This document shows, piece after piece, positions 1 through 64,000 of a stretch of DNA of 64,000 nt. Below the pieces are notes generated by a model, which saw nothing but the letters and a program-made list of their open reading frames with translations, had not been told where the DNA came from and ran no database searches. Numbering within the stretch: position 1 is the stretch's first letter; every line of letters starts with the position of its first letter. The DNA lies in assembly GCF_025685625.1 (NCBI RefSeq), contig NZ_JAGSYI010000003.1:434001-498000 (forward strand), read 5' to 3'. The DNA is from Acidicapsa acidisoli. Its GTDB lineage: Bacteria > Acidobacteriota > Terriglobia > Terriglobales > Acidobacteriaceae. Both the position numbers and the translations under genes were made by a program.

Positions 1-962
1 TGCGCTCCGCCCATCTCCGCCGCCTCGTAGGCCAGACGGAGGCAGGGGAAGCGCTCGAAGTCCGGCGGAGCGAAATCGAGGTGCGAAAGCGCAGCCAGAT
101 CGAAGGTCAGGGACGACGCGGGTCGCTCCGGGTAAGCCAGTGCGTAGAGAATCGGAAGCCGCATGTCGGTGACGGAAATCTGCGCCAGAATCGACCCGTC
201 GATGTACTCGACCAGCGAATGCACCGTCGACTGCGGATGCACCGTCACCCGGATCTGTGACGCAGGCAGGTCGAACAGGCGGCAGGCCTCAATCACTTCA
301 AGGCCTTTGTTGAGCATCGTGGCCGAATCAATCGTGATCCGCTGGCCCATCACCCAGGTCGGGTGCTTGAGCGCCTGTTCAGGGGTGATCCCGGCAAATT
401 GCTCGAGCGGCCACTGGCGAAATGGACCGCCTGAGGCTGTCAGCCAGACTTGCTTGACCTCGGCGGTTGTTCCTACCCGCATGCACTGATGCACGGCGTT
501 GTGCTCGGAGTCGATGGGCAGTAATGGCACATTCCGCTCACGGGCAGCGGCGGTCAGGATCTCGCCGGCGGCGACCATGCACTCCTTGTTGGCCAGCCCG
601 ACTGGCTTGCCCGCCAGAATTGCAGCGTGCGTCGCTTCGAGCCCCGCGACGCCAACGATCGCGGAAACAGCGAAATCCACATCCGGATGCGTCGCGCAAA
701 CCACGCTGCCGGCCGTGCCCCACAGCACTTCGACGCCTGTCGTGCCTGCGGCTTTGAGGCGGTGGGCCAGCTCTGCGGCCAGCTCTTCCGTGGCCAGCGA
801 AACGACGCGCGGACGCCACCGCCGGGCCTGCTCAAAGGCCGCGTCGAGATTGCGTCCAGCCGCCAGCGTGGCGACCGAGTACCGATCCGGATAGGAGGAA
901 ACTATCGATAGGGTGCTCTGGCCAATGGAGCCAGTGGAACCGAGAATTGCCAGGCGCTTCAA
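1..962 (-). CDS. dxr: 1-deoxy-D-xylulose 5-phosphate reductoisomerase, 3' end beyond the window
   Basis: It converts DXP to MEP with NADPH, the committed step of the non-mevalonate isoprenoid pathway, in the cytoplasm. The translated minus strand opens with a Rossmann loop (LAILGSTGSIGQST), then shows NKECMVAAG, the metal-binding stretch PIDSEHNAVHQC, and SATMLNKGLEVIEA, all DXR landmarks. About 320 codons are present; the usual length is about 390, so the C-terminal helical domain lies past position 1. I chose the TTG at 962-960 because an AAGGAT lies 11 nt upstream and the nucleotide-binding strand begins immediately afterwards; no ATG is available there. It follows cdsA by 25 nt and belongs to the uppS-cdsA-dxr operon. 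Confidence 0.95.
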   Translation of the reverse strand, partial: MKRLAILGSTGSIGQSTLSIVSSYPDRYSVATLAAGRNLDAAFEQARRWRPRVVSLATEELAAELAHRLKAAGTTGVEVLWGTAGSVVCATHPDVDFAVSAIVGVAGLEATHAAILAGKPVGLANKECMVAAGEILTAAARERNVPLLPIDSEHNAVHQCMRVGTTAEVKQVWLTASGGPFRQWPLEQFAGITPEQALKHPTWVMGQRITIDSATMLNKGLEVIEACRLFDLPASQIRVTVHPQSTVHSLVEYIDGSILAQISVTDMRLPILYALAYPERPASSLTFDLAALSHLDFAPPDFERFPCLRLAYEAAEMGGA

Positions 963-987
963 GTAGTTATTCGATCCTTGCACAGCA

Positions 988-1809
988 CTAAAAGTGCTGG
1001 ATAACCTGAGCGTACCACAGCACGGGAGCCGCAAACAGCAGAGCGTCGATGCGGTCCAGAACTCCGCCGTGGCCCGGCAGGAGCGCTCCGGAATCCTTGA
1101 CCCCCGCCGACCGCTTGAGCGCCGACTCTGCCAGATCGCCCACCTGCGCCGCCACATTCACGAGCAGGGCCAGAAGGAGCCAGTGCGAGATCGGACCAGG
1201 AAACGCCAAAACCAGAATTTCGCGCCGGGAAAGCTGTACCGCCAGAACGATCAGCAGGAATGTGACAAGCAGGCTGCCGAAAACTGAGCCGATTGTGCCT
1301 TCCCATGTCTTGTTGGGGCTGAGCTGCGGAGCGAGCTTGTGCCGTCCCAGGCTCCGCCCCACGTATAGTGCAACGATATCGCCGGCCCACACCGCGCAGA
1401 GAAGAAACGCCACCAGCGATTTGCCATCTTCCGAACTTCGCAACACGGGCAGAGAGATCAGAGTAAAACCGGTATAGAGCAGGCAAAAAACCGCGTTCGA
1501 CGCATCCTGCAGCACTTCGGCAATGGGCACCGCGAAGGCGCAATAAACCAGCAGCCCGAGCGAAAGCGCGCCGAGCGCGGCCACCAGCTTATCCGGCCAG
1601 AGAAAATTGACTGCGAAGAGAATAGCGATAGCTGCCAGAACGGGAATCCGCGGCACCCGTGAGCCAGTTGCCTGCGCGATCGCCAGATACTCCCACGCCG
1701 CCAGCATGGCGACCGCGCCTACAGCGACCGTCACAAGCCAATCGGGCCCCAGAAATACCAGGACTATGACCAGGGGAATAAGAACCAGAGCTGTAAGTAT
1801 TCTTTTCAT
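988..1809 (-). CDS. cdsA: Phosphatidate cytidylyltransferase (CDP-diglyceride synthase)
   Basis: It activates phosphatidic acid with CTP to CDP-diacylglycerol, the branch point of phospholipid synthesis, in the inner membrane. The 273-residue protein is a chain of hydrophobic segments beginning directly after MKRILTALVLIPLV. It carries the C-terminal family signature SALKRSAGVKDSGALLPGHG followed by GVLDRID, including the metal-binding Asp residues. An in-frame upstream start at 1845 would add 12 residues before the natural MKR N-terminus; I prefer 1809. It lies 69 nt downstream of uppS and 25 nt upstream of dxr on the same strand, the common bacterial order. Confidence 0.95.
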   Translation of the reverse strand: MKRILTALVLIPLVIVLVFLGPDWLVTVAVGAVAMLAAWEYLAIAQATGSRVPRIPVLAAIAILFAVNFLWPDKLVAALGALSLGLLVYCAFAVPIAEVLQDASNAVFCLLYTGFTLISLPVLRSSEDGKSLVAFLLCAVWAGDIVALYVGRSLGRHKLAPQLSPNKTWEGTIGSVFGSLLVTFLLIVLAVQLSRREILVLAFPGPISHWLLLALLVNVAAQVGDLAESALKRSAGVKDSGALLPGHGGVLDRIDALLFAAPVLWYAQVIQHF

Positions 1810-1878
1810 GCAGGCTAGAGAATACATCAGTGGCCTGCGAGGCATCGACGCGGGAAATCGGCTGAGGAAGCAGGAGTT

Positions 1879-2754
1879 CTAGCCGGCTGCTGAGCGAACC
1901 TCTGCGGTCATATCCTGCTCATCGGCCGACCCTTCCCGTTCAGCCTCACCGAGGCCGCCATAACGCCGTTCGCGACGCTGATAGGCCGCAATCGCTTCCA
2001 GCAAATGAATTCCTCGGAAATCCGGCCAGAAACGCTCGGTGACAAAAATCTCCGTATACGCGATCTGCCACAGCAGATAGTTCGAAATCCGCATTTCGCC
2101 GGAGGTGCGGATCAGCAGGTCCGGGTCGGGCATGTGCGCGGTGTAAAGATGGCGATGAATGTCTTCCTCGGTGACACGATCCGCACTTAATCCCTTTTGT
2201 TTCAACTCCAGCGAGAGCGCACGAAAGGCGTCTACCATTTCTGAACGGGCGCCGTAGTTGAGCGCCAGGGTCAGAGTCGTTCCGGTGTTGCGCGCAGTCG
2301 CTTCCGCTGCCCAGTGCATCTTGTCCTGAACTTCGGGCGGAAGCTCGTGGGTGCGTCCGATGTACCGGATGCGGACATTGTTGTCCATCATGCGCTGCAG
2401 GTTGCTCTCCAGGTAGCTGCGGAGCAAACGCATCAGAAAGCTGACCTCAGCGCGGGGGCGGCGCAGGTTGTTTTCGAGAGAAAACGCATAGAGTGTCAGC
2501 CAGGGAAGACCGATACGCGAGGCCGTTTCCGTCACGAGCTGGACGCTTTTGGCGCCCTGCTGGTGCCCCAGAAAACGCTTCAGAGATCGTGCTCCGGCCC
2601 AGCGCCCATTGCCATCCATGATGATGGCAACATGCTCCGGCAATCGCGCAGGTGTGAGGGTCGCGTAGATCGCCCGTTCCTCGGGCGTAAGTTCATGAAT
2701 CCGCGACGTAGCTGTCAGGTACAAAGATTTGCCTCGTGCAACCACTTCTGGCAA
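1879..2754 (-). CDS. uppS: Isoprenyl transferase (undecaprenyl diphosphate synthase)
   Basis: It condenses isopentenyl diphosphate onto farnesyl diphosphate in cis to make the C55 lipid carrier for peptidoglycan. The protein has the catalytic MDGNGRWAG block near residues 46-54, FLGHQQGAKSV, and the C-terminal LLIRTSGEMRISNYLLWQ and FWPDF motifs. From the TTG at 2754 it would be 291 residues; later TTG/GTG starts (2745, 2724) are possible, and an AGG lies about 7 nt before the one at 2724, so the first 10 residues are uncertain. A short direct duplication of TTGCCAGAAG-like sequence surrounds the 2754 start. First gene of the uppS-cdsA-dxr group. Confidence 0.93.
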   Translation of the reverse strand: MPEVVARGKSLYLTATSRIHELTPEERAIYATLTPARLPEHVAIIMDGNGRWAGARSLKRFLGHQQGAKSVQLVTETASRIGLPWLTLYAFSLENNLRRPRAEVSFLMRLLRSYLESNLQRMMDNNVRIRYIGRTHELPPEVQDKMHWAAEATARNTGTTLTLALNYGARSEMVDAFRALSLELKQKGLSADRVTEEDIHRHLYTAHMPDPDLLIRTSGEMRISNYLLWQIAYTEIFVTERFWPDFRGIHLLEAIAAYQRRERRYGGLGEAEREGSADEQDMTAEVRSAAG

Positions 2755-2889
2755 CTTCTGCCAGCAACATTGACGCTAGCACATGCGCCTACGTGTCGCA
2801 ACGATTCGCCCGAAGCACTTCGGAATCAGCGAGGTACAAGGGACGTCCGGCGACAACGCAATTCGTTTTTGAAAAAAAACGCCGTGTAC

Positions 2890-3486
2890 CTACGCCGTGC
2901 GCCGCTTCCCGGCTGAGGCTTCGCGCATCGCATCGCGAGCCCGATCCCGTGCATGATTCATGAGCAGAGAGCGCTGTAACGCCTCCAACCTGGGTAGATA
3001 CTCGGCCAACTCGGCCAGAAAGGGATCGGCAAGGATCTGCGCAACCTCTTCGTCGCGGCGGCTTCTACCGTCCCGGACAAGCTGGCAGATATCGACGTCC
3101 AGGGCCGAGGCCAACCGCTCCAGGGAGCCGAGCGTTGGAATCGCCTTGCCGTTTTCGATCTTGGAGATGTAGGTCCGAGGAACCTGCATGCGGCTTGCCA
3201 GTTGACGCTGGCTCAGGTGGCGCGCCTTGCGAATGTCCTTGACCTGCGCCGCGACCCTCAGACCCGCATCCGTATTGCTGGCGGGAGTTTCGCTGATCGC
3301 CACAGCTTCGAGAGGGGCTGGAGCTTCTTCCACATCCAGCGGCTTGTGGCACCGCCTGCACATGGAGTTGCTGGTTCTGAACTGCATCAGAAGGCAGTGC
3401 TCACAGCGCAGAACCTCGCGCCCAGAACCCGCGCCTAGACCCGCGGTGGATTTCACAACGGGCATCGATACCAGTGTTGTTGCCAT
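2890..3486 (-). CDS. Zinc-ribbon plus XRE-type HTH transcriptional regulator
   Basis: A 198-residue putative DNA-binding protein. The N-terminal part contains two CxxC pairs (CEHC and CRRC, 12 residues apart), consistent with a zinc ribbon. After a linker comes a cro/C1-type helix-turn-helix: VKDIRKARHLSQRQLASRMQ, then PRTYISKIENGKAIP and LERLASALDVDICQL. The C-terminal 60 residues are charged and probably helical. The ATG at 3486 (MATTLVSMPV) is preferred over a longer in-frame extension. It is divergent from the HD-domain gene across about 215 bp. The target genes are unknown; autoregulation is an inference only. Confidence 0.8.
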   Translation of the reverse strand: MATTLVSMPVVKSTAGLGAGSGREVLRCEHCLLMQFRTSNSMCRRCHKPLDVEEAPAPLEAVAISETPASNTDAGLRVAAQVKDIRKARHLSQRQLASRMQVPRTYISKIENGKAIPTLGSLERLASALDVDICQLVRDGRSRRDEEVAQILADPFLAELAEYLPRLEALQRSLLMNHARDRARDAMREASAGKRRTA

Positions 3487-3701
3487 AATTCGTATGCGGA
3501 GGCCAGAGCCAGGCTTCCGGTGGTGCCTGTTCCACCACGTCAAGTGTTACTTTCACTGGGAGGAACCATAATTGTCAAGTGAAAAGTAGGGGTCATTCCG
3601 GAATAACCGGGAAGATTCCCAAGAAAACACGGAAAAACGCGAACCACGGGCGTAAACATCCCTGTTTGGAACAATCGAATCGAACCAAAATTCGCCCCTT
3701 T

Positions 3702-4370
3702 ATGGCTGATAATAAGTTCACCACGATGAACGCAAACCAGCCGAGCACAAATCTGCCAACCGCAACTGAAGCCCTTCCTTACACTTACGACCGTGCCGCC
3801 GCATGGGCGCTCCTGATCGAATGGACCCAGAGCGAGAGCCTCCGCAAGCACGCCCTTGGCGTGGAAACCTGCGTCTTGGCTTATGGCGAAGCCGAAGCCG
3901 ACCGCATTGATTTGACTGAGTCCGCTCGCGAGGAGTTTCTGACGCTTTACGCCACCACTGCCCTGCTCCACGACTTCGATTACGAGCGGCATCCTTCGCT
4001 CGAAGAGCATCCCTTCGTCGGAGTGCGCGAGCTGGCGCGTTTGGGCTGGCCGCAGGCGACGCAGACCGCGATTCTAGGCCACGCTACTTATTCCGGTGTC
4101 CCGCGCGAAACCCATATGGACAAAGTGCTCTTTGCCTGCGACGAGCTTTCCGGATTCCTGACGGCGTGTGCCTTGGTCAAGCCGTCCAAGGCCATCGCCG
4201 ATGTGGAACCGTCCAGTGTCCGAAAAAAGCTCAAGGATAAGGCTTTTGCCCGTGGGGTCAACCGGCAGGATGTCATCCAGGGCGCTGAGGAGCTGGGCGT
4301 GGATCTGGATGCACACATCGCTTTCTGTCTGGCGGCGATGCAGCGCCGGGCCTCTGAATTAAGCCTCTGA
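3702..4370 (+). CDS. HD-domain hydrolase, function unknown
   Basis: A 222-residue cytoplasmic protein with a metal-dependent phosphohydrolase fold. The ligand set is visible as H50 (RKHALGVE), H90-D91 (ALLHDFDYERHP) and a later His (ILGHATYSG), followed by VLFACDELSGFL. This resembles the predicted HD-superfamily hydrolases of COG2316; the substrate is not known. I take the ATG at 3702 (MADNKF); a second ATG at 3726 is possible, and the reading frame upstream of 3702 looks noncoding. The gene is transcribed away from the XRE regulator. Confidence 0.75.
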   Translation: MADNKFTTMNANQPSTNLPTATEALPYTYDRAAAWALLIEWTQSESLRKHALGVETCVLAYGEAEADRIDLTESAREEFLTLYATTALLHDFDYERHPSLEEHPFVGVRELARLGWPQATQTAILGHATYSGVPRETHMDKVLFACDELSGFLTACALVKPSKAIADVEPSSVRKKLKDKAFARGVNRQDVIQGAEELGVDLDAHIAFCLAAMQRRASELSL

Positions 4371-4506
4371 GTTGAGCCTGTAACGAGGCTCTTGAGTGAA
4401 TTCATGCGCCGGGGCCACGGGTTGTTTCTCTCATGCTCCGATCTGACTATCCGCATGACCCATTCGCGTCATTGAGTGCGCCAATCGGTAACATTACTCT
4501 ACGGGC

Positions 4507-5016
4507 ATGAACCAGATCGCAGCCACCATGCCCGAAGCAAAGTACCGGACCACCAAGAAGCATGTGCAGCCGGTTCGCTCCATCCGCACCTCGGAATTTG
4601 CCCAGGAATTGCAGGCGATCAAGCCGGCGCAACCGAAAGCGGCGGACAAAGCCGCGAGGGCCACGAGCAAGAAGAGCGGCATCAACTTCGCGGCCATCTG
4701 GCCAGCCGCCGTGGGCTTGTTACTCACCGGCTTCGCGCCCGAATGGCAGGCAATGGCGAGCCAGATCGGAGTCTGGGCGGTGCGTTTCGCCTTCCCCTTC
4801 GCACTCCTTGCGACCCATCGCGAGGTTGGGATCGATGCCCAGATGGCGACAGTATTACCGCAAATGGCTCTCTATGCCCAACTGCCTCTGGATGGTCTGC
4901 TGGTTGCGGTCATGCTGACGCGAAGCAAGTCGCTGAAGGCCACCGTGGTTCAGCTCTTGCTGGTGCACGCGGTCTGTGCCTTCGTCCTCTGGCTGTTAAC
5001 ATTCAGCGCCAAGTAA
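4507..5016 (+). CDS. Small conserved-looking membrane protein, function unknown
   Basis: A 169-residue protein with a basic, Lys/Ala-rich N-terminal 60 residues (KYRTTKKHVQPVRSIRTSEF). Then come about three hydrophobic segments: AAIWPAAVGLLLTGF, VRFAFPFALLA, and LLLVHAVCAFVLWLLTF at the C-terminus. No enzymatic motif is visible and I do not recognise the family. It sits alone between an HD hydrolase and an enoyl-CoA hydratase, with no strong Shine-Dalgarno before the ATG. Coding is supported by an uninterrupted frame with clean membrane segmentation. Confidence 0.65.
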   Translation: MNQIAATMPEAKYRTTKKHVQPVRSIRTSEFAQELQAIKPAQPKAADKAARATSKKSGINFAAIWPAAVGLLLTGFAPEWQAMASQIGVWAVRFAFPFALLATHREVGIDAQMATVLPQMALYAQLPLDGLLVAVMLTRSKSLKATVVQLLLVHAVCAFVLWLLTFSAK

Positions 5017-5042
5017 TAGGTAGCATTGAACGCAAACGGCGT

Positions 5043-5056
5043 GTGACTCCAGTCAC
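5043..5056. promoter_or_regulatory. 14-bp palindrome upstream of the enoyl-CoA hydratase gene
   Basis: GTGACT-CC-AGTCAC has perfect 6-bp arms, 80 bp before the enoyl-CoA hydratase start. Between it and the gene lie ATTCATA and TATAAA, which could be promoter elements. The symmetry would suit a dimeric repressor such as a TetR-family fatty-acid regulator, but no regulator gene is adjacent. This is an inference from symmetry and position only. Confidence 0.3.
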
Positions 5057-5135
5057 GGACATTCATACACCAGAGTGCGTATCATCCGCATTCATAAAGG
5101 GTGTATAAAAGTCGTCAAGCGCAGGAGGTTCTCCC

Positions 5136-5945
5136 ATGAGCCGTTTACGTTTCATTGAAGTCGATTCCGCACACGGAGTACAAACCATCACTCTCAACCG
5201 GCCGGATAAGCGCAACGCGCTGAGCCCCGAGTTGATTGATGAGTTGACTCAAGTACTGAACGAAACCTCGGAGTGCGACTGCGGCGTGGTGATTCTTACT
5301 GGCGCCGGTTCAGCCTTTTGCGCGGGCCTGGACATGGAGCAACTTGAGACCATGCATGCCCGGACGGTGGAGCAGCACCGGCGCGACTCGGAGAACGTGG
5401 CCCGGGTATTGCGAACCCTGTATGAATTCCCCAAGCCCGTCATCGCCGCTGTCAACGGACCGGCCATTGCGGGAGGGATGGGCCTTGCGACACTCTGCGA
5501 CTTCACCTACGCAGTACCCGATGCGCGATTCGGCTACACCGAGGTGCGCGTGGGCTTCGTTCCTGCGATTGTGGCATCTTTCCTGCTGCGGCAGGTTGGC
5601 GAAAAGCGCACTCGCGAGCTTCTCCTGAGTGGCCGCATTCTTAAGGCCGACGAGGCGTTGCGGCTTGGCTTGGTCACGCGCATTACGCAACCGGAAGATC
5701 TGCTTGCCGAGGCCCATGCGCTGGCGCAAAGCCTGCTGCAGAACAGCCCGCAGGCCATGCGCGCCGTGAAAGAACTGCTCGCAGGACACTCCGCGAATCA
5801 GCTTGACGAGGAGATCGAGGACGCAATCTCCGCCAACGCGATGCAACGCTCGACGGAGGATTTCCGCGAGGGTGTGCGAGCCTTCCTCGAACACCGTCGC
5901 CCTGAATGGCCCAGCTTGCACCTGCATACGCACGCCAAGATTTAG
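5136..5945 (+). CDS. Enoyl-CoA hydratase/isomerase family protein (methylglutaconyl-CoA-hydratase-like)
   Basis: A crotonase-fold enzyme of 269 residues that should hydrate or isomerise an enoyl-CoA thioester. Visible are the CoA/oxyanion-hole motif AGSAFCAGLDMEQLE, the second oxyanion loop NGPAIAGGMGLATLCD, and the catalytic-region motif FGYTEVRVGFVPA. The 'VPA' version, in place of the usual PGxGG, is typical of the methylglutaconyl-CoA hydratase and related leucine/isoprenoid catabolic subgroups, so a plain fatty-acid role is not assured. An AGGAGG lies 7 nt before the ATG. It ends 11 bp before the convergent GH130 gene. Confidence 0.85.
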   Translation: MSRLRFIEVDSAHGVQTITLNRPDKRNALSPELIDELTQVLNETSECDCGVVILTGAGSAFCAGLDMEQLETMHARTVEQHRRDSENVARVLRTLYEFPKPVIAAVNGPAIAGGMGLATLCDFTYAVPDARFGYTEVRVGFVPAIVASFLLRQVGEKRTRELLLSGRILKADEALRLGLVTRITQPEDLLAEAHALAQSLLQNSPQAMRAVKELLAGHSANQLDEEIEDAISANAMQRSTEDFREGVRAFLEHRRPEWPSLHLHTHAKI

Positions 5946-5956
5946 GACGCAACAGA

Positions 5957-7099
5957 CTAGGGAGTAGGAACGTTCACAGCGGCGCCTCCGGGCGCCGTTG
6001 CCACAGCGACAAAGGAATCCGCGCAGCCGTAGTACAAAAACCACTGACCCCTGAAAAAGACCAGCCCTTCACCAAAGGTGGTTCCCGCGGCGTATTGCCC
6101 GCTGCGCTCATACGATTTTTCCGGATGCAGACTGGGCTGGTCGAGCCGATGCAGAAGTCGCGTCGGATGGTTGACATCGAACAATGCCTGCCCGACCGAG
6201 TACGCTCCCGCGCCCAAATCCGGATCGGGATTCTTACCCAGCTCTGCGTTCTTTCCGTTGTATAGAACGAGAATTCCCTGCCTAGTCAGGACGGGCGGTG
6301 TGCCTACCTCGGGAAATCCGCTATCGAAGAGGTCGGGCCGGTTCTCAAGAACAACCATTGGCTTACCGGGGCTCTCTTCCACCGGCGTCCAGTGAATCAG
6401 GTCCGGTGAGCTTGCTACGCGGACTTGGATTTCGCCCCAGTACATCCAGAATTTTCCGTGAATCCTGGCCGCGATCAGGCGTCCATGATCCGGCCTGGTC
6501 ACAATTCCGCTGGATTTGTACATCAGGTTCGCGTATGGTCCGGTTTCGCCAAGCGCCGGACCGTGCTTGGTCCAGTGAATCAAGTCGCGGGAGGTTGCTA
6601 CGCCTATGGTGTATGTCTTGCGATTCCACTGCGTATAGGTCAGGACATACGTGCCGTCCGGAGCTTCGACGATGCGCGGGTCTTCGACTCCGCCGGGCCA
6701 CTCGCGGGATTTCTGACTGTCTTCGGCCGGATAAAAGACCGGCTCGGGCCGACGAGTGAAGTGGATTCCATCCTCGGACTCGGCCAATCCGAGGCGCGAG
6801 GTATGCATGCCGATCTGCATCGTCCCGGAGTCATCTTCAGCCCGATACAGCACAAAAACCTTGCCATCCCGGACGACAGCAGCAGGATTGAAGGTGTGCA
6901 GCGCCTCCCAGTGCACCGGCTCCTTGCGCAGAGGATCTTGAAAGACGCTCTCGGGGCGAGGTTTGAGAATCGGCTCATCAACCGGGCGGGTAAATGGCCC
7001 CAGCGCCCAATCCTGCGGAGCGGTTGGAGGGGTCTGCGAATTACCGCGGGATGCAATAGCAACGGCAAGCGCTGAAATCAACAGCAGGCGAAGACGCAT
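5957..7099 (-). CDS. Secreted glycoside hydrolase/phosphorylase family 130-like five-bladed beta-propeller protein
   Basis: A 380-residue protein with an N-terminal signal peptide (MRLRLLLISALAVAIASRG). The rest is an all-beta protein with recurring blade motifs: FNPAAVVRDGKVFVLYRAED, GVEDPRIVEAPDGTYVLTYT, IGVATSRDLIHWTKHG, TPPVLTRQGILVLYNGKN, FFRGQWFLYYGCADSFV. The DPR motif and the W-Y-G-x-AD ending are as in GH130 mannoside phosphorylases and hydrolases. GH43/GH32-like propellers are the alternative. Export suggests action on an extracellular glycan; the substrate is unknown. It is convergent with the enoyl-CoA hydratase gene. Confidence 0.75.
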   Translation of the reverse strand: MRLRLLLISALAVAIASRGNSQTPPTAPQDWALGPFTRPVDEPILKPRPESVFQDPLRKEPVHWEALHTFNPAAVVRDGKVFVLYRAEDDSGTMQIGMHTSRLGLAESEDGIHFTRRPEPVFYPAEDSQKSREWPGGVEDPRIVEAPDGTYVLTYTQWNRKTYTIGVATSRDLIHWTKHGPALGETGPYANLMYKSSGIVTRPDHGRLIAARIHGKFWMYWGEIQVRVASSPDLIHWTPVEESPGKPMVVLENRPDLFDSGFPEVGTPPVLTRQGILVLYNGKNAELGKNPDPDLGAGAYSVGQALFDVNHPTRLLHRLDQPSLHPEKSYERSGQYAAGTTFGEGLVFFRGQWFLYYGCADSFVAVATAPGGAAVNVPTP

Positions 7100-7143
7100 T
7101 AGGCACCCCGATCTTATCTACAGAGCGGACTATTTCGCGGAGT

Positions 7144-8151
7144 TCACTGCCCCGGAAACGGATTCCGCGCCCGCAACTCAGCCACGATTACACGTGCGGC
7201 TTCGCGCGCTTCGTCGCTGCGGTCGGGCGGAAAGCTGATCGCGCCGACCCGCGCGTGGCCGCCGCCGCCGTACCGCTCGCAAACTTGCGCGAGGTTCACC
7301 ATCTCCTCGGGTCGCGCCTTGGTCCAGGGATTGGACCCCACAGCGACCTTGGTCCGGAAACTCGACTTGGAAAGCCCGATAGAGTAAGTCGCCTTCGGAT
7401 AGAGGTAGTAGGGGATGAACTTGTTGAAGCCTTCCAGCAGATGATCCGAAATATCGAAGAAGATCGTGCCGTCGTGGTATTCGGCCCGCTCGCGGATCAG
7501 CGCAATCGCGCGCTGGTGTTGTTCGAGCAGCGGCGGCAGCAGGCTCGCCACGAAAGGTTGTTCGAGCACCTCGGCCAGCGGCAGTTCGGTCAACAGCGGA
7601 ATCAGCCTGGGGATAAACTCCGGGTCCTGCGTAGCCTCGATGATCAGCGTCAGCTTCATCGCCGGAGCCGCCATCTCCACCGCCGATTCGGGGCTCTCGT
7701 AGAGAGCTCCATCGACGATGTTGGCCCAATAGATCAACTCTTTGACCGGTTTGGTATCGAAGCTAAATCGCGTCTCGGCGATGTGCGCCAGATAGCTGGT
7801 GCAGGAGGTGTAGGTTGGATCGAAAAACTTCCGTCCTGCGCACTCCGCGTCCCGCTGACAGGCCAGAAAATTCTCGTGATCGGCAGGGGTGAGAAATGCG
7901 GAGAGATGGTGGTCGAACCACCACGTAATTTTTGGCGAGGAGGAGTATTTGAAGTCGACGATGGCATTTTCGTCGCCGGTGAAATCGCTCTCATTGAAAA
8001 GCGCGCCCGCGCGATGCACCAGCCCATGAAATTCGTAGGAGACTTCCGAGCCGGCCTTGGGAGCGATGCATTCGCGATAGAAGCGTGTGAACAGCGAAGC
8101 GGAGCAGGCCCCGTCAAAACATTTGTCGTGATAGAAAACGCGAACCCGCAA
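7144..8151 (-). CDS. DHH-family phosphoesterase
   Basis: A 335-residue cytoplasmic enzyme of the DHH/DHHA1 superfamily (RecJ, NrnA, GdpP relatives), which cleaves phosphodiesters in nucleic acids or nucleotides. The N-terminus (VFYHDKCFDGACSASLF) holds the first metal Asp residues; further on are AIVDFKYSSSPK, the diagnostic WWFDHHLSAF, and the C-terminal DHHA1 loop RYGGGGHARVGAISF. There is no ATG: a TTG at 8151 has GGGAG 8 nt upstream and gives a natural N-terminus, whereas the TTG at 8187 adds 12 residues. The exact substrate (oligoribonucleotide or cyclic dinucleotide) cannot be told from the sequence. Confidence 0.85.
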   Translation of the reverse strand: MRVRVFYHDKCFDGACSASLFTRFYRECIAPKAGSEVSYEFHGLVHRAGALFNESDFTGDENAIVDFKYSSSPKITWWFDHHLSAFLTPADHENFLACQRDAECAGRKFFDPTYTSCTSYLAHIAETRFSFDTKPVKELIYWANIVDGALYESPESAVEMAAPAMKLTLIIEATQDPEFIPRLIPLLTELPLAEVLEQPFVASLLPPLLEQHQRAIALIRERAEYHDGTIFFDISDHLLEGFNKFIPYYLYPKATYSIGLSKSSFRTKVAVGSNPWTKARPEEMVNLAQVCERYGGGGHARVGAISFPPDRSDEAREAARVIVAELRARNPFPGQ

Positions 8152-8411
8152 GCAAACTGCTCCCAAAATCAAGATCCTTTGCGGCAACGCATGACTGCGC
8201 CCGCCACAATAGCCGAAGTGTTTAGCATCAGCGTCCGCAGCGCCTATGTCAAGCGCCCGGCTCTGCCGCCCGGGGAAGTCGCGTCAAATTGGTCCTCACT
8301 TCAAACGATGCCGGAACGGGACGCCGCCAGGAACTATTCCGCACTTTGCCGCGTAGGCTATCGTGAAATCAGCGCCAGACGATCGCTGCATTCGCACTCA
8401 GAGGACGAATT

Positions 8412-9635
8412 GTGAACCCTGAAACACAACTTCCGGCAGCCGAAAAGAATCCTGAATCAAGTCCGGATTCGAGGCCGGACTTGCGGCCAAATTTGCGTCC
8501 AGACCTCCGAATTACTTCCGAACATGGGTCCGCGCGGACGCAACCGCAGCTTTTCCCGGAACCGGCGGAAACGCGCTTTCTGAAATGGATGCTCTTCGGC
8601 CCAAAGGGCGTTCGCGTCGGTTGGTCCGTTGCCCTGTTTCTGGTTCTTACCTTCCTTTCCATGGGAGTTCTGGGATCGGTAGCCGCGCTGCTCCTGCCCA
8701 ATGTCTTCCATGTCAAGCCGGGCGTATTTACACCTGCCAGTGCGATCACCGAAGAACTGCTCCAGTTCCTCGGACTTCTCGCCGCAGCCGCAATCTGCGC
8801 ACTCATCGAGCGCCGGCGAATTCTCGATTACAACCTACGCGGCCCTAACCGCGCCTTGCATTTTTTCGCAGGGCTATTGGGCGGATTTATCGCCCTGACC
8901 GCTCTCGTGGGCGCGCTTTACGCCGGAGGTTGGTTGCATCTGGGCGCGGTTTCCCTCAGCGGCATAGCCATCGTTCGCTTCGGCGCACTCTGGGCCCTCG
9001 TCTTTCTGCTCACTGGCCTCAGCGAAGAAGGCATGACACGCTGCTACATGCTATTTACCCTTGCGCGCGGGATGAACTACTGGTGGGCGCTGGGCTCGGT
9101 TACCTCATTCAGCATGTTGGCGCTTTGGAACAGCCATGGGAGCGGCTCAGGCGGCGTCTACCTCATGGCGCTGCTCGGGGTTGCGCCTTGCCTGGTGTTG
9201 CATCTCAAGAAATCGGCCTCTGCAGGGTTCTGGCAGGCTGCGTGGCTAACCTCCACCTTCTTCGGCTACGTCCACACCTTCAACAAAGGCGAAACCTGGG
9301 TAGGAATCTTTTCCGCCGCAGCCATCGGCTTTGTTTTCTGCGCTAGCGTCCGTCTGACCGGCTCGGCATGGTGGGCGATTGGATTTCATGCCGCGTGGGA
9401 TTGGGCGCAGACTTTCTTTTATGGCACCGCAGACAGTGGCATTCAACCGACGGGCCATCTCCTGAACACCAGTCCCGCTGGCGCGGCGATCTGGAGCGGT
9501 GGCAGTGATGGACCGGAAGGCAGTCTCTTGGTGATTCCTGTCATCCTTTTCGTCCTCATCGTCTTAATTCTGATCTACGGCCGCCGGGCCAGAGTCGAAT
9601 CCCCTTCCCCGGTTGCGCAGCCCCAGCTATCCTAA
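8412..9635 (+). CDS. CPBP-family intramembrane protease (CAAX/Abi)
   Basis: A 407-residue multi-pass membrane protein. After a hydrophilic, Pro/Arg-rich N-terminus with a short imperfect internal repeat (RPDLRPNLRPDLR, residues 21-33) come about nine membrane segments. The family's catalytic motifs are present: EEGMTR with E205-E206, FFGYVHTFNKGE, and GFHAAWDWAQ. Family members cleave prenylated or other membrane substrates or act in bacteriocin immunity; here the role is unknown. The start is a GTG with AGGAC 5 nt upstream. Located between a divergent DHH gene and the acylase operon. Confidence 0.85.
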   Translation: MNPETQLPAAEKNPESSPDSRPDLRPNLRPDLRITSEHGSARTQPQLFPEPAETRFLKWMLFGPKGVRVGWSVALFLVLTFLSMGVLGSVAALLLPNVFHVKPGVFTPASAITEELLQFLGLLAAAAICALIERRRILDYNLRGPNRALHFFAGLLGGFIALTALVGALYAGGWLHLGAVSLSGIAIVRFGALWALVFLLTGLSEEGMTRCYMLFTLARGMNYWWALGSVTSFSMLALWNSHGSGSGGVYLMALLGVAPCLVLHLKKSASAGFWQAAWLTSTFFGYVHTFNKGETWVGIFSAAAIGFVFCASVRLTGSAWWAIGFHAAWDWAQTFFYGTADSGIQPTGHLLNTSPAGAAIWSGGSDGPEGSLLVIPVILFVLIVLILIYGRRARVESPSPVAQPQLS

Positions 9636-9676
9636 GCAAGCTGATTGAAGACATTTGGCAACATCCGGCAAATCGG

Positions 9677-12202
9677 ATGGAAAACCTGGAGATAAACGCT
9701 TTGACACGAGTAAGTCGCTGGCTGCGTCGCACCCTGTGGGCCTTGGGTGGAATCATCGCCATTGTGCTCCTGCTGGCTGGCAGCGGACTCTTCTGGATTC
9801 ACCACGCGATGGTGACGTCGCTTCCGCAGTTAGACGGCAACCTGAAACTAGCCGGACTTTCCGCTCCCGTAACTGTCCGCCGCGATGGCCACGGCGTACC
9901 GCACATTGAAGCCGCGACGCAGAACGATCTGCTGCTCGCTCAGGGATACATCACAGCTCAGGACCGGCTCTGGCAGATGGACATGCTGCGCCGCAATGCG
10001 GCTGGCGAACTGGCCGAGATCCTGGGGCCTTCACTGGTGGAGCACGATAAGGCCATGCGCGTCTTCCAGTTCCGCAACGTGGCCCAGCGTGTCTATAACA
10101 GCCTTCCGGACGCCGACCGCCATCGCTATGAGCAATACGCCGCCGGCGTAAACCAGTTCATGAATCAAAGTCAGGGTCACTTTCCCTCGGAGTTCCGATT
10201 CCTGCATTACCGCCCGCGTCGGTGGTCCCCGGTAGATTCAATCCTGATCGGCCTGAATATGGTGGAAAGCCTCGACTCCCACTGGGATGTCAAACTCTCC
10301 CGCGAACGCATCGCACGCCGCCTGCACGATCCCAAACTCGAAGCGGATCTCTATCCCACCGGCTCCTGGCGCGACCAGCCGCCGACAGGAGCAGTCGCGG
10401 ACATGACGCAGCCACATCCCCCACCGCCGCTGCCTGACGACGAAGACGACGACAAGACCGAGACGAAAACTGCCGCGCCCGCCCGTTTTTATCCAGACAA
10501 TCTCTATCCCGACCACCCTTATGAAGACGCAAGCAACTTGAAACAAATTCGGCAAATCGAAGGGCTTCCCTCCTGCGACGGCTGCACCCCGGGCTCGAAT
10601 AACTGGGTCATCGCCGGAAAACACACCGCAAGCGGTAAACCGCTGCTTTCCAATGACATGCACCTCGGCCTTTCCGTTCCGAACATCTGGTACATGGCCG
10701 ATCTCAAGGCTCCCGGTCTGCATGTCGCCGGGGTTACGCTGCCAGGAATGCCGCTGGTCATCGCGGGCCATAACGACCACGTGGCATGGGGTTTTACCGC
10801 GCTCTATGGAGACGTGCAGGATCTGTACGTGGAAAAGCTCGACGGCAAGGGCAACTACGCCGGTCCTCAGGGCAACTGGCTGCCTCTGGCGCACTCGGAG
10901 GAAACGATCCACGTGCGCTTTAACAAAGACGTCAAGGTGGATGTGCAGCTCACGGCGCACGGCCCCTTGCTGAACCCGATCTTCAAGAACGAAACCCGGC
11001 CCATCGCGCTGCATTGGACACTCTATGACCCGGCGATCGGAACCATCCCGCTCTACGAGATGAACACCGCACAGGACTGGCCGCATTTCTCGAATGCCCT
11101 TGCCGCCTGGTGCTGGCCGACGCAGAATGTCGTCTACGCGGACGACGCAGGGCACATCGCCTATCATGCAGTCGGCAAGGTTCCACTGCGCCCCGCTGGC
11201 CTGATGGGCATTCCCATACAGGATTGGCAGCATGAGTGGCAGGGGTATATTCCCTTTGACCAGCTTCCCTATTCCGTAGATCCACCCTCGGGACTGCTGG
11301 CCACGGCCAATGCCCGCGTCACTCCCAATGACACCAAATTTCCCCTCACGCTGGAGTGGCCCGACCCCTACCGCGCCGAGCGTGTCTATATGGACCTTCG
11401 CGGCCGCGACAAGCTCACACGCGAAGATATGCTTCCCGTCCAGACCGACATTTACAGCGAGGTCGATCAAGAGCTGGCGCACCGTTTCGCCTACGCCATT
11501 GACCAGACCTTGCAGAAATCTCAAAGCAACGGAGCCGATGCCCGCCTCAAGCAAGCTGCCGACATACTGCGAAGCTGGGATGGCCGAATGTCCGCCGATT
11601 CGCCGGCGGCATCGATCATTTATCGCGCGCGCCAAGCCTTCTGGCATCTTATTCTCGACCCCAAGCTGGGCAGCGACTTCGACTCCTACGACTGGGCGGA
11701 GAAGGACTTTGCCGAGGAAGAGATCATCATGCACGGCTCCGGTGCAGCGACGCCCAGTCCATGGCTTCCCGCCAATTACAAGGATTGGGACGCACTGCTC
11801 ACCGAGGCCGTTCGCAAAGGATTGCAAGACGGCAAAGCGCCGGAGAACGTGTCGCACTGGAACTACGGCTCCTGGCATGTCATCGACCTCGAACACCCGG
11901 TCTATCAGTTGCTGCCAATCGTCAAAGGCTGGTCCGGAACGGGCGAGCAGCCTCTGAGCGGAGGTCACACAACCATCAAGCAGGTCGGCCGCGCCTTTGG
12001 CCCGAGTCAGCGCTTCACCATGGACTGGAGCGCTCCGGACGCCTCAACCGAAAACATCGTCCTCGGCGAGAGCGGCGACCCATCGAGTCAGTGGTTCGAG
12101 GACCAGTGGCCTGCATGGTACGGAGGCACGACCTTCCCGCTGCCTTTTTCTCCGTCAGCTGTAGCCGCACAGACCACCCACACGCTTGAACTGGTGCCGT
12201 AA
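9677..12202 (+). CDS. Penicillin acylase family N-terminal-nucleophile hydrolase, membrane-anchored
   Basis: An 841-residue Ntn hydrolase that should self-cleave and hydrolyse an amide bond (beta-lactam side chain, acyl-homoserine lactone or similar). A single N-terminal membrane segment (about residues 18-42) anchors or exports it. The alpha chain includes VRRDGHGVPHIEA and LLLAQGYITAQDRLWQMDML. An acidic, Pro-rich spacer (about 245-265) precedes the nucleophile Ser307 in CTPGSNNWVIAG. The beta chain includes LLSNDMHLGLSVPNIWY and GHNDHVAWGFTA. A TTG at 9701 with GGAG 9 nt upstream is an alternative start. Its stop abuts the next gene's GTG with no gap, implying an operon. Confidence 0.9.
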   Translation: MENLEINALTRVSRWLRRTLWALGGIIAIVLLLAGSGLFWIHHAMVTSLPQLDGNLKLAGLSAPVTVRRDGHGVPHIEAATQNDLLLAQGYITAQDRLWQMDMLRRNAAGELAEILGPSLVEHDKAMRVFQFRNVAQRVYNSLPDADRHRYEQYAAGVNQFMNQSQGHFPSEFRFLHYRPRRWSPVDSILIGLNMVESLDSHWDVKLSRERIARRLHDPKLEADLYPTGSWRDQPPTGAVADMTQPHPPPPLPDDEDDDKTETKTAAPARFYPDNLYPDHPYEDASNLKQIRQIEGLPSCDGCTPGSNNWVIAGKHTASGKPLLSNDMHLGLSVPNIWYMADLKAPGLHVAGVTLPGMPLVIAGHNDHVAWGFTALYGDVQDLYVEKLDGKGNYAGPQGNWLPLAHSEETIHVRFNKDVKVDVQLTAHGPLLNPIFKNETRPIALHWTLYDPAIGTIPLYEMNTAQDWPHFSNALAAWCWPTQNVVYADDAGHIAYHAVGKVPLRPAGLMGIPIQDWQHEWQGYIPFDQLPYSVDPPSGLLATANARVTPNDTKFPLTLEWPDPYRAERVYMDLRGRDKLTREDMLPVQTDIYSEVDQELAHRFAYAIDQTLQKSQSNGADARLKQAADILRSWDGRMSADSPAASIIYRARQAFWHLILDPKLGSDFDSYDWAEKDFAEEEIIMHGSGAATPSPWLPANYKDWDALLTEAVRKGLQDGKAPENVSHWNYGSWHVIDLEHPVYQLLPIVKGWSGTGEQPLSGGHTTIKQVGRAFGPSQRFTMDWSAPDASTENIVLGESGDPSSQWFEDQWPAWYGGTTFPLPFSPSAVAAQTTHTLELVP

Positions 12203-14029
12203 GTGGGCGCAATTCGCAAGCTTCAACCCGCCGCGTTGTCCGTCGATTCTCTGGCAAGCCGGTTTCACTTTCGCAACGGCATCCTGCTCATCCCGCTCGC
12301 AGCCCTGCTCGCATCGAGTCCGAGGATGATTCGCGGTGTCTCCTGCGGCCACGATTTCGGATTTCATCTGATTTCATGGTTCGAGACACAGCGAAGCTGG
12401 AGCCAGGGAGTTCTCTATCCCCATTGGGCGCAAACACCCAACTGGGGTGCCGGCGAGGCCCGTTTCCTCTTCTACCCGCCGATCACGTGGATCGTCGGCG
12501 CGCTTCTCGGCTATCTCATTCCGTGGACGTGGGTTGCGGCCGCGTTCACATTCCTGTGCCTGACCGCCGTTGGACTCTCAACCCGCGCTCTCGCTCGCAG
12601 TTTTCTTCCGGCCCCTGCGGCCACGCTCGCCGGAGTAATTGCGACCAGCACTCCCTACACACTCTTCACCGCCTACGAACGCACCGCCTTTGGCGAACTC
12701 GCCGCCGCGTTCTGGATTCCCTTGCTGCTGCTCTTCGCCTGGCATCAATCCGAACCTGGCGAGCCTCGAGTCTCGCAATTTGGTCGAGCTATAGACGGCT
12801 CGACGGCACCGCTGGCCCTCCTTCTCGCAGGCACGTGGCTCACCAACGCCCCCGCCGGAGTCATGGCCAGCTACCTGCTCGCCTTCGCGGCACTCGCGGC
12901 GGCTGTTATCCAGCGGCAGTTGTGGCCGATCCTGCGCGCTTCGATTGCGGTAGTAATTGCCTTGGGGCTCGCAGCTTTCTACCTGGTTCCCGCCGCCGTC
13001 GAGCAGCGCTGGATCGCAATTCAGCAGGCTGTGGACGTCGGCATGCGCGTCAGCGATAGCTGGCTCTTCATGCGCCACGCCAGCCCAGACCTAGCGCTAC
13101 ACGATCAGGTTTTGCATCTCGCGTCCACCATCGCCGTGCTCACTACAGCCCTTGCCCTGGCGGCGCTGATCTTCTGCGCGATGCGACGCAAACTGCTGTC
13201 CTCTAGCCGACGCCTCTCGCTGCCCCTGGCCCTGCTCATCCCGATTCTTTTCCTGCTTCAGCTGCCCCTCTCCGCGCCGGTGTGGAATCTGCTCCCCCGC
13301 TGGCAGTTTCTCCAGTTTCCCTGGCGCTGGCTCTTGGTTCTCGACCTGCCATTCGCAATTTTCCTGGCAGCAGCGACTCCGTTGGGAAGCCGTCGTTCTC
13401 GAATCTGGTCGGCAATCGGCTGGATCGCCGCTCTGCTCCTTGTCGCCGGAGTAGCGACGCAGGTCTTTTTCCAATCCTGCGACGAGGACGACAACGTCGA
13501 AAACCAGGTTGCCGTCTTCCGCGCCGGAACCGGCATCGAGGGCACCGATGAATACGCGGCTGCGGCCAGCGACAACAGCCTCATCGCCTCCGGCCTGCCC
13601 GATGGCTGCCTCGTTTCCGACGCAACCCAGGAGTTGGGCGACAGTGACTCAGGTACCACGCCTGTCTGGTATCCCGAGCAAGGCTCCTGCGATGACACGT
13701 TCACCGCCCAATTGTGGCAAAACGAGCATAAACTCCTTCAGATCGACAGCGATCATGACGGATTCGTCGTTCTACGCCTCAGCCGCTACCCCGCCTGGCT
13801 CATTACGGTCAACGGAAAGCCCCCAAAATCGCTCCCAAATCGCGAAGACGGCCTGATCGCAATTCCGGTCGTTGCCGGACCTTCCATGATCGACGTGCGC
13901 TGGAGCACGACAACCGATGTCAGTTCGGGCCGCTGGATCAGCCTCGCGTCTCTGGTTTTGCTGGCCGGCTTATGGATCGTCGAGCGTCGCAGGAAGGCGA
14001 TTCGTTTATCATCAAGAGAATGTATGTAG
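12203..14029 (+). CDS. Large polytopic membrane protein, PTPS-related/GT-C-like
   Basis: A 608-residue protein with about ten hydrophobic segments and a C-terminal periplasmic region. The segment DFGFHLISWFETQRSW followed by GVLYPHWAQ resembles the D-x-x-x-H loops of bacterial GT-C-type membrane proteins, in particular the group labelled '6-pyruvoyl-tetrahydropterin synthase-related'. The activity is not established for that group. It starts with a GTG immediately after the acylase stop codon and overlaps the start of the polyprenyl synthase gene by 10 nt, so the three are probably co-translated. Involvement in polyprenyl-linked sugar transfer is an inference from that linkage. Confidence 0.65.
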   Translation: MGAIRKLQPAALSVDSLASRFHFRNGILLIPLAALLASSPRMIRGVSCGHDFGFHLISWFETQRSWSQGVLYPHWAQTPNWGAGEARFLFYPPITWIVGALLGYLIPWTWVAAAFTFLCLTAVGLSTRALARSFLPAPAATLAGVIATSTPYTLFTAYERTAFGELAAAFWIPLLLLFAWHQSEPGEPRVSQFGRAIDGSTAPLALLLAGTWLTNAPAGVMASYLLAFAALAAAVIQRQLWPILRASIAVVIALGLAAFYLVPAAVEQRWIAIQQAVDVGMRVSDSWLFMRHASPDLALHDQVLHLASTIAVLTTALALAALIFCAMRRKLLSSSRRLSLPLALLIPILFLLQLPLSAPVWNLLPRWQFLQFPWRWLLVLDLPFAIFLAAATPLGSRRSRIWSAIGWIAALLLVAGVATQVFFQSCDEDDNVENQVAVFRAGTGIEGTDEYAAAASDNSLIASGLPDGCLVSDATQELGDSDSGTTPVWYPEQGSCDDTFTAQLWQNEHKLLQIDSDHDGFVVLRLSRYPAWLITVNGKPPKSLPNREDGLIAIPVVAGPSMIDVRWSTTTDVSSGRWISLASLVLLAGLWIVERRRKAIRLSSRECM

Positions 14030-14922
14030 ACCTGAAGCTCGATGTGAAGTCGCTCATCCGGGAGGGCGCAGAACTCATCGATCAAACACTCGAATCGCTG
14101 ATTCCGGCGGCGACAACCGTCCCCGCGTCAATTCATGGCGCCATGCGCCATTCTGTCTTCGCCGGCGGCAAGCGCCTGCGCCCCGTGCTCGCCATCCAGT
14201 CTGCGATTGCAGTAGCTGGAAGAGCGCCTGCCGGTATCGCCAATCTTGGCGCAGCCCTCGAAATGCTGCACACCTACTCGCTCATCCACGACGACCTGCC
14301 AGCGCTCGACAACGACGATCTCCGCCGCGGAAAGCCTACCTGCCACGTAGCCTTCGGCGAGGCTATCGCCATCCTGGCAGGCGATGCGCTACAAACGCAG
14401 GCCTACGAAGTCCTCGCGAAGCTGGAGTGTCCGGTCGCGGCGATTGTCGAGATCATTCGGCTCGTTGCACAGGCCACCGGCACGGTCGACGGCATGATCG
14501 GCGGTCAGGTGCTCGACCTCGAAGGCGAACACCAAAAACCGACCCCGGCCCTCGTCGAAGCGATCCATCGCGCCAAAACCGGGGCACTGATCCGCGTCAG
14601 CGTCGTCACCGGAGGCATTTTCGCAGGAGCCAGCGCCGAGCAGGCCGCCCGCCTCGACATCTTCGGCCGCAAAGCCGGCCTCGCTTTTCAGATCGTAGAT
14701 GACGTGCTCGACGTCACGCAGGACTCCGAGCAACTCGGCAAGACCGCCGGAAAGGACCTGACCAGCGACAAAGCCACCTGGCCAGCGGTCTTCGGTCTGG
14801 AACAGAGCCTGAAGGACGCCGATCGCCTCATTACCGAGGCATTTGAAGCGTTGCAAAGCTTTGGACCCAATGCCGAGGGCTTGAAAGCAGTGGCCCGTTA
14901 CCTGGTCGAGCGCAAGAACTGA
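14020..14922 (+). CDS. ispA: Polyprenyl (farnesyl/geranylgeranyl) diphosphate synthase
   Basis: A trans-prenyltransferase of 300 residues that elongates allylic diphosphates with IPP. Motifs in order: GGKRLRPVLAIQ (IPP-binding), the first Asp-rich motif LIHDDLPALDNDDLRRG, GDALQTQAYEVL, GQVLDLEG, KTGALI, and the second Asp-rich motif FQIVDDVLDVTQD. DDxxxxD in the first motif is the IspA/bacterial-type arrangement. The ATG at 14020 lies inside the 3' end of the preceding gene; a longer reading from 13972 would lie fully within that gene. The next gene starts 2 nt after the stop. The symbol is by family resemblance; the chain length of the product is not certain. Confidence 0.9.
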   Translation: MYVDLKLDVKSLIREGAELIDQTLESLIPAATTVPASIHGAMRHSVFAGGKRLRPVLAIQSAIAVAGRAPAGIANLGAALEMLHTYSLIHDDLPALDNDDLRRGKPTCHVAFGEAIAILAGDALQTQAYEVLAKLECPVAAIVEIIRLVAQATGTVDGMIGGQVLDLEGEHQKPTPALVEAIHRAKTGALIRVSVVTGGIFAGASAEQAARLDIFGRKAGLAFQIVDDVLDVTQDSEQLGKTAGKDLTSDKATWPAVFGLEQSLKDADRLITEAFEALQSFGPNAEGLKAVARYLVERKN

Positions 14923-14924
14923 CA

Positions 14925-15284
14925 ATGGCCGTTCGATTCGCACCGATGAAGTTGCAGCCCCTCACCGCTGAGGACATCTGGGCCGCGCTGCGCGATTGCT
15001 TCGATCCAGAAGTAAAGCTGAATCTCGTCGATCTGGGACTGATTTACGACGTCGCCATTGAGCCCGATCCGAACTCAACTCCGGCCTTCCCTCGCCAGCG
15101 CGTCAAAGTCACCATGACTCTGACCACTCCGCAATGCCCGGCGAGCGGCCTCATCTTCGAACAGGTCCACAACCGGCTAGCCGGGATTCCGCAAGTGAGC
15201 AAAGTGGAGGTCGACTTGGTCTGGGAACCCAAATGGTCACCGCATCGCATCAGCGAAGCTGGCCGAAAGCAGTTGGGAATCTAG
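14925..15284 (+). CDS. MIP18-family (DUF59) protein, SufT-like
   Basis: A 119-residue protein with the MIP18 fold (EDIWAALRDCFDPEVKLNLVDLGLIYDV) and the conserved Cys loop TLTTPQCPASGLI, ending in VDLVWEPKWSPHRISEAGRK. Members help transfer or assemble iron-sulfur clusters (SufT/PaaD-like). No suf genes are adjacent; it is the last gene of the acylase-membrane protein-IspA run, separated from ispA by 2 nt. An Fe-S maturation role is family-based; its reason for being in this operon is unknown. Confidence 0.85.
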   Translation: MAVRFAPMKLQPLTAEDIWAALRDCFDPEVKLNLVDLGLIYDVAIEPDPNSTPAFPRQRVKVTMTLTTPQCPASGLIFEQVHNRLAGIPQVSKVEVDLVWEPKWSPHRISEAGRKQLGI

Positions 15285-15302
15285 GGCCGACGGGACCTCA
15301 GT

Positions 15303-15704
15303 CTACTTTCGCAAAATGCTCTGAATTCGTTGCCCCTGCACGGACGCCTCCTTCAGATATCCCTCAATCTTGTCCAGAAAGTGCTGGGCATCGTTCAGAT
15401 AGCCGGGAAGGTTCTTCCACCAGGTCCTGACTGTTTCCTGCTCCTCCAGAAGCGCCATTGCAGTTCCGGCTGCAGCGACCGCGACACCAGCCCGGCGACG
15501 GCCAGTTGCGATCAACACTCCGCCGGCCAGGAGCGTGCCAGCCGCTACATAATGTGTCCAATCGGCCGAAGCAGATTGCGGCGACGGCGCGGGCGCTGGC
15601 AGTGAAGCGGAACCCGCTGCGGGCACTTCAGAATACGACGCAAACGCCTGCGGATAGCGGGATTGTGACGAAGCGCCGGAGCGAGGAATAGGAACTGCGA
15701 CCAT
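15303..15704 (-). CDS. Hypothetical protein with two short hydrophobic segments
   Basis: 133 residues: a Ser/Pro/Ala-rich N-terminal 45 residues, then hydrophobic stretches (YVAAGTLLAGGVLIATG and AGVAVAAAGTAMALL), then an amphipathic C-terminal helix (WWKNLPGYLNDAQHFLDKIE). A clear AAGGAGA lies 6 nt before the ATG, which supports real translation. I do not recognise the family. It sits between the SufT-like gene (convergent) and another small gene near the ATP synthase operon. Confidence 0.6.
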   Translation of the reverse strand: MVAVPIPRSGASSQSRYPQAFASYSEVPAAGSASLPAPAPSPQSASADWTHYVAAGTLLAGGVLIATGRRRAGVAVAAAGTAMALLEEQETVRTWWKNLPGYLNDAQHFLDKIEGYLKEASVQGQRIQSILRK

Positions 15705-15773
15705 AGACTTTCTCCTTGCTTACTCTGATGCCGTTTTGCGGCTCACGAACAAAAGCAAATGGAATTCGGATTT

Positions 15774-16085
15774 TTAATCGAGATCGAACTCGCGCAACGG
15801 CTTGCCCTCGGGTGCGTCCTTGGCCTTGCGCAGAGCCTCAGCGAACTTCTTCTCGAGCAGATCGCCCTTGTTCTTCTCGGCTTCCATCGATTGCCGGAAA
15901 ATAGACTCCTTGCGCTCATCCTGGTCGCGCATCGCCTGCGCCGCCGTGGCCAGATCTTCAAAGGTGCGCTTGCGAGGCGCGGATGTGTGGCTGATCAGCG
16001 CGCCAGTCTCCGCATCGATTCGCAGCATCGCGGAGCAATCCGGACATGCAACCTCAAATACCCGATTTGTCTTGCGGCCAGTCAT
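15774..16085 (-). CDS. Small hypothetical protein with CPDC motif
   Basis: 103 residues. The N-terminus has a half zinc-ribbon look (FEVACPDCSAMLRIDAETGA), followed by a long charged region predicted to be coiled coil (LATAAQAMRDQDERKESIFR, then KKFAEALRKAKD). The ATG at 16085 gives the MTGRKTNRVFEV start; an in-frame extension to 16139 is possible but has no ribosome-binding site. It lies downstream of the ATP synthase terminator. Function unknown. Confidence 0.55.
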   Translation of the reverse strand: MTGRKTNRVFEVACPDCSAMLRIDAETGALISHTSAPRKRTFEDLATAAQAMRDQDERKESIFRQSMEAEKNKGDLLEKKFAEALRKAKDAPEGKPLREFDLD

Positions 16086-16215
16086 TTCTAAATGGAATTG
16101 TAGGAGCAATGATCCCGGCTTGTCGCGCGACAGGGGCAAAAATCCGCCAGCTACCTCGTTATATATCAGGTTACTGGTGCTTCCCGAAGAACGGACCGGG
16201 GGCCAACCTCAGGTC

Positions 16216-16255
16216 AAGAAAAAACGCGTCCCGGCCGATTTGGCGAGGACCCGTT
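16216..16255 (-). terminator. Rho-independent terminator of the ATP synthase operon
   Basis: Read on the minus strand, AACG-G-GTCC and GGAC-G-CGTT form a 9-position stem with one G-G mismatch around a loop of about 17 nt. It is followed directly by six T and then CTT. It begins about 20 nt after the atpC stop, in the right orientation to end transcription of the F1Fo block. Confidence 0.8.
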
Positions 16256-16274
16256 CTTTTCTACTTCATTTCTG

Positions 16275-16715
16275 CTATTCCTTGGCCTGTGCGCTGGCCA
16301 GCTTCGCCTCGGCCTCGTTGATCACGCGCTCGGCATCCGCATAAGCGTCCGCGCTGTCGCCAGCCTTATCCCAGAGTTCATGACCGTGTTCAAGCTGCCT
16401 CTGAGCGCTGGGAATATCGATTGCAGAAGGGACCTGCGCATCATTAGCCAGAATCGTCACCCGATCCGGCAGCACCTCGACGAAGCCCCAGCTTACGTTG
16501 TAGCGCGTTCCATCGCCCAGATTTGCGGCACCTCCGGACACGCCATGCAGCGTCACATCTCCCGCGCCGAGTTCGGCCAGCAAAGGAGCGTGCCCGTAGA
16601 GCACCTCCATGTAGCCGTTCTTCGCGGGAAGCTCGACCGCGTCAGCGAGTTCCTCGAAAAGGATGCGCTCGGGCGTTACCAGCCTGACCCGGATTTTGTT
16701 GCTTTCCTCAGCCAT
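16275..16715 (-). CDS. atpC: F1Fo ATP synthase subunit epsilon
   Basis: A central-stalk subunit (146 residues) with the N-terminal beta-sandwich (VRLVTPERILFEELADAVEL, then NGYMEVLYGHAPLLAEL) and a C-terminal helical pair rich in Ala/Glu. In other bacteria the C-terminal helices can inhibit ATP hydrolysis. The ATG lies 9 nt after the atpD stop with AGAGGG upstream. Last gene of the operon, followed by the terminator. Confidence 0.95.
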   Translation of the reverse strand: MAEESNKIRVRLVTPERILFEELADAVELPAKNGYMEVLYGHAPLLAELGAGDVTLHGVSGGAANLGDGTRYNVSWGFVEVLPDRVTILANDAQVPSAIDIPSAQRQLEHGHELWDKAGDSADAYADAERVINEAEAKLASAQAKE

Positions 16716-16724
16716 AACGCCCTC

Positions 16725-18245
<1,521 letters not shown>

Positions 18246-19328
18246 CTAAACCGCTGCCGCGCCGCTGACAATCTCGATGATTTCCTTGGTAATCGCCGCC
18301 TGACGCAGCCGGTTCATCTGCAAGGTGTAGCTGTCAATCATGTCGGTTGCGTTGTTCGTCGCCGAATCCATCGCCGTCATTCGCGCTGCGTGCTCGGCAG
18401 CCACCGACTCCGCCAGCGCGTGAAAAAGCATTGCCGAAACATATTGCGGCAGGAGCCCGTTGAACAGCTCTTCGGCGGGCTGCTCATAGATGTAGTCCAC
18501 ACCAGCCGTACCGAACTTCTTCGCCTCTGTGTCAGCTTCCGCTGTATCCTCCGGGCTCAGCGGAACTCCAGCGGAAACTGCAGCTTCCGCAGCGCGTTCC
18601 CGCTCCTCGGCCGTAGGCTCAATCGCACTGGTAATCTCGTGCTTGCCGATCTCGATCAACGGCAGCAGGCGCTCCACAACCACGCGCTGTTGAATCACCG
18701 ACTTGAACTCGTTGTAGATCACGTAGCAGGCGTCAATCTCTTCATGCACGTAGCGCGAAACCACGTCACGAGCCAGTTCGAACACACCTCCGGCAGTCAG
18801 TTTTTCCAGCATTCCAACGTGATCGCCGATTACCTCGATCTGCTTCTTGCGCTCGCGATGCCGCTTGGTAATCGTCGAGCCCATTTCGCCTTCCACCTGC
18901 TCTTCAGTAACCACAGCAGCCGGGTAGCGCCGGCGGAATTGGTCCGTAGCCTTGCGTCCTATCGCCTCGAGATCGAACTCCTGGTCTTTGTTCGCCTCCA
19001 GAAACTGGAAGCTGGCTTTGAGGATGTTGCTGTTGAATGCCCCTGCAAATCCACGGTCGCCGCTGACCACAATCAGCAGGATTTTCTTCTCCGGCCGCGT
19101 GGCAAAGAGCGGATGACGCAGATTTCCCGTCACTGAATCGATGATCTCGATACGGCGAATCAGCGACACCAGTACGCTGGTGATCATTTGCACATAGGGC
19201 CGCGCCGCCATTGCCCTGGCCTGCGCGCGACGCAGACGGGCAGCCGAGACCATTTTCATGGCCTTGGTAATCTGCCGCGTGCTCTTCACGCTGCGGATGC
19301 GTCGCCTTAGATCGAGTACACTTGCCAT
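18246..19328 (-). CDS. atpG: F1Fo ATP synthase subunit gamma, enlarged
   Basis: Rotor shaft of F1. The N-terminal RRRIRSVKSTRQITKAMKMV and C-terminal RQAAITKEIIEIVSGAAAV helices are canonical. At 360 residues it is about 70 longer than the usual 285-300. The extra length is in two places: about residues 140-170 (charged, with STITKRHRERKKQIEVIGDH) and about 228-272 (acidic, low complexity, TAEERERAAEAAVSAG and SPEDTAEADTEAKK). The frame is continuous, so this is not an assembly artefact. Sits 23 nt after atpA. Confidence 0.95.
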   Translation of the reverse strand: MASVLDLRRRIRSVKSTRQITKAMKMVSAARLRRAQARAMAARPYVQMITSVLVSLIRRIEIIDSVTGNLRHPLFATRPEKKILLIVVSGDRGFAGAFNSNILKASFQFLEANKDQEFDLEAIGRKATDQFRRRYPAAVVTEEQVEGEMGSTITKRHRERKKQIEVIGDHVGMLEKLTAGGVFELARDVVSRYVHEEIDACYVIYNEFKSVIQQRVVVERLLPLIEIGKHEITSAIEPTAEERERAAEAAVSAGVPLSPEDTAEADTEAKKFGTAGVDYIYEQPAEELFNGLLPQYVSAMLFHALAESVAAEHAARMTAMDSATNNATDMIDSYTLQMNRLRQAAITKEIIEIVSGAAAV

Positions 19329-19351
19329 CGTTTATTCCGTTCCTGGTTTCC

Positions 19352-20887
19352 TTATGCCTTCGCCGCAGCTTCCTGATTGGCCTTGAAGTTCGCCGAGTAT
19401 TCCTTCAGCGCCTCGTGCAGCCGGTTCTTGATGTCATCGTCCAGCTGCTTCTTCTTGGTCAAGTCATCCATCAAGGCACTCTGCGCCGAGGTGAGATAGC
19501 TGTACAGACCGTCCTCAAAAGCCCGAATCTCTGAAACCTGCAGCGGATCAAGATATCCCTGCGTGCCGGCAAAGAGAATCGCGACTTGCTGCTGCCAGGT
19601 CAACGGGTCAAACTGCGGTTGCTTGAGCAATTCCGTCAGCCGTTGGCCGCGGCTCAACTGCTTCTGCGTCAGCGGATCGAGGTCCGATCCGAACTGTGCA
19701 AAGGCAGCCAGTTCGCGGTACTGCGCCAGATCCAGCTTCAGCGTCGATCCAACCTGCTTGGTCGCCTTGATAGCAGCCGAGAATCCGACGCGGCTTACCG
19801 AGAGGCCCACGTTGACGGCGGGACGAATACCCGAGTTGAAGAGATCGGTTTCAAGGAAGATTTGACCATCCGTAATCGAAATCACGTTGGTCGGAATGTA
19901 CGCGGAAACGTCGCCGGCCTGGGTCTCGACGATCGGGAGAGCGGTCAATGATCCGCCGCCGTTCTTGGCGCTCAGCTTCGCCGAACGCTCGAGCAGACGC
20001 GAGTGCAGGTAGAAGACGTCGCCCGGATACGCTTCGCGGCCTGGAGGACGGCGCAGAAGCAGAGAAATCTCGCGGTACGCCATGGCGTGCTTGGACAGAT
20101 CGTCGTAGATCACCAGCGCATGACGGCCCGAATCGCGGAAGAACTCGCCAATCGCGGTCGCCGCGTAAGGCGCGAGATACAGGAGCGGCGCAGGCTCAGA
20201 AGCCGAAGCAGCGACGATGATCGTGTGGCCCATGGCGCCGGCCTCGGTCAGCGTCTGGACAACCTGGGCAATCGAAGACCGCTTCTGCCCGATCGCGCAA
20301 TAGATGCAGATCAGGTTGTTCTTGGCGTTGTTGATGATCGTATCCAGCACCACGGCCGTCTTGCCGGTCTGGCGGTCGCCAATGATCAGCTCGCGCTGTC
20401 CGCGGCCGATGGGAATCATCGAGTCAATGGCTTTGATGCCCGTCGCCATCGGTTCCCGCACCGGTTCGCGGTCGATGATTCCGGGAGCGAGGCGCTCAAC
20501 GGGCAGCGTCGCCGTCGTCGCAATCGGTCCCTTGCCGTCGATGGGCGCTCCGAGCGCATTAACTACGCGGCCGATCATTGCCTCGCCGACAGGGACACTC
20601 AGAATCTTCCCGGTCCGCTTGACCTCGTCACCCTCGCTCAGTTCGGTGTAGTCGCCCAGAAGCACGGAGCCAACCTGGTCCTCTTCGAGGCTCATTGCCA
20701 GGCCTGCAATGCCATGGGGAAACGAGAGCAGTTCACCCGCCATGGCCTTGTCCAGACCGTGAAGGCGCGCAATGCCATCGCCGAGGGAGATGATGGTGCC
20801 AACTTCATCGACCCGGACCTTCGAGTCGTAATTCGCGATTTGCTCGCGAAGAATCTGCGAAATCTCGTCTGCCTTAATCTGAGCCAT
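19352..20887 (-). CDS. atpA: F1Fo ATP synthase subunit alpha
   Basis: Regulatory nucleotide-binding F1 subunit, 511 residues. The P-loop is [34 protein letters not shown] and [14 protein letters not shown] (with the arginine finger region) are intact. The start is [17 protein letters not shown]. Followed by atpG after 23 nt; the upstream neighbour atpH is 81 nt away. Confidence 0.97.
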
Positions 20888-20968
20888 GCCTGCGTTTCCT
20901 GTTCTTTCCTTAATTCCTATTCAAAATTTCAGGGTCTTCCAGCCTTGCCGCAGCGTGGAAACAATGAA

Positions 20969-21505
20969 TTAACTGGCGAGTTCTTCCTTCAATCGCTCTA
21001 CCCGTCCCAGCACCGAGCCGTCATAGACTTTCGAGCCGATTCGAACCACGACGCCGCCCAGAATCGACGGATCGAGCTTGAATGTTGCGTCTACACGTCC
21101 CTGGGTCAGTTCGGCAACATGCGCCAGCAGCGCGGCCTTGTCCTCCGCGTTCAATTCGCGGGCTGTCGTGACCTCCGCCTGGTGCACACCCAATCGCCGC
21201 TGCAGTTCCGCGTGGTACTCGGCAACCACCTCATGCACCGCGCCGATCCGGTCGTGATCGATGAGCACCGCGAGCAGATTCCGCACCTGCGGAGCAAGCC
21301 CAAGCTTCGACTTCATTCCGTCGAGCACTGCAATCTTCTGCACCGCCGGAACCGACGGATCCTCGAAGACCTCACGCAAGTCACCGCTTGCGTCCCATGC
21401 GGCCAGAAAATCCCGCAACTGCTGGTCAACGGAGTCCGCGCCAAGATGAAACTGCGCCACCACATCGGCGAAAGCCTGCGCATAGCGGGAAACAAAAGCA
21501 GCCAT
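20969..21505 (-). CDS. atpH: F1Fo ATP synthase subunit delta
   Basis: Peripheral-stalk cap, 178 residues: FVSRYAQAFADVV at the N-terminus and the family C-terminal pattern KLDPSILGGVVVRIGSKVYD, then VLGRVERLKEEL. Its ATG shares one base with the stop codon of the upstream b-subunit gene (TGATG), so the two are translationally coupled. Confidence 0.95.
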   Translation of the reverse strand: MAAFVSRYAQAFADVVAQFHLGADSVDQQLRDFLAAWDASGDLREVFEDPSVPAVQKIAVLDGMKSKLGLAPQVRNLLAVLIDHDRIGAVHEVVAEYHAELQRRLGVHQAEVTTARELNAEDKAALLAHVAELTQGRVDATFKLDPSILGGVVVRIGSKVYDGSVLGRVERLKEELAS

Positions 21506-22251
21506 CAGTTTTGCCCTCCCGCGCTGGCTTTGCTATCTCGCGCAAACTCGGCGATGAGCGCCCTATCGGTATCCTCAGTTAGCGTCAACTGACTCAGCGC
21601 CCGGTCAATCGCCAGATCGGCGGCGTATTCCTTCAGACCGTGTCGCGCCTGGGCTGCGGCAACCTGAATCTCCTGCTCAGCCGAGGCGACAATCCGCGCG
21701 CTTTCCTCGCTGATCGAGGCCTTGATCCGCGCCTCATCCTCGCGCATCTCTTCCTCTAGCCGCTTACGAATCGCGGCAATCTCCGCGTCCAGCCCGGCCA
21801 GTTGGGCCTCAACGGCGCTCATCCGAGCATTGGCGTCTGCCGTGGCCGTCCGAGCCGTCTCCAAGTCCTTGCTCAGCTTTTCGGAACGCTCTCGCATGGC
21901 CTTGGGCAGAATCCGAAACAGGGGAATGCCGATGGCGAGCAGAATGACCGCAAAGTTGATGTATTCAAAGCCCGTAGCCGCAGTATCTACATCCATATGA
22001 AGCAGCTTTGCGAGCGCCTGCACCGAAGCCGAATGGCGGTATTCCTGGGTCTCGTCCGCCTCGGATTTTTTGACTTCCTTATGGGCGTCTTTGAACGGCG
22101 AATCGGACGCGGAGGGAACAGGCTGCGTCGGCGCCGTTGAGTCAGAGGCCTGCGCCGTGAGGGTCAAAGGTGAGAGGGAGACTCCAAAAATGAGCACCGC
22201 CAAAAAGATCGAGCCGCTCACACTGCGAGGAGATAACTTGCGAAGAATCAA
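21505..22251 (-). CDS. atpF: F1Fo ATP synthase b-type subunit with N-terminal leader
   Basis: A 248-residue b subunit, longer than the usual 156-170. It begins with a signal-peptide-like segment (SGSIFLAVLIFGVSLSPL, then LTLTAQA) and a hydrophilic stretch of about 60 residues. The membrane anchor is at about residues 95-115 (FEYINFAVILLAIGIPLF), followed by the long charged dimerising helix. The start overlaps the upstream b' gene by 4 nt (ATGA). The pre-anchor extension suggests a processed periplasmic N-terminus, which is an inference; such leaders are seen in some other bacterial b subunits. Confidence 0.88.
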   Translation of the reverse strand: MILRKLSPRSVSGSIFLAVLIFGVSLSPLTLTAQASDSTAPTQPVPSASDSPFKDAHKEVKKSEADETQEYRHSASVQALAKLLHMDVDTAATGFEYINFAVILLAIGIPLFRILPKAMRERSEKLSKDLETARTATADANARMSAVEAQLAGLDAEIAAIRKRLEEEMREDEARIKASISEESARIVASAEQEIQVAAAQARHGLKEYAADLAIDRALSQLTLTEDTDRALIAEFARDSKASAGGQN

Positions 22252-22706
22252 CGGGAACCCCCGGCAGTCGCCGGCAACACGGCACGTATCACCTGTTCAG
22301 CCAACTGGTCGATCCCGGCCAGCAATGCCTTGCGAGCAGCGGCGGCTTCGGCCTCCAATCCAGTTCTGGCATCGAGCACCTGCTGAAGCGCCGATTTGCG
22401 CGCTGCGTCAAGCGCAGAATCTCGCTCCTGCGCCCATTGGTGTAGACGCTGTTCTCGCACGCGGAAGACCTCGGCGCGAGCCTGGCGTAACTTGGCGGCG
22501 TAATCGGCGGCTTTGGCTTCCGCCGCGGCAATCGCCTTGTTCGCTTCTTCAATTGCACCCGCAGTGCGCGCACGACGCTCTCTCAAAGTGCGGCTCAATG
22601 GCCCTTGAACCAGAAACTGGTAGGCCAGCACGAGAACGATAAAAAGGAACAGAGTCGGCAGGGATGAGAGCAGAAGATCGCCGAGTTGTCGAATGGTTTC
22701 TTGCAT
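22248..22706 (-). CDS. F1Fo ATP synthase second b-type (b') subunit
   Basis: 152 residues from the ATG at 22706: an N-terminal membrane segment (LPTLFLFIVLVLAYQFLV) then a long Ala/Glu/Arg helix (EEANKAIAAAEAKAADYAAK), the b/b' architecture. A 14-residue in-frame extension to 22748 is less likely. It overlaps atpF by 4 nt. The pair of different b genes implies a heterodimeric peripheral stalk. The a and c subunit genes are not in this window, so the Fo membrane sector must be encoded elsewhere. Confidence 0.88.
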   Translation of the reverse strand: MQETIRQLGDLLLSSLPTLFLFIVLVLAYQFLVQGPLSRTLRERRARTAGAIEEANKAIAAAEAKAADYAAKLRQARAEVFRVREQRLHQWAQERDSALDAARKSALQQVLDARTGLEAEAAAARKALLAGIDQLAEQVIRAVLPATAGGSR

Positions 22707-23041
22707 GTTGGTATGGAACGCCTGCCCATCGGTTTTTGCGCATTTCACGCGGGAACACTCTTTTGTAACAGGGGCAAAACTCTATGTCAACGAATCCGCA
22801 GGTCTTGTTTCGGAACCGGAAGGAGAGTGAATGGAACCTTCGCTCCGAGGTGAAAATCGGCAAAAGATTTGTGTTGCATCAACTGGAAACAGGCTTACAC
22901 TTAGGTTATCACCTCGACCCGGTTCAGGGTCCAGCGGGCTGCAGGCTTCGGGAAGTATCTCCACTCCCGGGGTCGGCAGCCCACCTTATTTTGCGAGAAG
23001 TTCCAAGGCTCAAGTCGCAGATCTTACATGCATTACCTGCC
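22707..23041 (-). other. Leader/intergenic region of the ATP synthase operon with candidate structured RNA
   Basis: 335 bp lie between hflX and the b' gene with no credible reading frame. The core at 22903-22982 holds three nested or serial stems: AGGT/ACCT (22903-22914), GACCC/GGGTC around a 6-nt loop (22916-22931), and GGGCTGC/GCAGCCC (22936-22942 with 22976-22982), the last enclosing an inner GGG-A-GT/AC-T-CCC-type hairpin. No T-tract follows, so it does not look like an intrinsic terminator of hflX. I could not assign it to TPP, 6S, SRP or another family. The position suits a leader RNA acting on the atp operon. Confidence 0.4.
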
Positions 23042-24448
23042 TCAATCCCTGTTTCCAAGTCCTTGCTTCACCCGTCCCACCAGGGAAGCCGGGCCGCGCA
23101 CCGAAAGATGGACTCGTTCGTCGTCAAATGCCCTGCTATGAATCACCATTCCCGCTTCAATCGCAGCGAGCGTCGCGCCATCCGACTGCGGCACCACCAA
23201 CTCAGCCTCCACCAGCGGGTCCGCGACCAGCGCCTCGTCAATCGCCTCAAGCAGCCCACTCAGCCCGTCTAAGCCCTCACCGGTCCGAGCAGAGACCGCA
23301 ACCATGCCTCTTGAACCCAGCCCGGCGCGCTCGTCCGGCGTCAGCAGATCGATCTTGTTCAAGACCTCGATGCGCGGTTTATCCAGCACTTCCAGCTCGC
23401 CGAGAACCTTTTCGACCTGTACCTTTTGCTCCTCGCCATACGCAGAGGAAGCATCCCGTACATGCAGTAGCACCTCGGCCCGCTCGACTTCTTCGAGCGT
23501 CGCGCGGAAGCTGGTTACCAAAGTGTGCGGCAGATTGCGGATGAATCCTACGGTATCCGAGAGCAGAATGCGGCGGCGGCTGGGTAACTCCAACGCTCGT
23601 AGCTTGGGGTCCAGCGTAGCGAACATGCGCGACGAAGCGAGCACTCCAGCCCCCGTCAGCCGGTTGAACAGCGTGCTCTTGCCAGCATTTGTGTAGCCCA
23701 CCAGAGCTACAGTCGGCACCGGAACCGCCTCACGCCTCTGCCGTTGCTGCCGCCGGATCTTGCGCACCGAGTCCAGTTCGCCTCGCAGATGCACGAGCCG
23801 CCGCTGAATCCTGCGCCGGTCGGTTTCTAACTGCGTTTCGCCGGGGCCGCGTGTGCCGATGCCGCCCCCCAACTGGGACATCGCCTTGCCCCGGCCAGTC
23901 AGGCGCGGCAACATGTATTCCAATTGCGCCAACTCCACCTGCAATTGGCCCTCGCGAGTCCGTGCATGGCGGGCAAAAATGTCCAGAATCAACTGCGTCC
24001 GATCCAGCACCAGGCATGGCAATAGGCCTTCGAGGTTTCGCAATTGCGTCGGCGTCAGGTCGTGATCGAAGACCACCAGATCGGCGTGATTTGCCGCCGC
24101 AATGCCGGCAATCTCCTCGACTTTGCCCGCGCCAATCAGGGTTGCCGGGTCGGGCCGGCTGCGCCGCTGCAACACCTGGGCAATCACCAGTGCGCCGGCA
24201 CTTTCCACCAGCTCGCGAAACTCCACCAAGGAAGCGTCGGCGCTCAACTCGGTCGAAATTCCCGAAAGCGGCCCGGCAGTCAACAATGGGGCCTGCCCGA
24301 ATGGAAGCTGCCCGGTCTCGTCCTCGGAGTCCGCGCCGGATGCGGCTAGCGCGGCAGCCCGCGCGCTGTCTGCACCGGGACGGCGAACCGCACTTCGGCT
24401 GGAAATCTCCACCCCAACCAGCACGGCGCGCTCCTGCCGGCCACGCAC
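23042..24448 (-). CDS. hflX: Ribosome-associated GTPase HflX
   Basis: A 468-residue GTPase that rescues or splits stalled ribosomes. The N-terminal HflX domain contains [18 protein letters not shown] and the Gly-rich [19 protein letters not shown]. The G domain begins near residue 250 with G1 [10 protein letters not shown]3 SDTVGFI and G4 NKIDLL. The start is a GTG; the first 50 residues (Ala/Ser-rich) are atypical and a later start is possible. It follows hfq by 109 nt on the same strand, the hfq-hflX order seen in many bacteria. Confidence 0.93.
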
Positions 24449-24557
24449 ACCTTCCGAAGAACCAAGCGCAGCTCTCCCGGAAGGGACAAAACCAGAACCG
24501 GTTTCGTCCCTCGGAGCATCTCCAACGGCTTGACTTTGCTTGTTGCGAATAACGTGC

Positions 24558-24893
24558 CTACGGATGGCTCAGCAAAGGATTGCTTGCGGGATTGCTCGCG
24601 GGAGGTGACGCAGGACCCGCTCCCGGCGTGGCCGGTCCACTGGCGGCTTGCCCAGCGGGCCTGAAATCGGGCGCGTGCATGACGCTCCGGTTGCTGACAA
24701 CCGTCGAGATTGCATGCTTGAAGATCAGTTGCTCCTGGCTGTTGTTTTCCAGCAGCACCGAATACTTGTCGAACGACCGAATCTTCCCAGTCAACTTAAC
24801 GCCGCTGACCAGATAGATGGTGATGGGGGTTTTATCCTTGCGGACCGTGTTCAGGAATGTGTCCTGAATGTTTTGTGCCGGCTTGTTCTCCAT
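24558..24893 (-). CDS. hfq: RNA chaperone Hfq
   Basis: Hexameric Sm-like protein that pairs small RNAs with mRNAs. 111 residues: the Sm1 segment ([20 protein letters not shown], then [20 protein letters not shown]) and Sm2 ([10 protein letters not shown]) are standard to about residue 68. The tail from about residue 78 is Pro/Ala/Gly/Ser-rich and disordered, with a short PASNPASNP repeat. Start [11 protein letters not shown]. Upstream of hflX. Confidence 0.95.
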
Positions 24894-25301
24894 GTGCCGA
24901 TCTCCTGCTTTCTTGTTCTCAAATTGTGTTCATTCGACCTGGAGCCAGCCCGGCAGAAATCGCTTGTCAGCGCGGATTGCGAACCTGAATCGAAAAACGT
25001 CAGGTTCTGTCTGCAAGCAGAATCACCTTTTACTGCCTGTGAATGGCTCACGCTCATTGCTCAACCGGTTACCCCAGAGATACGCATGCTCAACTCTGCG
25101 GTTCCCGCAATATACCAATCTCACTATAGGCTTTGTGGCCTTGGTTCAACAATCCCTTGTAGCTCACTGTCTCAAATTGGACTCTTTTGCATACCGTCTG
25201 GATCTTCCATTCGCAATCGACCTTGCGGCTGGCAGTGGTCGCGCTCCGAACAGAATTCTGTTTACGTATTAGACGAGAGACGATGTTGATAAACTAATTA
25301 A
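24894..25301. other. 408-bp intergenic region with a stem-loop between hfq and the aminotransferase
   Basis: Divergent promoter region with no supported gene. One clear structure is GAACCTGA (24981-24988) paired with TCAGGTTC (25000-25007) around ATCGAAAAACG, extended by an inner CG/CG pair. It is followed by a short CTGCAAGCAG palindrome (25011-25020). It could be an RNA hairpin in the hfq leader or a small RNA; no strong promoter or T-tract was identified. Confidence 0.4.
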
Positions 25302-26516
25302 GTGGCAAATTCAGAAACATCCGTAGCCAATCCAGCAGCGATTCCGCATTCCGCTCCGACGCCTGGTCAGATGCCTATTCCGATGCTTGACCTGTCGCGC
25401 CAGTACACTCCCATTCGTGAAGAAGTCTTGGCCGCGTTGGCGGAAGTGGTCGACCGGCAGCAGTTCATTCTGGGCCAGCCAGTGGCAGCATTCGAGCGTG
25501 CCGCAGCGCAGGCTCTTGGCGTAGCAGAAGCGACGGGCTGCTCCTCTGGCACGGACGCGCTTTGGCTGGCGCTGGCTGCCGCGGAGATCGGCCCGGGATC
25601 GGCTGTCATCACCACGCCGTTCAGCTTCTTCGCCTCGGTCAGTTCAATCGTGCGCGCGGGAGCTACACCGGTTCTCGCCGATATTGACCCGGTTACGTTC
25701 AACCTCGATGCGGCGGGGGTTGAAAGGATTCTTCAATCGGCGCAGCCAGTGCCGGTGCGGGCGCTGCTGCCGGTGCACCTCTATGGCCAATGCGTCGCCT
25801 GGAATGAGTTTGCGCGCATAGGCAAGGATTACTCGCTCACCTTGGTCGAAGACGCGGCGCAGGCCTGGGGTGCGCGATATAACGGCATATCCGCCGGGGC
25901 TCTTGGCGATATAGCCGCATTCAGTTTCTACCCGACGAAGAATCTCAATGCCGCTGGCGATGCGGGGCTCGTCACGACAACACGCCCTGAGCTTGCTGAG
26001 CGCGTGAGGATGCTGCGCCAGCACGGTATGCGCCAGCGTTATCACCACGACGAAATCGGCTGGAATGCCCGCATGGACGGCTTCCAGGGTGCTGTGCTGC
26101 AGGTGAATCTGCGCCATATTCCTGAGCGCAATGCGCTTCGCCGCGAAGCCGCCATGCGCTACCACCGGCTCTTCGAGGCTGCAGGGCTCGCGGAGAGCGG
26201 TATTTACCCGAATCACAGTGTTGTTCTGCCCAAGGAAGTTGAGCCTAACCACCATATCTGGCACCAGTATGTGATTCGCACGGTTCGGCGCGATGCTTTG
26301 CGCCAACACCTTACTGCTCAGCAGATTGGGAGTGAGATCTATTATCCGGTCCCGCTGCATAGGCAGAAGGCGCTGGAATTTCTGGGTTACAAAGAAGGCA
26401 GCTTTCCGGAGGCAGAGCGGGCGGCAAATGAGGTTCTGGCGCTGCCGATCTTCCCGGAAATTCGGCTGGATGAGCAGGAGCGGGTGGTTGGTGCGATTGC
26501 GGAATTCCTCAGTTAG
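25302..26516 (+). CDS. DegT/DnrJ/EryC1/StrS-family sugar aminotransferase
   Basis: A 404-residue PLP-dependent enzyme that transaminates nucleotide-linked keto sugars for glycan or antibiotic synthesis. It shows MLDLSRQYTPIREEVLAALA, CSSGTDALWLAL, ITTPFSFFASV, LVEDAAQAWGARYNG and the PLP-lysine motif FSFYPTKNLNAAGDAG. The C-terminal domain has HIWHQYVIR and IYYPVPLHRQKAL. The start is a GTG at 25302 after a long leader; the first 24 residues are Ala/Pro-rich and may not be native. No other sugar genes are adjacent. Confidence 0.9.
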   Translation: MANSETSVANPAAIPHSAPTPGQMPIPMLDLSRQYTPIREEVLAALAEVVDRQQFILGQPVAAFERAAAQALGVAEATGCSSGTDALWLALAAAEIGPGSAVITTPFSFFASVSSIVRAGATPVLADIDPVTFNLDAAGVERILQSAQPVPVRALLPVHLYGQCVAWNEFARIGKDYSLTLVEDAAQAWGARYNGISAGALGDIAAFSFYPTKNLNAAGDAGLVTTTRPELAERVRMLRQHGMRQRYHHDEIGWNARMDGFQGAVLQVNLRHIPERNALRREAAMRYHRLFEAAGLAESGIYPNHSVVLPKEVEPNHHIWHQYVIRTVRRDALRQHLTAQQIGSEIYYPVPLHRQKALEFLGYKEGSFPEAERAANEVLALPIFPEIRLDEQERVVGAIAEFLS

Positions 26517-26655
26517 TCCGGACTAAACACCTGATTTTGGCTGAGCGCACAGGCGAGACCGGCAATATAGATTGCGGGATTTACTAGATAGAATGCCGGA
26601 TATTCAACGCAAGCTACAGGATTTTTAACGTTAGTTGCGGGACGTTTCGTGCGAT

Positions 26656-27978
26656 TTATCGTTTCTTCCTCTTGGCTGCGGCTTTGGCCTTTGCGGCTTC
26701 ATCCTGATCGTGGGTCAGGACGATCGGGGCCTGGTCGGAGCCGGTTCGCTTGACCATATTTCCTTCCAGGCGGAAGGCCAGGGTTCGCGGTGACACCGGC
26801 CGGGTGATGCCCGTTTCCGGATCGACACTGACGTCGGGACCGTTCGCAATCGCGAAAGAGAAGACCGGCTCCGCTACTCCGTTCACGGTCTCCTGAGAAA
26901 TCTTCACCGGAAGATAACCTTGAATGCCGTGTAGACGATAGGCCGTCTCATAACGGTGATGATTCAGGCTCCAGGTGAACACGCGGATCTGGTCGAAGTC
27001 GTAGGGCAGGCCGCCACGCGGTGGCGACAGGACAGTCACGAATTCAGTGATCTCTTTGCTGACCGGAGGGGTCGTAGCGTCGCTTGCGTCGCTGATCGTA
27101 TCTGTGCTGGAGTTGCTTTTTGCAGCAGAGGCAGCGCTGGGGTGGGATTTTCGGGGCATTTTCCCAGGTTTGCCGTCCTTCCGAAGTTCACGGCCTGATC
27201 CGTCGTCGACTACTTTGGCGATTGGATAGGCTGCGACCATTCGCTGGCCCTCGGCGTATTGGCCTACTTCGTCGGGAACGTCCACATCGACGCGGTTGGC
27301 CAGCAGCCAGCCGGTATGTCCGGCGCTGTCGCGCACCAGCCACCAATCCTCCATTGGCACTGGCATTGGCGTGGGAGGCGTTGCGGGTTCTGTTTCGGTC
27401 GTCGAAGCGGTTGAGGAAGCGGCTGCCGGGGTCTTGACCTTTACTGCGGGCTTCGCTGGAGGAGCTGTGCCGGGAGCGGGCGCTTTGGCTACTGTCCCGC
27501 GCTCCAGCAACTGTACCTTCGCATTGCCTGAGATGAGCAGGAAATGCGGGGTCTCGCGGCCTGGGAGCACATGCATATATAAGTCGTCGCGAAGCTCTCC
27601 GTTGGCGACGACGGGGTCTTCTGCGTGCTTCTTAGAGAGATCCTGAAACTGCGCGTAGAGTTTGTCGTCGATGATGGCGTGATCTTCGAGCCAGCCGATC
27701 TCGCCTTTGGGTGTTCGCACCTTGACGAAGCGTTTACCCTTTTCCACCACTTCGAGCGCTTCGCCGTTCGTCACCAGTGCCGTGCGGTTCGAGACGGCTG
27801 CGACGCGGTCGTGAAGATAGACCTGACGCGCGGAGACGTAGACGAATTCGTGTTGTTCGTGATGAAAGCGCGAGCAGCCCGCGAGAAGCGCCGCAGGCAG
27901 CAGCAGCCACAGGGGAGCTAAAGATAGACGACGCGTGGGCACGGGGGACCGCAATCTACTAAGAGGATAGCATCGCAA
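26656..27978 (-). CDS. Lipoprotein with SH3-like domains
   Basis: A 440-residue predicted lipoprotein: hydrophobic leader LAPLWLLLPAALLAGCSR with a lipobox Cys. After it comes an SH3-type segment (VYVSARQVYLHDRVAAVSNR, then GEALEVVEKGKRFVKVRTPK and EIGWLE), an Ala/Pro/Thr-rich linker, a second SH3-like remnant (WWLVRDSAGHTGWLLANRVD) and a C-terminal beta-rich domain ending in KAKAAAKRKKR. The start is a TTG (27978); a GTG at 27942 gives a cleaner signal peptide. Probably envelope-associated; function unknown. No operon partner. Confidence 0.7.
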   Translation of the reverse strand: MRCYPLSRLRSPVPTRRLSLAPLWLLLPAALLAGCSRFHHEQHEFVYVSARQVYLHDRVAAVSNRTALVTNGEALEVVEKGKRFVKVRTPKGEIGWLEDHAIIDDKLYAQFQDLSKKHAEDPVVANGELRDDLYMHVLPGRETPHFLLISGNAKVQLLERGTVAKAPAPGTAPPAKPAVKVKTPAAASSTASTTETEPATPPTPMPVPMEDWWLVRDSAGHTGWLLANRVDVDVPDEVGQYAEGQRMVAAYPIAKVVDDGSGRELRKDGKPGKMPRKSHPSAASAAKSNSSTDTISDASDATTPPVSKEITEFVTVLSPPRGGLPYDFDQIRVFTWSLNHHRYETAYRLHGIQGYLPVKISQETVNGVAEPVFSFAIANGPDVSVDPETGITRPVSPRTLAFRLEGNMVKRTGSDQAPIVLTHDQDEAAKAKAAAKRKKR

Positions 27979-27980
27979 GG

Positions 27981-28152
27981 ACAGGGAATAGGGACTACGG
28001 AACAGAGGACAGGAAATGCGGATTGGGAGCTAGAACGTATTTGTCGCTCGAAGCAGAGAGTGGCGGTAACCCATCCTTGTCGCAAAATACGCGCCAAGGA
28101 TGGGGCACCCAGTTTGGTGGTAATTCTTAGTCCCTAGCCCCTGTTCCCTGTC
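27981..28152. repeat. Nested repeat: R2 palindrome between imperfect inverted repeats
   Basis: ACAGGGAATAGGGACTA at 27981-27997 faces TAGTCCCTAGCCCCTGTTCC at 28129-28148, continuing CTGT: the same motif inverted, with about 7 extra bases. Between them, at 28069-28113, is an R2 copy (CCATCCTTGTCGC and GCCAAGGATGGGGCACCC arms). The 178-bp gap between two lipoprotein genes is thus largely repeat DNA. Confidence 0.65.
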
Positions 28153-28156
28153 TTGC

Positions 28157-29347
28157 TTAGTGGGTGACGGCGATTGCGTTGGCTAGCGATGGATTGACGC
28201 TGGCAGTGGATTTCGTTGAACCGACATCGAGAGCGCCGAGCGTAGAGGCATCAAAGCTGTAGAGCCACATATTCGGATTGGCCTTGTCTCCGACATCCAT
28301 CACGTAGCTCTTGGTGCTGTCTTCGACGATGGCCACCGGGGACTGCTCGGTTGGGAAGGCTGCTCCGAGAGAGGCCAGCTTCTGCGTGGTGAGATTGAGG
28401 GTAAAGCCTGAGATTGTGCCATCCGAACCGTTGGCGACGTAGAGGTATGCGCCGCTCAGGTCAGCGAGCAGCGCCGTGGGGCCGACACCGACGGCTTCAT
28501 CGTCCAGATCTGTGCCAAGCGCTGCGGTGCCGATCATGCGCACGGTGCCGGCAATGGCGCCGGAGGAATTGCTGTTCTGCTCCGCGATGAAGAGATACTT
28601 CGATGTCGGATCGACAGCGACAGCAGTGTCGGCGGTAGCACCGCCAGTGGGAAGTAACTTGATGCTCACCGCGGTGCCCCATGGTCCGTTGGGTGCGGCG
28701 GTGCCGGTGGGGGTAAAGCCGAAGGCCTCGACGCCGCCTGTGCCGAGAGCCACAAACACCTGGCTGTTGGCAGGAGAGATGGCAAGCGACGGTGTCGGGT
28801 CGGCGAAGGTTGTGGTGAGGGAGAATACGGCTCCAGTGGGAAGGCCGGTGGTGGGGCTGATCTGAACCGCATCCAACTCGGTTTGGCTCTGGTAGGCGAT
28901 GATCAGCCACGAACTGGTGGGATCGATGACCATGCTCTGCGGAACGAACCCGTTCGGGTTGACATAGGCGATATTGTTGCTGTTGCCCTCGGTCAGTGTC
29001 CCGTCCGAGTTGATCGTGTATTCGAAGGCTCCCGCGGTTGTACCGATGTACACAAACTGGTTATTGGGCGCAACGACGATGGAGGTCGGAGTTTCGGTCA
29101 ACGTGACGGGGCTTCCGTTGAGCGCCGCGAGCGTGCCGCTGGTGAGGGAGTATTCGGCCAGAGTGCCGCCGCTGTTGGTGATGTAGGCGAAGGTCGATGT
29201 GCCGGTGCCGATGGTGCCGGTGGTGCTGACTGCGGTGAAGAAGCCGCTGCAACCGGTCAATCCCATCGTGCCCAAGGTGAGAACTGCAGCTCCGAGCATA
29301 AATGCTTGTGTCAGACGCAAAAATCGCACTTTACTTCCCTGCCTCAT
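28157..29347 (-). CDS. Beta-propeller (YVTN/lactonase-type) lipoprotein
   Basis: A 396-residue secreted lipoprotein with signal and lipobox (FMLGAAVLTLGTMGLTGCSG), followed by repeated blade motifs: FAYITNSGGTLAEYSLTSGT, FVYIGTTAGAFEYTINSDGT, YLFIAEQNSNS, YLYVANGSDGTISGFTL. Such propellers are common as surface proteins of acidobacteria. No catalytic residues can be assigned, so a scaffold or binding role is as likely as 6-phosphogluconolactonase-type activity. GAGGAG lies 9 nt before the ATG. Confidence 0.8.
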   Translation of the reverse strand: MRQGSKVRFLRLTQAFMLGAAVLTLGTMGLTGCSGFFTAVSTTGTIGTGTSTFAYITNSGGTLAEYSLTSGTLAALNGSPVTLTETPTSIVVAPNNQFVYIGTTAGAFEYTINSDGTLTEGNSNNIAYVNPNGFVPQSMVIDPTSSWLIIAYQSQTELDAVQISPTTGLPTGAVFSLTTTFADPTPSLAISPANSQVFVALGTGGVEAFGFTPTGTAAPNGPWGTAVSIKLLPTGGATADTAVAVDPTSKYLFIAEQNSNSSGAIAGTVRMIGTAALGTDLDDEAVGVGPTALLADLSGAYLYVANGSDGTISGFTLNLTTQKLASLGAAFPTEQSPVAIVEDSTKSYVMDVGDKANPNMWLYSFDASTLGALDVGSTKSTASVNPSLANAIAVTH

Positions 29348-29545
29348 CGGTAAGACTCCTCGCTGACATTTGCGTTGACACGGAACGACGGTGGCTGACT
29401 CGTTTCAGTCTGGGCTGGATTGGCCAAATTTCGGCGCCACTTTAGGTTAACCCGTCGGGACGCCTGCCGGCAGCGTGGATTCTTCAGACAAAATGACGCA
29501 GGAGGGGCGAAGATCGCTTGCCGAAGCGGGATTTAGAATTGCCCA

Positions 29546-30616
29546 ATGCACTTCAGGCTCAGTCTCTTTGCATTTTTGGTTCTTTTCAACGTTCCTCTGA
29601 ATTCCCCCGGCCAGACTCATTCCACTCATCCTGTTTCTGCTCTCTGCAATGCCTGTGTCCGTGCTGAGCTTGGATTCCTTGCCAGCGATGAACTGCATGG
29701 ACGAGGCTCGGGCACGCGCGATGAACATCTGGCTGCGCTGTACGCCGCTTCGCTCTTCCAGTCTTTCGGGCTCCAGCCGGCGGGGGAAGATGGAGGCTAC
29801 ATTCAACGGGCTCCGCTGCCGAACCCGTTCCCTGCGAAGCTGGCGGAGTATCTGAAAAAGCATGGATTCGATCAGAATCAGCGCACGGATACATGGAACG
29901 CGCTGGGGATGCTGCCGGGCTCCGATCCTGTCGCCGGCAAGGAGGTCGTGCTGCTGACGGCTCATCTGGATCATCTTGGAATCGGGGAAGCTGTCAACGG
30001 AGACAACATCTACAACGGAGCGGATGACGACGCAAGCGGCACAACGGCTGTGCTGGAGTTGGCGCGAAGCTTGAGCCGAGGACCGCGCCCGCGCCGGTCG
30101 ATTCTCTTTGTGCTCTTTGGCTCTGAGGAGTTAGGAGGGTATGGCAACCAGTACTTTCTGGAGCATCCGCCGGTTGCGCTGACCCAGATTGTCGCCAACC
30201 TGGAGTTTGAGATGATTGGGCGGCCCGATCTGGCGCTGCCGAACAAGACGCTTTGGCTGACTGGCTACGAGCGCTCTGACCTTGGGCCGATGCTTGCGAA
30301 GCATGGCGCTGCGATTTCCGCCGATCCGCATCCGGATCAGCATTTCTTTCAGCGCTCGGATAACTATGCGCTGGCGAAGAAAGGGATCGTGGCGCAGACG
30401 GTTTCGAGCTTTGGGTTGCATAAGGACTACCACCAGCCTTCGGATGAGGTTTCGAGGATTGACTTTGATTTTTTGACGCGGTCGATTGGGTCGATGATAG
30501 GGCCTGTGCGGTGGTTGGCGGATACTAGCTGGCGGCCGGAATGGAATGCTGGGGGGGAAGCCGTAGTTGTTGCGCGGGCCTGGGTGGTTCCCACCCTTGT
30601 CGCGATGAAACTGTGA
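29546..30616 (+). CDS. Secreted M28-family zinc aminopeptidase
   Basis: A 356-residue metallopeptidase with an N-terminal signal (RLSLFAFLVLFNVPLN). The co-catalytic zinc ligands are visible: TAHLDHLGIG, NGADDDASGT, GSEELGGYG and the C-terminal HKDYHQPSDE. The last 10 or so residues (WVVPTLVAMKL) are encoded by the left arm of an R2 repeat, so the native C-terminus appears to have been replaced or extended by repeat DNA. Convergent with the flavoprotein gene. Confidence 0.9.
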   Translation: MHFRLSLFAFLVLFNVPLNSPGQTHSTHPVSALCNACVRAELGFLASDELHGRGSGTRDEHLAALYAASLFQSFGLQPAGEDGGYIQRAPLPNPFPAKLAEYLKKHGFDQNQRTDTWNALGMLPGSDPVAGKEVVLLTAHLDHLGIGEAVNGDNIYNGADDDASGTTAVLELARSLSRGPRPRRSILFVLFGSEELGGYGNQYFLEHPPVALTQIVANLEFEMIGRPDLALPNKTLWLTGYERSDLGPMLAKHGAAISADPHPDQHFFQRSDNYALAKKGIVAQTVSSFGLHKDYHQPSDEVSRIDFDFLTRSIGSMIGPVRWLADTSWRPEWNAGGEAVVVARAWVVPTLVAMKL

Positions 30617-30633
30617 CAAGGATGGGGCACCCA
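30589..30633. repeat. R2 palindromic repeat overlapping the 3' end of the M28 peptidase gene
   Basis: TTCCCACCCTTGTCGC and GACAAGGATGGGGCACCC form the two arms; the loop contains the peptidase stop codon (TGA, 30614-30616). Same orientation as the copies at 28069, 32751 and 43370. Confidence 0.85.
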
Positions 30634-30636
30634 TTT

Positions 30637-30654
30637 CTTTGGCGTACGCCAAAG
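30637..30654. repeat. Perfect 18-bp palindrome between convergent genes
   Basis: CTTTGGCGTACGCCAAAG is fully self-complementary and could fold as a 7-bp hairpin with a GTAC loop. It sits in the 88-bp space between the convergent M28 peptidase and flavoprotein genes. No T-tract follows on either strand. Confidence 0.5.
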
Positions 30655-30660
30655 GAAAAA

Positions 30661-30702
30661 AGCAGATCCTTCGCCGCTTTGCTCCTTAGGATGACAACTG
30701 CT
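30661..30702. repeat. R3-type short repeat (AGCAGATCC...GGATGACA)
   Basis: AGCAGATCCTTCG, then CTTAGGATGACAACTGCTGC. The same core (AGCAGATTCC, then GAATGACA or GAACGACA) occurs twice in tandem at 32800-32891. Intergenic, adjoining an R2 copy in both places. Confidence 0.5.
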
Positions 30703-30704
30703 GC

Positions 30705-32093
30705 TTAGGTTAGGGGCTTGAGGTCACCCAGGACTGTCGGGATGAGTTCCGAGACGGTTGGATGGATGTGCATGGCGCGCTGGAGTGTCATGTAGGGGCG
30801 GCCTGAGTACATGACGTCGAGGATGCAATGGATGGCTTCGTCGCCGCTGGTGCCGAGAATCGATGCGCCGAGGATCTTCTTTGATTCGGCGTCTACGAGG
30901 ATCTTCATGAAGCCCTGAGACTCGCCTTTTTCTACAGCGCGGCCTACTTTGGTCATGGAGCGGGTGCCGATGAGAGCTGGTTTGCCTGATTTGCGCACCG
31001 CCGCTTCGGTCATGCCGATCTGGCCCAGGGGTGGGTCGGTGTAGAGTGCGTGGGCGTGAATTCTGTCGCTGACGCGCCGGGGGTCGTTGTCTAGCAGGTT
31101 GGCGGTGACGATTTCGAAGTCGTTATAGGAGGTGTGCGTGAAGCCGCCCTGGCCGTTGCAGTCACCGAGCGCCCAGATGCCGGGAATGTTGGTTTTGAGC
31201 TGGTCGTCGACGACGATGTAGCCGTGGTCGTCGGTGTGGATGCCGGCTTTGTCGAGGCCGAGGTCGCTGGTGTTAGGTATGCGGCCTACGGCTAGCAGCA
31301 CATGAGAGCCGTGGACTTTGGGATCGCCATCATCACAGGTTACGTGCACCCAGGCGCCTGTCTGCCCAGCGGCTGGAGGCTCGAAGGCGATGCACTCGGC
31401 GTTGAGGCGGATGTGGATGCCTTCGGCTTCGAGGATCTCTTTGATCGATGCGGATACGTCTTCGTCCTCGTGCACGACGAGGCGCGGACCTTTTTCGACT
31501 ACCGTGACTTCGCTGCCGAAGCGGCGGTACATCTGGGCGAATTCGAGGCCGATGTAGCTGCCTCCGACGACGACCAGGTGTTGCGGCAATTCGTCGAGGT
31601 TGAGGATGGTGGAGTTGGTGAGGTGGGAGATTTTTCCGATGCCGGGCATGTTGGGAACGAGCGCTCTGCCGCCTACGTTGAGGAAGATTTCGTCTGCGCT
31701 GAGTGTTTCTGTTCCGGCCTGAATTTCATGGCTGGAGAGGAAGCGGGCGTGTTCGTGAAAAACAGTGCAGTTCTCCATTCCGCGCAGCCAGGCTTCGATG
31801 CCGTCGCGGGACTTGGCCAGGATGGATTCCTTGCGGGCTTTGACGACCTTCATATCGACGTGGATGGAGCCGTCGATGCGGACGCCGAAATCGGCGGCGC
31901 GGCGGGCCATGTGAGCTGCGTAGGCGCTGGCGACGAGGGTTTTGGTGGGGATACAGCCGGTGTTGACGCAGGTTCCGCCGAAGAGATTGCGCTCGATGAA
32001 GGCTATACGGCGGCCGCTTTTGGTGAGACGGCCGGCGAGAGATGGGCCAGCCTGTCCGGCCCCGATGATGATGGAATCGAATTGCGTGCCCAT
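30705..32093 (-). CDS. FAD-dependent pyridine nucleotide-disulfide oxidoreductase (Lpd/mercuric-reductase-like)
   Basis: A 462-residue flavoprotein. FAD-binding IIIGAGQAGPSLAGRL at the N-terminus; redox-active disulfide GGTCVNTGCIPTK (C42, C47); NAD(P) site VVVGGSYIGLEFAQMY; LLAVGRIPNTSDLGLD; and the C-terminal catalytic dyad MHIHPTVSELIP. It lacks the heavy-metal domain and C-terminal Cys pair of true MerA, so the mercury assignment is doubtful. It is followed on the same strand, upstream, by ahpD and ahpC, which suggests it could reduce AhpD as Lpd does in mycobacteria; this is inference. Confidence 0.9.
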   Translation of the reverse strand: MGTQFDSIIIGAGQAGPSLAGRLTKSGRRIAFIERNLFGGTCVNTGCIPTKTLVASAYAAHMARRAADFGVRIDGSIHVDMKVVKARKESILAKSRDGIEAWLRGMENCTVFHEHARFLSSHEIQAGTETLSADEIFLNVGGRALVPNMPGIGKISHLTNSTILNLDELPQHLVVVGGSYIGLEFAQMYRRFGSEVTVVEKGPRLVVHEDEDVSASIKEILEAEGIHIRLNAECIAFEPPAAGQTGAWVHVTCDDGDPKVHGSHVLLAVGRIPNTSDLGLDKAGIHTDDHGYIVVDDQLKTNIPGIWALGDCNGQGGFTHTSYNDFEIVTANLLDNDPRRVSDRIHAHALYTDPPLGQIGMTEAAVRKSGKPALIGTRSMTKVGRAVEKGESQGFMKILVDAESKKILGASILGTSGDEAIHCILDVMYSGRPYMTLQRAMHIHPTVSELIPTVLGDLKPLT

Positions 32094-32154
32094 GCTAATC
32101 CGCCTTGCAAAACAGGAATGTAGCGGTTAGATGCGCGTGGGCACGCAACGGTAA

Positions 32155-32706
32155 CTAGGCAAATGCGGGAACTTCGGCCTGGGCTGAGACTGCGTCGAGG
32201 ACAGGGCCGAGGGCGTGAATGACGGAAGCTACCCGGACGATGGCGAGGATCAGTTCCTCCGATGCGCCTTTTTCGCGAACGACCTTCTCGTGCGCGTCGA
32301 CGCACTTGCCGCAGCCGTTGATTGCGGAGACGGCCAGCGACCAAAGCTCGAAATCCACCGCATCGGCTCCGTGAGAGCGCAGCACGTTCATGCGCAGGCG
32401 GGCGGGCATGGTGGCGTATTTTTCATTCGAGCTGAGGTGGTGGAAGCGATAGAAGATGTTGTTCATTCCCATGATCGCCGCAGAGGCTTTGGCTGCTTCC
32501 AGCGCGGTTGGGGCGAGTTGCTTTGCGCCTTCCGCCAGAGCTGCTGCGGTGAGGCTGGCGTTGCGGGTGGCGATGGCTGAGGCGACTACGGTGCCCCAGA
32601 GCTGCTGGGAGGTTAGTTCCGTGTTGTTGCGGATCAGGGAGGAGTAGTTCAGCTTGAGATCCTTCGCGTAATCGGGAAGGGTGTCGATGATGGCGTCGAG
32701 GGTCAT
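32155..32706 (-). CDS. ahpD: Alkyl hydroperoxide reductase AhpD (carboxymuconolactone-decarboxylase fold)
   Basis: 183 residues. The redox motif INGCGKCVDAHEKVVRE places C132, C135 and H139, with E120 upstream, a set that parallels the proton-relay residues of mycobacterial AhpD almost position for position. It reduces oxidised AhpC and is itself reduced by a lipoyl-bearing partner in mycobacteria. Start at the ATG 32706 (MTLDAIIDTLPDY); sequence upstream in the same frame is repeat DNA. Lies between ahpC and the Lpd-like gene. Confidence 0.92.
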   Translation of the reverse strand: MTLDAIIDTLPDYAKDLKLNYSSLIRNNTELTSQQLWGTVVASAIATRNASLTAAALAEGAKQLAPTALEAAKASAAIMGMNNIFYRFHHLSSNEKYATMPARLRMNVLRSHGADAVDFELWSLAVSAINGCGKCVDAHEKVVREKGASEELILAIVRVASVIHALGPVLDAVSAQAEVPAFA

Positions 32707-32750
32707 GGGGACTCCGTTCTTTTGCAAAATTTGGCGCGAAGATCCGTGAG

Positions 32751-32793
32751 TCCCACCCTTTGCGCACAGAACGCGCAAAGGATGGGGCACCCG
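32751..32793. repeat. R2 palindromic repeat between ahpD and ahpC
   Basis: TCCCACCCTTTGCGC and GCGCAAAGGATGGGGCACCC are complementary across a short loop. The TTTGCGC/GCGCAAA pair differs from TTGTCGC of other copies on both arms, a compensatory change that supports hairpin conservation. Confidence 0.8.
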
Positions 32794-32799
32794 GCTAAC

Positions 32800-32891
32800 A
32801 GCAGATTCCCTTCGGGAATGACAGACAAGAAAAGCAACGGCAACTGCTGAAGCAGATTCCTGCTGGAACGACAAACAAGAATGGCAAAAGC
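32800..32891. repeat. Tandem pair of R3 repeats
   Basis: Unit 1 (32800-32849) reads AGCAGATTCCCTTCGGGAAT, then GACAGACAAGAAAAGC; unit 2 (32851-32891) reads AGCAGATTCCTGCTGGAACG, then ACAAACAAGAATGGC. The inner CCCTTCGGG/CCTGCTGG parts can form tiny hairpins. Located immediately downstream of ahpC (minus strand). Confidence 0.5.
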
Positions 32892-32913
32892 AAGTCTTTT
32901 GCAGTACCTGTCT

Positions 32914-33453
32914 CTACTTGGCGGTCAGGGTTTCTTCGCCCTTCTTCCAGTTGCAGGGGCAGAGCTCGTCGGTCTGCAGGGCGTCGAGAACGCGCAGGAC
33001 TTCCTGGGGATTGCGACCTACGGAGAGGTCGGTGACGTAGACGAAGCGGATGACATTCTGCGGATCGACGATGAAGGTGGCGCGCTGCGAGACGCCGGCT
33101 TTCAGGTCAAGGATGCCGAGTTGCTCGGAGAGATCGCGCTTGATGTCGGAGAGCATCGGGAACGGCAGGTCCTTGAGGTCGGCGTGGTTGTTGCGCCAGG
33201 CGAGGTGGACGAATTCGGAATCGATGCTGGCGCCGAGAAGCTGGGCGTCGCGGTCGAGGAACTCCTGATTGAGCTTGCCGAAGGCGGCGATTTCGGTGGG
33301 GCAGACAAAGGTGAAGTCCTTGGGCCAGAAGAAGACGACCTTCCACTTGCCGGGGAAGCTCTGGTCGGTAATCTGTTCAAAGGCTTTCTGGGGATCGAGA
33401 TTGACGACTGCGGTGAGGTCGAATGAAGGGAAATTTTCGCCAACTGTGAGCAT
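32914..33453 (-). CDS. ahpC: Peroxiredoxin AhpC, mycobacterial type
   Basis: A 2-Cys peroxidase of 179 residues that reduces H2O2 and organic peroxides. Peroxidatic C51 in WPKDFTFVCPTEIAAF; C-terminal resolving region TDELCPCNWKKGEET (C165, C167), the three-cysteine arrangement of the AhpD-dependent AhpC class rather than the AhpF-dependent enteric class. PFPMLSDIKRDLSEQLG and SVGRNPQEVLRVLDAL are also class-typical. AAAGGAGT lies 7 nt before the ATG. The PerR-like gene is directly upstream on the same strand. Confidence 0.95.
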   Translation of the reverse strand: MLTVGENFPSFDLTAVVNLDPQKAFEQITDQSFPGKWKVVFFWPKDFTFVCPTEIAAFGKLNQEFLDRDAQLLGASIDSEFVHLAWRNNHADLKDLPFPMLSDIKRDLSEQLGILDLKAGVSQRATFIVDPQNVIRFVYVTDLSVGRNPQEVLRVLDALQTDELCPCNWKKGEETLTAK

Positions 33454-33565
33454 GAAAAATGACTCCTTTATCAGGTTGGAAGTGGTTCGTCGTGGTTTGC
33501 AGACACAACTGCGAGCGCCTGCCGGTATGAATTGAAAAAATGTGTTAAAAAGTGCCGGTTGCCAC

Positions 33566-34051
33566 TTATGACATCGGTACTGCTTCCTGCATGGGGATGC
33601 GGGACGGCATAACTGCGGGCTGGCAGCGGGCGCACAGGCCCAGCACATCGACGGAGATCCGCTGGGCGAGGAAGCCGCCGGGAAGCATCTGCTGGACCGG
33701 GTGGCTGCCGCCGAAGCCGATCAGCTCAGCTTCGCTGATGTCCTGAATACTGCGGCACTGCGTGCAGACCAGGTGATGATGCGGATGGCTGTTCATCTCA
33801 ACGCGCAGGGAGCCGTGGTGGGGGCTGACTTCGCGCAGGATGCCGCTGGCGAGAAAGATATGGATGTTCTTATATACGGTTGCGAGCGAGATGGCCGGTA
33901 TCAGCGCCTTGACTTTGCCGAAGACCTCTTCCGGGCTGGGATGGCCGGGCATGGATTGCATGACTTCGTATATCACCTGGCGCTGATGCGTCAGAGCTAG
34001 CCCCTGCTGCATGCATAGTTCGCGGAATGCCTGGGCTGTCTGTGTGGTCAC
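33566..34051 (-). CDS. perR: Fur-family peroxide regulator (PerR-like)
   Basis: A 161-residue metal-dependent repressor. The winged-helix recognition region is THQRQVIYEVMQSM, then SLATVYKNIHIF; the regulatory His-rich stretch is NSHPHHHLVCTQC; the structural zinc site is C96/C99 and C140/C143 (CTQC, CARC). Placement beside ahpC argues for PerR rather than iron-sensing Fur. I take the GTG at 34051; a TTG at 34087 would put the palindromic operator inside the coding region. Probably senses H2O2 by metal-catalysed His oxidation, as known for PerR. Confidence 0.85.
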   Translation of the reverse strand: MTTQTAQAFRELCMQQGLALTHQRQVIYEVMQSMPGHPSPEEVFGKVKALIPAISLATVYKNIHIFLASGILREVSPHHGSLRVEMNSHPHHHLVCTQCRSIQDISEAELIGFGGSHPVQQMLPGGFLAQRISVDVLGLCARCQPAVMPSRIPMQEAVPMS

Positions 34052-34066
34052 AAAACTTATTAAACG

Positions 34067-34077
34067 ATAATTATTAT
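34067..34077. promoter_or_regulatory. PerR/Fur-box-like palindrome upstream of the perR-like gene
   Basis: ATAAT-T-ATTAT is an exact match to the 11-bp core of the PerR box (TTATAATnATTATAA), 15 bp upstream of the GTG start. It lies in an AT-rich patch that stands out in a GC-rich genome. It suggests autoregulation; I found no equivalent box in front of ahpC or the flavoprotein gene. Confidence 0.6.
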
Positions 34078-34120
34078 TCTTTGTCAAAGCATGTGGTGCG
34101 GATGGGCACGGCGAACTTTG

Positions 34121-35482
34121 TCATGCGAGATTTTTGAGTTCCGGGTAGTGGGCGAGGATGCGGTGCTGGTCGTCGAGCGGAAATTGGCGGAAGGGGATGG
34201 GTTTGTCCTGGGGGCGGGTGCCTTTCTGGTTGAGGACGTTCATGAGGCTCCATTCGCGCTGGAGGGTTTGGGGTTCGTGGGCTGGGAGGTCATAGCGGGT
34301 GAAGTCGATGACGGAGGGGGCGGCGCCGGATTGCCAGTGGCGCAGGAGGGCGAGGCGGAATTCAGTGTTCATGAACCACTGGATTTCCAGCTCTTTTTCG
34401 GAGCCGGGTGCGCCGGTGCCTTTGGCGTCGAAGCGGTAATTGAGGCCGGCGTTGGAGGGGTGGTGGCTGCGCCATGCGAGGCCGAAGGCTCCTTCGGTCA
34501 TGACCTGGGTATCGGGCCAGCGGTTTTTGATCGCCTGGAGGGACCAGGTGAGGTCGTCGTCCTGTCCGATGGAGACTTCCCAGATGGAGGTGACGAAGGC
34601 GAAGCCGTTGAGTGCGTACCCCTGATCGAAGTGCTGGGCGACGGTGTCGATGGTCTCCTTGTGGCCGGCTTCGACGCCGAGACGGCCTGTTTCGATGGGG
34701 CCGACTCCAAGACGGGAGTTGAAGCCGCCTTCGAAGCCTTCGCGGCGGGCGGGGAGGAAGTCGCAGGTCCAACCGTCGAGACAGACGCAGTCGATGAAGT
34801 CGGACTTACCCTGGGCGGGCTTGAGGTAGTGTTCGCGGCTGGGGTAGTAGGGGTAGCAGATGCCTCCGTCGCCGTCGCCGTTGTCGATGCCGTGCTGGCT
34901 CCAGATCTGGCCCTGGCAGACGTGAATGCCTTCCTGGGTAGCGAGGTAGTGCTGGCTGTCGGCGTCGAGGTAGCCGGCGACGAGAGATTGTGGGCGGTAG
35001 TGATTGCCAACCATCTTGGAGATCATTTCAAGCGCGTCGTGGATGGTCTTTTGATTGTCTGCGCGGGTTGCGTACATGGGGGCAAAGTAGCCGCCGGGGA
35101 TGAAGGTGATTTCGTCGCCGTATTGGTGATGGTATGAGACGAGGAGTTGGCGGGCTTCGCGGTATTCGGGGCGGGTATCGATGAGGGCCAGCCAACTGAT
35201 GGCCCATGTCATCTGGCCGCCTGGCCAGCCTGCCGCGAAGGCTTCGCGTCGATGGCGGATGTGGTCGGGGCTGTTGAGAGGCGCTTCGTCTTCGCCGATG
35301 TTTTTGGTGGGGGTGACTTCAATCTGGTTGACGCGGACTATCGAGACGTGGGTGAGGAAGCGGCCTTGCATTTTGGGACGCGTCGAGACTGTGTCCACAA
35401 GGGCGAAGGCGTTTGGGTTGGCCAGGGCGAGGGATGTTGCGGAGGCAGCGGCAGCGGTGAGAAATTGGCGACGGGTCTTCAT
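34121..35482 (-). CDS. Tat-exported protein of unknown function (possibly DUF3863/DUF3864-like)
   Basis: 453 residues with a twin-arginine signal (MKTRRQFLTAAAASATSLAL). The mature part has many aromatic and acidic residues: FAAGWPGGQMTWAISWLALI, YHHQYGDEITFIPGGYFAPM, and YPYYPSREHYLKPAQGKSDF, continuing FIDCVCLDGWTCDF. From memory this resembles the DUF3863/DUF3864 proteins known mainly from Bacteroidetes; I could not confirm that. The fold could be a polysaccharide-deacetylase-like barrel, a guess only. Downstream neighbour is the PerR-like gene, with no obvious functional link. Confidence 0.6.
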   Translation of the reverse strand: MKTRRQFLTAAAASATSLALANPNAFALVDTVSTRPKMQGRFLTHVSIVRVNQIEVTPTKNIGEDEAPLNSPDHIRHRREAFAAGWPGGQMTWAISWLALIDTRPEYREARQLLVSYHHQYGDEITFIPGGYFAPMYATRADNQKTIHDALEMISKMVGNHYRPQSLVAGYLDADSQHYLATQEGIHVCQGQIWSQHGIDNGDGDGGICYPYYPSREHYLKPAQGKSDFIDCVCLDGWTCDFLPARREGFEGGFNSRLGVGPIETGRLGVEAGHKETIDTVAQHFDQGYALNGFAFVTSIWEVSIGQDDDLTWSLQAIKNRWPDTQVMTEGAFGLAWRSHHPSNAGLNYRFDAKGTGAPGSEKELEIQWFMNTEFRLALLRHWQSGAAPSVIDFTRYDLPAHEPQTLQREWSLMNVLNQKGTRPQDKPIPFRQFPLDDQHRILAHYPELKNLA

Positions 35483-35550
35483 TCGGAGGCTTCCTCTTGT
35501 ACGGCAAATCACGACGGAGAAATTTGGCCTGATAAGTATCGCAGGGCTGA

Positions 35551-36483
35551 TCAGAGATGCTTGAGAGGATGTTTGAGAGCGTGCCAGACCTGGACTGCCC
35601 CGGTAAGGTCTTCGATGGCCATGCCGAGGGATTTGAAAACGCGGCGACCTGCCGCAGGCATTGGCGCGGTTCCGGCAAGGATTTCGCCGATTTCGGCCTG
35701 GACTTTGGCTCCTGAGAGGATTACATCGCCAGATTCGTTTTCTGAGCCTTGACGGGATTCCGCGATTAGGTAGCCTCGCATTGTCTCGTCATCGAGTTCT
35801 CGTAGATTGGGGCCGATTGCGCCGACGGCGATTACCAGAGACTCTGGCGCGAGCCATTTTCCGTGCAGGACTGGCTCGATTGCGGAGGTGACGGTGACGA
35901 CAACGTCGGAGGCTGCGGCTTCTTCGATGCTCGTGGCGTTTGCGCCGAGTTCGGCGGCGATTGCGGCAGATTTCTCCGGATTGCGGCTCCAGATGCGGAT
36001 GCTGCCGGGTTCGCGAAAGGCTGGCTGTACGTGGCGCAGGGCTTGAATGTGAGCTCGGGCTTGAACACCGCTGCCTAGGATGCCGAGGGTTTTGGCGGAT
36101 GGCGCGAGGGCGGAAGCGGCTACTGCGGAGACGGCTGCGGTGCGCATTTCGGTGATGAGGCGGCCATCCATGACCGCGAGCGGTTCGCCGGTTGCGCGAT
36201 CGAGAAGTTCGATGGTTGCGAGGTGAGTGTGCAGATGGCGGCCACCCAGGCTGGCGTTGCCGGGGTAAAAGGTGACGGTTTTGACGGCCATGTATTCGCC
36301 GGAGATGACGGGCATGACGGCGAACCAGCCGATGGGCTTGCCTGCGGTGTCCTTTACGCGGAGAACCTGACGAAGCGGCTGCTCGACTCGTCCTGCGGAG
36401 TAGTCGATGAGCGCCTGGCGGATGGCCGGGATGAGCGATTCATAGGTCAGGACTTGGCGGATCTTCTCTTCAGGAATGTACAT
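35551..36483 (-). CDS. Ornithine cyclodeaminase/mu-crystallin family dehydrogenase
   Basis: A 310-residue NAD(P)-dependent enzyme: substrate side PLRQVLRVKDTAGKPIGWFA and YMAVKTVTFYPGNASLGG; Rossmann loop KTLGILGSGVQARAHIQAL; GAIGPNLRELDDETMRGY. Members include ornithine cyclodeaminase, alanine dehydrogenase and ketimine reductases; which applies here is unclear. The ATG at 36483 lies inside the end of the upstream MFS frame (14-nt overlap), so the two were probably one transcription unit for import and use of an amino acid. Confidence 0.85.
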   Translation of the reverse strand: MYIPEEKIRQVLTYESLIPAIRQALIDYSAGRVEQPLRQVLRVKDTAGKPIGWFAVMPVISGEYMAVKTVTFYPGNASLGGRHLHTHLATIELLDRATGEPLAVMDGRLITEMRTAAVSAVAASALAPSAKTLGILGSGVQARAHIQALRHVQPAFREPGSIRIWSRNPEKSAAIAAELGANATSIEEAAASDVVVTVTSAIEPVLHGKWLAPESLVIAVGAIGPNLRELDDETMRGYLIAESRQGSENESGDVILSGAKVQAEIGEILAGTAPMPAAGRRVFKSLGMAIEDLTGAVQVWHALKHPLKHL

Positions 36484-37852
36484 TGGAGGCCGGTTCCAGT
36501 GTATGCGTGCGCGCCAGGGTCCGCAGCGTATAGACAACACTGGCGGCTGCGAGCATGGTTACTCCGAGAACGGCAAGGCCGTTCTGATAGCTTCCGGTGA
36601 GGTCGCGCGCCCAGCCCATGAGCGGGGGTCCGATGACGCCACCTAGAATGCCGACCATGTTGATCGTCGCGAGACCTGCGGCCGCTCCTTTGCCTTTCAG
36701 GAAGGTGCTGGGGAGGGCCAGCAACGGACCCTGAATCGCGTTGTGAGCCAGATACATTACCGCAAGGACTGGGACGGCGACCCATGGATTGACCGTGAAG
36801 GCAACAACCATCAGGCAGATCGCCTCAAGAACGCTGGGAACGATCATGTGCCGGTATGCTTTGCCGCTGCGGTCAGAGAGCCAGGCGTTGAAGATCATGC
36901 CGAATGCGCCGAGAAGTCCCATGCCGGAGATGATGTAGCCGACGATGCTGACGTCGAAGGAGGTCAGGTTTTTGACGATCGACGGCAGCGAGAACGAGTA
37001 GGCGTAGTTGACGCCGAGCATGAGCAGATTGGTGAGGCCGAAGAGCCAGACGCGCACGTCTTTGAGCGCCGCCGAGACGCCTGTGGCGTGGCTGCTGATG
37101 GGTTGACCTCCTGGAACGTCGTGGCCTTCGGCGGCGAGGCTGGCTTCAATCCAGTCACGCTCGGTTTGCGTCAGCCATCCCGCTTCCGCTGGATTGTTGG
37201 GCAGGCACCGGAGAAAGACAGCGCTCAGAAGGACGGCTGGAAGTCCTTCGACCAGAAAGAGCCATTGCCAGCCGCGCAGGCCAAGTTTGCCTTGCAGATT
37301 GAGCAATGCACCGGCGACCGCGCCCATCAAGACAGCGGAGAGCGGAAGCGAAACATAGAAGCGACTGATTGCGCGGGCGCGAATGTTGCTCGGGAATCAC
37401 TGAGTGAGGTAGTAGAGGACGCCGGGGAAGAATCCAGCCTCGGCCATGCCTAGCAGGAAGCGCATGGAATAGAACTGAAGCGGCGTCCTGACGAACATCA
37501 TGCCCATTGCGAGCAGGCCCCAGGTAAGCATGATGCGGGCCAGCCAGCGGCGCGCTCCGAAGCGGTACAGGAGCAGATTGGAGGGGATTTCGCATACCGC
37601 GTAGCTGACGAAGAATATGCCCGCGCCTATGCCGAAAATGGTTTCGCTGAAGTGCAGGTCGCTGTTCATCTGCAGCTTGGCGAAGCCTATGTTGAGGCGG
37701 TCCATGTAGGCGATGCCGTAGCCGAGGGCGATCAGCGGAATGAGACGCCAGGTCACCTTGTACATGGCAGAGCGGCCTACGTATTCAAGATTGCGCGGGT
37801 TTGCAGGTGGGGAGTCTTCAGGGAGATCGATCGCTGAGTCGATGGACGACAA
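36470..37852 (-). pseudogene. MFS transporter (anion:cation symporter type) interrupted by an in-frame TGA
   Basis: Two reading frames in the same phase, 37852-37397 and from 37396 down to 36470, together make a complete 12-segment MFS protein of about 460 codons. The N-half has RLIPLIALGYGIAYMDRLNI and FEIPSNLLLYRFGARR-like features; it stops at GVLYYLTQ-TGA. Reading on gives FPSNIRARAISRFYVSLPLS, exactly the expected continuation. Relatives have Trp (TGG) at that place (LTQWFP), so a single G-to-A change explains it. Start is probably the TTG at 37852. Either a true nonsense mutation or a base-call error; the rest is intact. Confidence 0.85.
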
Positions 37853-37989
37853 ATACAGGTCTCCGTTGGGTCAGAGTTCGAACTGGCTCAGGAGCGGACG
37901 CTGGAATCTTCGGGGAGGCAGTATGAGTGGAGCCTACCACAAGGCACGGACGACGCTTGCAGTTTCCGGTTCGTTCGGTTGCGGATCTG

Positions 37990-38060
37990 CCCTCAGGGGC
38001 TCAAGCCCTTTGACGTTGCCTAGTCTATGTACGGGCTGAAGCCAGTACTCTTCAAACTGC
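37990..38060. repeat. R1 repeat, copy A
   Basis: CCCTCAGGGGCTCAAGCCC, a spacer, then TGTACGGGCTGAAGCCAGTA and CTTCAAACTG. It is the most diverged of four R1 copies: the second hairpin has a mismatch (GAAGCCAGTA) and the left outer arm is missing. Downstream of the DUF2203 gene. Confidence 0.75.
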
Positions 38061-38117
38061 CCCACTTGTGGCGGGCGCGGCTGAACGGCTGTCGAGATTG
38101 TCCCTGATTCAGTCCGT

Positions 38118-38573
38118 TTAGTTCGGGCGATTGCCCGAGCCGATGTTGCCGGAGCCGGTGCGGCGGCGGAAGCGGTCGTCGATTGGCTGGCGGCCTTTGA
38201 AGCCGGACTCCATGGTGTGCCAGTGCTCGATGGCTGTTTCGCCGCTCTTCCAGCAGAGCAGGACGATTTCGTCGTCCATGCGGCATGGAAAATCGAGCAG
38301 GCCGGAGTCGAGATCCTTGACCTGAACGCCGATTTCGTCGATTTCGGCGACGGATTCGCGGGCGCGCTGGATGTGCTTTTCCATTGCGGAACGCTGGCCT
38401 GCAACCTTTGCCACATTGACTGTCATGCCACCTGAGAGATGGATGCGCCGCGCAAGGGCGGACAACTCTTCATCGATCTCTTCCGCAGCCTGTTTGCTGT
38501 CGATGGCGCGCTTCAGTAACGACTCCACGAGCGGGAGCATGGATTGTGCTTCTTCTAAGGTGAAAATTTTCAT
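38118..38573 (-). CDS. DUF2203 family protein
   Basis: 151 residues: KIFTLEEAQSMLPLVESLLK at the N-terminus, a helical middle, then VQVKDLDSGLLDFPCRMDDE, IVLLCWKSGE and EHWHTMESGFKGRQPI, the hallmark of DUF2203. No biochemical function is known for the family. The ATG at 38573 is used; an extension to 38636 runs into noncoding DNA. Flanked on both sides by R1 repeats (copies A and B). Confidence 0.85.
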   Translation of the reverse strand: MKIFTLEEAQSMLPLVESLLKRAIDSKQAAEEIDEELSALARRIHLSGGMTVNVAKVAGQRSAMEKHIQRARESVAEIDEIGVQVKDLDSGLLDFPCRMDDEIVLLCWKSGETAIEHWHTMESGFKGRQPIDDRFRRRTGSGNIGSGNRPN

Positions 38574-38644
38574 CTGTGGAAACTCTACCAAATAGTCTAA
38601 CGCTGGACTGGGCAGGCCGATTTTCGTTTTCAACAAGATCGTGG

Positions 38645-38738
38645 GTCAGTTTGATGAAGAGCATACCCCTCAGGGGCTAAAGCCCTGCTATATTGGGGAC
38701 CTAATGTACGGGCTGAAGCCCGTACCCTTCAAACTGAC
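38645..38738. repeat. R1 repeat, copy B (complete)
   Basis: Bounded by perfect 10-bp inverted ends GTCAGTTTGA / TCAAACTGAC. Inside are AGGGGCTAAAGCCCT (hairpin 1) and TGTACGGGCTGAAGCCCGTA (hairpin 2, TACGGGC/GCCCGTA). About 94 bp, in the gap between the small gene at 38749 and DUF2203. Confidence 0.85.
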
Positions 38739-38748
38739 GCCACCATTT

Positions 38749-38952
38749 TCAACAGGAATTGGCTCGCCGGACCCAGGCATACGCTTCTTCTTCGGCAGCC
38801 TCGATTTCGGCTTCGGTGAGAAGCGAATCCTCTCCGCGATTGAGGCTGCGTGTGGCCTTGGCGCTCAAGCGCGGGGAGGATTCTTCGGCCAGATCAGGAG
38901 CTGGCCGTACCTCCTTGATGATTGGACTCGAATTATCCTTCAATGGCGTCAT
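38749..38952 (-). CDS. Small hypothetical protein downstream of nadA
   Basis: 67 codons from ATG: MTPLKDNSSPIIKEVRPAPD, a Ser/Arg middle, and a strongly acidic helix LLTEAEIEAAEEEAYAWVRR ending in ANSC. It starts 29 nt after the nadA stop on the same strand, so it could share the riboswitch-controlled transcript. The ribosome-binding site is weak (CCCGGA next to the ATG). No family recognised; coding is likely from composition but not certain. Confidence 0.45.
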   Translation of the reverse strand: MTPLKDNSSPIIKEVRPAPDLAEESSPRLSAKATRSLNRGEDSLLTEAEIEAAEEEAYAWVRRANSC

Positions 38953-38981
38953 TCCGGGTTGTTGATCTGGTCCACATGACG

Positions 38982-40148
38982 TCAGCCGATCTCCAACATG
39001 CGGTCGAGGGCGATCCTGGCCCAGTGCTTGACGCTGCGCTTGACGCGGATCTGATTGACGACGCGGCCTTCGACGAGGTTTTCGAGCGCCCATGCCAGAT
39101 GTTGCGGGCTGATGCGGTACATGGTGGTGCAGAGGCAGCCGGAGTCGTCGAGGGTGATGATTTTTTTGCCTTCGGCGGCGAAACGCTTCGCGAGACGGTT
39201 GACCAGGTGGATTTCGGTGCCGATGGCGAATGTCGAGCCGGATGGGGAGTCTTCGACGATTTTGATGAGGCGTTCGGTCGAGCCGAGCGCATCGGCTTTC
39301 TGGCAGACTTCCCAGCGGCATTCGGGATGGACGATGACCTGGATGCCGGGATATTTGGCGCGAACCTGATCGACGTGGCTGGGCAGGAAGCGCTGGTGGA
39401 CGGAGCAGTGGCCCTTCCAGAGAATGACCCGGCTGGCTTCGAGCGCCGACTTTGTCTGGCCGCCCTGCAATGCCCAGGGGTCCCAGACAGGCATCGCTTC
39501 GAGCGGGATGCCCATGGCGTGGCCGGTGTTGCGGCCGAGGTGCTGGTCGGGAAGGAAGAAAATGCGCTTGCCTCTGGCGAACGCCCACTCGAAGGCTGCG
39601 CGGGCGTTGGAGGATGTGCAGACCAGGCCGCCGCGTTCGCCGCAGAAGGCTTTGATGGCCGCAGTCGAGTTCATGTAGGTGAGTGGGACAAGGCCGTCGG
39701 TGAGGCCGAGCTTTTCGAGAGCTTCCCAGGCGGCTTCGACTTGCGAGATCTCCGCCATGTCGGCCATGGAGCAGCCGGCGTTCAGGTCGGGAAGGATGAC
39801 TTGCTGGATGGTGTTGCCGTCTGCGTCCTGACGGCCGAGGAGGTCGGCGCTTTCAGCCATGAAATGAACGCCGCAGAAGACGATGTATCTGGCTTCGGTC
39901 TGAGAGGCGACTTTGGAGAGCTTGTAGCTGTCGCCGGTGAAGTCGGCGAAGCGAATGACTTCGTCGCGTTGGTAATGATGGCCGAGCATGAGCACCTGGG
40001 AGCCGAGTTTGGCCCGGGCTGCTGCGATTCGGTCGTCCATGGTGTGATCGGGCAGGGCGAGATAGTTCTCGAGACTGCAGGTTTCTGTACTTGCTACATC
40101 CTGAGTGTCTACCTCGACGCCAGGCAGTTCCTCTACGAAAGAATTCAC
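38982..40148 (-). CDS. nadA: Quinolinate synthase A
   Basis: A [4Fe-4S] enzyme that condenses iminoaspartate with dihydroxyacetone phosphate to quinolinate in de novo NAD synthesis. 388 residues: LGHHYQRDEVIRFADFTGDS, VFCGVHFMAES, VICTSSNA-like GGLVCTSSNARAAFEWA, HPECRWEVCQKADALGST and the C-terminal cluster region DDSGCLCTTMYRISPQHLAW. The start is a GTG with GGAG 8 nt upstream, the ribosome-binding site directly abutting riboswitch domain 2. Partner nadB is about 7.4 kb away. Confidence 0.95.
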   Translation of the reverse strand: MNSFVEELPGVEVDTQDVASTETCSLENYLALPDHTMDDRIAAARAKLGSQVLMLGHHYQRDEVIRFADFTGDSYKLSKVASQTEARYIVFCGVHFMAESADLLGRQDADGNTIQQVILPDLNAGCSMADMAEISQVEAAWEALEKLGLTDGLVPLTYMNSTAAIKAFCGERGGLVCTSSNARAAFEWAFARGKRIFFLPDQHLGRNTGHAMGIPLEAMPVWDPWALQGGQTKSALEASRVILWKGHCSVHQRFLPSHVDQVRAKYPGIQVIVHPECRWEVCQKADALGSTERLIKIVEDSPSGSTFAIGTEIHLVNRLAKRFAAEGKKIITLDDSGCLCTTMYRISPQHLAWALENLVEGRVVNQIRVKRSVKHWARIALDRMLEIG

Positions 40149-40158
40149 CTTATACTCC

Positions 40159-40328
40159 GCCTTCAGCCCTGCGTCTGCCCGATGGGTCTAATCCCAGAGA
40201 CAGCGCGGACGGGGATGTTGAAAGCAATTACTGGTTGCAGTGGATTCACTACTGGGCAGATCGGCGGGATTCTCAGAATTGATAATCCAACCGAAACGCC
40301 CGGCCCAACCCACGGGGATGTTGCAACC
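40159..40328 (-). promoter_or_regulatory. NAD+-I (nadA-motif) riboswitch, tandem domains, controlling nadA
   Basis: On the minus strand, domain 1 (40328-40233) runs from GGTTGCA to TGCAACC (P1). It carries ACATCCCCGTGGGTTGGGC, an elaborated P3 arm, then GCCCAGTAGTGAATCCACTG, the hallmark NAD+-I core. Here P2 is GTGG/CCAC, where the remembered structural example has GUAG/CUAC, a compensatory change. Domain 2 (40225-40159) is closed by GCTTTCA/TGAAGGC and repeats the TTCAACATCCCCGTC core. The GGAG ribosome-binding site begins right after domain 2 and the GTG start of nadA lies 10 nt past it, so NAD+ binding probably blocks translation. The class is known from Acidobacteriota nadA/pnuC leaders. 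Confidence 0.92.
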
Positions 40329-40492
40329 TTCTAACTAACGATGCTGGATGAGGCGGAAACGATCAGGAAAACTGTTCGCCTCGCCGGCACCTGTTCAAAG
40401 TATTGTAACGTGCGGCGGGCGGAGGACCAAATGGATGCGGGAGACGACAATGTGGAGTTTCTATAAGCTAACCCTTGAAGACAGAAGGCGAT

Positions 40493-40518
40493 GCGTGGGA
40501 GCTGTTTGGCTCCCACGC
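40493..40518. terminator. Strong stem-loop 3' of the BON-domain gene (no T-tract)
   Basis: GCGTGGGAGC and GCTCCCACGC form a perfect 10-bp stem with a TGTTTG loop, beginning 19 nt after the BON gene stop on the minus strand. No run of T follows in either direction, so it may be a processing or stabilising hairpin or a U-less terminator. The remaining DNA to 40328 shows no gene. Confidence 0.5.
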
Positions 40519-40537
40519 TCGGTGGCCTGGGCGCGGA

Positions 40538-41098
40538 TTATGAGTTGGCGGTGGAGTGTTTGCCCGGCTTGACTTCGATTTCGTTGACGACCTGCTGGAC
40601 GTTCGGTACGTGCTTGGCGAGGTCTTCCGCTTCCTTTTTCTGCTTCAAGGTCTTCACGGTTCCTTTGAGCAGCAAAGTTCCGTTCTTGGCGGAAGCGCTG
40701 ATGCTCTGGTCGTTCAGGTTCTTGTGTTCTTTGATCTCTGCCTTGAAGTTGTCTTCGATGGCTGAATCGCGGTTGGATGCGACCGATCCGGCCTGGCTGT
40801 CTCCGGGAGGACGAACCCCTATCTCATCAGCAATGGTGTAGTCGGGGGCGGCCTGCCGGGCGAGGGTTTCGGCCTGGGTCTTTTGATCCGGGGAGTCAAC
40901 GTTGCCGGTGAGCGTCATTACGCCCTTGTCCCGGTCCTGAGAGACGCTGACGGCGCTGAGCTGGTTGTTATTGAGCTGGGTGGTCACCGCGGATTTTTCG
41001 TCGGGATGGGAAGAGTTGCAGCCTGCTATGGCGATGGCTCCGAGCAGTACAGCCGTCGAACCGAGCAGAAATTGATGCCTTACACGGGTGTCTTTCAT
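40538..41098 (-). CDS. BON-domain lipoprotein
   Basis: 186 residues: signal plus lipobox (FLLGSTAVLLGAIAIAGCNS), then two BON domains: one about residues 35-80 (LSAVSVSQDRDKGVMTLTGN, then AETLARQAAPDY) and one about 110-175 (SISASAKNGTLLLKGTVKTL, then VPNVQQVVNEIEVKPG). BON proteins (OsmY-like) sit in the periplasm and respond to envelope or osmotic stress. ATG at 41098 chosen because the lipobox falls in place. Divergent from the NTF2-like gene. Confidence 0.85.
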   Translation of the reverse strand: MKDTRVRHQFLLGSTAVLLGAIAIAGCNSSHPDEKSAVTTQLNNNQLSAVSVSQDRDKGVMTLTGNVDSPDQKTQAETLARQAAPDYTIADEIGVRPPGDSQAGSVASNRDSAIEDNFKAEIKEHKNLNDQSISASAKNGTLLLKGTVKTLKQKKEAEDLAKHVPNVQQVVNEIEVKPGKHSTANS

Positions 41099-41220
41099 GT
41101 TTTTCCTTTCTCTTTGCTGAATCAAATTGCAGGATTGGATTGGAGAATCGGATTTGAAATTCGAACAACTCCTACCGCAAAGTGGGATGCTGGCCTTTGA
41201 AGCGCAGTTGTTATTGACCA

Positions 41221-41248
41221 AAACAGCACTGGTCGAAACAGCACAGGT
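41221..41248. promoter_or_regulatory. 13-bp direct repeat in a divergent promoter region
   Basis: AAACAGCACTGGT (41221-41233) and AAACAGCACAGGT (41236-41248) differ at one base and are 15 bp apart centre to centre. They lie between the divergent BON and NTF2-like genes, next to a TTGACC. Could be an activator/repressor site array; unproven. Confidence 0.35.
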
Positions 41249-41336
41249 TTTGCCCGGATTTTGACTGGGACGTTGCAGTCCCGTTCGACGCGGGTTGTGC
41301 GGCGTGCTTATGATTTGAGCCTGAGGAGCGAGGCCG

Positions 41337-41696
41337 ATGATCGATGACGTGGAACTGATTGCAAGCGCCTACCAGGCTTTCAATGCGCGGAAGATGGATT
41401 CGGCACTGGAGACTATGCAGCCAAATGTGGATTGGCCGAATGGGATGGAAGGCGGACGAGTTCATGGCCATGGCGGAGTGCGGGAGTATTGGACGCGGCA
41501 ATGGGCGATGATCGACCCGCTCGTCGAACCGGTGGGGTTTGCGCGCGAGGGCGATGGACGGGTTGCGGTCACTGTGCACCAGACGGTGCGGGATCTGAAG
41601 GGAACGCTTCTGCTCGATCAGATGATCGAGCATGTTTACCGGATTGAGAATGGGTTGATTCAGAGCATGGAGATCCGGGAACTGGCGGCGAAGTAG
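41337..41696 (+). CDS. SnoaL/NTF2-like protein
   Basis: 119 residues with the cone-shaped NTF2 fold pattern: ELIASAYQAFNARKMDSALE, MQPNVDWPN, GREYW-like GGVREYWTRQWAMIDP, VAVTVHQTVRDLKGTLLLDQ and HVYRIENGLIQSMEIRE. Members are polyketide cyclases, isomerases or ligand-binding proteins; the function here is unknown. Followed by R1 copy C. Confidence 0.8.
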   Translation: MIDDVELIASAYQAFNARKMDSALETMQPNVDWPNGMEGGRVHGHGGVREYWTRQWAMIDPLVEPVGFAREGDGRVAVTVHQTVRDLKGTLLLDQMIEHVYRIENGLIQSMEIRELAAK

Positions 41697-41735
41697 AGGC
41701 TGTGTGGGGCCTATGTTGGCTTTGGGCGGCGGTGG

Positions 41736-41828
41736 GTCAGTTTGAAAAAGGCCAACCCTCAGGGGCTAAAGCCCCAAAGATTGCAAGACTAAATGTACGG
41801 GCTGAAGCCCGTACCCTTCCAACTGAAC
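41736..41828. repeat. R1 repeat, copy C
   Basis: Left end GTCAGTTTGA, hairpin 1 AGGGGCTAAAGCCCC, hairpin 2 TGTACGGGCTGAAGCCCGTA, right end TTCCAACTGAAC. Same orientation and spacing as copy B (about 93 bp). It lies between the NTF2-like gene and the tat pair. Confidence 0.85.
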
Positions 41829-41889
41829 CAACACACTTTGGGCCGGTTCGTTGTTGTTCGTCGCGACGGACAGGTATCATTAGGTTTAA

Positions 41890-42546
41890 TTGGATTTATG
41901 CGCGGCAGGGACGGCGATTGCATTGATAGCAGCTTTGGAAGTTCCACTGACAATTCAGGTTGCGAGCATCGGGATTCCAGATACGTTGTTTCTGATGCTG
42001 CTGGCGCTCGTGGTTTTTGGGCCGCGGCGGCTTCCGGAGATCGGGCGTCAGATCGGCAAGCTCATGTACGAGTTCCGCAAGGTCTCGAACGACTTCAAGT
42101 TCCAGATGGAAGAGGAGTTGCGAGCCAGCGAAGAGGCGGACCGGCAGCGCAAGCTGCAGGCGGCTGCCGCAGCCGACGAGGCAAAGACTCTTTCCGAGCC
42201 GACGCCTGTGGCGCAGCTTGAGCCTGGGGCTGGAACAACGGTGATCGATCCCAGCTACGCTGCAGCGTTGGAAGCCGAAAATGCGGCCAAGATTACGGAC
42301 GACAAGGCATCGGCGGAGGAAGCAGTCGCCCCCGCTGTTGCGGGCGAAGTGCGCGGGGAGCCGCGGCGGTTTCCTCATATCCAGCCGCCTGTGACCGGCG
42401 AGACCATCGCCGCGCAGAAGCCATTTCGCGGACGGGTTGAGGAAGCAGCGTCAGAAACCGGCGATGGCCCGAAAGAGACTGCACAGGCCCCGGATGCGCC
42501 GGCCGGCGTGAATGCGGGAACGGAAGAGGAAGCGCATCATGCCTGA
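41890..42546 (+). CDS. tatB: Sec-independent translocase TatA/TatB-type subunit
   Basis: A 218-residue protein with the single N-terminal membrane helix and amphipathic helix of the family (IGIPDTLFLMLLALVVFGPR, then RLPEIGRQIGKLMYEFRKVS). The Glu/Pro-rich C-terminal 150 residues are disordered. Length and the FGPxxLPE motif favour TatB over TatA. The start is probably a TTG (41890), with later TTG codons possible. Overlaps tatC by 8 nt; together they form part of the twin-arginine export system used by proteins such as the one at 34121-35482. Confidence 0.88.
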   Translation: MDLCAAGTAIALIAALEVPLTIQVASIGIPDTLFLMLLALVVFGPRRLPEIGRQIGKLMYEFRKVSNDFKFQMEEELRASEEADRQRKLQAAAAADEAKTLSEPTPVAQLEPGAGTTVIDPSYAAALEAENAAKITDDKASAEEAVAPAVAGEVRGEPRRFPHIQPPVTGETIAAQKPFRGRVEEAASETGDGPKETAQAPDAPAGVNAGTEEEAHHA

Positions 42547-43348
42547 TTTCCCGAATGTCCCCGACGCTATCGATCGCGCGAAGGCCGCAGTCTCCGAGCG
42601 GGCCGAGTTGCCGGGCATGAGTCTCTTCGAGCATCTGGATGAGTTGCGCAAGCGGATCATTCACTCGGCGATCTACCTCGTAGCGGGATATGTGGTTGCG
42701 GTCTTCTTTGCGCCGCAGTTGTACTCGCTGATGCAGGAGCCGCTGAACAAGATCCACATCCAACTCAACTTTACGCATCCGGCGGATCTCGTCAATCTGC
42801 GCTATATCCAGATTCCGCTGGTTGGAGGCGCGATTCTTGCTTCCCCGTTCATCCTCTTTCAGGTCTGGCTTTTCATTGCGCCGGGGCTGTATCAGCGGGA
42901 GCGGCGGTTTCTGATTCCGTTTATGACTGCGGCGGTGGGATTGTTCCTGCTTGGCGCCTTCCTTGGCTATCACTTCGTCTTTCCGGGCCTGCTCAAATTT
43001 CTGATTACCGACCTGGGCTCGCAACTGGGCATTCATCCGATTATCAGCATCGAGGAGTACACCAGTTTCTTCCTGTCGCTGATTCTGGGGATGGGCGCGA
43101 CCTTTGAGATGCCGGTGGTCATCATCTTTCTGGCGATGTTCGGCGTGGTAAGCCCGCGCTTTCTGTGGAAGAACTTTCGCTACGCGATCCTCATCATCTT
43201 CATTATTGCGGCGATCATCACGCCCACCCCGGATATTCCAACGCTGTGCGCCTTTGCGATGCCGATGCTGCTGCTCTATCTCATTGGGATTGGCGGAGCG
43301 TGGTGGGTACATCCTGACCGGCGGAAGAAGAAAGAGGCGGTTGCGTGA
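42539..43348 (+). CDS. tatC: Sec-independent translocase TatC
   Basis: The Tat signal-peptide receptor, 269 residues, six membrane segments. SLFEHLDELRKRIIHSAIYL carries the family's conserved N-terminal motif; IPLVGGAILASPFILFQVWL, FGVVSPRFLWKNFRYAILII and the DIPTLCAFAMPMLLLYLIG end are also typical. The ATG at 42539 lies within the last codons of tatB. The stop overlaps the GTG of the following peptidase gene (GTGA). Confidence 0.95.
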   Translation: MPDFPNVPDAIDRAKAAVSERAELPGMSLFEHLDELRKRIIHSAIYLVAGYVVAVFFAPQLYSLMQEPLNKIHIQLNFTHPADLVNLRYIQIPLVGGAILASPFILFQVWLFIAPGLYQRERRFLIPFMTAAVGLFLLGAFLGYHFVFPGLLKFLITDLGSQLGIHPIISIEEYTSFFLSLILGMGATFEMPVVIIFLAMFGVVSPRFLWKNFRYAILIIFIIAAIITPTPDIPTLCAFAMPMLLLYLIGIGGAWWVHPDRRKKKEAVA

Positions 43349-44319
43349 GGTTTGGGACTTTTGCTGTATCCCACCCTTGTCGCGATAAGGCTGCGCCAAG
43401 GATGGGGCACCCAGTTTTTTCTCCAACCGACCCGGTTTTGTGGGTTCTGTTTTTGCTGATGCTTCCTGCTTCAGGGTTGGCGCAGCAGCATTTTCGTGGG
43501 GATCGGGCGCTGGAAATTACGCGGGAGTTTGTGGCCATTGGGCCGCGCTGGTGTCTTAGTCCTGGACATGCCAAGGCGGAAGCGTTCTTGCGGAACGAGT
43601 TTAAGCACGACCAGCTTGAGGAAGACACCTTTACTGCCAATACGCCGATTGGGCCGGTGCCGATGCGCAACTTCATTGTGCGGTTTCCCGGCAAGAAGGA
43701 TGGAGTCATCGTTCTCACGACTCACTATGAGACCAACTATCCGCTGCGGAATATCGGGTTTGTGGGCGCGAATGATGGCGGATCGACCACTGGACTGTTG
43801 ATCGAGATTGCTAACGAGTTGCGGGGGAAGGTTCTGGACGGCTACAGCGTCTGGCTGGTCTTCTTTGACGGAGAAGAGGCTATCGAGCGCTGGCAGGGCA
43901 CGGACAACACCTATGGCAGCCGCCATCTTGCGGCCAAGTGGGGCCAGGATGGGACGCTCAAGCGGATCAAGGCCTACATGCTTGCGGACATGCTCGGCGA
44001 CAAGGATCTGAATGTGCAGAAAGAGAGCCAGTCTACGCCGTGGCTGATCGATCTGGTGGCACAGGCGGCACGGAATACCGGACATTCGAAGTATTTCTTT
44101 CAGACCGAGGGCGCTGTCTCGGACGATCATCTGCCATTTGTGCAGCGCGGCGTGCCGTCCATCGACGTGATCGACATTGACTATGGGCCGCACACACAGG
44201 AGCTCCCGGACGGATACCATCACACGGCGCAGGACACGATGGACAAGATCAGCGCGAAGAGCCTAACGGTTGCAGGGGATGTGTTTCTGGAGAGCATCAA
44301 GCTGATCGATCAGAAGTAA
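43345..44319 (+). CDS. Glutaminyl-peptide cyclotransferase-like M28 metalloenzyme, exported
   Basis: 324 residues. The catalytic part resembles glutaminyl cyclase more than an aminopeptidase: TTHYETNYP, GANDGGSTTGLLIEIANEL, VFFDGEEAIERW, NTYGSRHLAAKWG, MLGDKDLNV, SDDHLPFVQRGVPSIDVID and GPHTQELPDGYHHTAQDTM. The signal-like segment LWVLFLLMLPASGLAQQ sits unusually late, at about residues 32-48. The first 27 residues are encoded by an R2 repeat. The GTG at 43345 overlaps the tatC stop and has AGAGG upstream; the ATG at 43402 is an alternative giving a conventional signal peptide. Likely forms N-terminal pyroglutamate on exported proteins. Confidence 0.85.
   Translation: MRFGTFAVSHPCRDKAAPRMGHPVFSPTDPVLWVLFLLMLPASGLAQQHFRGDRALEITREFVAIGPRWCLSPGHAKAEAFLRNEFKHDQLEEDTFTANTPIGPVPMRNFIVRFPGKKDGVIVLTTHYETNYPLRNIGFVGANDGGSTTGLLIEIANELRGKVLDGYSVWLVFFDGEEAIERWQGTDNTYGSRHLAAKWGQDGTLKRIKAYMLADMLGDKDLNVQKESQSTPWLIDLVAQAARNTGHSKYFFQTEGAVSDDHLPFVQRGVPSIDVIDIDYGPHTQELPDGYHHTAQDTMDKISAKSLTVAGDVFLESIKLIDQK
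43370..43413. repeat. R2 palindromic repeat inside the 5' coding region of the QC-like gene
   Basis: CCCACCCTTGTCGC and GCGCCAAGGATGGGGCACCC arms around AATAAGG-type loop sequence; in frame it reads SHPCRDKAAPRMGHP. It lies between the coupled GTG start and the signal peptide. Confidence 0.85.
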
Positions 44320-44381
44320 GGCAGAGATAGTCTTACGGCGTGGCTGAGGTCACGCCCTTTCAAGACGCTTCGACGCTGGGC

Positions 44382-45314
44382 CTATTCAAAGATTTGCGTG
44401 GGCTCGCGCTGGGCTTCCGGGTTTGCGAAGAGATAGCGGTTGCGCCCGTTTCGCTTGGCCTGGTGCATTGCGCCGTCAGCCAGACGCATCAGGGTTTCCG
44501 CGTCGCTTGCGTCGCGCGGATAGGTGCTGATCCCGAGACTGCATGTGGTTTGCAGCGTATGCTCGCGAATTGCGAAGGGCGCGGCGATCTCGGTGAGCAG
44601 CTTTTCGGCCACGGCATCCACGTCCGCGAGGGATTTCACGCCGGTAATCAGGATGACGAATTCGTCTCCGCCAAGCCGGCAGACGCTGTCGGACTCGCGC
44701 AGGCAGGCGTTCATGCGCGCCGCGGCTTCCTTGATCAATTCGTCCGCTACAGGGTTGCCGCACGCTGCCCTGATTTCGGTGAAATGATCCAGATCGACGA
44801 ACATAATCGCAAGTTGATCGCTGTTGCGATCCGAGACGCGAGTTCCCTGCTCCAGCCGATCCATGAACAGGATGCGATTGGGAAGGCCGGTGAGCACGTC
44901 CTGGTTGGAGAGGTAGGATATGCGCTCGGCAAGCTGCAAAGCCTCGCTCACGTCATGAAGAGCGATTACGCAGCCCTCGATCATGCCAGCGGAGTCTTGC
45001 AAAGGGGAGGCGGTAATCTGGACAGCGGTTCGTTGACCGCCCTTGCCTATCAGCATGACCGGTTGCGAGATGTCGACGCGGGCATTTTCCCGCAGGACCT
45101 GATGCGCTGGATTGGGCAGGGCCGGACCGCTCCCGGTCGTTTGAAGATCCACGATCTCGTCGATTGCCTTGCCGACGGCCTCGGAGCTGATCCAGCCGGT
45201 CATTACTTCCGCGGCTGGGTTGAGCAGTTGGATGCGCGCATCCTGGTCGGTGGCGACGACCGCATCACGAATCGATTGCAGCGTAACACGCAGCAGATCT
45301 GCGGAATTCGGCAT
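44382..45314 (-). CDS. PAS-GGDEF diguanylate cyclase
   Basis: 310 residues. An N-terminal PAS domain (about 5-125: IRDAVVATDQDARIQLLNPA, then AAEVMTGW; VISALHD-like GCVIALHDVSEA) is followed by a GGDEF domain (about 135-300) with DVLTGLPNRILFMDRLEQ, IMFVDLDHFTEI and an intact CRLGGDEFVIL active site. An RxxD inhibitory site (RESD) lies five residues before GGDEF, so product feedback is expected. No membrane segment is visible; soluble. It should synthesise c-di-GMP. The adjoining TerC gene is divergent. Confidence 0.93.
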   Translation of the reverse strand: MPNSADLLRVTLQSIRDAVVATDQDARIQLLNPAAEVMTGWISSEAVGKAIDEIVDLQTTGSGPALPNPAHQVLRENARVDISQPVMLIGKGGQRTAVQITASPLQDSAGMIEGCVIALHDVSEALQLAERISYLSNQDVLTGLPNRILFMDRLEQGTRVSDRNSDQLAIMFVDLDHFTEIRAACGNPVADELIKEAAARMNACLRESDSVCRLGGDEFVILITGVKSLADVDAVAEKLLTEIAAPFAIREHTLQTTCSLGISTYPRDASDAETLMRLADGAMHQAKRNGRNRYLFANPEAQREPTQIFE

Positions 45315-45433
45315 CTCGCGTTCCTTCTCTCTTTGCCTGAATCATAGACAGGGAGTTCCCGCTCCGCAAGATGTTCTTGGCAATGGCATTGCCGGAATGC
45401 ACTGGATCGGAAGATGCTCTAGGATCGGAGGAT

Positions 45434-46351
45434 ATGGTCGATTTGGGGTTGGGGCACAGAATCGCCGGGGCGCCGCTGCTTTGGTGGATTGGCTTTCATG
45501 TGGCGGTGCTGGCGCTGATTACCGCCGATGCGCTGCTGCCCCTCAGCCGCGCACGTCAGGGGAAAGAGGACGAGCCAAGCCCGAAGCTGGCGTGGCTCTG
45601 GAGTCTCTTTGTGGCGCTGGTGGCGGCTGGCTTTGCCTTCTGGCTGAACTATGAGCAGGGGCGCCAGACGGCGCTGGAATTCGTTTCCGGATACACCATT
45701 GAGACTTCGCTGAGCATCGATAATCTCTTCGTATTTCTGGTTCTTTTTCGCGGCTTTCGGATCGGCCATCGTCAGCAGCGCCGGGCGCTGCTCTGGGGCG
45801 TTGGCGGAGCGATCATTCTCCGCGCGTGTTTTATTGCGCTTGGGGTTTCGTTGCTGGCGCGCTTTGGATGGGTCAGTTATCTCTTTGGCGCGATTTTGCT
45901 CTATGCGGCTTATCGGCTGGTGAAGGGCAGCTCTGCCGCGGATGCGGTGCCAGCCTGGGTCACCAATCTGCAGAAGGGACACCGCGGGTTGCTCTTTGTA
46001 ATTCTGGCTGTGGAGGCGACGGACCTGATGTTCGCGATCGATTCGATTCCCGCTGTACTGGCGATCTCGCGCGATCCGTTTGTGGTTTACACGTCGAATA
46101 TCGCGGCCATTCTCGGGCTGCGGTCGCTCTACTTCGCCTTATCGAGCTTGCTGGACCGCTTTCATTATCTGCACTACGGGCTGGGCGCGCTGCTTGGCTT
46201 TGTGGCGGCGAAGATGCTGATGGCGCGGTGGATTGATATTCCGGTGACGTGGTCGCTGGCGATCATGGCCGTGATTCTTGGAGTTTGTGCTGTGGCGTCG
46301 GTGGCGAAAGGACCGGGGATCAAGGATCAGGGATCAGGGATCAGGAAATAG
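45434..46351 (+). CDS. TerC/Alx-family integral membrane protein
   Basis: 305 residues and about nine membrane segments; FVSGYTIETSLSIDNLFVFL and VILAVEATDLMFAIDSIPAV are the two acidic family signatures implicated in metal (often manganese) handling. ATG at 45434 is preferred; an upstream ATG at 45371 adds 21 atypical residues. The last 12 codons (KGPGIKDQGSGIRK) are encoded by a run of GGATCA(A/G)-type tandem units, so the C-terminus is repeat-derived. No yybP-ykoY-like leader was recognised upstream. Confidence 0.88.
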   Translation: MVDLGLGHRIAGAPLLWWIGFHVAVLALITADALLPLSRARQGKEDEPSPKLAWLWSLFVALVAAGFAFWLNYEQGRQTALEFVSGYTIETSLSIDNLFVFLVLFRGFRIGHRQQRRALLWGVGGAIILRACFIALGVSLLARFGWVSYLFGAILLYAAYRLVKGSSAADAVPAWVTNLQKGHRGLLFVILAVEATDLMFAIDSIPAVLAISRDPFVVYTSNIAAILGLRSLYFALSSLLDRFHYLHYGLGALLGFVAAKMLMARWIDIPVTWSLAIMAVILGVCAVASVAKGPGIKDQGSGIRK

Positions 46352-46394
46352 CGTTCGTGCTGCGCTCCTTTGCTGAAGAACGCGGCAAGGATGG

Positions 46395-47444
46395 CTATTC
46401 AGTCGAGATTTGCACCAGGCTGGTTTGGCGCTTTGGCGACGCCTGTTCTCGTTCGCGCCATGCGGGCTGCGTCACGTCCTGAAGGCGCGCGACGGCGTTG
46501 CCGATGCGCATGGAGCCGTGCAACATGTGCTTGACTTTGAGTGGTCCGGCGAGCTTCATTTCGGTGATCCAGTGAGCGGCTGCGCTGGCCGAACAGCCGC
46601 ATTGCGAGCAGTCCGGGTCGCCGCCGAGGACGCAAGGCTCAACTCGTGTTGCCAAGTCGGCCGAGTAGTTTTTCGACAGGCGCGAGAAGGTGCAATCGCG
46701 TGGCGATGCAGGCGGGTTGAGCAGAGCCTCCGCGTATCCTTGCGGCGTGAGCAGTTTGGGATAACGCTGGCGCAGAGTGGGCAACTCGCGTGCGACGTGC
46801 TCGCGTTGAGCTGCCGTTAGCATTTCTGCGCTTTGCTCGCCGCGTTGAGGTGAATAGATGCTGACCCAGATGGAACGCACTTCTTCGCGCTCGCTCCAGA
46901 AGCGCACGTATTCCTCCATATAGCCGGGGCGCTCCAGCATGGGCGCGGTGATGGTCCAGTGAATGTTGACGAGGCGGCCGGCGAGGTTGGAAAGAATGCG
47001 TTCGTAAGTGGCCGGATGGCGGCGGACATTGTGGTGCTCGGGCAGTCCATCGATGGAGACAGCGACGATGAAGCGGGGCAGCTGCATCCACTCGATGGGG
47101 ATGGGAATGATGGCGCTGGTGACGACCATGGTGTAAATGCCGCGACTGCTAAGCTCGGGAAGAATGCGGCTCAGTTCGCGATGGCGCACCATGGGTTCGC
47201 CGCCGACCAGCGTGACCTGCAGGGGTTTGTGGCGGTCGACGAGGCCGAGGACTCCGCGAACCAGATCGTCGCCCCTTTTGTCGCTCAACTCGCGCAGCGT
47301 GACCTCGCCGCCGAGGTGGTTGTCTCCATACGCGTAGCAGCCCGGGCAATGCAACGGGCACTCACGCGTGATTTCGATGGAGAGCATGGGAGTGTGGCCG
47401 CGCAGGACCTTACTCCACGACTGGAAGACGTTTTTAGTCCGCAA
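46395..47444 (-). CDS. Radical SAM protein with C-terminal cysteine cluster, function unknown
   Basis: 349 residues. The SAM-cluster motif is ITRECPLHCPGCYAYG (CxxxCxxC); VTLVGGEPMVRH is the GGEP SAM-binding motif; FIVAVSIDGLPEHHNVRRHP follows. The C-terminal part has RDCTFSRL and then EPCVLGGDPDCSQCGCS, five cysteines that could ligate one or more auxiliary Fe-S clusters in the SPASM/twitch manner. The spacing of the first motif and lack of a peptide precursor nearby leave the substrate open. TTG start at 47444. nadB lies 149 bp upstream on the same strand. Confidence 0.85.
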   Translation of the reverse strand: MRTKNVFQSWSKVLRGHTPMLSIEITRECPLHCPGCYAYGDNHLGGEVTLRELSDKRGDDLVRGVLGLVDRHKPLQVTLVGGEPMVRHRELSRILPELSSRGIYTMVVTSAIIPIPIEWMQLPRFIVAVSIDGLPEHHNVRRHPATYERILSNLAGRLVNIHWTITAPMLERPGYMEEYVRFWSEREEVRSIWVSIYSPQRGEQSAEMLTAAQREHVARELPTLRQRYPKLLTPQGYAEALLNPPASPRDCTFSRLSKNYSADLATRVEPCVLGGDPDCSQCGCSASAAAHWITEMKLAGPLKVKHMLHGSMRIGNAVARLQDVTQPAWREREQASPKRQTSLVQISTE

Positions 47445-47593
47445 GCTGTCACCCCATGGGGATTGGAATCAGTGACTTTCCAGCGCGCACCTAAGATTGG
47501 ACGCACCCATTAGACGCACCGGTGCGGGAAGCGATTCATGATTGGTTCATCTTCGACTGTGGAACGCTGCGCGGTTGGTGCATCTGTCCGCCG

Positions 47594-49213
47594 CTACCAG
47601 GCTGCGAAGGATGGCTGCTCCGCTCCATTCGTGGTTTGCGTGAGGATGGAGTGCTTGCGGAAGTTTGCGTCGTCGCGGCGGGGGTGGTCTTCGCGGAAGT
47701 GCGCGCCTCGGCTTTCAGTGCGGGCCAGGGCGGAGAGCAGGATGGTTCGGGAGACGGCGAGCAAGGATTGGGCTTCGATGAGGGCACGGCTGCTCCTGCT
47801 CTGCTGCGCGATGCTGCCTACGGAAGTTTCGATGGTTTGAATTTTGCTTAGGCCTTCGCGCAGGGTCTGTTCGTGGCGGAGGAGGCCGGCGGTTCGCCAC
47901 ATGGTGCGCTGGAGATGCTGGATGAGTTGGGTGAGTTGCGTCTCATCGTTTGTATTGATTGAATTGGGTGGCAGGGTGGGCGCGGGGCCGGAAGCCTGGA
48001 CCGGCGCGAGGCTGGCGGCGTCTTCCAGCATTGCCTTGGCAGCGCGAGCGCCGAAGACCAGGCCTTCGAGGAGAGAGTTCGATGCCAGGCGGTTTGCGCC
48101 GTGGACGCCGGTGCAGGCGGCTTCTCCGGCGGCGTAGAGGCCGGGGACCGAAGTGCGTCCGTCGAGGTCCGTTCGGATGCCGCCCATGAGGTAGTGTGCC
48201 GCAGGGCGCACCGGGATGAGATCGGCGCTGAGGCTCAGGCCGTGCGTCGCGAGGAACCTGCTGATGCCGGGAAAACGATGGGACAGATCCACGCCTTGCA
48301 CGTGGCGCATGTCGAGATAGACGGGGCGGGACTGACTGGGTTGCGGCCCCATGCCTTCGCGTGCAATGGCTCGGGCGACTACGTCGCGGGGAGCCAATTC
48401 GAGGCTGGCGTGGTAGCGCTCCATGAAGCGCTCGCCGCGATCGTTGCGCAGATACGCGCCCTCGCCGCGCAGGGCTTCTGAGAGCAGAAAGCGGGGAACG
48501 CCCGGCAGCGACAGGGCCGTCGGATGGAACTGGTAGAACTCCATGTCGGCCAGTTCCGCGCCAGCGTGCGCTGCGAGTGCGATGCCGTCGCCGGTCGCGA
48601 CCGCTGGATTGGTGGTATCGCTGTACACCTGGCCGGCTCCGCCGGAGGCGATCAGTATGGCGCGGGCGCTTATGCGGCGAGAGGTTGCGTCTTGATCTGT
48701 AAGATCGGCGGCGATGGCGCGGCCATCGGTGATTACCAGATTCGTCGCCATCGTCCATTCGGCGAAACGGATGCGGGGGTGGTTGCGGGCGAAGGCTACG
48801 AGCGAGCGGCTGATCTCCGCGCCGGTCGCGTCGCCGTTGGCGTGGAGAATGCGCGGGTGGGAGTGGGCGGCTTCGCGGGTGCGCAGCAGTTGTCCGTTGA
48901 GTTGGTCGAAGCCCGCGCCCCACTCGATCAGTTCGGCCACGCGCTGCGGGCCTTCCTCCACTAGAACCGCTGCGGCGGGTCGGTGCACTAATCCATCGCC
49001 TGCCGCTACGGTGTCTTCAAGATGCAGGGCGATGTCTTCCGGGCCTTCCGTTGCGACCGCGATGCCACCCTGCGCATAATGCGTGTTCGATTCGCCGAGC
49101 GATTCCTTGGTGACGACTAGAACGTTGCCGTGGTCGGCGAGTTCGATGGCTGCGCGCAGGCCTGCTACGCCTGCTCCGATGATGAGATAATCCGTAAACT
49201 CCACTTCAGACAT
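47594..49213 (-). CDS. nadB: L-aspartate oxidase
   Basis: A flavoprotein that oxidises aspartate to iminoaspartate, the substrate of NadA. 539 residues: DYLIIGAGVAGLRAAIELAD, SLGESNTHYAQGGIAVATEG, RVAELIEWGAGFDQL, HYLMGGIRTDLDGRTSVPGL, YAAGEAACTGVHGANRLASN and SLLEGLVFGARAA. The start is the ATG at 49213; a GTG at 49231 is an alternative. Unlike nadA, its leader shows no NAD+-I-like core (no CCCCG pair). Confidence 0.95.
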   Translation of the reverse strand: MSEVEFTDYLIIGAGVAGLRAAIELADHGNVLVVTKESLGESNTHYAQGGIAVATEGPEDIALHLEDTVAAGDGLVHRPAAAVLVEEGPQRVAELIEWGAGFDQLNGQLLRTREAAHSHPRILHANGDATGAEISRSLVAFARNHPRIRFAEWTMATNLVITDGRAIAADLTDQDATSRRISARAILIASGGAGQVYSDTTNPAVATGDGIALAAHAGAELADMEFYQFHPTALSLPGVPRFLLSEALRGEGAYLRNDRGERFMERYHASLELAPRDVVARAIAREGMGPQPSQSRPVYLDMRHVQGVDLSHRFPGISRFLATHGLSLSADLIPVRPAAHYLMGGIRTDLDGRTSVPGLYAAGEAACTGVHGANRLASNSLLEGLVFGARAAKAMLEDAASLAPVQASGPAPTLPPNSINTNDETQLTQLIQHLQRTMWRTAGLLRHEQTLREGLSKIQTIETSVGSIAQQSRSSRALIEAQSLLAVSRTILLSALARTESRGAHFREDHPRRDDANFRKHSILTQTTNGAEQPSFAAW

Positions 49214-49518
49214 AACCTTTGAGGCTAACACTTCGATTGGATGACGCCCAAGATGGGAAGTTTCGGTTCCTATTGCTCAGACTTGGGTGTTTCTGACCGC
49301 TAGTGTCAAGAACGTAAGGATAGATACATGGCAGCCTCCTCGAATGCGAGGGAAGTTTATCGACTGAGCTGACGGATTTTTCGGATCTATAAACCTTATG
49401 TTCGCTGCAGTTGCTTGACTCGACTGAATGGCAACACGGCATCCCACGCACTTTCCACGCGATCCATCCCAGGCGCCATCACGCGTGGTGCGGGGAACTG
49501 GCCTCAAGGAGGTCACTT
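49214..49518. other. Divergent 305-bp promoter region between nadB and the Gly/His-rich protein
   Basis: No gene is supported here. AT-richer stretches near 49375-49410 (CGGATCTATAAACCTTATG) may include a promoter for the plus-strand gene. Near 49340 a small CCTCGAATGCGAGG palindrome occurs. I see no riboswitch core for nadB. Confidence 0.4.
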
Positions 49519-50085
49519 ATGCGCGGACTCAAAACTTTCTTCCCATCAAAGACACTGCTCGCGATTGCGTTGCTTGCGTTCGGGGTTCTGGCAGCGAATG
49601 CGCCAGCAGCAAATGCGCAGGTAGTCATCGGCATCGGGATTCAACCGGTGTGTTCGTATGGCTACTATGACTACGCGCCGTACTCCTGCGCGCCGGTTGG
49701 ATTTTACGGGTCCGGGTACTTCTACAACGGCATTTTCCTGGGCATGGGTCCGTGGGCAGGCTGGGGCTATGACCATGGCTGGGGTGGTCATCGTTTCAGC
49801 GGCGGTGGTGGTGGACGCTATAACGGCGGAGGCGGTGAAGCGGCCAATCGTGCTTACATCAGCCGCGGAAACGGCGGCCACGCAGCGGCAGTTCGCACCA
49901 GCGGTGGCGCGACACACGTTGGCGGCGGCACTGAGCATCAGGGAGGCGCGCGACCGGCGCCAGGGCATGTCGCAGCGTCGCACAGCGCTCCGCATGAAGC
50001 AGCACCTCATGCCGCAGCGCCTCATGCCGCGGCAGCACATGGTGGTGGTGGGGCGGCACACGGCGGTGGTGGAGAACACAAGTAG
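49519..50085 (+). CDS. Secreted Gly/His/Ala-rich low-complexity protein
   Basis: 188 residues: signal peptide (TLLAIALLAFGVLAANAPAA, then NAQ), a Tyr/Gly/Trp region (YGYYDYAPYSCAPVGFYGSG, then WAGWGYDHGWGGHRF), Gly runs, and a C-terminal Ala/His repeat section built on HAAAPHAAA-type units and GGGG. No enzymatic motif. A perfect AAGGAGG lies 6 nt before the ATG. His-rich repeats suggest metal binding, an inference. The next gene is aroB. Confidence 0.75.
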   Translation: MRGLKTFFPSKTLLAIALLAFGVLAANAPAANAQVVIGIGIQPVCSYGYYDYAPYSCAPVGFYGSGYFYNGIFLGMGPWAGWGYDHGWGGHRFSGGGGGRYNGGGGEAANRAYISRGNGGHAAAVRTSGGATHVGGGTEHQGGARPAPGHVAASHSAPHEAAPHAAAPHAAAAHGGGGAAHGGGGEHK

Positions 50086-50231
50086 CTTCCGGCTGCTGAA
50101 ACAGGCGGCGCAAGGCAAATCCAAGCGGCGGAGCGGAACTGCTTCGCTGCTTTGTGTTTTTCTGCGGAGACGCACACTTGCGGGTTGCGCCGGCTCTGAT
50201 GCTCCAACTGCCGTGCGATACGATTGAAGAG

Positions 50232-51386
50232 ATGCAAATCGTGCGGGTTCAAACTCCAACAGCCAAATATTCGGTGTTCACTGGCAGCGGGCTCATTGAT
50301 TCTCTTGAGCCGCGAATGATGCGAGTTCTTGTTGATCTCAATGGCCGCGGAGCCAAGCTTCCCAAGCGGGTCTTTGTGCTTACTTCGCCGGAGATCTGGG
50401 ATCTCTGGTCGAAGCGCTTTCTCGCTTCGTTCACCATCGATCCGGTTGTGCTATTTCTGGCGCCGGGCGAGACGCACAAGACACTGAAGTCTGTGGAAAA
50501 ACTGCTGCGCCAGATGGCCGCAGCGGGCGGAGATCGCAGTTCCCTGCTGATTGCATTTGGCGGCGGAATTGTGGGCGATGTAGGCGGATTTCTGGCGGCG
50601 ATTTACATGCGCGGTATTGATTTCTTTCAGGTTCCGAGCACCTTTTTGTCGCAGGTCGATTCTTCGGTTGGCGGCAAAGTGGGCGTGAATCTGCCTGAAG
50701 GCAAGAATCTCGTGGGCAACTTCCATCATCCGCTGGCTGTCTTCGCGGATATGGATCTGCTGAGCACCTTGCCGGATCGCGAATTGCGCGCAGGGCTGTT
50801 TGAGAGTGTGAAGGCGGGCATGATTCGCGACCGGGCACTGGTTCGCTTTATGGAGGAGAATTCGGCGCGGATTCTGGGGCGCGATGCTGCTTCGCTCGAA
50901 AAGGTGATTGCTGCATCGATTCGCATGAAGGCGGACGTGGTGAGCAAGGACGAGCGCGAGACCGGTTTGCGCATGATTCTCAACCTTGGGCATACCCTGG
51001 GCCACGCCATCGAATCCGTCACTCGTTATCGCGTGCTGTTGCATGGCGAGGCGGTTGGCTGGGGATTGATCGCATCGCTGTATCTGGGCTGGAAGCGGGG
51101 AACGATCACCGAGCCGCAATTTGACCGGCTGATGCGGCTGGTTTATCTGTACGGTCCTCTGCCGGCGCTGAAGATCAACGCGCAGAAGCTGGTGAACGCT
51201 ACGGCCAAGGATAAGAAGCATCTGGGAAATCGCCGGCGATTTGTGCTGCCGGTTGGGATCGGCGACGCCTGTGTGGTCGAGGATGTCTCGGGCGAGGAGT
51301 TGCTCGAAGCAGCCAAGTACATGCTGGCGCTGGCGAAGGAACTGCCGTCGGAGCCCCCTGCTGCTTCGGCTGGAAACGGGGCTTAG
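50232..51386 (+). CDS. aroB: 3-dehydroquinate synthase
   Basis: Second step of the shikimate pathway: DAHP to 3-dehydroquinate, NAD- and zinc-dependent. 384 residues: GETHKTLKSVEKLLRQM, FGGGIVGDVGGFLAAIYMRG, FFQVPSTFLSQVDSSVGGKV and the zinc-ligand region MILNLGHTLGHAIESVTRY, LLHGEAVGWG. ATG at 50232 is used; a frame extension to 50154 overlaps the preceding intergenic DNA. menG/ubiE starts 4 nt after the stop. Confidence 0.95.
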   Translation: MQIVRVQTPTAKYSVFTGSGLIDSLEPRMMRVLVDLNGRGAKLPKRVFVLTSPEIWDLWSKRFLASFTIDPVVLFLAPGETHKTLKSVEKLLRQMAAAGGDRSSLLIAFGGGIVGDVGGFLAAIYMRGIDFFQVPSTFLSQVDSSVGGKVGVNLPEGKNLVGNFHHPLAVFADMDLLSTLPDRELRAGLFESVKAGMIRDRALVRFMEENSARILGRDAASLEKVIAASIRMKADVVSKDERETGLRMILNLGHTLGHAIESVTRYRVLLHGEAVGWGLIASLYLGWKRGTITEPQFDRLMRLVYLYGPLPALKINAQKLVNATAKDKKHLGNRRRFVLPVGIGDACVVEDVSGEELLEAAKYMLALAKELPSEPPAASAGNGA

Positions 51387-51390
51387 GGCC

Positions 51391-52194
51391 ATGCCTCCAC
51401 GAACAAGCGCGGGCGGGATCGGCAACGCTGCTGCAACTGGGGCAACGCCCGAGGGTGCGGCGGACGAGCAAAGCGCTGCGGCGGCTGTCCAGTCGATGTT
51501 CAACTCGATTGCGCCGCGCTATGACCTTGTGAATCACGTGCTCTCAGCGAATATCGACCGGCTGTGGTGGTGGCGGACGGCACGGCGTTTTCGCGAAGTG
51601 CTGGCCAATCCCGATGCGGCGATTCTGGATATCTGCTGCGGCACAGGCGATATGACGATGGCGCTGCTGAAGCGCCGTCCTGCGGGTGCGCGACCGGTGA
51701 TCGCTGCGGACTTTGCCCGCGAGATGCTGGCGCGCGGGGCGCGGAAGTTTACCGGGCCGTTCGCGGCGCATGGGAGCGCGGTTGCGCTCGAAGCAGATGC
51801 GCTGCATCTGCCACTGCGCAGCGATTCGCTGGATCTGATCACAACTGCCTTCGGATTTCGCAACCTGGCTAATTACCGGGATGGGCTGGCGGAGTTTCAC
51901 CGCGTGCTGAAGCCGGGTGGGCAGGTGGGAATTCTGGATTTCAGCGAGCCGGACGGGGTGTTTGGGAAAATCTATCAGGTTTACTTTCGGCGCGTGTTGC
52001 CGGAGATCGGCAAGCTGATCGGCGGCAAGGACAGCGCCTACAATTACCTGCCTGCTTCGGTCAGCAAATTTCCGCCGCCTGCGGAGATGCTGGAAATGAT
52101 GCGCGAGGCTGGATTCCGCGAGGTTCGGTGGACTCCGTATACCTTTGGGATCGCTGGACTGTTTACTGGTGTTCGCGGACCGGTGGAATCGTGA
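51391..52194 (+). CDS. ubiE: Demethylmenaquinone/ubiquinone methyltransferase
   Basis: SAM-dependent C-methyltransferase of 267 residues. An Ala/Gly-rich N-terminus of about 30 residues precedes the family start VQSMFNSIAPRYDLVNHVLS; motif I is ILDICCGTGDMTMAL; ITTAFGFRNLANYRDGLAEF, VGILDFSEPDG and SAYNYLPASVSKFP are family hallmarks. In acidobacteria the product is probably menaquinone (MenG role); ubiE is the family name. Follows aroB by 4 nt. Confidence 0.93.
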   Translation: MPPRTSAGGIGNAAATGATPEGAADEQSAAAAVQSMFNSIAPRYDLVNHVLSANIDRLWWWRTARRFREVLANPDAAILDICCGTGDMTMALLKRRPAGARPVIAADFAREMLARGARKFTGPFAAHGSAVALEADALHLPLRSDSLDLITTAFGFRNLANYRDGLAEFHRVLKPGGQVGILDFSEPDGVFGKIYQVYFRRVLPEIGKLIGGKDSAYNYLPASVSKFPPPAEMLEMMREAGFREVRWTPYTFGIAGLFTGVRGPVES

Positions 52195-52242
52195 GCAACT
52201 GGCTCGAATCGGCTCGGCAATGTAGGCTGGAGTTCGGTAGAT

Positions 52243-52350
52243 GACCGGTTTGGAAAAACAAACCCTCAGGGGCTAAAGCCCCATTCTTTTTGCGTGATTT
52301 ATGTACGGGCTGAAGCCCATACCCTTCAATCCGTACCTTTGCAACTGAAC
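52243..52350. repeat. R1 repeat, copy D
   Basis: CCCTCAGGGGCTAAAGCCCC, a 23-bp spacer, then TGTACGGGCTGAAGCCCATA with the usual TACGGGC/GCCCATA hairpin (one mismatch), and outer ends GACCGGTTTGG and a diverged right arm. Between ubiE and the CDF gene, only 17 bp before the latter's start. Confidence 0.8.
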
Positions 52351-52367
52351 GGCTACCTGGAGTTCCC

Positions 52368-53834
52368 ATGAGTGCGACTGCTTCGCTTGGCCACAATTCG
52401 GAAGAGATGACCGCGGCCAAGCGGCGCGTGGCGCTGCATTCCGTGCTGGCGGCGCTGACGATGACGCTGCTGAAGCTGGCTGCCGGTCTGCTGAGCGGGT
52501 CGCTGGGTGTACTTTCGGACGCGGCGCACTCCGGGCTGGACCTTGTGGGCTCTGCGCTGACTCTTTTCTCGGTGCGGGTTTCGGACAAGCCAGCCGACGC
52601 GAACCACACATATGGCCACGCCAAGTTCGAGAATCTCTCTGCTTTCGTAGAAGCTGGACTCATGGCTGTCTCCTGCGCGTGGATTATCTGGGAGGCGATG
52701 CAGCGGATCTTTCTACATGAGGCGGTGGTTCGGCATTCGTTCTGGCCGGTGCTGGTGCTGGTGACTTCGATTGCGGTCGACTGGTGGAGATCGCGAAAGC
52801 TGGCTGCCGTGGCGCAGCAATTCAAGAGCACGGCGCTGGCGGCGGATGCCTTTCACTTCGCTTCGGATATCTGGTCGACGCTGGCGGTTCTTTGCGGGCT
52901 GGGATTGAGCTGGCTGGGCTCGATTACCGGCGTCGGCTGGCTGAGCTATGCCGATCCTGTTGCGGCGATGCTGGTTTCGCTGATGATTCTGCGGCTGACG
53001 TGGAAGCTGACCAGGGAGACATCGGAGGCGCTGCTCGACGCGGCTCCAAGCGAGATTCGCGAGAGCATCCTGCGAGAGGTTGCCGGAGTCGATGGCGTAC
53101 TGGGGATCGAACAGGCGCGGGTGCGGCGGGCTGGGTCGCTTACTTTTGCCGATCTGACGTTGGCGCTGCCCCGCAGCTACACCTTTGAGCACACCAATGA
53201 GCTGGTGCGGGCGACAACGGATGCGGTGCAACGGGTGGTTCCGGAAGCTGACGTGGTCATTCACACTGTACCGCGGCAGAGTTCGACGGAGAGCATCTTT
53301 GACCGGGTACGGTCTGTGGCGGCTCGCAACAATGTCTCGGTGCATGAGGTGAGCGTTCAGTCGATTGAAGGAAAGCTAAGGGTCGAGCAGCATGTGGAGC
53401 TGAACGAGGCTATGACGCTGGCTGAGGCGCACAACTTCGTGACGGCGATGGAGGCCGAGATTTTGCGGGAAGTGCCCGAGTTGAAGTCGGTGCTGACGCA
53501 TATCGAGAGCGAGCCGGCTACGATTGAGCGGACTTTGAAGGTTTCCGGAAAGGCTGCTGGGGATGGCCAGGTGGAGAGCGAGACGGAGCGTATCCGGCGC
53601 AATCTGCGATCGGTGGCCGCGGATTTTTCAGAGGTTGTGGATGTGCATGAGATCCTAGTCGGGCGCACCGGCGAGCATATTCATGTTTCCTGCCACTGCA
53701 CTCTGCCCGATGAACTGACAATGCAACGGGTGCATGAGGTGATTACCGCCCTCGAAGACCGGCTGAAACTGGAGTGCCCGGAGGTATATAAAGTCCTCAT
53801 CCATCCCGAGCCGGAGACGGATAACCATCGTTAA
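52368..53834 (+). CDS. Cation diffusion facilitator transporter with extended cytoplasmic domain
   Basis: 488 residues, against about 300 for most CDF exporters. Six membrane segments (about 20-215) hold both HxxxD metal sites: H54/D58 in SDAAHSGLD and H163/D167 in AFHFASD, the Zn/Co-type pattern. The cytoplasmic part appears to contain three ferredoxin-like units: about 230-302 (canonical), 315-382 and 410-482 (HEILVGRTGEHIHVSCHCTL and VYKVLIHPEPETD). GGAG lies 5 nt before the ATG. Probably exports divalent metal by H+ antiport, as a dimer. Confidence 0.88.
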   Translation: MSATASLGHNSEEMTAAKRRVALHSVLAALTMTLLKLAAGLLSGSLGVLSDAAHSGLDLVGSALTLFSVRVSDKPADANHTYGHAKFENLSAFVEAGLMAVSCAWIIWEAMQRIFLHEAVVRHSFWPVLVLVTSIAVDWWRSRKLAAVAQQFKSTALAADAFHFASDIWSTLAVLCGLGLSWLGSITGVGWLSYADPVAAMLVSLMILRLTWKLTRETSEALLDAAPSEIRESILREVAGVDGVLGIEQARVRRAGSLTFADLTLALPRSYTFEHTNELVRATTDAVQRVVPEADVVIHTVPRQSSTESIFDRVRSVAARNNVSVHEVSVQSIEGKLRVEQHVELNEAMTLAEAHNFVTAMEAEILREVPELKSVLTHIESEPATIERTLKVSGKAAGDGQVESETERIRRNLRSVAADFSEVVDVHEILVGRTGEHIHVSCHCTLPDELTMQRVHEVITALEDRLKLECPEVYKVLIHPEPETDNHR

Positions 53835-53869
53835 GCATCTATTGAGATGGAACGAAAAGGAATCTCACA

Positions 53870-54310
53870 ATGATTGCACGCACGGAATGGGCAAGCACGG
53901 AACCTAGCCCTGATATTTACGTCGGACATTCGCAATCCGGCCATACTATTCGCCTGGATGCGACGAAGGAACACTCCGAAGGCCCCAGCCCGATGGAGGT
54001 TGTGCTGGTGGCGCTGTGCGGATGCACCTCAGTGGACGTCGTGCATATTCTGCAGAAGAAGCGGCAGCCGCTGGCGCATCTGACCGTTTCGGCAACGGCA
54101 GAGCAGCGGACAGAGCCGCCGAATTACTTCAACAAGATTCAACTTGTGTATGCCGTAACGCCCGAGGCTGGCGGGCAGCTCAGCCGCAAGGCTGTCGAGG
54201 ATGCGGTCGCGCTGTCGAAGGACAAGTACTGCTCCGTTTCCGCGATGCTAGAAAAAAGCGCGGAGATTGAGTTTGTGATCGAGTATGTTGGCGGGGAGCC
54301 GCTGCCGTGA
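53870..54310 (+). CDS. OsmC/Ohr-family protein
   Basis: 146 residues: SGHTIRLDATKEHSEGPSPM, VALCGCTSVDVVHILQKKRQ (first Cys region) and KDKYCSVSAMLEKSAEIEF (second Cys). The two-cysteine layout is that of OsmC/YhfA-type peroxidases, which reduce organic hydroperoxides. Separate from the AhpC cluster. ATG preceded by GGA. The stop overlaps the GTG of the PASTA gene (GTGA), so they are co-translated. Confidence 0.88.
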   Translation: MIARTEWASTEPSPDIYVGHSQSGHTIRLDATKEHSEGPSPMEVVLVALCGCTSVDVVHILQKKRQPLAHLTVSATAEQRTEPPNYFNKIQLVYAVTPEAGGQLSRKAVEDAVALSKDKYCSVSAMLEKSAEIEFVIEYVGGEPLP

Positions 54311-55140
54311 GAGTTCGCCTGCGGCCCATCCAGAACTTCTTTCAGGGCGCGATGGTGCTGATGGCGCTGGTTCTCGTGGCGCTGGCTGCGGCGATCACGA
54401 CGATGCAGTTCGCCATTCATGGGGCCGAAGTGCGCGTGCCTGCGCTCAAGGACATGACGGTGGCGGAGGCGAGAAGCCAGACGTCCGGACTGGGCTTGAA
54501 TCTGGAAGTGGACAACCGGTACTACTCTTCGGATGTGGCAGCGGGGCACATCCTTTCGCAATCTCCCGTTCCCGGAGCGGTGGTGCGGCGCGAGTGGCGG
54601 GTGCGCGTGGCCGAGAGCCTGGGGCCGCAGAAGGTTGAAGTTCCGAACGTTGTCGGCAGCCAGGAGCGTTCGGCGGCGCTGAATCTGCGGCGGGTGGGTC
54701 TCGAAGCAGGGATGGTCGCCGAGTTGCCTTCCGCGAAGATCGAAGCGGGTACGGTGCTGGCCCAGGACCCTCCGGCCAAGGCTCAGGGAATTGAGAAGCC
54801 GAGCATCAATCTGCTGGTGGCTGCTACGGACGACTCCCCGCCGGATGGATTTGTGATGCCGGATCTGACCGGGTTGCCGATTGTGACGGCGCAGAGCTTT
54901 CTTACCCGCGTGGGAATCAAGTTTGGCGAGCCGAAGTATCAGGATGTGCCGATTCCGCAGGTTTCTTCGGCGGGCTACGCGCCAATAGGATCGCCTACTA
55001 CCGGAGCTGCGGTAGCGTCGGCGGACGCGCCACCTATGGCAAAACCATCGGCTGTGCCTGGAGCCGTGCTGGCTCAGTCGCCGCCTGCTGGATATCGCGT
55101 GGATGTGGGAGCGATGGTTTCGCTGACTGTGGCGAAGTAG
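54307..55140 (+). CDS. Stand-alone PASTA-domain protein
   Basis: 277 residues: an N-terminal membrane helix (GAMVLMALVLVALAAAITTM) then three PASTA units: VRVPALKDMTVAEARSQTSG and SQSPVPGAVV; VEVPNVVGSQERSAALNLRR and AQDPPAKAQG; VMPDLTGLPIVTAQSFLTRV and AQSPPAGYRV. No kinase or transpeptidase domain is attached. PASTA units bind peptidoglycan fragments, so a periplasmic wall-sensing role is plausible. GTG start overlaps the osmC stop by 4 nt; convergent with rsmB. Confidence 0.85.
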   Translation: MRVRLRPIQNFFQGAMVLMALVLVALAAAITTMQFAIHGAEVRVPALKDMTVAEARSQTSGLGLNLEVDNRYYSSDVAAGHILSQSPVPGAVVRREWRVRVAESLGPQKVEVPNVVGSQERSAALNLRRVGLEAGMVAELPSAKIEAGTVLAQDPPAKAQGIEKPSINLLVAATDDSPPDGFVMPDLTGLPIVTAQSFLTRVGIKFGEPKYQDVPIPQVSSAGYAPIGSPTTGAAVASADAPPMAKPSAVPGAVLAQSPPAGYRVDVGAMVSLTVAK

Positions 55141-55143
55141 TGC

Positions 55144-56544
55144 TTACTTCTGCTTTTCCAGCACGGCGATAAAGAAGCCGTCGGTTGGAGCTTCCGGACC
55201 TAAGCTGCCCGGCAGGAGCGTGAGTGAGCCGTCCGGAGCGACCGCGTTCTTCAATCGCTCTGAGCCTTGCGACGTCAGGCGGCCTTCTTTTTGCAACTTC
55301 TTGATAACTTCGGAGACGGGTATCTGCCGCCAGCCGGGCGATTGAGCAAGAACCTCAGCAACGACTGCGCTGTTTTCTTCCGGCTCCAGCGAGCAGGTGG
55401 AGTAGATGACCCTGCCCGTGCTCGCTCTCAGTGCACCGTGCAGGATGGCGCATTGGCGCTCGTGATGGCGAACTAGATCAGCGGGCTGAAGACGATGGCG
55501 AATCTCCGGATTGCGGCCCAACGTGCCGGTGCCGCTGCATGGAACATCGGCGAGGACGAGATCGTAGGAATCGATCTCTTCCGGTTCCGCCGCATCGGCC
55601 TGGCGCACTTCGATCCTGGTTGCGTAAGGACTTGCGCTGATTCGGGCTTTGAGTGCTTCAAGCCGGGCGAGATTGATTTCGCAGGCTGTGATCTGCGCTT
55701 GCGGGTTGAGTTCGGCGAGGATCAGCGTCTTACCGCCGGGAGCTGCGCAGCAATCCAGAATTCGCCTCGGAAGCGGGGTGACGCCGCCGCTCAGTTCCGC
55801 GATGAGCTGCGAGCCTTCTTCCTGAATTCGCACGCGACCGGATTGGAAGGCCTCCGTAGCGGTTACATCGCCGTTCAGGATGCGCCGTGCATCGGTCAGA
55901 ATGGCGCCGGGAGCGAGCTGCATTCCATTGACGGCTAGCTCCGCTTCGGCTTCTCGGCTTTCTAGACGGAGAGATAGTTCTGGCTGTTGCTGACCGTGTT
56001 CGCAGATGGCGCGGGCCTGTTCGAGGCCGTAGTTCGCGGCCCAGCGCTCAACGAGCCAAAGCGGGTGGGCAGTTGCCTCGGCCAACTGCTCTGGAGATGG
56101 ACTGGACGGCAGCGATGCTGGCCGCGGACGCTCCGCAATTCTCCGCAAAACCGCATTTACCATGCGCGAGGCGTGCTGATGTCCGGCGATTTTTGCGAGG
56201 TTTACACTTTCGCTGATGGCCGCGTGGGCCGGGATGCGGTCGAGATAGTGAAGCTGAAATGTGCCGAGACGAAGCGCAATCTGAATAGCTGAATCGAGGC
56301 GGGCGTTCGGCTTCGACAGCAGAGTTCGAATTGCGGAATCGATGTGGAGCTGCCAGCGCAAAGTGCCCATTACGAGCGTTGTGCAGAGGTTTCGATCAAG
56401 GGTCGAAAGTTCTGAAAGACGCGGACGGCGAAGCAGTTCATCGGCGTGGGCGTGGGAGGAGTTTTCCATTTCCAACAGAAGCATGAAGGCTTCGTAGCGG
56501 GCGGGTGTTATGCCAGCCGGGGCCTTTCTGGGGAGTTTGCGCAT
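55144..56544 (-). CDS. rsmB: 16S rRNA m5C967 methyltransferase RsmB
   Basis: 466 residues. The N-terminal NusB-like RNA-binding half (FMLLLEMENSSHAHADELLR, LRLGTFQLHYLDRIPAHAAI, SESVNLAKIAGHQHASRMVN) is followed by the SAM methyltransferase domain: RILDCCAAPGGKTLILAELN, LADVPCSGTGTLGRNPEIRH and the second catalytic Cys in IYSTCSLEPEENSAVV. The ATG at 56544 is 2 nt after the fmt stop; a TTG two codons earlier is possible. Third gene of the def-fmt-rsmB run. Confidence 0.93.
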   Translation of the reverse strand: MRKLPRKAPAGITPARYEAFMLLLEMENSSHAHADELLRRPRLSELSTLDRNLCTTLVMGTLRWQLHIDSAIRTLLSKPNARLDSAIQIALRLGTFQLHYLDRIPAHAAISESVNLAKIAGHQHASRMVNAVLRRIAERPRPASLPSSPSPEQLAEATAHPLWLVERWAANYGLEQARAICEHGQQQPELSLRLESREAEAELAVNGMQLAPGAILTDARRILNGDVTATEAFQSGRVRIQEEGSQLIAELSGGVTPLPRRILDCCAAPGGKTLILAELNPQAQITACEINLARLEALKARISASPYATRIEVRQADAAEPEEIDSYDLVLADVPCSGTGTLGRNPEIRHRLQPADLVRHHERQCAILHGALRASTGRVIYSTCSLEPEENSAVVAEVLAQSPGWRQIPVSEVIKKLQKEGRLTSQGSERLKNAVAPDGSLTLLPGSLGPEAPTDGFFIAVLEKQK

Positions 56545-56546
56545 GA

Positions 56547-57491
56547 TCAACCGGGCAACCCAAGTTTTGCGCCAGCGTGGATCGGGTTGCCGCGCAGAAA
56601 CTCGGCTGCGGTCATGCGATTCTTGCCTTCCGGTTGGACTTCCAGCAGTTCGAGTGCGGTACCATCGGCGCAGACAACCAGAAGCCGCTTATCTTCGATG
56701 AGAATCTGACCTGGTTGTCCTGATTCCGGCGCAGTAACAGGCCGGAGTTGATGGACGATGAGCTTTTTGCCTTCGAAGACAGTGAAGGCACCCGGCCATG
56801 GCTGGAAGCCGCGCCAGCGATTCCAAAGTTCAGTCGCGGTCTGCGTGGCGAAGTCCATGCGGCCGTCTTCGCGGTCGAGGATGCGGGCCAGCGTGGCCTG
56901 GGAATGGTCCTGCGGCTGGGGTAGGATGCTGCCGTCGGCAAGGCCTGCGAGGGTTTCGACGACCAATGGCGCGCCGAATACGGATAGCTCTTCGAAGAGA
57001 TCGACGGCGGTCTGTTCAGGCCGGATGGCGATCTGTTGCTGAAGCAGGATTGGGCCGGTGTCGAGGCCCTCTTCGAGCAGCATCGTTGTGTTGCCGGTGA
57101 CTGCTTCACCCATGGCTACTGCCCATTGGATGGGCGCGGCGCCACGGTACTTTGGAAGCAGCGAGCCGTGCAGGTTGATGCAGCCAAGCCGGGGCAGATC
57201 GAGCATCCAGCGAGGGATGATGCGGCCATAGGCGACGACGACAATCGCGTCGGGAGCGATGGATTCGAGGCTGGAGCGGAACTCCACGTTGTTTTTGATC
57301 TTTTCCGGCTGGGTAACTTCAAGACCACGTGTCAGGGCTATTTGCTTGACCGGAGGAGCGGTAAGAACCTGCTTGCGCCCTACCGGGCGGTCGGGCTGCG
57401 TGACCACTAGCGCGATTTCATGACCTGCTGCGATCAGAGCTTCGAGTGTGGGCACGGCGAATTGCGGCGTTCCGCAGAAAACCAACCGCAT
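56547..57491 (-). CDS. fmt: Methionyl-tRNA formyltransferase
   Basis: Formylates initiator Met-tRNA with 10-formyl-THF. 314 residues: RLVFCGTPQFAVPTLEALI, VVAYGRIIPRWMLDLPRLGC, INLHGSLLPKYRGAAPIQWA (the HxSLLPxxxG catalytic signature), and DTGPILLQQQIAI. ATG at 57491 preferred over one 7 codons upstream. 27 nt after def and 2 nt before rsmB. Confidence 0.95.
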   Translation of the reverse strand: MRLVFCGTPQFAVPTLEALIAAGHEIALVVTQPDRPVGRKQVLTAPPVKQIALTRGLEVTQPEKIKNNVEFRSSLESIAPDAIVVVAYGRIIPRWMLDLPRLGCINLHGSLLPKYRGAAPIQWAVAMGEAVTGNTTMLLEEGLDTGPILLQQQIAIRPEQTAVDLFEELSVFGAPLVVETLAGLADGSILPQPQDHSQATLARILDREDGRMDFATQTATELWNRWRGFQPWPGAFTVFEGKKLIVHQLRPVTAPESGQPGQILIEDKRLLVVCADGTALELLEVQPEGKNRMTAAEFLRGNPIHAGAKLGLPG

Positions 57492-57518
57492 TGGAGCAAC
57501 GCCCTCAGTCACGGCGCC

Positions 57519-58028
57519 CTACCACTCGCCGGCGCGTTGCATCTTGCGGATTTTGCGCAGGGCGAGGTCGCGTTTGAGGCTGCTGATGCGGAAGATGAAA
57601 AGCATGCCGTCCAGGTGGTCGATCTCATGCTGCATGCAGCGGGAGAGCAGTTCTTCGCCCTCGGCCTCGAACCACTTGCCGTATTCGTCCTGAGCGCGGA
57701 TGCGCACCTTTGCCGAGCGGACGACCTTTTCGCGAATCTCGGGGAAGCTGAGGCAGCCTTCTTCTTCGTAGAGTTTGCCCTCGCGCTGGATGATCTCCGG
57801 ATTGATGAGCACCATCTTTTTGGCTGGGTCTTTGCCGTTGCTGAGGTCGATAACCGTGATGCGCTTGGAGATGGAGACCTGGGGCGCGGCGAGGCCGATG
57901 CCCTGCGCGGCGTACATGGTTTCAAACATGTCGGCTACGAACTTGCGCAGCTTATCGTCGAACTCGGTGACCGGTTCGCCGGGCTGCTGGAGAACCGGGT
58001 CGGGATATTTCACGATGGTGAGAATCAT
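57519..58028 (-). CDS. def: Peptide deformylase
   Basis: Removes the formyl group from nascent proteins, metal-dependent. 169 residues with all three motifs: GIGLAAPQ, EEGCLSFP and HEIDHLDG. Type I layout with a short basic C-terminal tail (LRKIRKMQRAGEW). It heads the def-fmt-rsmB operon; the aroC stop lies 38 nt upstream, so read-through from aroC is possible. Confidence 0.97.
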   Translation of the reverse strand: MILTIVKYPDPVLQQPGEPVTEFDDKLRKFVADMFETMYAAQGIGLAAPQVSISKRITVIDLSNGKDPAKKMVLINPEIIQREGKLYEEEGCLSFPEIREKVVRSAKVRIRAQDEYGKWFEAEGEELLSRCMQHEIDHLDGMLFIFRISSLKRDLALRKIRKMQRAGEW

Positions 58029-58066
58029 GGGCCTTGAACTGACACGTGCCTTTCCGAAGTGCTTAC

Positions 58067-59257
58067 CTAGTAGTTCCTGATTTGTTGGATGTAGCCATCG
58101 TAGTTGCGCTTCAGCTCTTCCGCTGAGTCGCCGCCGAATTTCTCCATCACTTCCTTGGCGATGATGAAGGCTACCATGGCTTCCGCGGCTACGCCGGCGG
58201 CTGGGACGACGCAGATGTCGGAACGCTCGTAGCTGGCACTCGTTGCCTCGCGGGTGTCGAAGCGGACGGATTCGAGCGGGCGGCGCAGGGTGCTGATCGG
58301 TTTGAGGTAACCGCGCACAACTACGTCTTCGCCGTTGGAGATGCCGCCTTCGATGCCACCGGCGTTGTTTTGATGGCGCGTGAAGCGGGTTGGCTTGTCG
58401 GTCTCGGTTACAAGTTCGGGGGGGCCGTAGTGGATGGCATCGTGGACCTGGGAGCCAAAGGATTCGGCGGCGGTGACTCCGCGACCGATTTCGACAGCTT
58501 TCACTGCCTGCAGGCTCATTACGGCCCAGGCGAGCAGGCCGTCGAGGCGTTCATCCCAGTTGGCGTAGGTGCCGACGCCGGGAGGAAGGCCGTGAACGAC
58601 GACCTCGAAGACTCCGCCGATGGTGTCGCCGGTGCGGGAGGTCTCTTCGACTTCGGCTTTCATGCGGGCCTCGGTCTCGGGGTCGACGCAGCTCAGCATG
58701 ATCTCCGATTTTTCGGTGACGGCGACGATTTCATCCCACGCGGCTGGACGCTCCAGTTCGATGCGGCCCACGCGGATCACGTGGCTTGCGACCTCGATGC
58801 CGAGATGACGCAGGAGCAGCTTGGCGAAGGCTCCGGCGGCCACGCGCGACGTGGACTCGCGGGCCGATGCGCGCTCCAGCACGTATCGCGCGTCTTTGAA
58901 GTTATATTTCAGAGCGCCGGGCAGGTCGGCGTGGCCGGGACGCGGCGAGGCGACAACCTGATGCTTGCTGAGGTCACCAGCTTCGACGGGAAGCTTCTCT
59001 TCCCAGTTCTTCCAGTCGCGGTTGGCGATCTGGATCGCGATGGGCGAACCGATGGTCTTGCCGTGGCGAACTCCTGAGAGAATGTGGACCTTGTCGGTCT
59101 CGATCTTCATGCGGCCGCCACGGCCATAGCCCTGCTGGCGGCGCCAGAGCTCGCGGTTGATGAAGTCGAAATCGACAGTTAACCCGGCAGGTAAACCGGA
59201 AATGAGCGCAATGAGAGCTTCGCCGTGCGACTCTCCGGCGGTTTCGAAACGGATCAT
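58067..59257 (-). CDS. aroC: Chorismate synthase
   Basis: Final shikimate step: EPSP to chorismate, using reduced FMN. 396 residues: FETAGESHGEALIALISGLP, GYGRGGRMKIE, ASPRPGHADLPGALKYNFKD, RYVLERASARESTSRVAAGA, RHQNNAGGIEGGISNGEDVV and RSDICVVPAAGVAAEAM. Canonical length. Same strand as def. Confidence 0.96.
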   Translation of the reverse strand: MIRFETAGESHGEALIALISGLPAGLTVDFDFINRELWRRQQGYGRGGRMKIETDKVHILSGVRHGKTIGSPIAIQIANRDWKNWEEKLPVEAGDLSKHQVVASPRPGHADLPGALKYNFKDARYVLERASARESTSRVAAGAFAKLLLRHLGIEVASHVIRVGRIELERPAAWDEIVAVTEKSEIMLSCVDPETEARMKAEVEETSRTGDTIGGVFEVVVHGLPPGVGTYANWDERLDGLLAWAVMSLQAVKAVEIGRGVTAAESFGSQVHDAIHYGPPELVTETDKPTRFTRHQNNAGGIEGGISNGEDVVVRGYLKPISTLRRPLESVRFDTREATSASYERSDICVVPAAGVAAEAMVAFIIAKEVMEKFGGDSAEELKRNYDGYIQQIRNY

Positions 59258-59280
59258 GGCTTTTTAATTGTAACGAAAGC

Positions 59281-59334
59281 GGCGAGTTAGCGGGTTAGCG
59301 CCGCTTCGCGGCATTGGCGGGTTGGCGAGTTAGC
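59281..59334. repeat. Short direct repeats and hairpin upstream of aroC
   Basis: GGCGAGTTAGC occurs at 59281-59291 and again at 59324-59334. Variants GCGGGTTAGCG and GGCGGGTTGGCG lie between, around a GCCGC-TTC-GCGGC hairpin (59300-59312). Low-complexity spacer between the EVE gene and aroC. Confidence 0.5.
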
Positions 59335-59343
59335 AGCATTTGC

Positions 59344-59724
59344 TCAGTCTACGAACCAACGCCATTGATCCTCGGTTAGTGGAACGACCGAGAGGCGGCC
59401 TATGATGACCAGCGGCGACTGGGCGAAGAGTGGCTCGGCTTTGATGGCTGTGAGTGTCTTCGGTGTTTTGAGGCGTTTGCCTACTTTGACTTTTACTATG
59501 GGAACTTTGGGGTCGGCGGGGTCAACACTCACCACAGTCCCGGTGCCGACGGCGGTACGTTCTTCGCCGGTGTGGTAGAAGATCCACTTTGTTCCTTTGG
59601 GCATTTCGCGCAGGTATTTCACCGCGGTGGGATTGGTAACGCCGTCCCAAATCGTCTCCTGATCGCGGAGGAAGTTGTCAAAGGAATATTTGTCGGGTTC
59701 GGTTTTGAAGAGGAAATAGCTCAT
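59344..59724 (-). CDS. EVE-domain protein
   Basis: 126 residues: SYFLFKTEPDKYSFDNFLRD, QETIWDGVTNPTAVKYLREM, KGTKWIFYHTGEERTAVGTG, and a C-terminal RLSVVPLTEDQWRWFVD. EVE domains (PUA-like) are proposed to read modified bases in RNA or DNA. ATG at 59724 fits the family N-terminus. The divergent antitoxin gene begins 116 bp away. Confidence 0.88.
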   Translation of the reverse strand: MSYFLFKTEPDKYSFDNFLRDQETIWDGVTNPTAVKYLREMPKGTKWIFYHTGEERTAVGTGTVVSVDPADPKVPIVKVKVGKRLKTPKTLTAIKAEPLFAQSPLVIIGRLSVVPLTEDQWRWFVD

Positions 59725-59840
59725 GTCGGTTCCATCGTACGGCCTGGACCGGCGAATAGGGAATAGAGGCGCGAAAACGGAGATCGCCGATTGTAAGGAA
59801 TCCTTGTTTCCGTATATTCTTGAATCATAGTGAGGACACA

Positions 59841-60065
59841 ATGCTTGCGAAGATGACGGTTAAGAATCAGGTCACGCTCCCTAAAGCAGTTGTTTCGCAT
59901 TTCAATGGAGTGGAATATTTCGACGTCAGCACGGATGGAGCGAGCATTACCCTTCGTCCACTTCGGAGGAGCCGCGCGGATGAGGTTCGCCAGCAACTGG
60001 CCGAGCTTGGAATCGAGGAACAGGACGTGGTCGACTCCATTCGCTGGGCGCGGAAGACGCAGTGA
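59841..60065 (+). CDS. Antitoxin-like protein (AbrB/MazE type)
   Basis: 74 residues with a swapped-hairpin AbrB N-terminus (AKMTVKNQVTLPKAVVSHFN) and a C-terminal helix (EVRQQLAELGIEEQDVVDSI) suited to binding a toxin. AGGA lies 5 nt before the ATG. The stop overlaps the next gene's GTG by 4 nt, the classic arrangement of a toxin-antitoxin pair. Expected to bind the promoter and neutralise the PIN toxin. Confidence 0.8.
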   Translation: MLAKMTVKNQVTLPKAVVSHFNGVEYFDVSTDGASITLRPLRRSRADEVRQQLAELGIEEQDVVDSIRWARKTQ

Positions 60066-60490
60066 GGCAGCGGGTTGTCTTTGACACAAATACCGTTATC
60101 TCCGCTCTGCTTTTCGTGAACGGCAGATTGGCCTGGCTGAGGGCGCATTGGCGAGATGGTGGCTGTGTGCCGCTGGTTTCACGCACAACCGTTGCAGAAC
60201 TGAGCCGGGTTCTGGCCTATCAGAAGTTCCGGCTCTCGCCGGACGACCGCCTGGAGCTGCTGGGCGATTATCTGCCTTATTGCGAGACCATTGAGGCAAT
60301 CGGTCATTGTGCCTTGATTTGCCGCGACGCGAACGATCAGCAATTTATGGATCTCGCTCAGAGTGGAGCTGCTGACGTGCTGGTGAGCGGCGATGAAGAT
60401 CTGTTGGCCTTCGCTGGGCGAACAGCATATTTCATCGAGGCTCCTGAAGCATATCGGTTCAGAGTCGCCGGCGCTGAAAACGATTTGTAG
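60062..60490 (+). CDS. PIN-domain toxin-like ribonuclease
   Basis: 142 residues of the 'putative toxin, PIN family' (COG1569-like). Acidic residues of the nuclease site: D in RVVFDTNTVISALLF, E in TVAELSRVLAYQKF, D in CRDANDQQFMDLAQ and D in VLVSGDEDLLAF. GTG start within the antitoxin stop. Together with the antitoxin it forms a VapBC-like module; the RNA target is unknown. Confidence 0.82.
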   Translation: MRQRVVFDTNTVISALLFVNGRLAWLRAHWRDGGCVPLVSRTTVAELSRVLAYQKFRLSPDDRLELLGDYLPYCETIEAIGHCALICRDANDQQFMDLAQSGAADVLVSGDEDLLAFAGRTAYFIEAPEAYRFRVAGAENDL

Positions 60491-60496
60491 ACTCGT

Positions 60497-61495
60497 TTAC
60501 CCGTTTCCAGATTCGGCCAGCCACGCTCGCGAATTCAGCATCGTGCGTTGATCCAGCGCCCAGATGCGGTCGGTCATCTCATCTGCGGCCTTGCCCTGCC
60601 GTGTGGCTTTCTGGAATTCGCTGGCGAGGGTCTGCATCTTGGCGTCCATGTCGTCGAGGAAGTTGAGCATGAGGGCTTCCGGGATCATTGGAAGTTTCGG
60701 CGAACCGAACTCCAACTTGCCGTGGTGCGAGAGGATCACGTGGAGCACCAGCGTCTTCAGGCGTGGCGGGAAATCGGGCAGGCTGTCGATGGTTCTCTCG
60801 ACCATGGCTGCGCCGATCTGAATGTGGCCGAGCAATTGGCCTTCGAGGGTGTATTCGAAGCCGGTTTGCCACGAGAGCTCGTGAATCTTTCCGATGTCGT
60901 GCAGGATGACGCCCGTCAGAATCAGGTCGCGCATCAGCATCGGATAGTGCGGAACGACGCGGTCGGCGAGGCCGATGAGGCTGACGACGTGTTCCAGCAG
61001 GCCGCCCAGCCACGCGTGATGAAGCTGCTTCGCTGCCGGGGCTTCGATAAAGGCTTCGCGGACAGTGGGAACGGCCATTACGGCAATGACCAGCCGCTGG
61101 AGATCGGAATCGGTGAAACTGGCTACCGCGGCTTCGAGCTTCCGCCACAGCTCGCCGATGTCGCACGTAGTTGCCGGCAGGAGATCCGCGCGGTCGAATT
61201 CGGTGCTCGCCAGTTTGCGCAGGCGTTCGATTTTGAGCTGCAAGACGCCTTCGAACTTTGAGACTGCGGCGCGGACCTTGATGACGTCGCCTTTGCCGAA
61301 GTCCTGGGCAATGCGATTGTCGGTGGGGTCCCAGACACGGGATTCGATTTGACCAGAATTGTCGCCGAGAATCAGGCTGAGGTAGGGTTTGGCGTTGCGC
61401 GTTGTCCGTTGTTGCTTGCTCAGGACTAAAAATTGGCTTTCTATGAGCTGGTTCTCTTCCAGCTTGACCAGGTCGGCGATGTAGTTATCTTTCAT
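60497..61495 (-). CDS. OB-fold plus HD-domain nuclease (YhaM-like 3'-5' exoribonuclease)
   Basis: 332 residues. N-terminal OB fold (LVLSKQQRTTRNAKPYLSLI, then LGDNSGQIESRVWDPTDNRI, KGDVIKVRA) followed by an HD domain (HHAWLGGLLEHVVSLIGLAD, LILTGVILHDIGKIHELSW, LVLHVILSHHGKLEFGSPK). This is the YhaM/CBF1 architecture. Likely a 3'-5' exonuclease on RNA or single-stranded DNA. Convergent with the PIN gene, 6 bp apart. Confidence 0.87.
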   Translation of the reverse strand: MKDNYIADLVKLEENQLIESQFLVLSKQQRTTRNAKPYLSLILGDNSGQIESRVWDPTDNRIAQDFGKGDVIKVRAAVSKFEGVLQLKIERLRKLASTEFDRADLLPATTCDIGELWRKLEAAVASFTDSDLQRLVIAVMAVPTVREAFIEAPAAKQLHHAWLGGLLEHVVSLIGLADRVVPHYPMLMRDLILTGVILHDIGKIHELSWQTGFEYTLEGQLLGHIQIGAAMVERTIDSLPDFPPRLKTLVLHVILSHHGKLEFGSPKLPMIPEALMLNFLDDMDAKMQTLASEFQKATRQGKAADEMTDRIWALDQRTMLNSRAWLAESGNG

Positions 61496-61581
61496 GCTGG
61501 GGGAAGATTACAGCATTTGATCCGCTCCAGAAACTGCCCCTTCAGTGGCAGTCCTACCTTGGAAGGCATTTTCTCCAGAAC

Positions 61582-61607
61582 AAAGGCGCGGCCTAAGCCG
61601 CGCCTTT
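61582..61607. terminator. Intrinsic terminator after the prolyl isomerase gene
   Basis: AAAGGCGCGGC pairs perfectly with GCCGCGCCTTT (11 bp) around CTAA. On the minus strand it is followed by TTTGTTCT, about 19 nt after the prolyl isomerase stop (61626). On the plus strand the stem's own TTT would be the only tract, so the minus direction is favoured. Confidence 0.75.
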
Positions 61608-61625
61608 CAGAGCAATGGAACGGAA

Positions 61626-63419
61626 CTACTGCTGCTGAGGAGCCGGTGCAGGAGCAGGGGTCGCGGTCTGATCTGGCCTGGGAGCGGTAGCCGGGGCAGG
61701 AGCACCCGCAGCTGGCGCGGCCGGCGTCATCTCCACCGGTGCCTTGGGAGTCTCGTCCTTGGGGCGGTCCTGCATGCGCTGCTTCTGTCCAGTGGTGGCG
61801 GTCGCCGTCTTTTTCTTGGTCTTCTTCGAGGTATCTCCCTGAAGCCCGAGCGGCGCGGACTGAGTTTGCCGGTCAGCTACCTCGCCAGAGTCGGGAGGTG
61901 CGGGGGTGAAGTTATCAAGCTGCGGTCCCTTCGACTTTGCCGCCTTGGGCAGCTTGGCGCGTGATGCGAAGCGGGTCTTCTTGACTGGAGGAGCGGGCTG
62001 CAGCGGATTATCCGCGGCATCGTCGTTGTTCTCAGCTTCCTTCGGCAGTGCGCCTGCGTCTTCCGTCTTGGTTTCGGCGGCATTCGGGAGGGTTTCGCGC
62101 GGAGCCTGGCCGTAGCGGATCTTTTCCTTCTTGCCTGGCTTCATCGTAATCGGCGCCGCAGCCTTTGCGGTGCTGGCTGCCGGCTTTGCCGGAGTCGTGT
62201 CCGCAGAGACCGGAACGAGGGCCGGTTTGGACTTGTTCCGGAATCCGTGCTCGGTTTCGCGGAATCGGGTGCGCTGCACCTTCTTCTTTTTCTTCGGCGC
62301 TGGCGGGGTGTACGCGCTGTAAACCGGCTTGGTTTCTTTCAGGCTGGCTCCCGTATCGACGTATCCGGGTTTGATGTCGATGAAGGCCTCTTCTCGCATC
62401 GTGGTCAGATAGGAGCGAATGGCTGGCTCCATGCGGCTTTCGAAAAAGGCCTCTTCGACTTGCTGCTCCACGTCCTTGTACTGCGGAGTGCCGCCGGGAT
62501 TATGCTCGACGACCTTGAAAATGACGTATCCCTGCTTGGTGCGGATCGGCTCGGTGACGTCGCCGGTCTTGAGCGCGAATGTCTTGTCTTCAAAGATCTT
62601 ATTGAGCTTGCCGCGCTCGAACTTGCCCAGATCGCCACCTTCAGCTGCCGTCTGACCGTCGCTCGAAGTGCGCGCGAGTTGGTCGAAGCTGGCTCCGGCT
62701 TTCAGTTTGGCTTCGATGTCGTCTGCTTTTGCCTTGGCAGCAGCCAATTTCTGCGGATCGTCGGATCCTGCGCCGTCTGCTCCCGAGCCGGTCCCGACCA
62801 GAATTTCGCTCAAGTGAATGCTTTCCGGCTGGGCGTAGTCCTGCTTGTGGGCTTCGAAATAGCGCTGCGCCTCGCCCGGCGTGACGGAAACTTTGCGCCC
62901 AACCTCTTCGCGCATAACCTCCTGCGTGATGATCCGGTTACGGATGCCGGCCTTGAAATCCTCGTAGGAAACACCCTGGTCCTTGGCCGCCTTTTCCAGA
63001 TCGTCCATCGACGCAAGATTGTACTGCTTACGGATTTCGTCGAGCTGCTTGACCAGCTCGGTATCGCCCGTGATGCTCAGCTCTTTACCCTTGGAAAGCC
63101 AGAGCTGCTGATCGATGAGGTTGCGCAGGAGATCCCGGTGCCCATCCGCAATCTGCTGCATGGTGGCCCCGCGCTGGCGGGCCTCATCGTCCATCTCTTT
63201 CATTGCCCGGTCATAGTCCGAACGAGAGATGATCTGGTCGTTAACGCGAGCCAGAATATCCTCGACCGTGACGCCGCCGTAGGGGCTTTCGGGAGCGGCG
63301 CTGGCGGGTTTGGTCTGCGCAGGTGCGCCGGGGACGACAAGCAAAGCGCCGAGCATCAGAAGTGCGGGCAGGCGGAGCGCAGAAATTTGGGCAAAGATTG
63401 GATCAGGTCGCAAGGTCAT
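61626..63419 (-). CDS. Secreted peptidyl-prolyl isomerase (parvulin/SurA-like) with long basic tail
   Basis: 597 residues from the ATG at 63419. A signal segment (LRLPALLMLGALLVVPGAPA) is followed by a SurA_N-type helical domain (VEDILARVNDQIISRSDYDR), and a parvulin domain near residues 220-320 (IHLSEILVGTGS, FDQLARTSSDGQTAAEGGDL, GKFERGKLNKIFED, KQGYVIFKVVEHNPGG). From about residue 385 the rest is Lys/Pro/Ala-rich low complexity (APKKKKKVQR, TKKKTATATT), probably disordered. Folds or escorts outer-membrane or periplasmic proteins. Divergent from the S41 protease across about 300 bp. Confidence 0.88.
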   Translation of the reverse strand: MTLRPDPIFAQISALRLPALLMLGALLVVPGAPAQTKPASAAPESPYGGVTVEDILARVNDQIISRSDYDRAMKEMDDEARQRGATMQQIADGHRDLLRNLIDQQLWLSKGKELSITGDTELVKQLDEIRKQYNLASMDDLEKAAKDQGVSYEDFKAGIRNRIITQEVMREEVGRKVSVTPGEAQRYFEAHKQDYAQPESIHLSEILVGTGSGADGAGSDDPQKLAAAKAKADDIEAKLKAGASFDQLARTSSDGQTAAEGGDLGKFERGKLNKIFEDKTFALKTGDVTEPIRTKQGYVIFKVVEHNPGGTPQYKDVEQQVEEAFFESRMEPAIRSYLTTMREEAFIDIKPGYVDTGASLKETKPVYSAYTPPAPKKKKKVQRTRFRETEHGFRNKSKPALVPVSADTTPAKPAASTAKAAAPITMKPGKKEKIRYGQAPRETLPNAAETKTEDAGALPKEAENNDDAADNPLQPAPPVKKTRFASRAKLPKAAKSKGPQLDNFTPAPPDSGEVADRQTQSAPLGLQGDTSKKTKKKTATATTGQKQRMQDRPKDETPKAPVEMTPAAPAAGAPAPATAPRPDQTATPAPAPAPQQQ

Positions 63420-63715
63420 AGTGGGCAATAGGAACATCCGCAGAAAAAGCATTTGTTCCCGGTTCCTTAGACGTAATTGTAACCGCCCGGAAAGCAGCGA
63501 GCCAAAAGTAGAACCGGAGAGCCTGGTGCCGAATCGGGCGACCGTTACGAGCGAATAAAAGCTATCCACTCTCTCCTCCCGCGCGTCCAATTGATACGAT
63601 GCTATACTTTCGGTCAAGACGGCTCCGCCTGCGCCCCCTTTTCGGGCTCCGCTTCATTGCGGAAATCAGGTTCGGCAAGCGCCTCGGCAGGTAGCGTCTG
63701 GAGGTCTCTCAGACA
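63420..63715. other. Divergent promoter region between the prolyl isomerase and S41 protease genes
   Basis: 296 bp between two divergent envelope-protein genes. The in-frame upstream extensions of the isomerase gene here are arginine-rich and do not look coding. I see no clear box or repeat. AT-rich TATACTTTCGGTC near 63603 could be part of a promoter for the plus-strand gene. Confidence 0.35.
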
Positions 63716-64000
63716 ATGAATCCCCGCGCCCGCCGGGCCATTTTTTCTCTCGCACTTTTCTTCAGCGTCTGCGCAATTGTCGGCACCCTGCTTCAGGGGA
63801 GGGTCGGCGCTCAATCCGCCGCAGACGAGTCGCAACTGCGCGACAGCCTGAAGGAATTCACCAACGTCTACGCTCTGGTGGAGCAGAACTACGCTGAGCC
63901 GATCAAAGGCGACAAGGCGGACACGGTCATCTATGACGGCGCGATCCCGGGAATGCTGCGGGTGCTCGATCCGCACTCCAGCTTCCACGATCCAAAGGAC
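63716..64000 (+). CDS. C-terminal processing peptidase (S41), 5' part only
   Basis: 95 codons to the window edge. A signal/anchor segment (AIFSLALFFSVCAIVGTLLQ) is followed by the pre-PDZ helical region SLKEFTNVYALVEQNYAEPI and the family motif GAIPGMLRVLDPHSSFHDPK. The PDZ and catalytic Ser/Lys dyad lie beyond position 64000. GGAGG sits 11 nt before the ATG. A periplasmic tail-specific protease (CtpA-like). Confidence 0.88.
   Translation, partial: MNPRARRAIFSLALFFSVCAIVGTLLQGRVGAQSAADESQLRDSLKEFTNVYALVEQNYAEPIKGDKADTVIYDGAIPGMLRVLDPHSSFHDPKD

Follow-up and report, generated by a model that had tools for sequence, protein, structure and literature searches.

Riboswitches of the NAD+-I class, of which 101 members were counted in 2019 (figure quoted in PMC7749635), precede nadA as two tandem domains. 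That domain 1 recognizes ADP is agreed in PMC10702441, PMC7708056, PMC7297122, PMC9481103 and PMC7749635, all of which are cited here from excerpts, and the first three of these place the ribosome-binding site in P1', the closing helix of domain 2. Whether domain 2 binds ligand is disputed between PMC10702441 and PMC7708056. In the excerpts of the latter, binding by domain 2 is about 35-fold weaker than binding by domain 1 (PMC10702441 quotes the apparent KD as 3.4 mM), whereas PMC10702441 itself reports that no domain 2 binding was detected. An earlier, sequence-only reading of the locus described here had called the ligand of domain 2 less clear, in agreement with this literature.

In this paper we describe the nadA leader in a window of 64,000 nucleotides (the whole stretch of DNA that was analysed) and compare it with 222 distinct tandem elements from the same family. 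The element is an ordinary, complete copy of the already known riboswitch class NAD+-I.

Materials and methods

Matches to Rfam were obtained with cmscan; the gathering score of RF03013 (nadA/NAD+-I riboswitch) is 37.5 bits. Occurrence was surveyed in a phylum sample of 396 genomes and a family sample of 398 genomes. The family of the window is taken to be Acidobacteriaceae, with Granulicella sp. dw_53 and Acidobacteriaceae bacterium KBS 83 within it.

The 248 loci examined comprise the 240 matching family genomes once each together with two repeats, L064, L065 and L066-L069. Elements were parsed as gap-free helices over a score limit, with a 5' strand ending in a pyrimidine and a purine and with two mismatches to ACANCCCC allowed in J1. 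This gave 230 tandem elements, which became 222 distinct ones when 8 identical repeats were dropped; all 222 are from one family and amount to approximately 42 effective sequences, those more than 85% identical being down-weighted. The 18 loci without a gap-free domain pair were left out. Among these, L064, L065 and L155 are weak stray matches, and two broken assemblies account for L148, L149 and L340, the last two being one genome. The remaining 12 were read by eye: they have the two J1 motifs, with GCTTTCA preceding the second; in most of them P1 of domain 1 pairs only with gaps, and in L314 the domains lie far apart. Column pairs were ranked by corrected mutual information, neighbours within two columns being left out.

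Results

Identity and placement of the element

Both domains score above the RF03013 cut-off (Table 1), and the complete tandem NAD+-I riboswitch proposed by the sequence-only reading is borne out by this covariance-model search: its coordinates and strand are correct, all of the sequence motifs that it quoted are present, and RF03013, the NadA profiles and the Shine-Dalgarno overlap agree with the class, gene and translational layout that it claimed. No other Rfam match over the cut-off was found in the rest of the window, and these two are the only RF03013 matches at E <= 0.001 in the whole genome. Read 5' to 3' on the minus strand, domain 1 and domain 2 are separated by a 7-nt linker; GGAGUAUAAG comes next, and then, 10 nt 3' of domain 2, an open reading frame of 388 aa opens with GTG, so that two tandem domains precede one NAD+-synthesis gene. 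The profiles TIGR00550 and PF02445 both match this frame, as expected of the GTG-started nadA that had been placed directly 3' of the leader. Of the other genes of the pathway, nadB lies about 7.5 kb off in the same window (47681-49192, minus strand) and nadC is on another contig, so neither carries the element. A scan of positions 40100-40560 for promoters and terminators found none, and no promoter-like site.

Table 1. Positions in the window of the leader features and of nadA
Feature	Position	Strand	Basis
Domain 1 (ADP-binding aptamer by homology)	40233..40328	-	RF03013 57.5 bits, E 6.6e-11; fold z -4.38; P1 and P1a covariation in 222 relatives
Domain 1 P1	40328-40322/40239-40233	-	
Domain 1 J1 bulge ACAUCCCC, 8 nt	40321-40314	-	
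Domain 1 P1a	40313-40307/40246-40240	-	
Domain 1 J2	GG 40306-40305, AGUG 40250-40247	-	
Domain 1 P1b arm, long (54 nt), made of stacked helices	40251..40304	-	Fold; length ranking in 222
Interdomain linker, 7 nt	40226..40232	-	Sequence; 7 nt is the commonest length (51/222)
Domain 2	40159..40225	-	RF03013 41.8 bits, E 2.7e-6; fold; P1' 5' strand the same in 222/222
Domain 2 P1'	GCUUUCA 40225-40219/UGAAGGC 40165-40159	-	
Domain 2 J1 ACAUCCCC	40218-40211	-	
Domain 2 P1a hairpin, without J2	40210-40166	-	
Shine-Dalgarno GAAGGCGG	40157..40164	-	5 paired letters within P1', 2 beyond; pairs with this genome's 16S tail at -7.9 kcal/mol
nadA (quinolinate synthase), GTG start, 388 aa	38982..40148	-	ORF; TIGR00550 308.9 bits (cut-off 262.9); PF02445 319.2 bits

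The letters of the ADP pocket (C6-G and A7-U of P1, A8, C9, A10 and the C12-C15 run) are present in both domains, as is a canonical J1. A canonical J2 (GG/AGUG) is found in domain 1 only, where it matches the class pattern G23 G24 / A35 G36 Y37 G38.

Upstream of the leader and on the same strand, an open reading frame with BON domains (PF04972) at 40538-41221 ends 209 nt before domain 1. Two dispersed repeats were also noticed. One, CCCTCAGGGGCTAAAGCCC ... ATGTACGGGCTGAAGCCCGTACCCTTC, lies in direct orientation at window positions 38021-38060, 38658-38737, 41747-41826 and 52254-52334 and flanks nadA on both sides; its 27-bp core has 48 copies in the genome at up to 2 mismatches, against 0 for a reversed control. 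The other is palindromic (CCCATCCTTGTCGC...CAAGGATGGGGCACCC; window positions 18191-18246, 28070-28110, 30589-30640, 32752-32792 and 43369-43420), and an exact 17-mer from it has 5 copies in the genome.

Folding and the arm of domain 1

Folded alone, domain 1 (-43.4 kcal/mol) was equalled in stability by none of 200 shuffles and shows the known form, with P1, the 8-nt bulge, P1a, an internal loop and a long arm. Domain 2 alone (-28.6 kcal/mol; 3 of 200 shuffles as stable) also takes the known form, with a bulged A in P1a. The helices P1a and P1b of the structural papers are those that the sequence-only reading had named P2 and P3, and the arm that it put at about 50 nt is 54 nt long. In the minimum-energy fold the arm helices are GGGCG/UGCCC, UCGGU/GCCGA and GGAUU/AAUCC, the last of which had been predicted; a predicted GGCG/CGCC helix is absent from that fold.

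Across the 222 elements, P1b of domain 1 has a median length of 21 nt and a maximum of 95, and it reaches at least 54 nt in 11 including this copy, which is thus longer than about 95% of the set. The arm is therefore an expansion, as had been suggested, in length but not as a special feature. Arms of similar length in the genus-mates L046, L278 and L284 are unrelated to it in sequence, and the excerpts of PMC7708056 report that the non-conserved part adjoining P1b is dispensable for binding and was swapped for tetraloops; on these two grounds, and judged by sequence comparison, the long arm is ordinary length variation whose sequence is not conserved. Domain 1 arms of more than 90 nt occur in L153 and L154 (G524 and G551, one genus) and in L150 (G499, another genus), and there RF03013 reports only domain 2.

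Occurrence in the phylum and the family

In the phylum sample 36 genomes are over the RF03013 cut-off, with two matches each, and all 36 belong to the family of the window, which contributes 44 of the 396 genomes. Two genomes of other families (G116 and G276) each have a single match below the threshold; a second domain was not seen in either and the matches are probably due to chance. In the family sample 240 genomes match, 238 of them above the cut-off; both domains are present in all 238, two of the pairs being incomplete owing to assembly. Nine of the 240 matching genomes gave a single match, but single-domain riboswitches were rejected as an explanation, eight of the nine having a second domain on looser search or parsing. 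It was recovered in G401, G480 and G562 by a looser search and in G499, G524 and G551, which have a very long domain 1 arm, and it is present, incompletely, in G518, where the contig end truncates the pair, and in G476, where an assembly gap breaks it. In G677, which has sub-threshold matches only, a second domain was not found by looser search and parsing.

Conservation and covariation

Covariation cannot be seen in a single sequence, and the claim that P2 covaries did not stand on that footing; among the 222 relatives, however, P1a of both domains covaries strongly, as does P1 of domain 1, and the top fourteen column pairs are all helix pairs of these three helices. P1 of domain 1 exists in at least 25 versions. 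The 5' strand of P1', in contrast, is GCUUUCA in every element, opposite UGAAGGC in 200, UGAAAGC in 19, UGAGAGC in 2 and UGGAAGC in 1, which makes the third pair U-G, a wobble, in 200 elements and U-A in the remaining 22; a C in place of the wobble U was found in none of the 222. The parser constrained only the helix score and the end of the 5' strand, so the first five letters of GCUUUCA were not built in. This invariance may well be contained already in the class consensus of Malkowski et al. 2019, reportedly the original paper of the class.

The pocket bulge of domain 2 is nearly as conserved as that of domain 1. In domain 2, J1 is ACAUCCCC in 199 of 222 and varies only at positions 11 and 13, C13 being replaced by U in 8 and by A in 7; domain 1 has free variation at position 11 and, in 4 elements, U for C13. 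Since two mismatches were allowed in J1, more decayed bulges would be missed by the parser; the 12 loci inspected by eye contained no such bulge. C6-G and A7-U are unchanged in both domains of all 222, an invariance partly built in because the parser required the pair and the pyrimidine-purine strand end. The natural C13A loci of domain 2 are L066 (=L293), L068 (=L300), L199, L275, L298 and L338, in the genus of the window (G431, G575, G586, G522, G612 and G597), and L238 outside it; in the excerpts of PMC10702441 the same change, engineered in domain 2 of a relative, is reported to impair regulation.

J2 with G36 and G38 in strict register is present in 201 of the 222 domain 1s, and twelve of the 21 others are by eye without a recognizable J2. 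L151 (C13U) is also without J2 by eye, but a match of its loop to the motif placed it among those with J2. Variation of C13 in domain 1 accompanies loss of J2 in 2 of 21 against 2 of 201 (P 0.046), which is too weak to lean on. The pocket is intact in the domain 1s that lack J2 by eye, namely L330, L331, L333, L335, L337, L322, L151, L310, L315, L317, L325, L328 and L329, and the first six of these have G+C-rich, hairpin-like linkers of 21-22 nt. In the set of 222, domain 2 has no conserved J2. The retention of the domain 2 pocket without J2 would fit, but does not prove, a lower-affinity pocket of the same kind as described in the excerpts of PMC7708056.

Linkers vary from 4 to 34 nt. An antiswitch in which a GCAGUG-like stretch in linkers of 10-14 nt would pair with the 3' side of domain 1 was considered and rejected. 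These linkers have a mean pairing score of 12.53, against 8.82 when shuffled (62 elements, 34 of them scoring at least 13), but linkers dealt among genomes score 12.36, so there is no linker covariation; linkers of 4-9 nt, including that of this window, show no excess (7.77 against 7.82 shuffled, 149 elements). In genus g4, linkers of 10-14 nt (e.g. L004 and L206) carry GCAGUG, complementary to CACUGC on the 3' side of domain 1.

The Shine-Dalgarno sequence and the stability of P1'

At its 3' end the 16S rRNA gene of this genome reads ...CACCUCCUUUCUAAG, the mature end being approximate, and this tail pairs best with the leader at GAAGG.GG. The sequence-only reading correctly located the ribosome-binding site at the closing strand of domain 2, but the site does not simply abut that strand, five of its seven pairs lying inside P1'. 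The same pattern of 5 + 2 pairs is found in 180 of 222 elements, and at least 3 pairs lie inside P1' in 221 of 222. As a control, the tail was paired with the matching stretch after domain 1 (median -3.0); in 210 of 222 elements that duplex is weaker than the one at the domain 2 site.

P1' has a stability of -6.9 kcal/mol, against a median of -9.1 for P1 of domain 1, and is the weaker of the two in 203 of 222; with C-G instead of the U-G wobble it would reach -9.6 kcal/mol. The median ensemble values of the closing P1 are -4.9 kcal/mol for domain 2 and -7.2 for domain 1. These computed energies suggest that P1' may be kept weak enough to compete with the ribosome. In energy models, which omit ligand, Mg2+ and tertiary contacts and give a fold that depends on the flanks, the unliganded probability of P1' in this leader ranged from 0.01 to 0.93 over 12 flank choices and was below 0.5 in 10; two other set-ups gave 0.02 and 0.57, and 99 of the 222 elements were below 0.5. 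In the competing fold J1 pairs with the Shine-Dalgarno sequence and GCUUU with the start region, so part of the Shine-Dalgarno sequence is hidden there too. Because this J1 pairing is prominent in only 70 of 222 elements, the alternative unliganded fold was not taken as the mechanism.

Discussion

By analogy with its relatives, this element is with high probability (about 0.9) a complete NAD+-I riboswitch that turns off translation of nadA when NAD+, or another ADP-bearing cofactor, is plentiful. The class, gene and anatomy, the overlap of P1' with the Shine-Dalgarno sequence, the conservation and the covariation are observed here; recognition of ADP by domain 1, the J1-J2 contacts and an OFF regulation that needs both domains are taken from excerpts of work on published relatives, and we infer that this copy behaves as they do and how its domains communicate. 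In domain 1 the P1/J1 junction would take up the ADP half of the ligand, with the J1-J2 pairs C13-G38 and C14-G36 holding it in place. Domain 2 would be the gate, with the Shine-Dalgarno letters GAAGG sequestered in a P1' that is weak because it retains the U-G wobble. Its stability is close to that of the duplex which the ribosome forms with these letters, so that it could be tipped shut once domain 1 is occupied or docked, and possibly by ligand in the domain 2 pocket. The energy models, which do not favour P1' in this leader when unliganded, count against this reading, as does the lack of a promoter-like site in 40100-40560. NAD+ is not certain to be the signal in the cell, since according to the excerpts of PMC10702441 full-length RNA of the class did not discriminate against ATP in vitro. 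Attempts at an E. coli reporter are reported in PMC7708056 to have been unsuccessful.

How domain 1 would close the gate is where the published models part. In the model of PMC10702441 domain 1 alone binds and letters of J1 and J2 dock the domains, which stabilizes P1'; an earlier docking version cited there has domain 2 hold the nicotinamide half. We give this model not quite an even chance. It has the 1:1 stoichiometry of the full-length RNA on its side, and C12, C14 and C15 of domain 2 are invariant in the 222 elements though there is no conserved J2 for them to pair with. It sits less easily with linkers of 4 to 34 nt and with the seven natural C13A domain 2s. No column pair between the domains rises above background (best 0.101, against 0.111 for the best pair with a linker or downstream column and 0.163 for the weakest helix pair shown), but this is a weak counterpoint, as invariant letters cannot covary; the candidate letters hardly vary, and docking is therefore neither backed nor ruled out by covariation. 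In the model of PMC7708056 NAD+ occupies both pockets, that of domain 1 with high affinity and that of domain 2 in the millimolar range, and it is the filling of domain 2 that shuts the gate. This two-threshold switch, to which we give a somewhat lower chance, agrees with the bound NAD+ in the domain 2 crystal of that paper, with the same pocket letters in domain 2 (J1 varying only at N11 and C13 in either domain, and the C6-G and A7-U pairs constant in both, in part through the parser), and with the 13 domain 1s that by eye lack a recognizable J2 and still keep the pocket. The isothermal titrations of PMC10702441, with no binding by domain 2 and one ligand per full-length RNA, argue against it.

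A further reading, which we regard as rather unlikely, is that domain 2 is a frozen, ribosome-matched gate and not a second free aptamer. GCUUUCA would then mimic CCUUUC of the 16S 3' tail, and the wobble (200 of 222) would keep P1' so weak that the ribosome just wins, except when the J2-less, low-affinity ADP pocket or docking is engaged; if so, the natural J2-less domain 1s would be versions of the switch with two low-affinity domains. A pseudo-riboswitch, or a chance resemblance without function here, is hardly credible: both domains exceed the cut-off before the right gene, with the defining letters and the Shine-Dalgarno overlap intact.

The probable OFF switch described here is one more NAD+-I riboswitch, and its value to the specialist lies in the comparative set of 222 distinct tandems, in which natural variants (J2-less domain 1s and C13A or C13U domain 2s) and the invariant P1' strand bear on the role of domain 2. 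Four points of comparison on that domain emerge: a fixed P1' strand with its wobble, a Shine-Dalgarno sequence with most of its pairs inside P1', a pocket bulge conserved without J2, and no interdomain covariation above background.

Among known systems, as described in excerpts of the papers cited, the NAD+-II (pnuC) riboswitch is named for the same cofactor but recognizes the nicotinamide riboside half of it and does not notably resemble domain 2 (PMC7749635). The ubiB variant of the nadA motif has a similar domain 1 with an 8-nt bulge, but PMC7297122 describes its domain 2 as a stem-loop without interruption, whereas domain 2 here has the full bulge. With the NAD+-I class itself (RF03013; PMC10702441, PMC7708056, PMC7297122, PMC7749635) the leader shares the two tandem bulged hairpins, the ACANCCCC bulges, J2 in domain 1, the Shine-Dalgarno sequence in the 3' strand of P1', nadA downstream and the Acidobacteriota; it differs in no class-defining trait, its own features being the 54-nt P1b of domain 1 and the bulged A in P1a of domain 2. 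The nadA leader of Acidobacteriaceae bacterium KBS 83 (L067), the organism of the solved domain 2 (PMC7708056), has the same core letters, 7-nt linker and downstream nadA, and differs in the interiors of domain 1 (38 nt against 74 nt here) and domain 2 (28 nt against 45 nt here).
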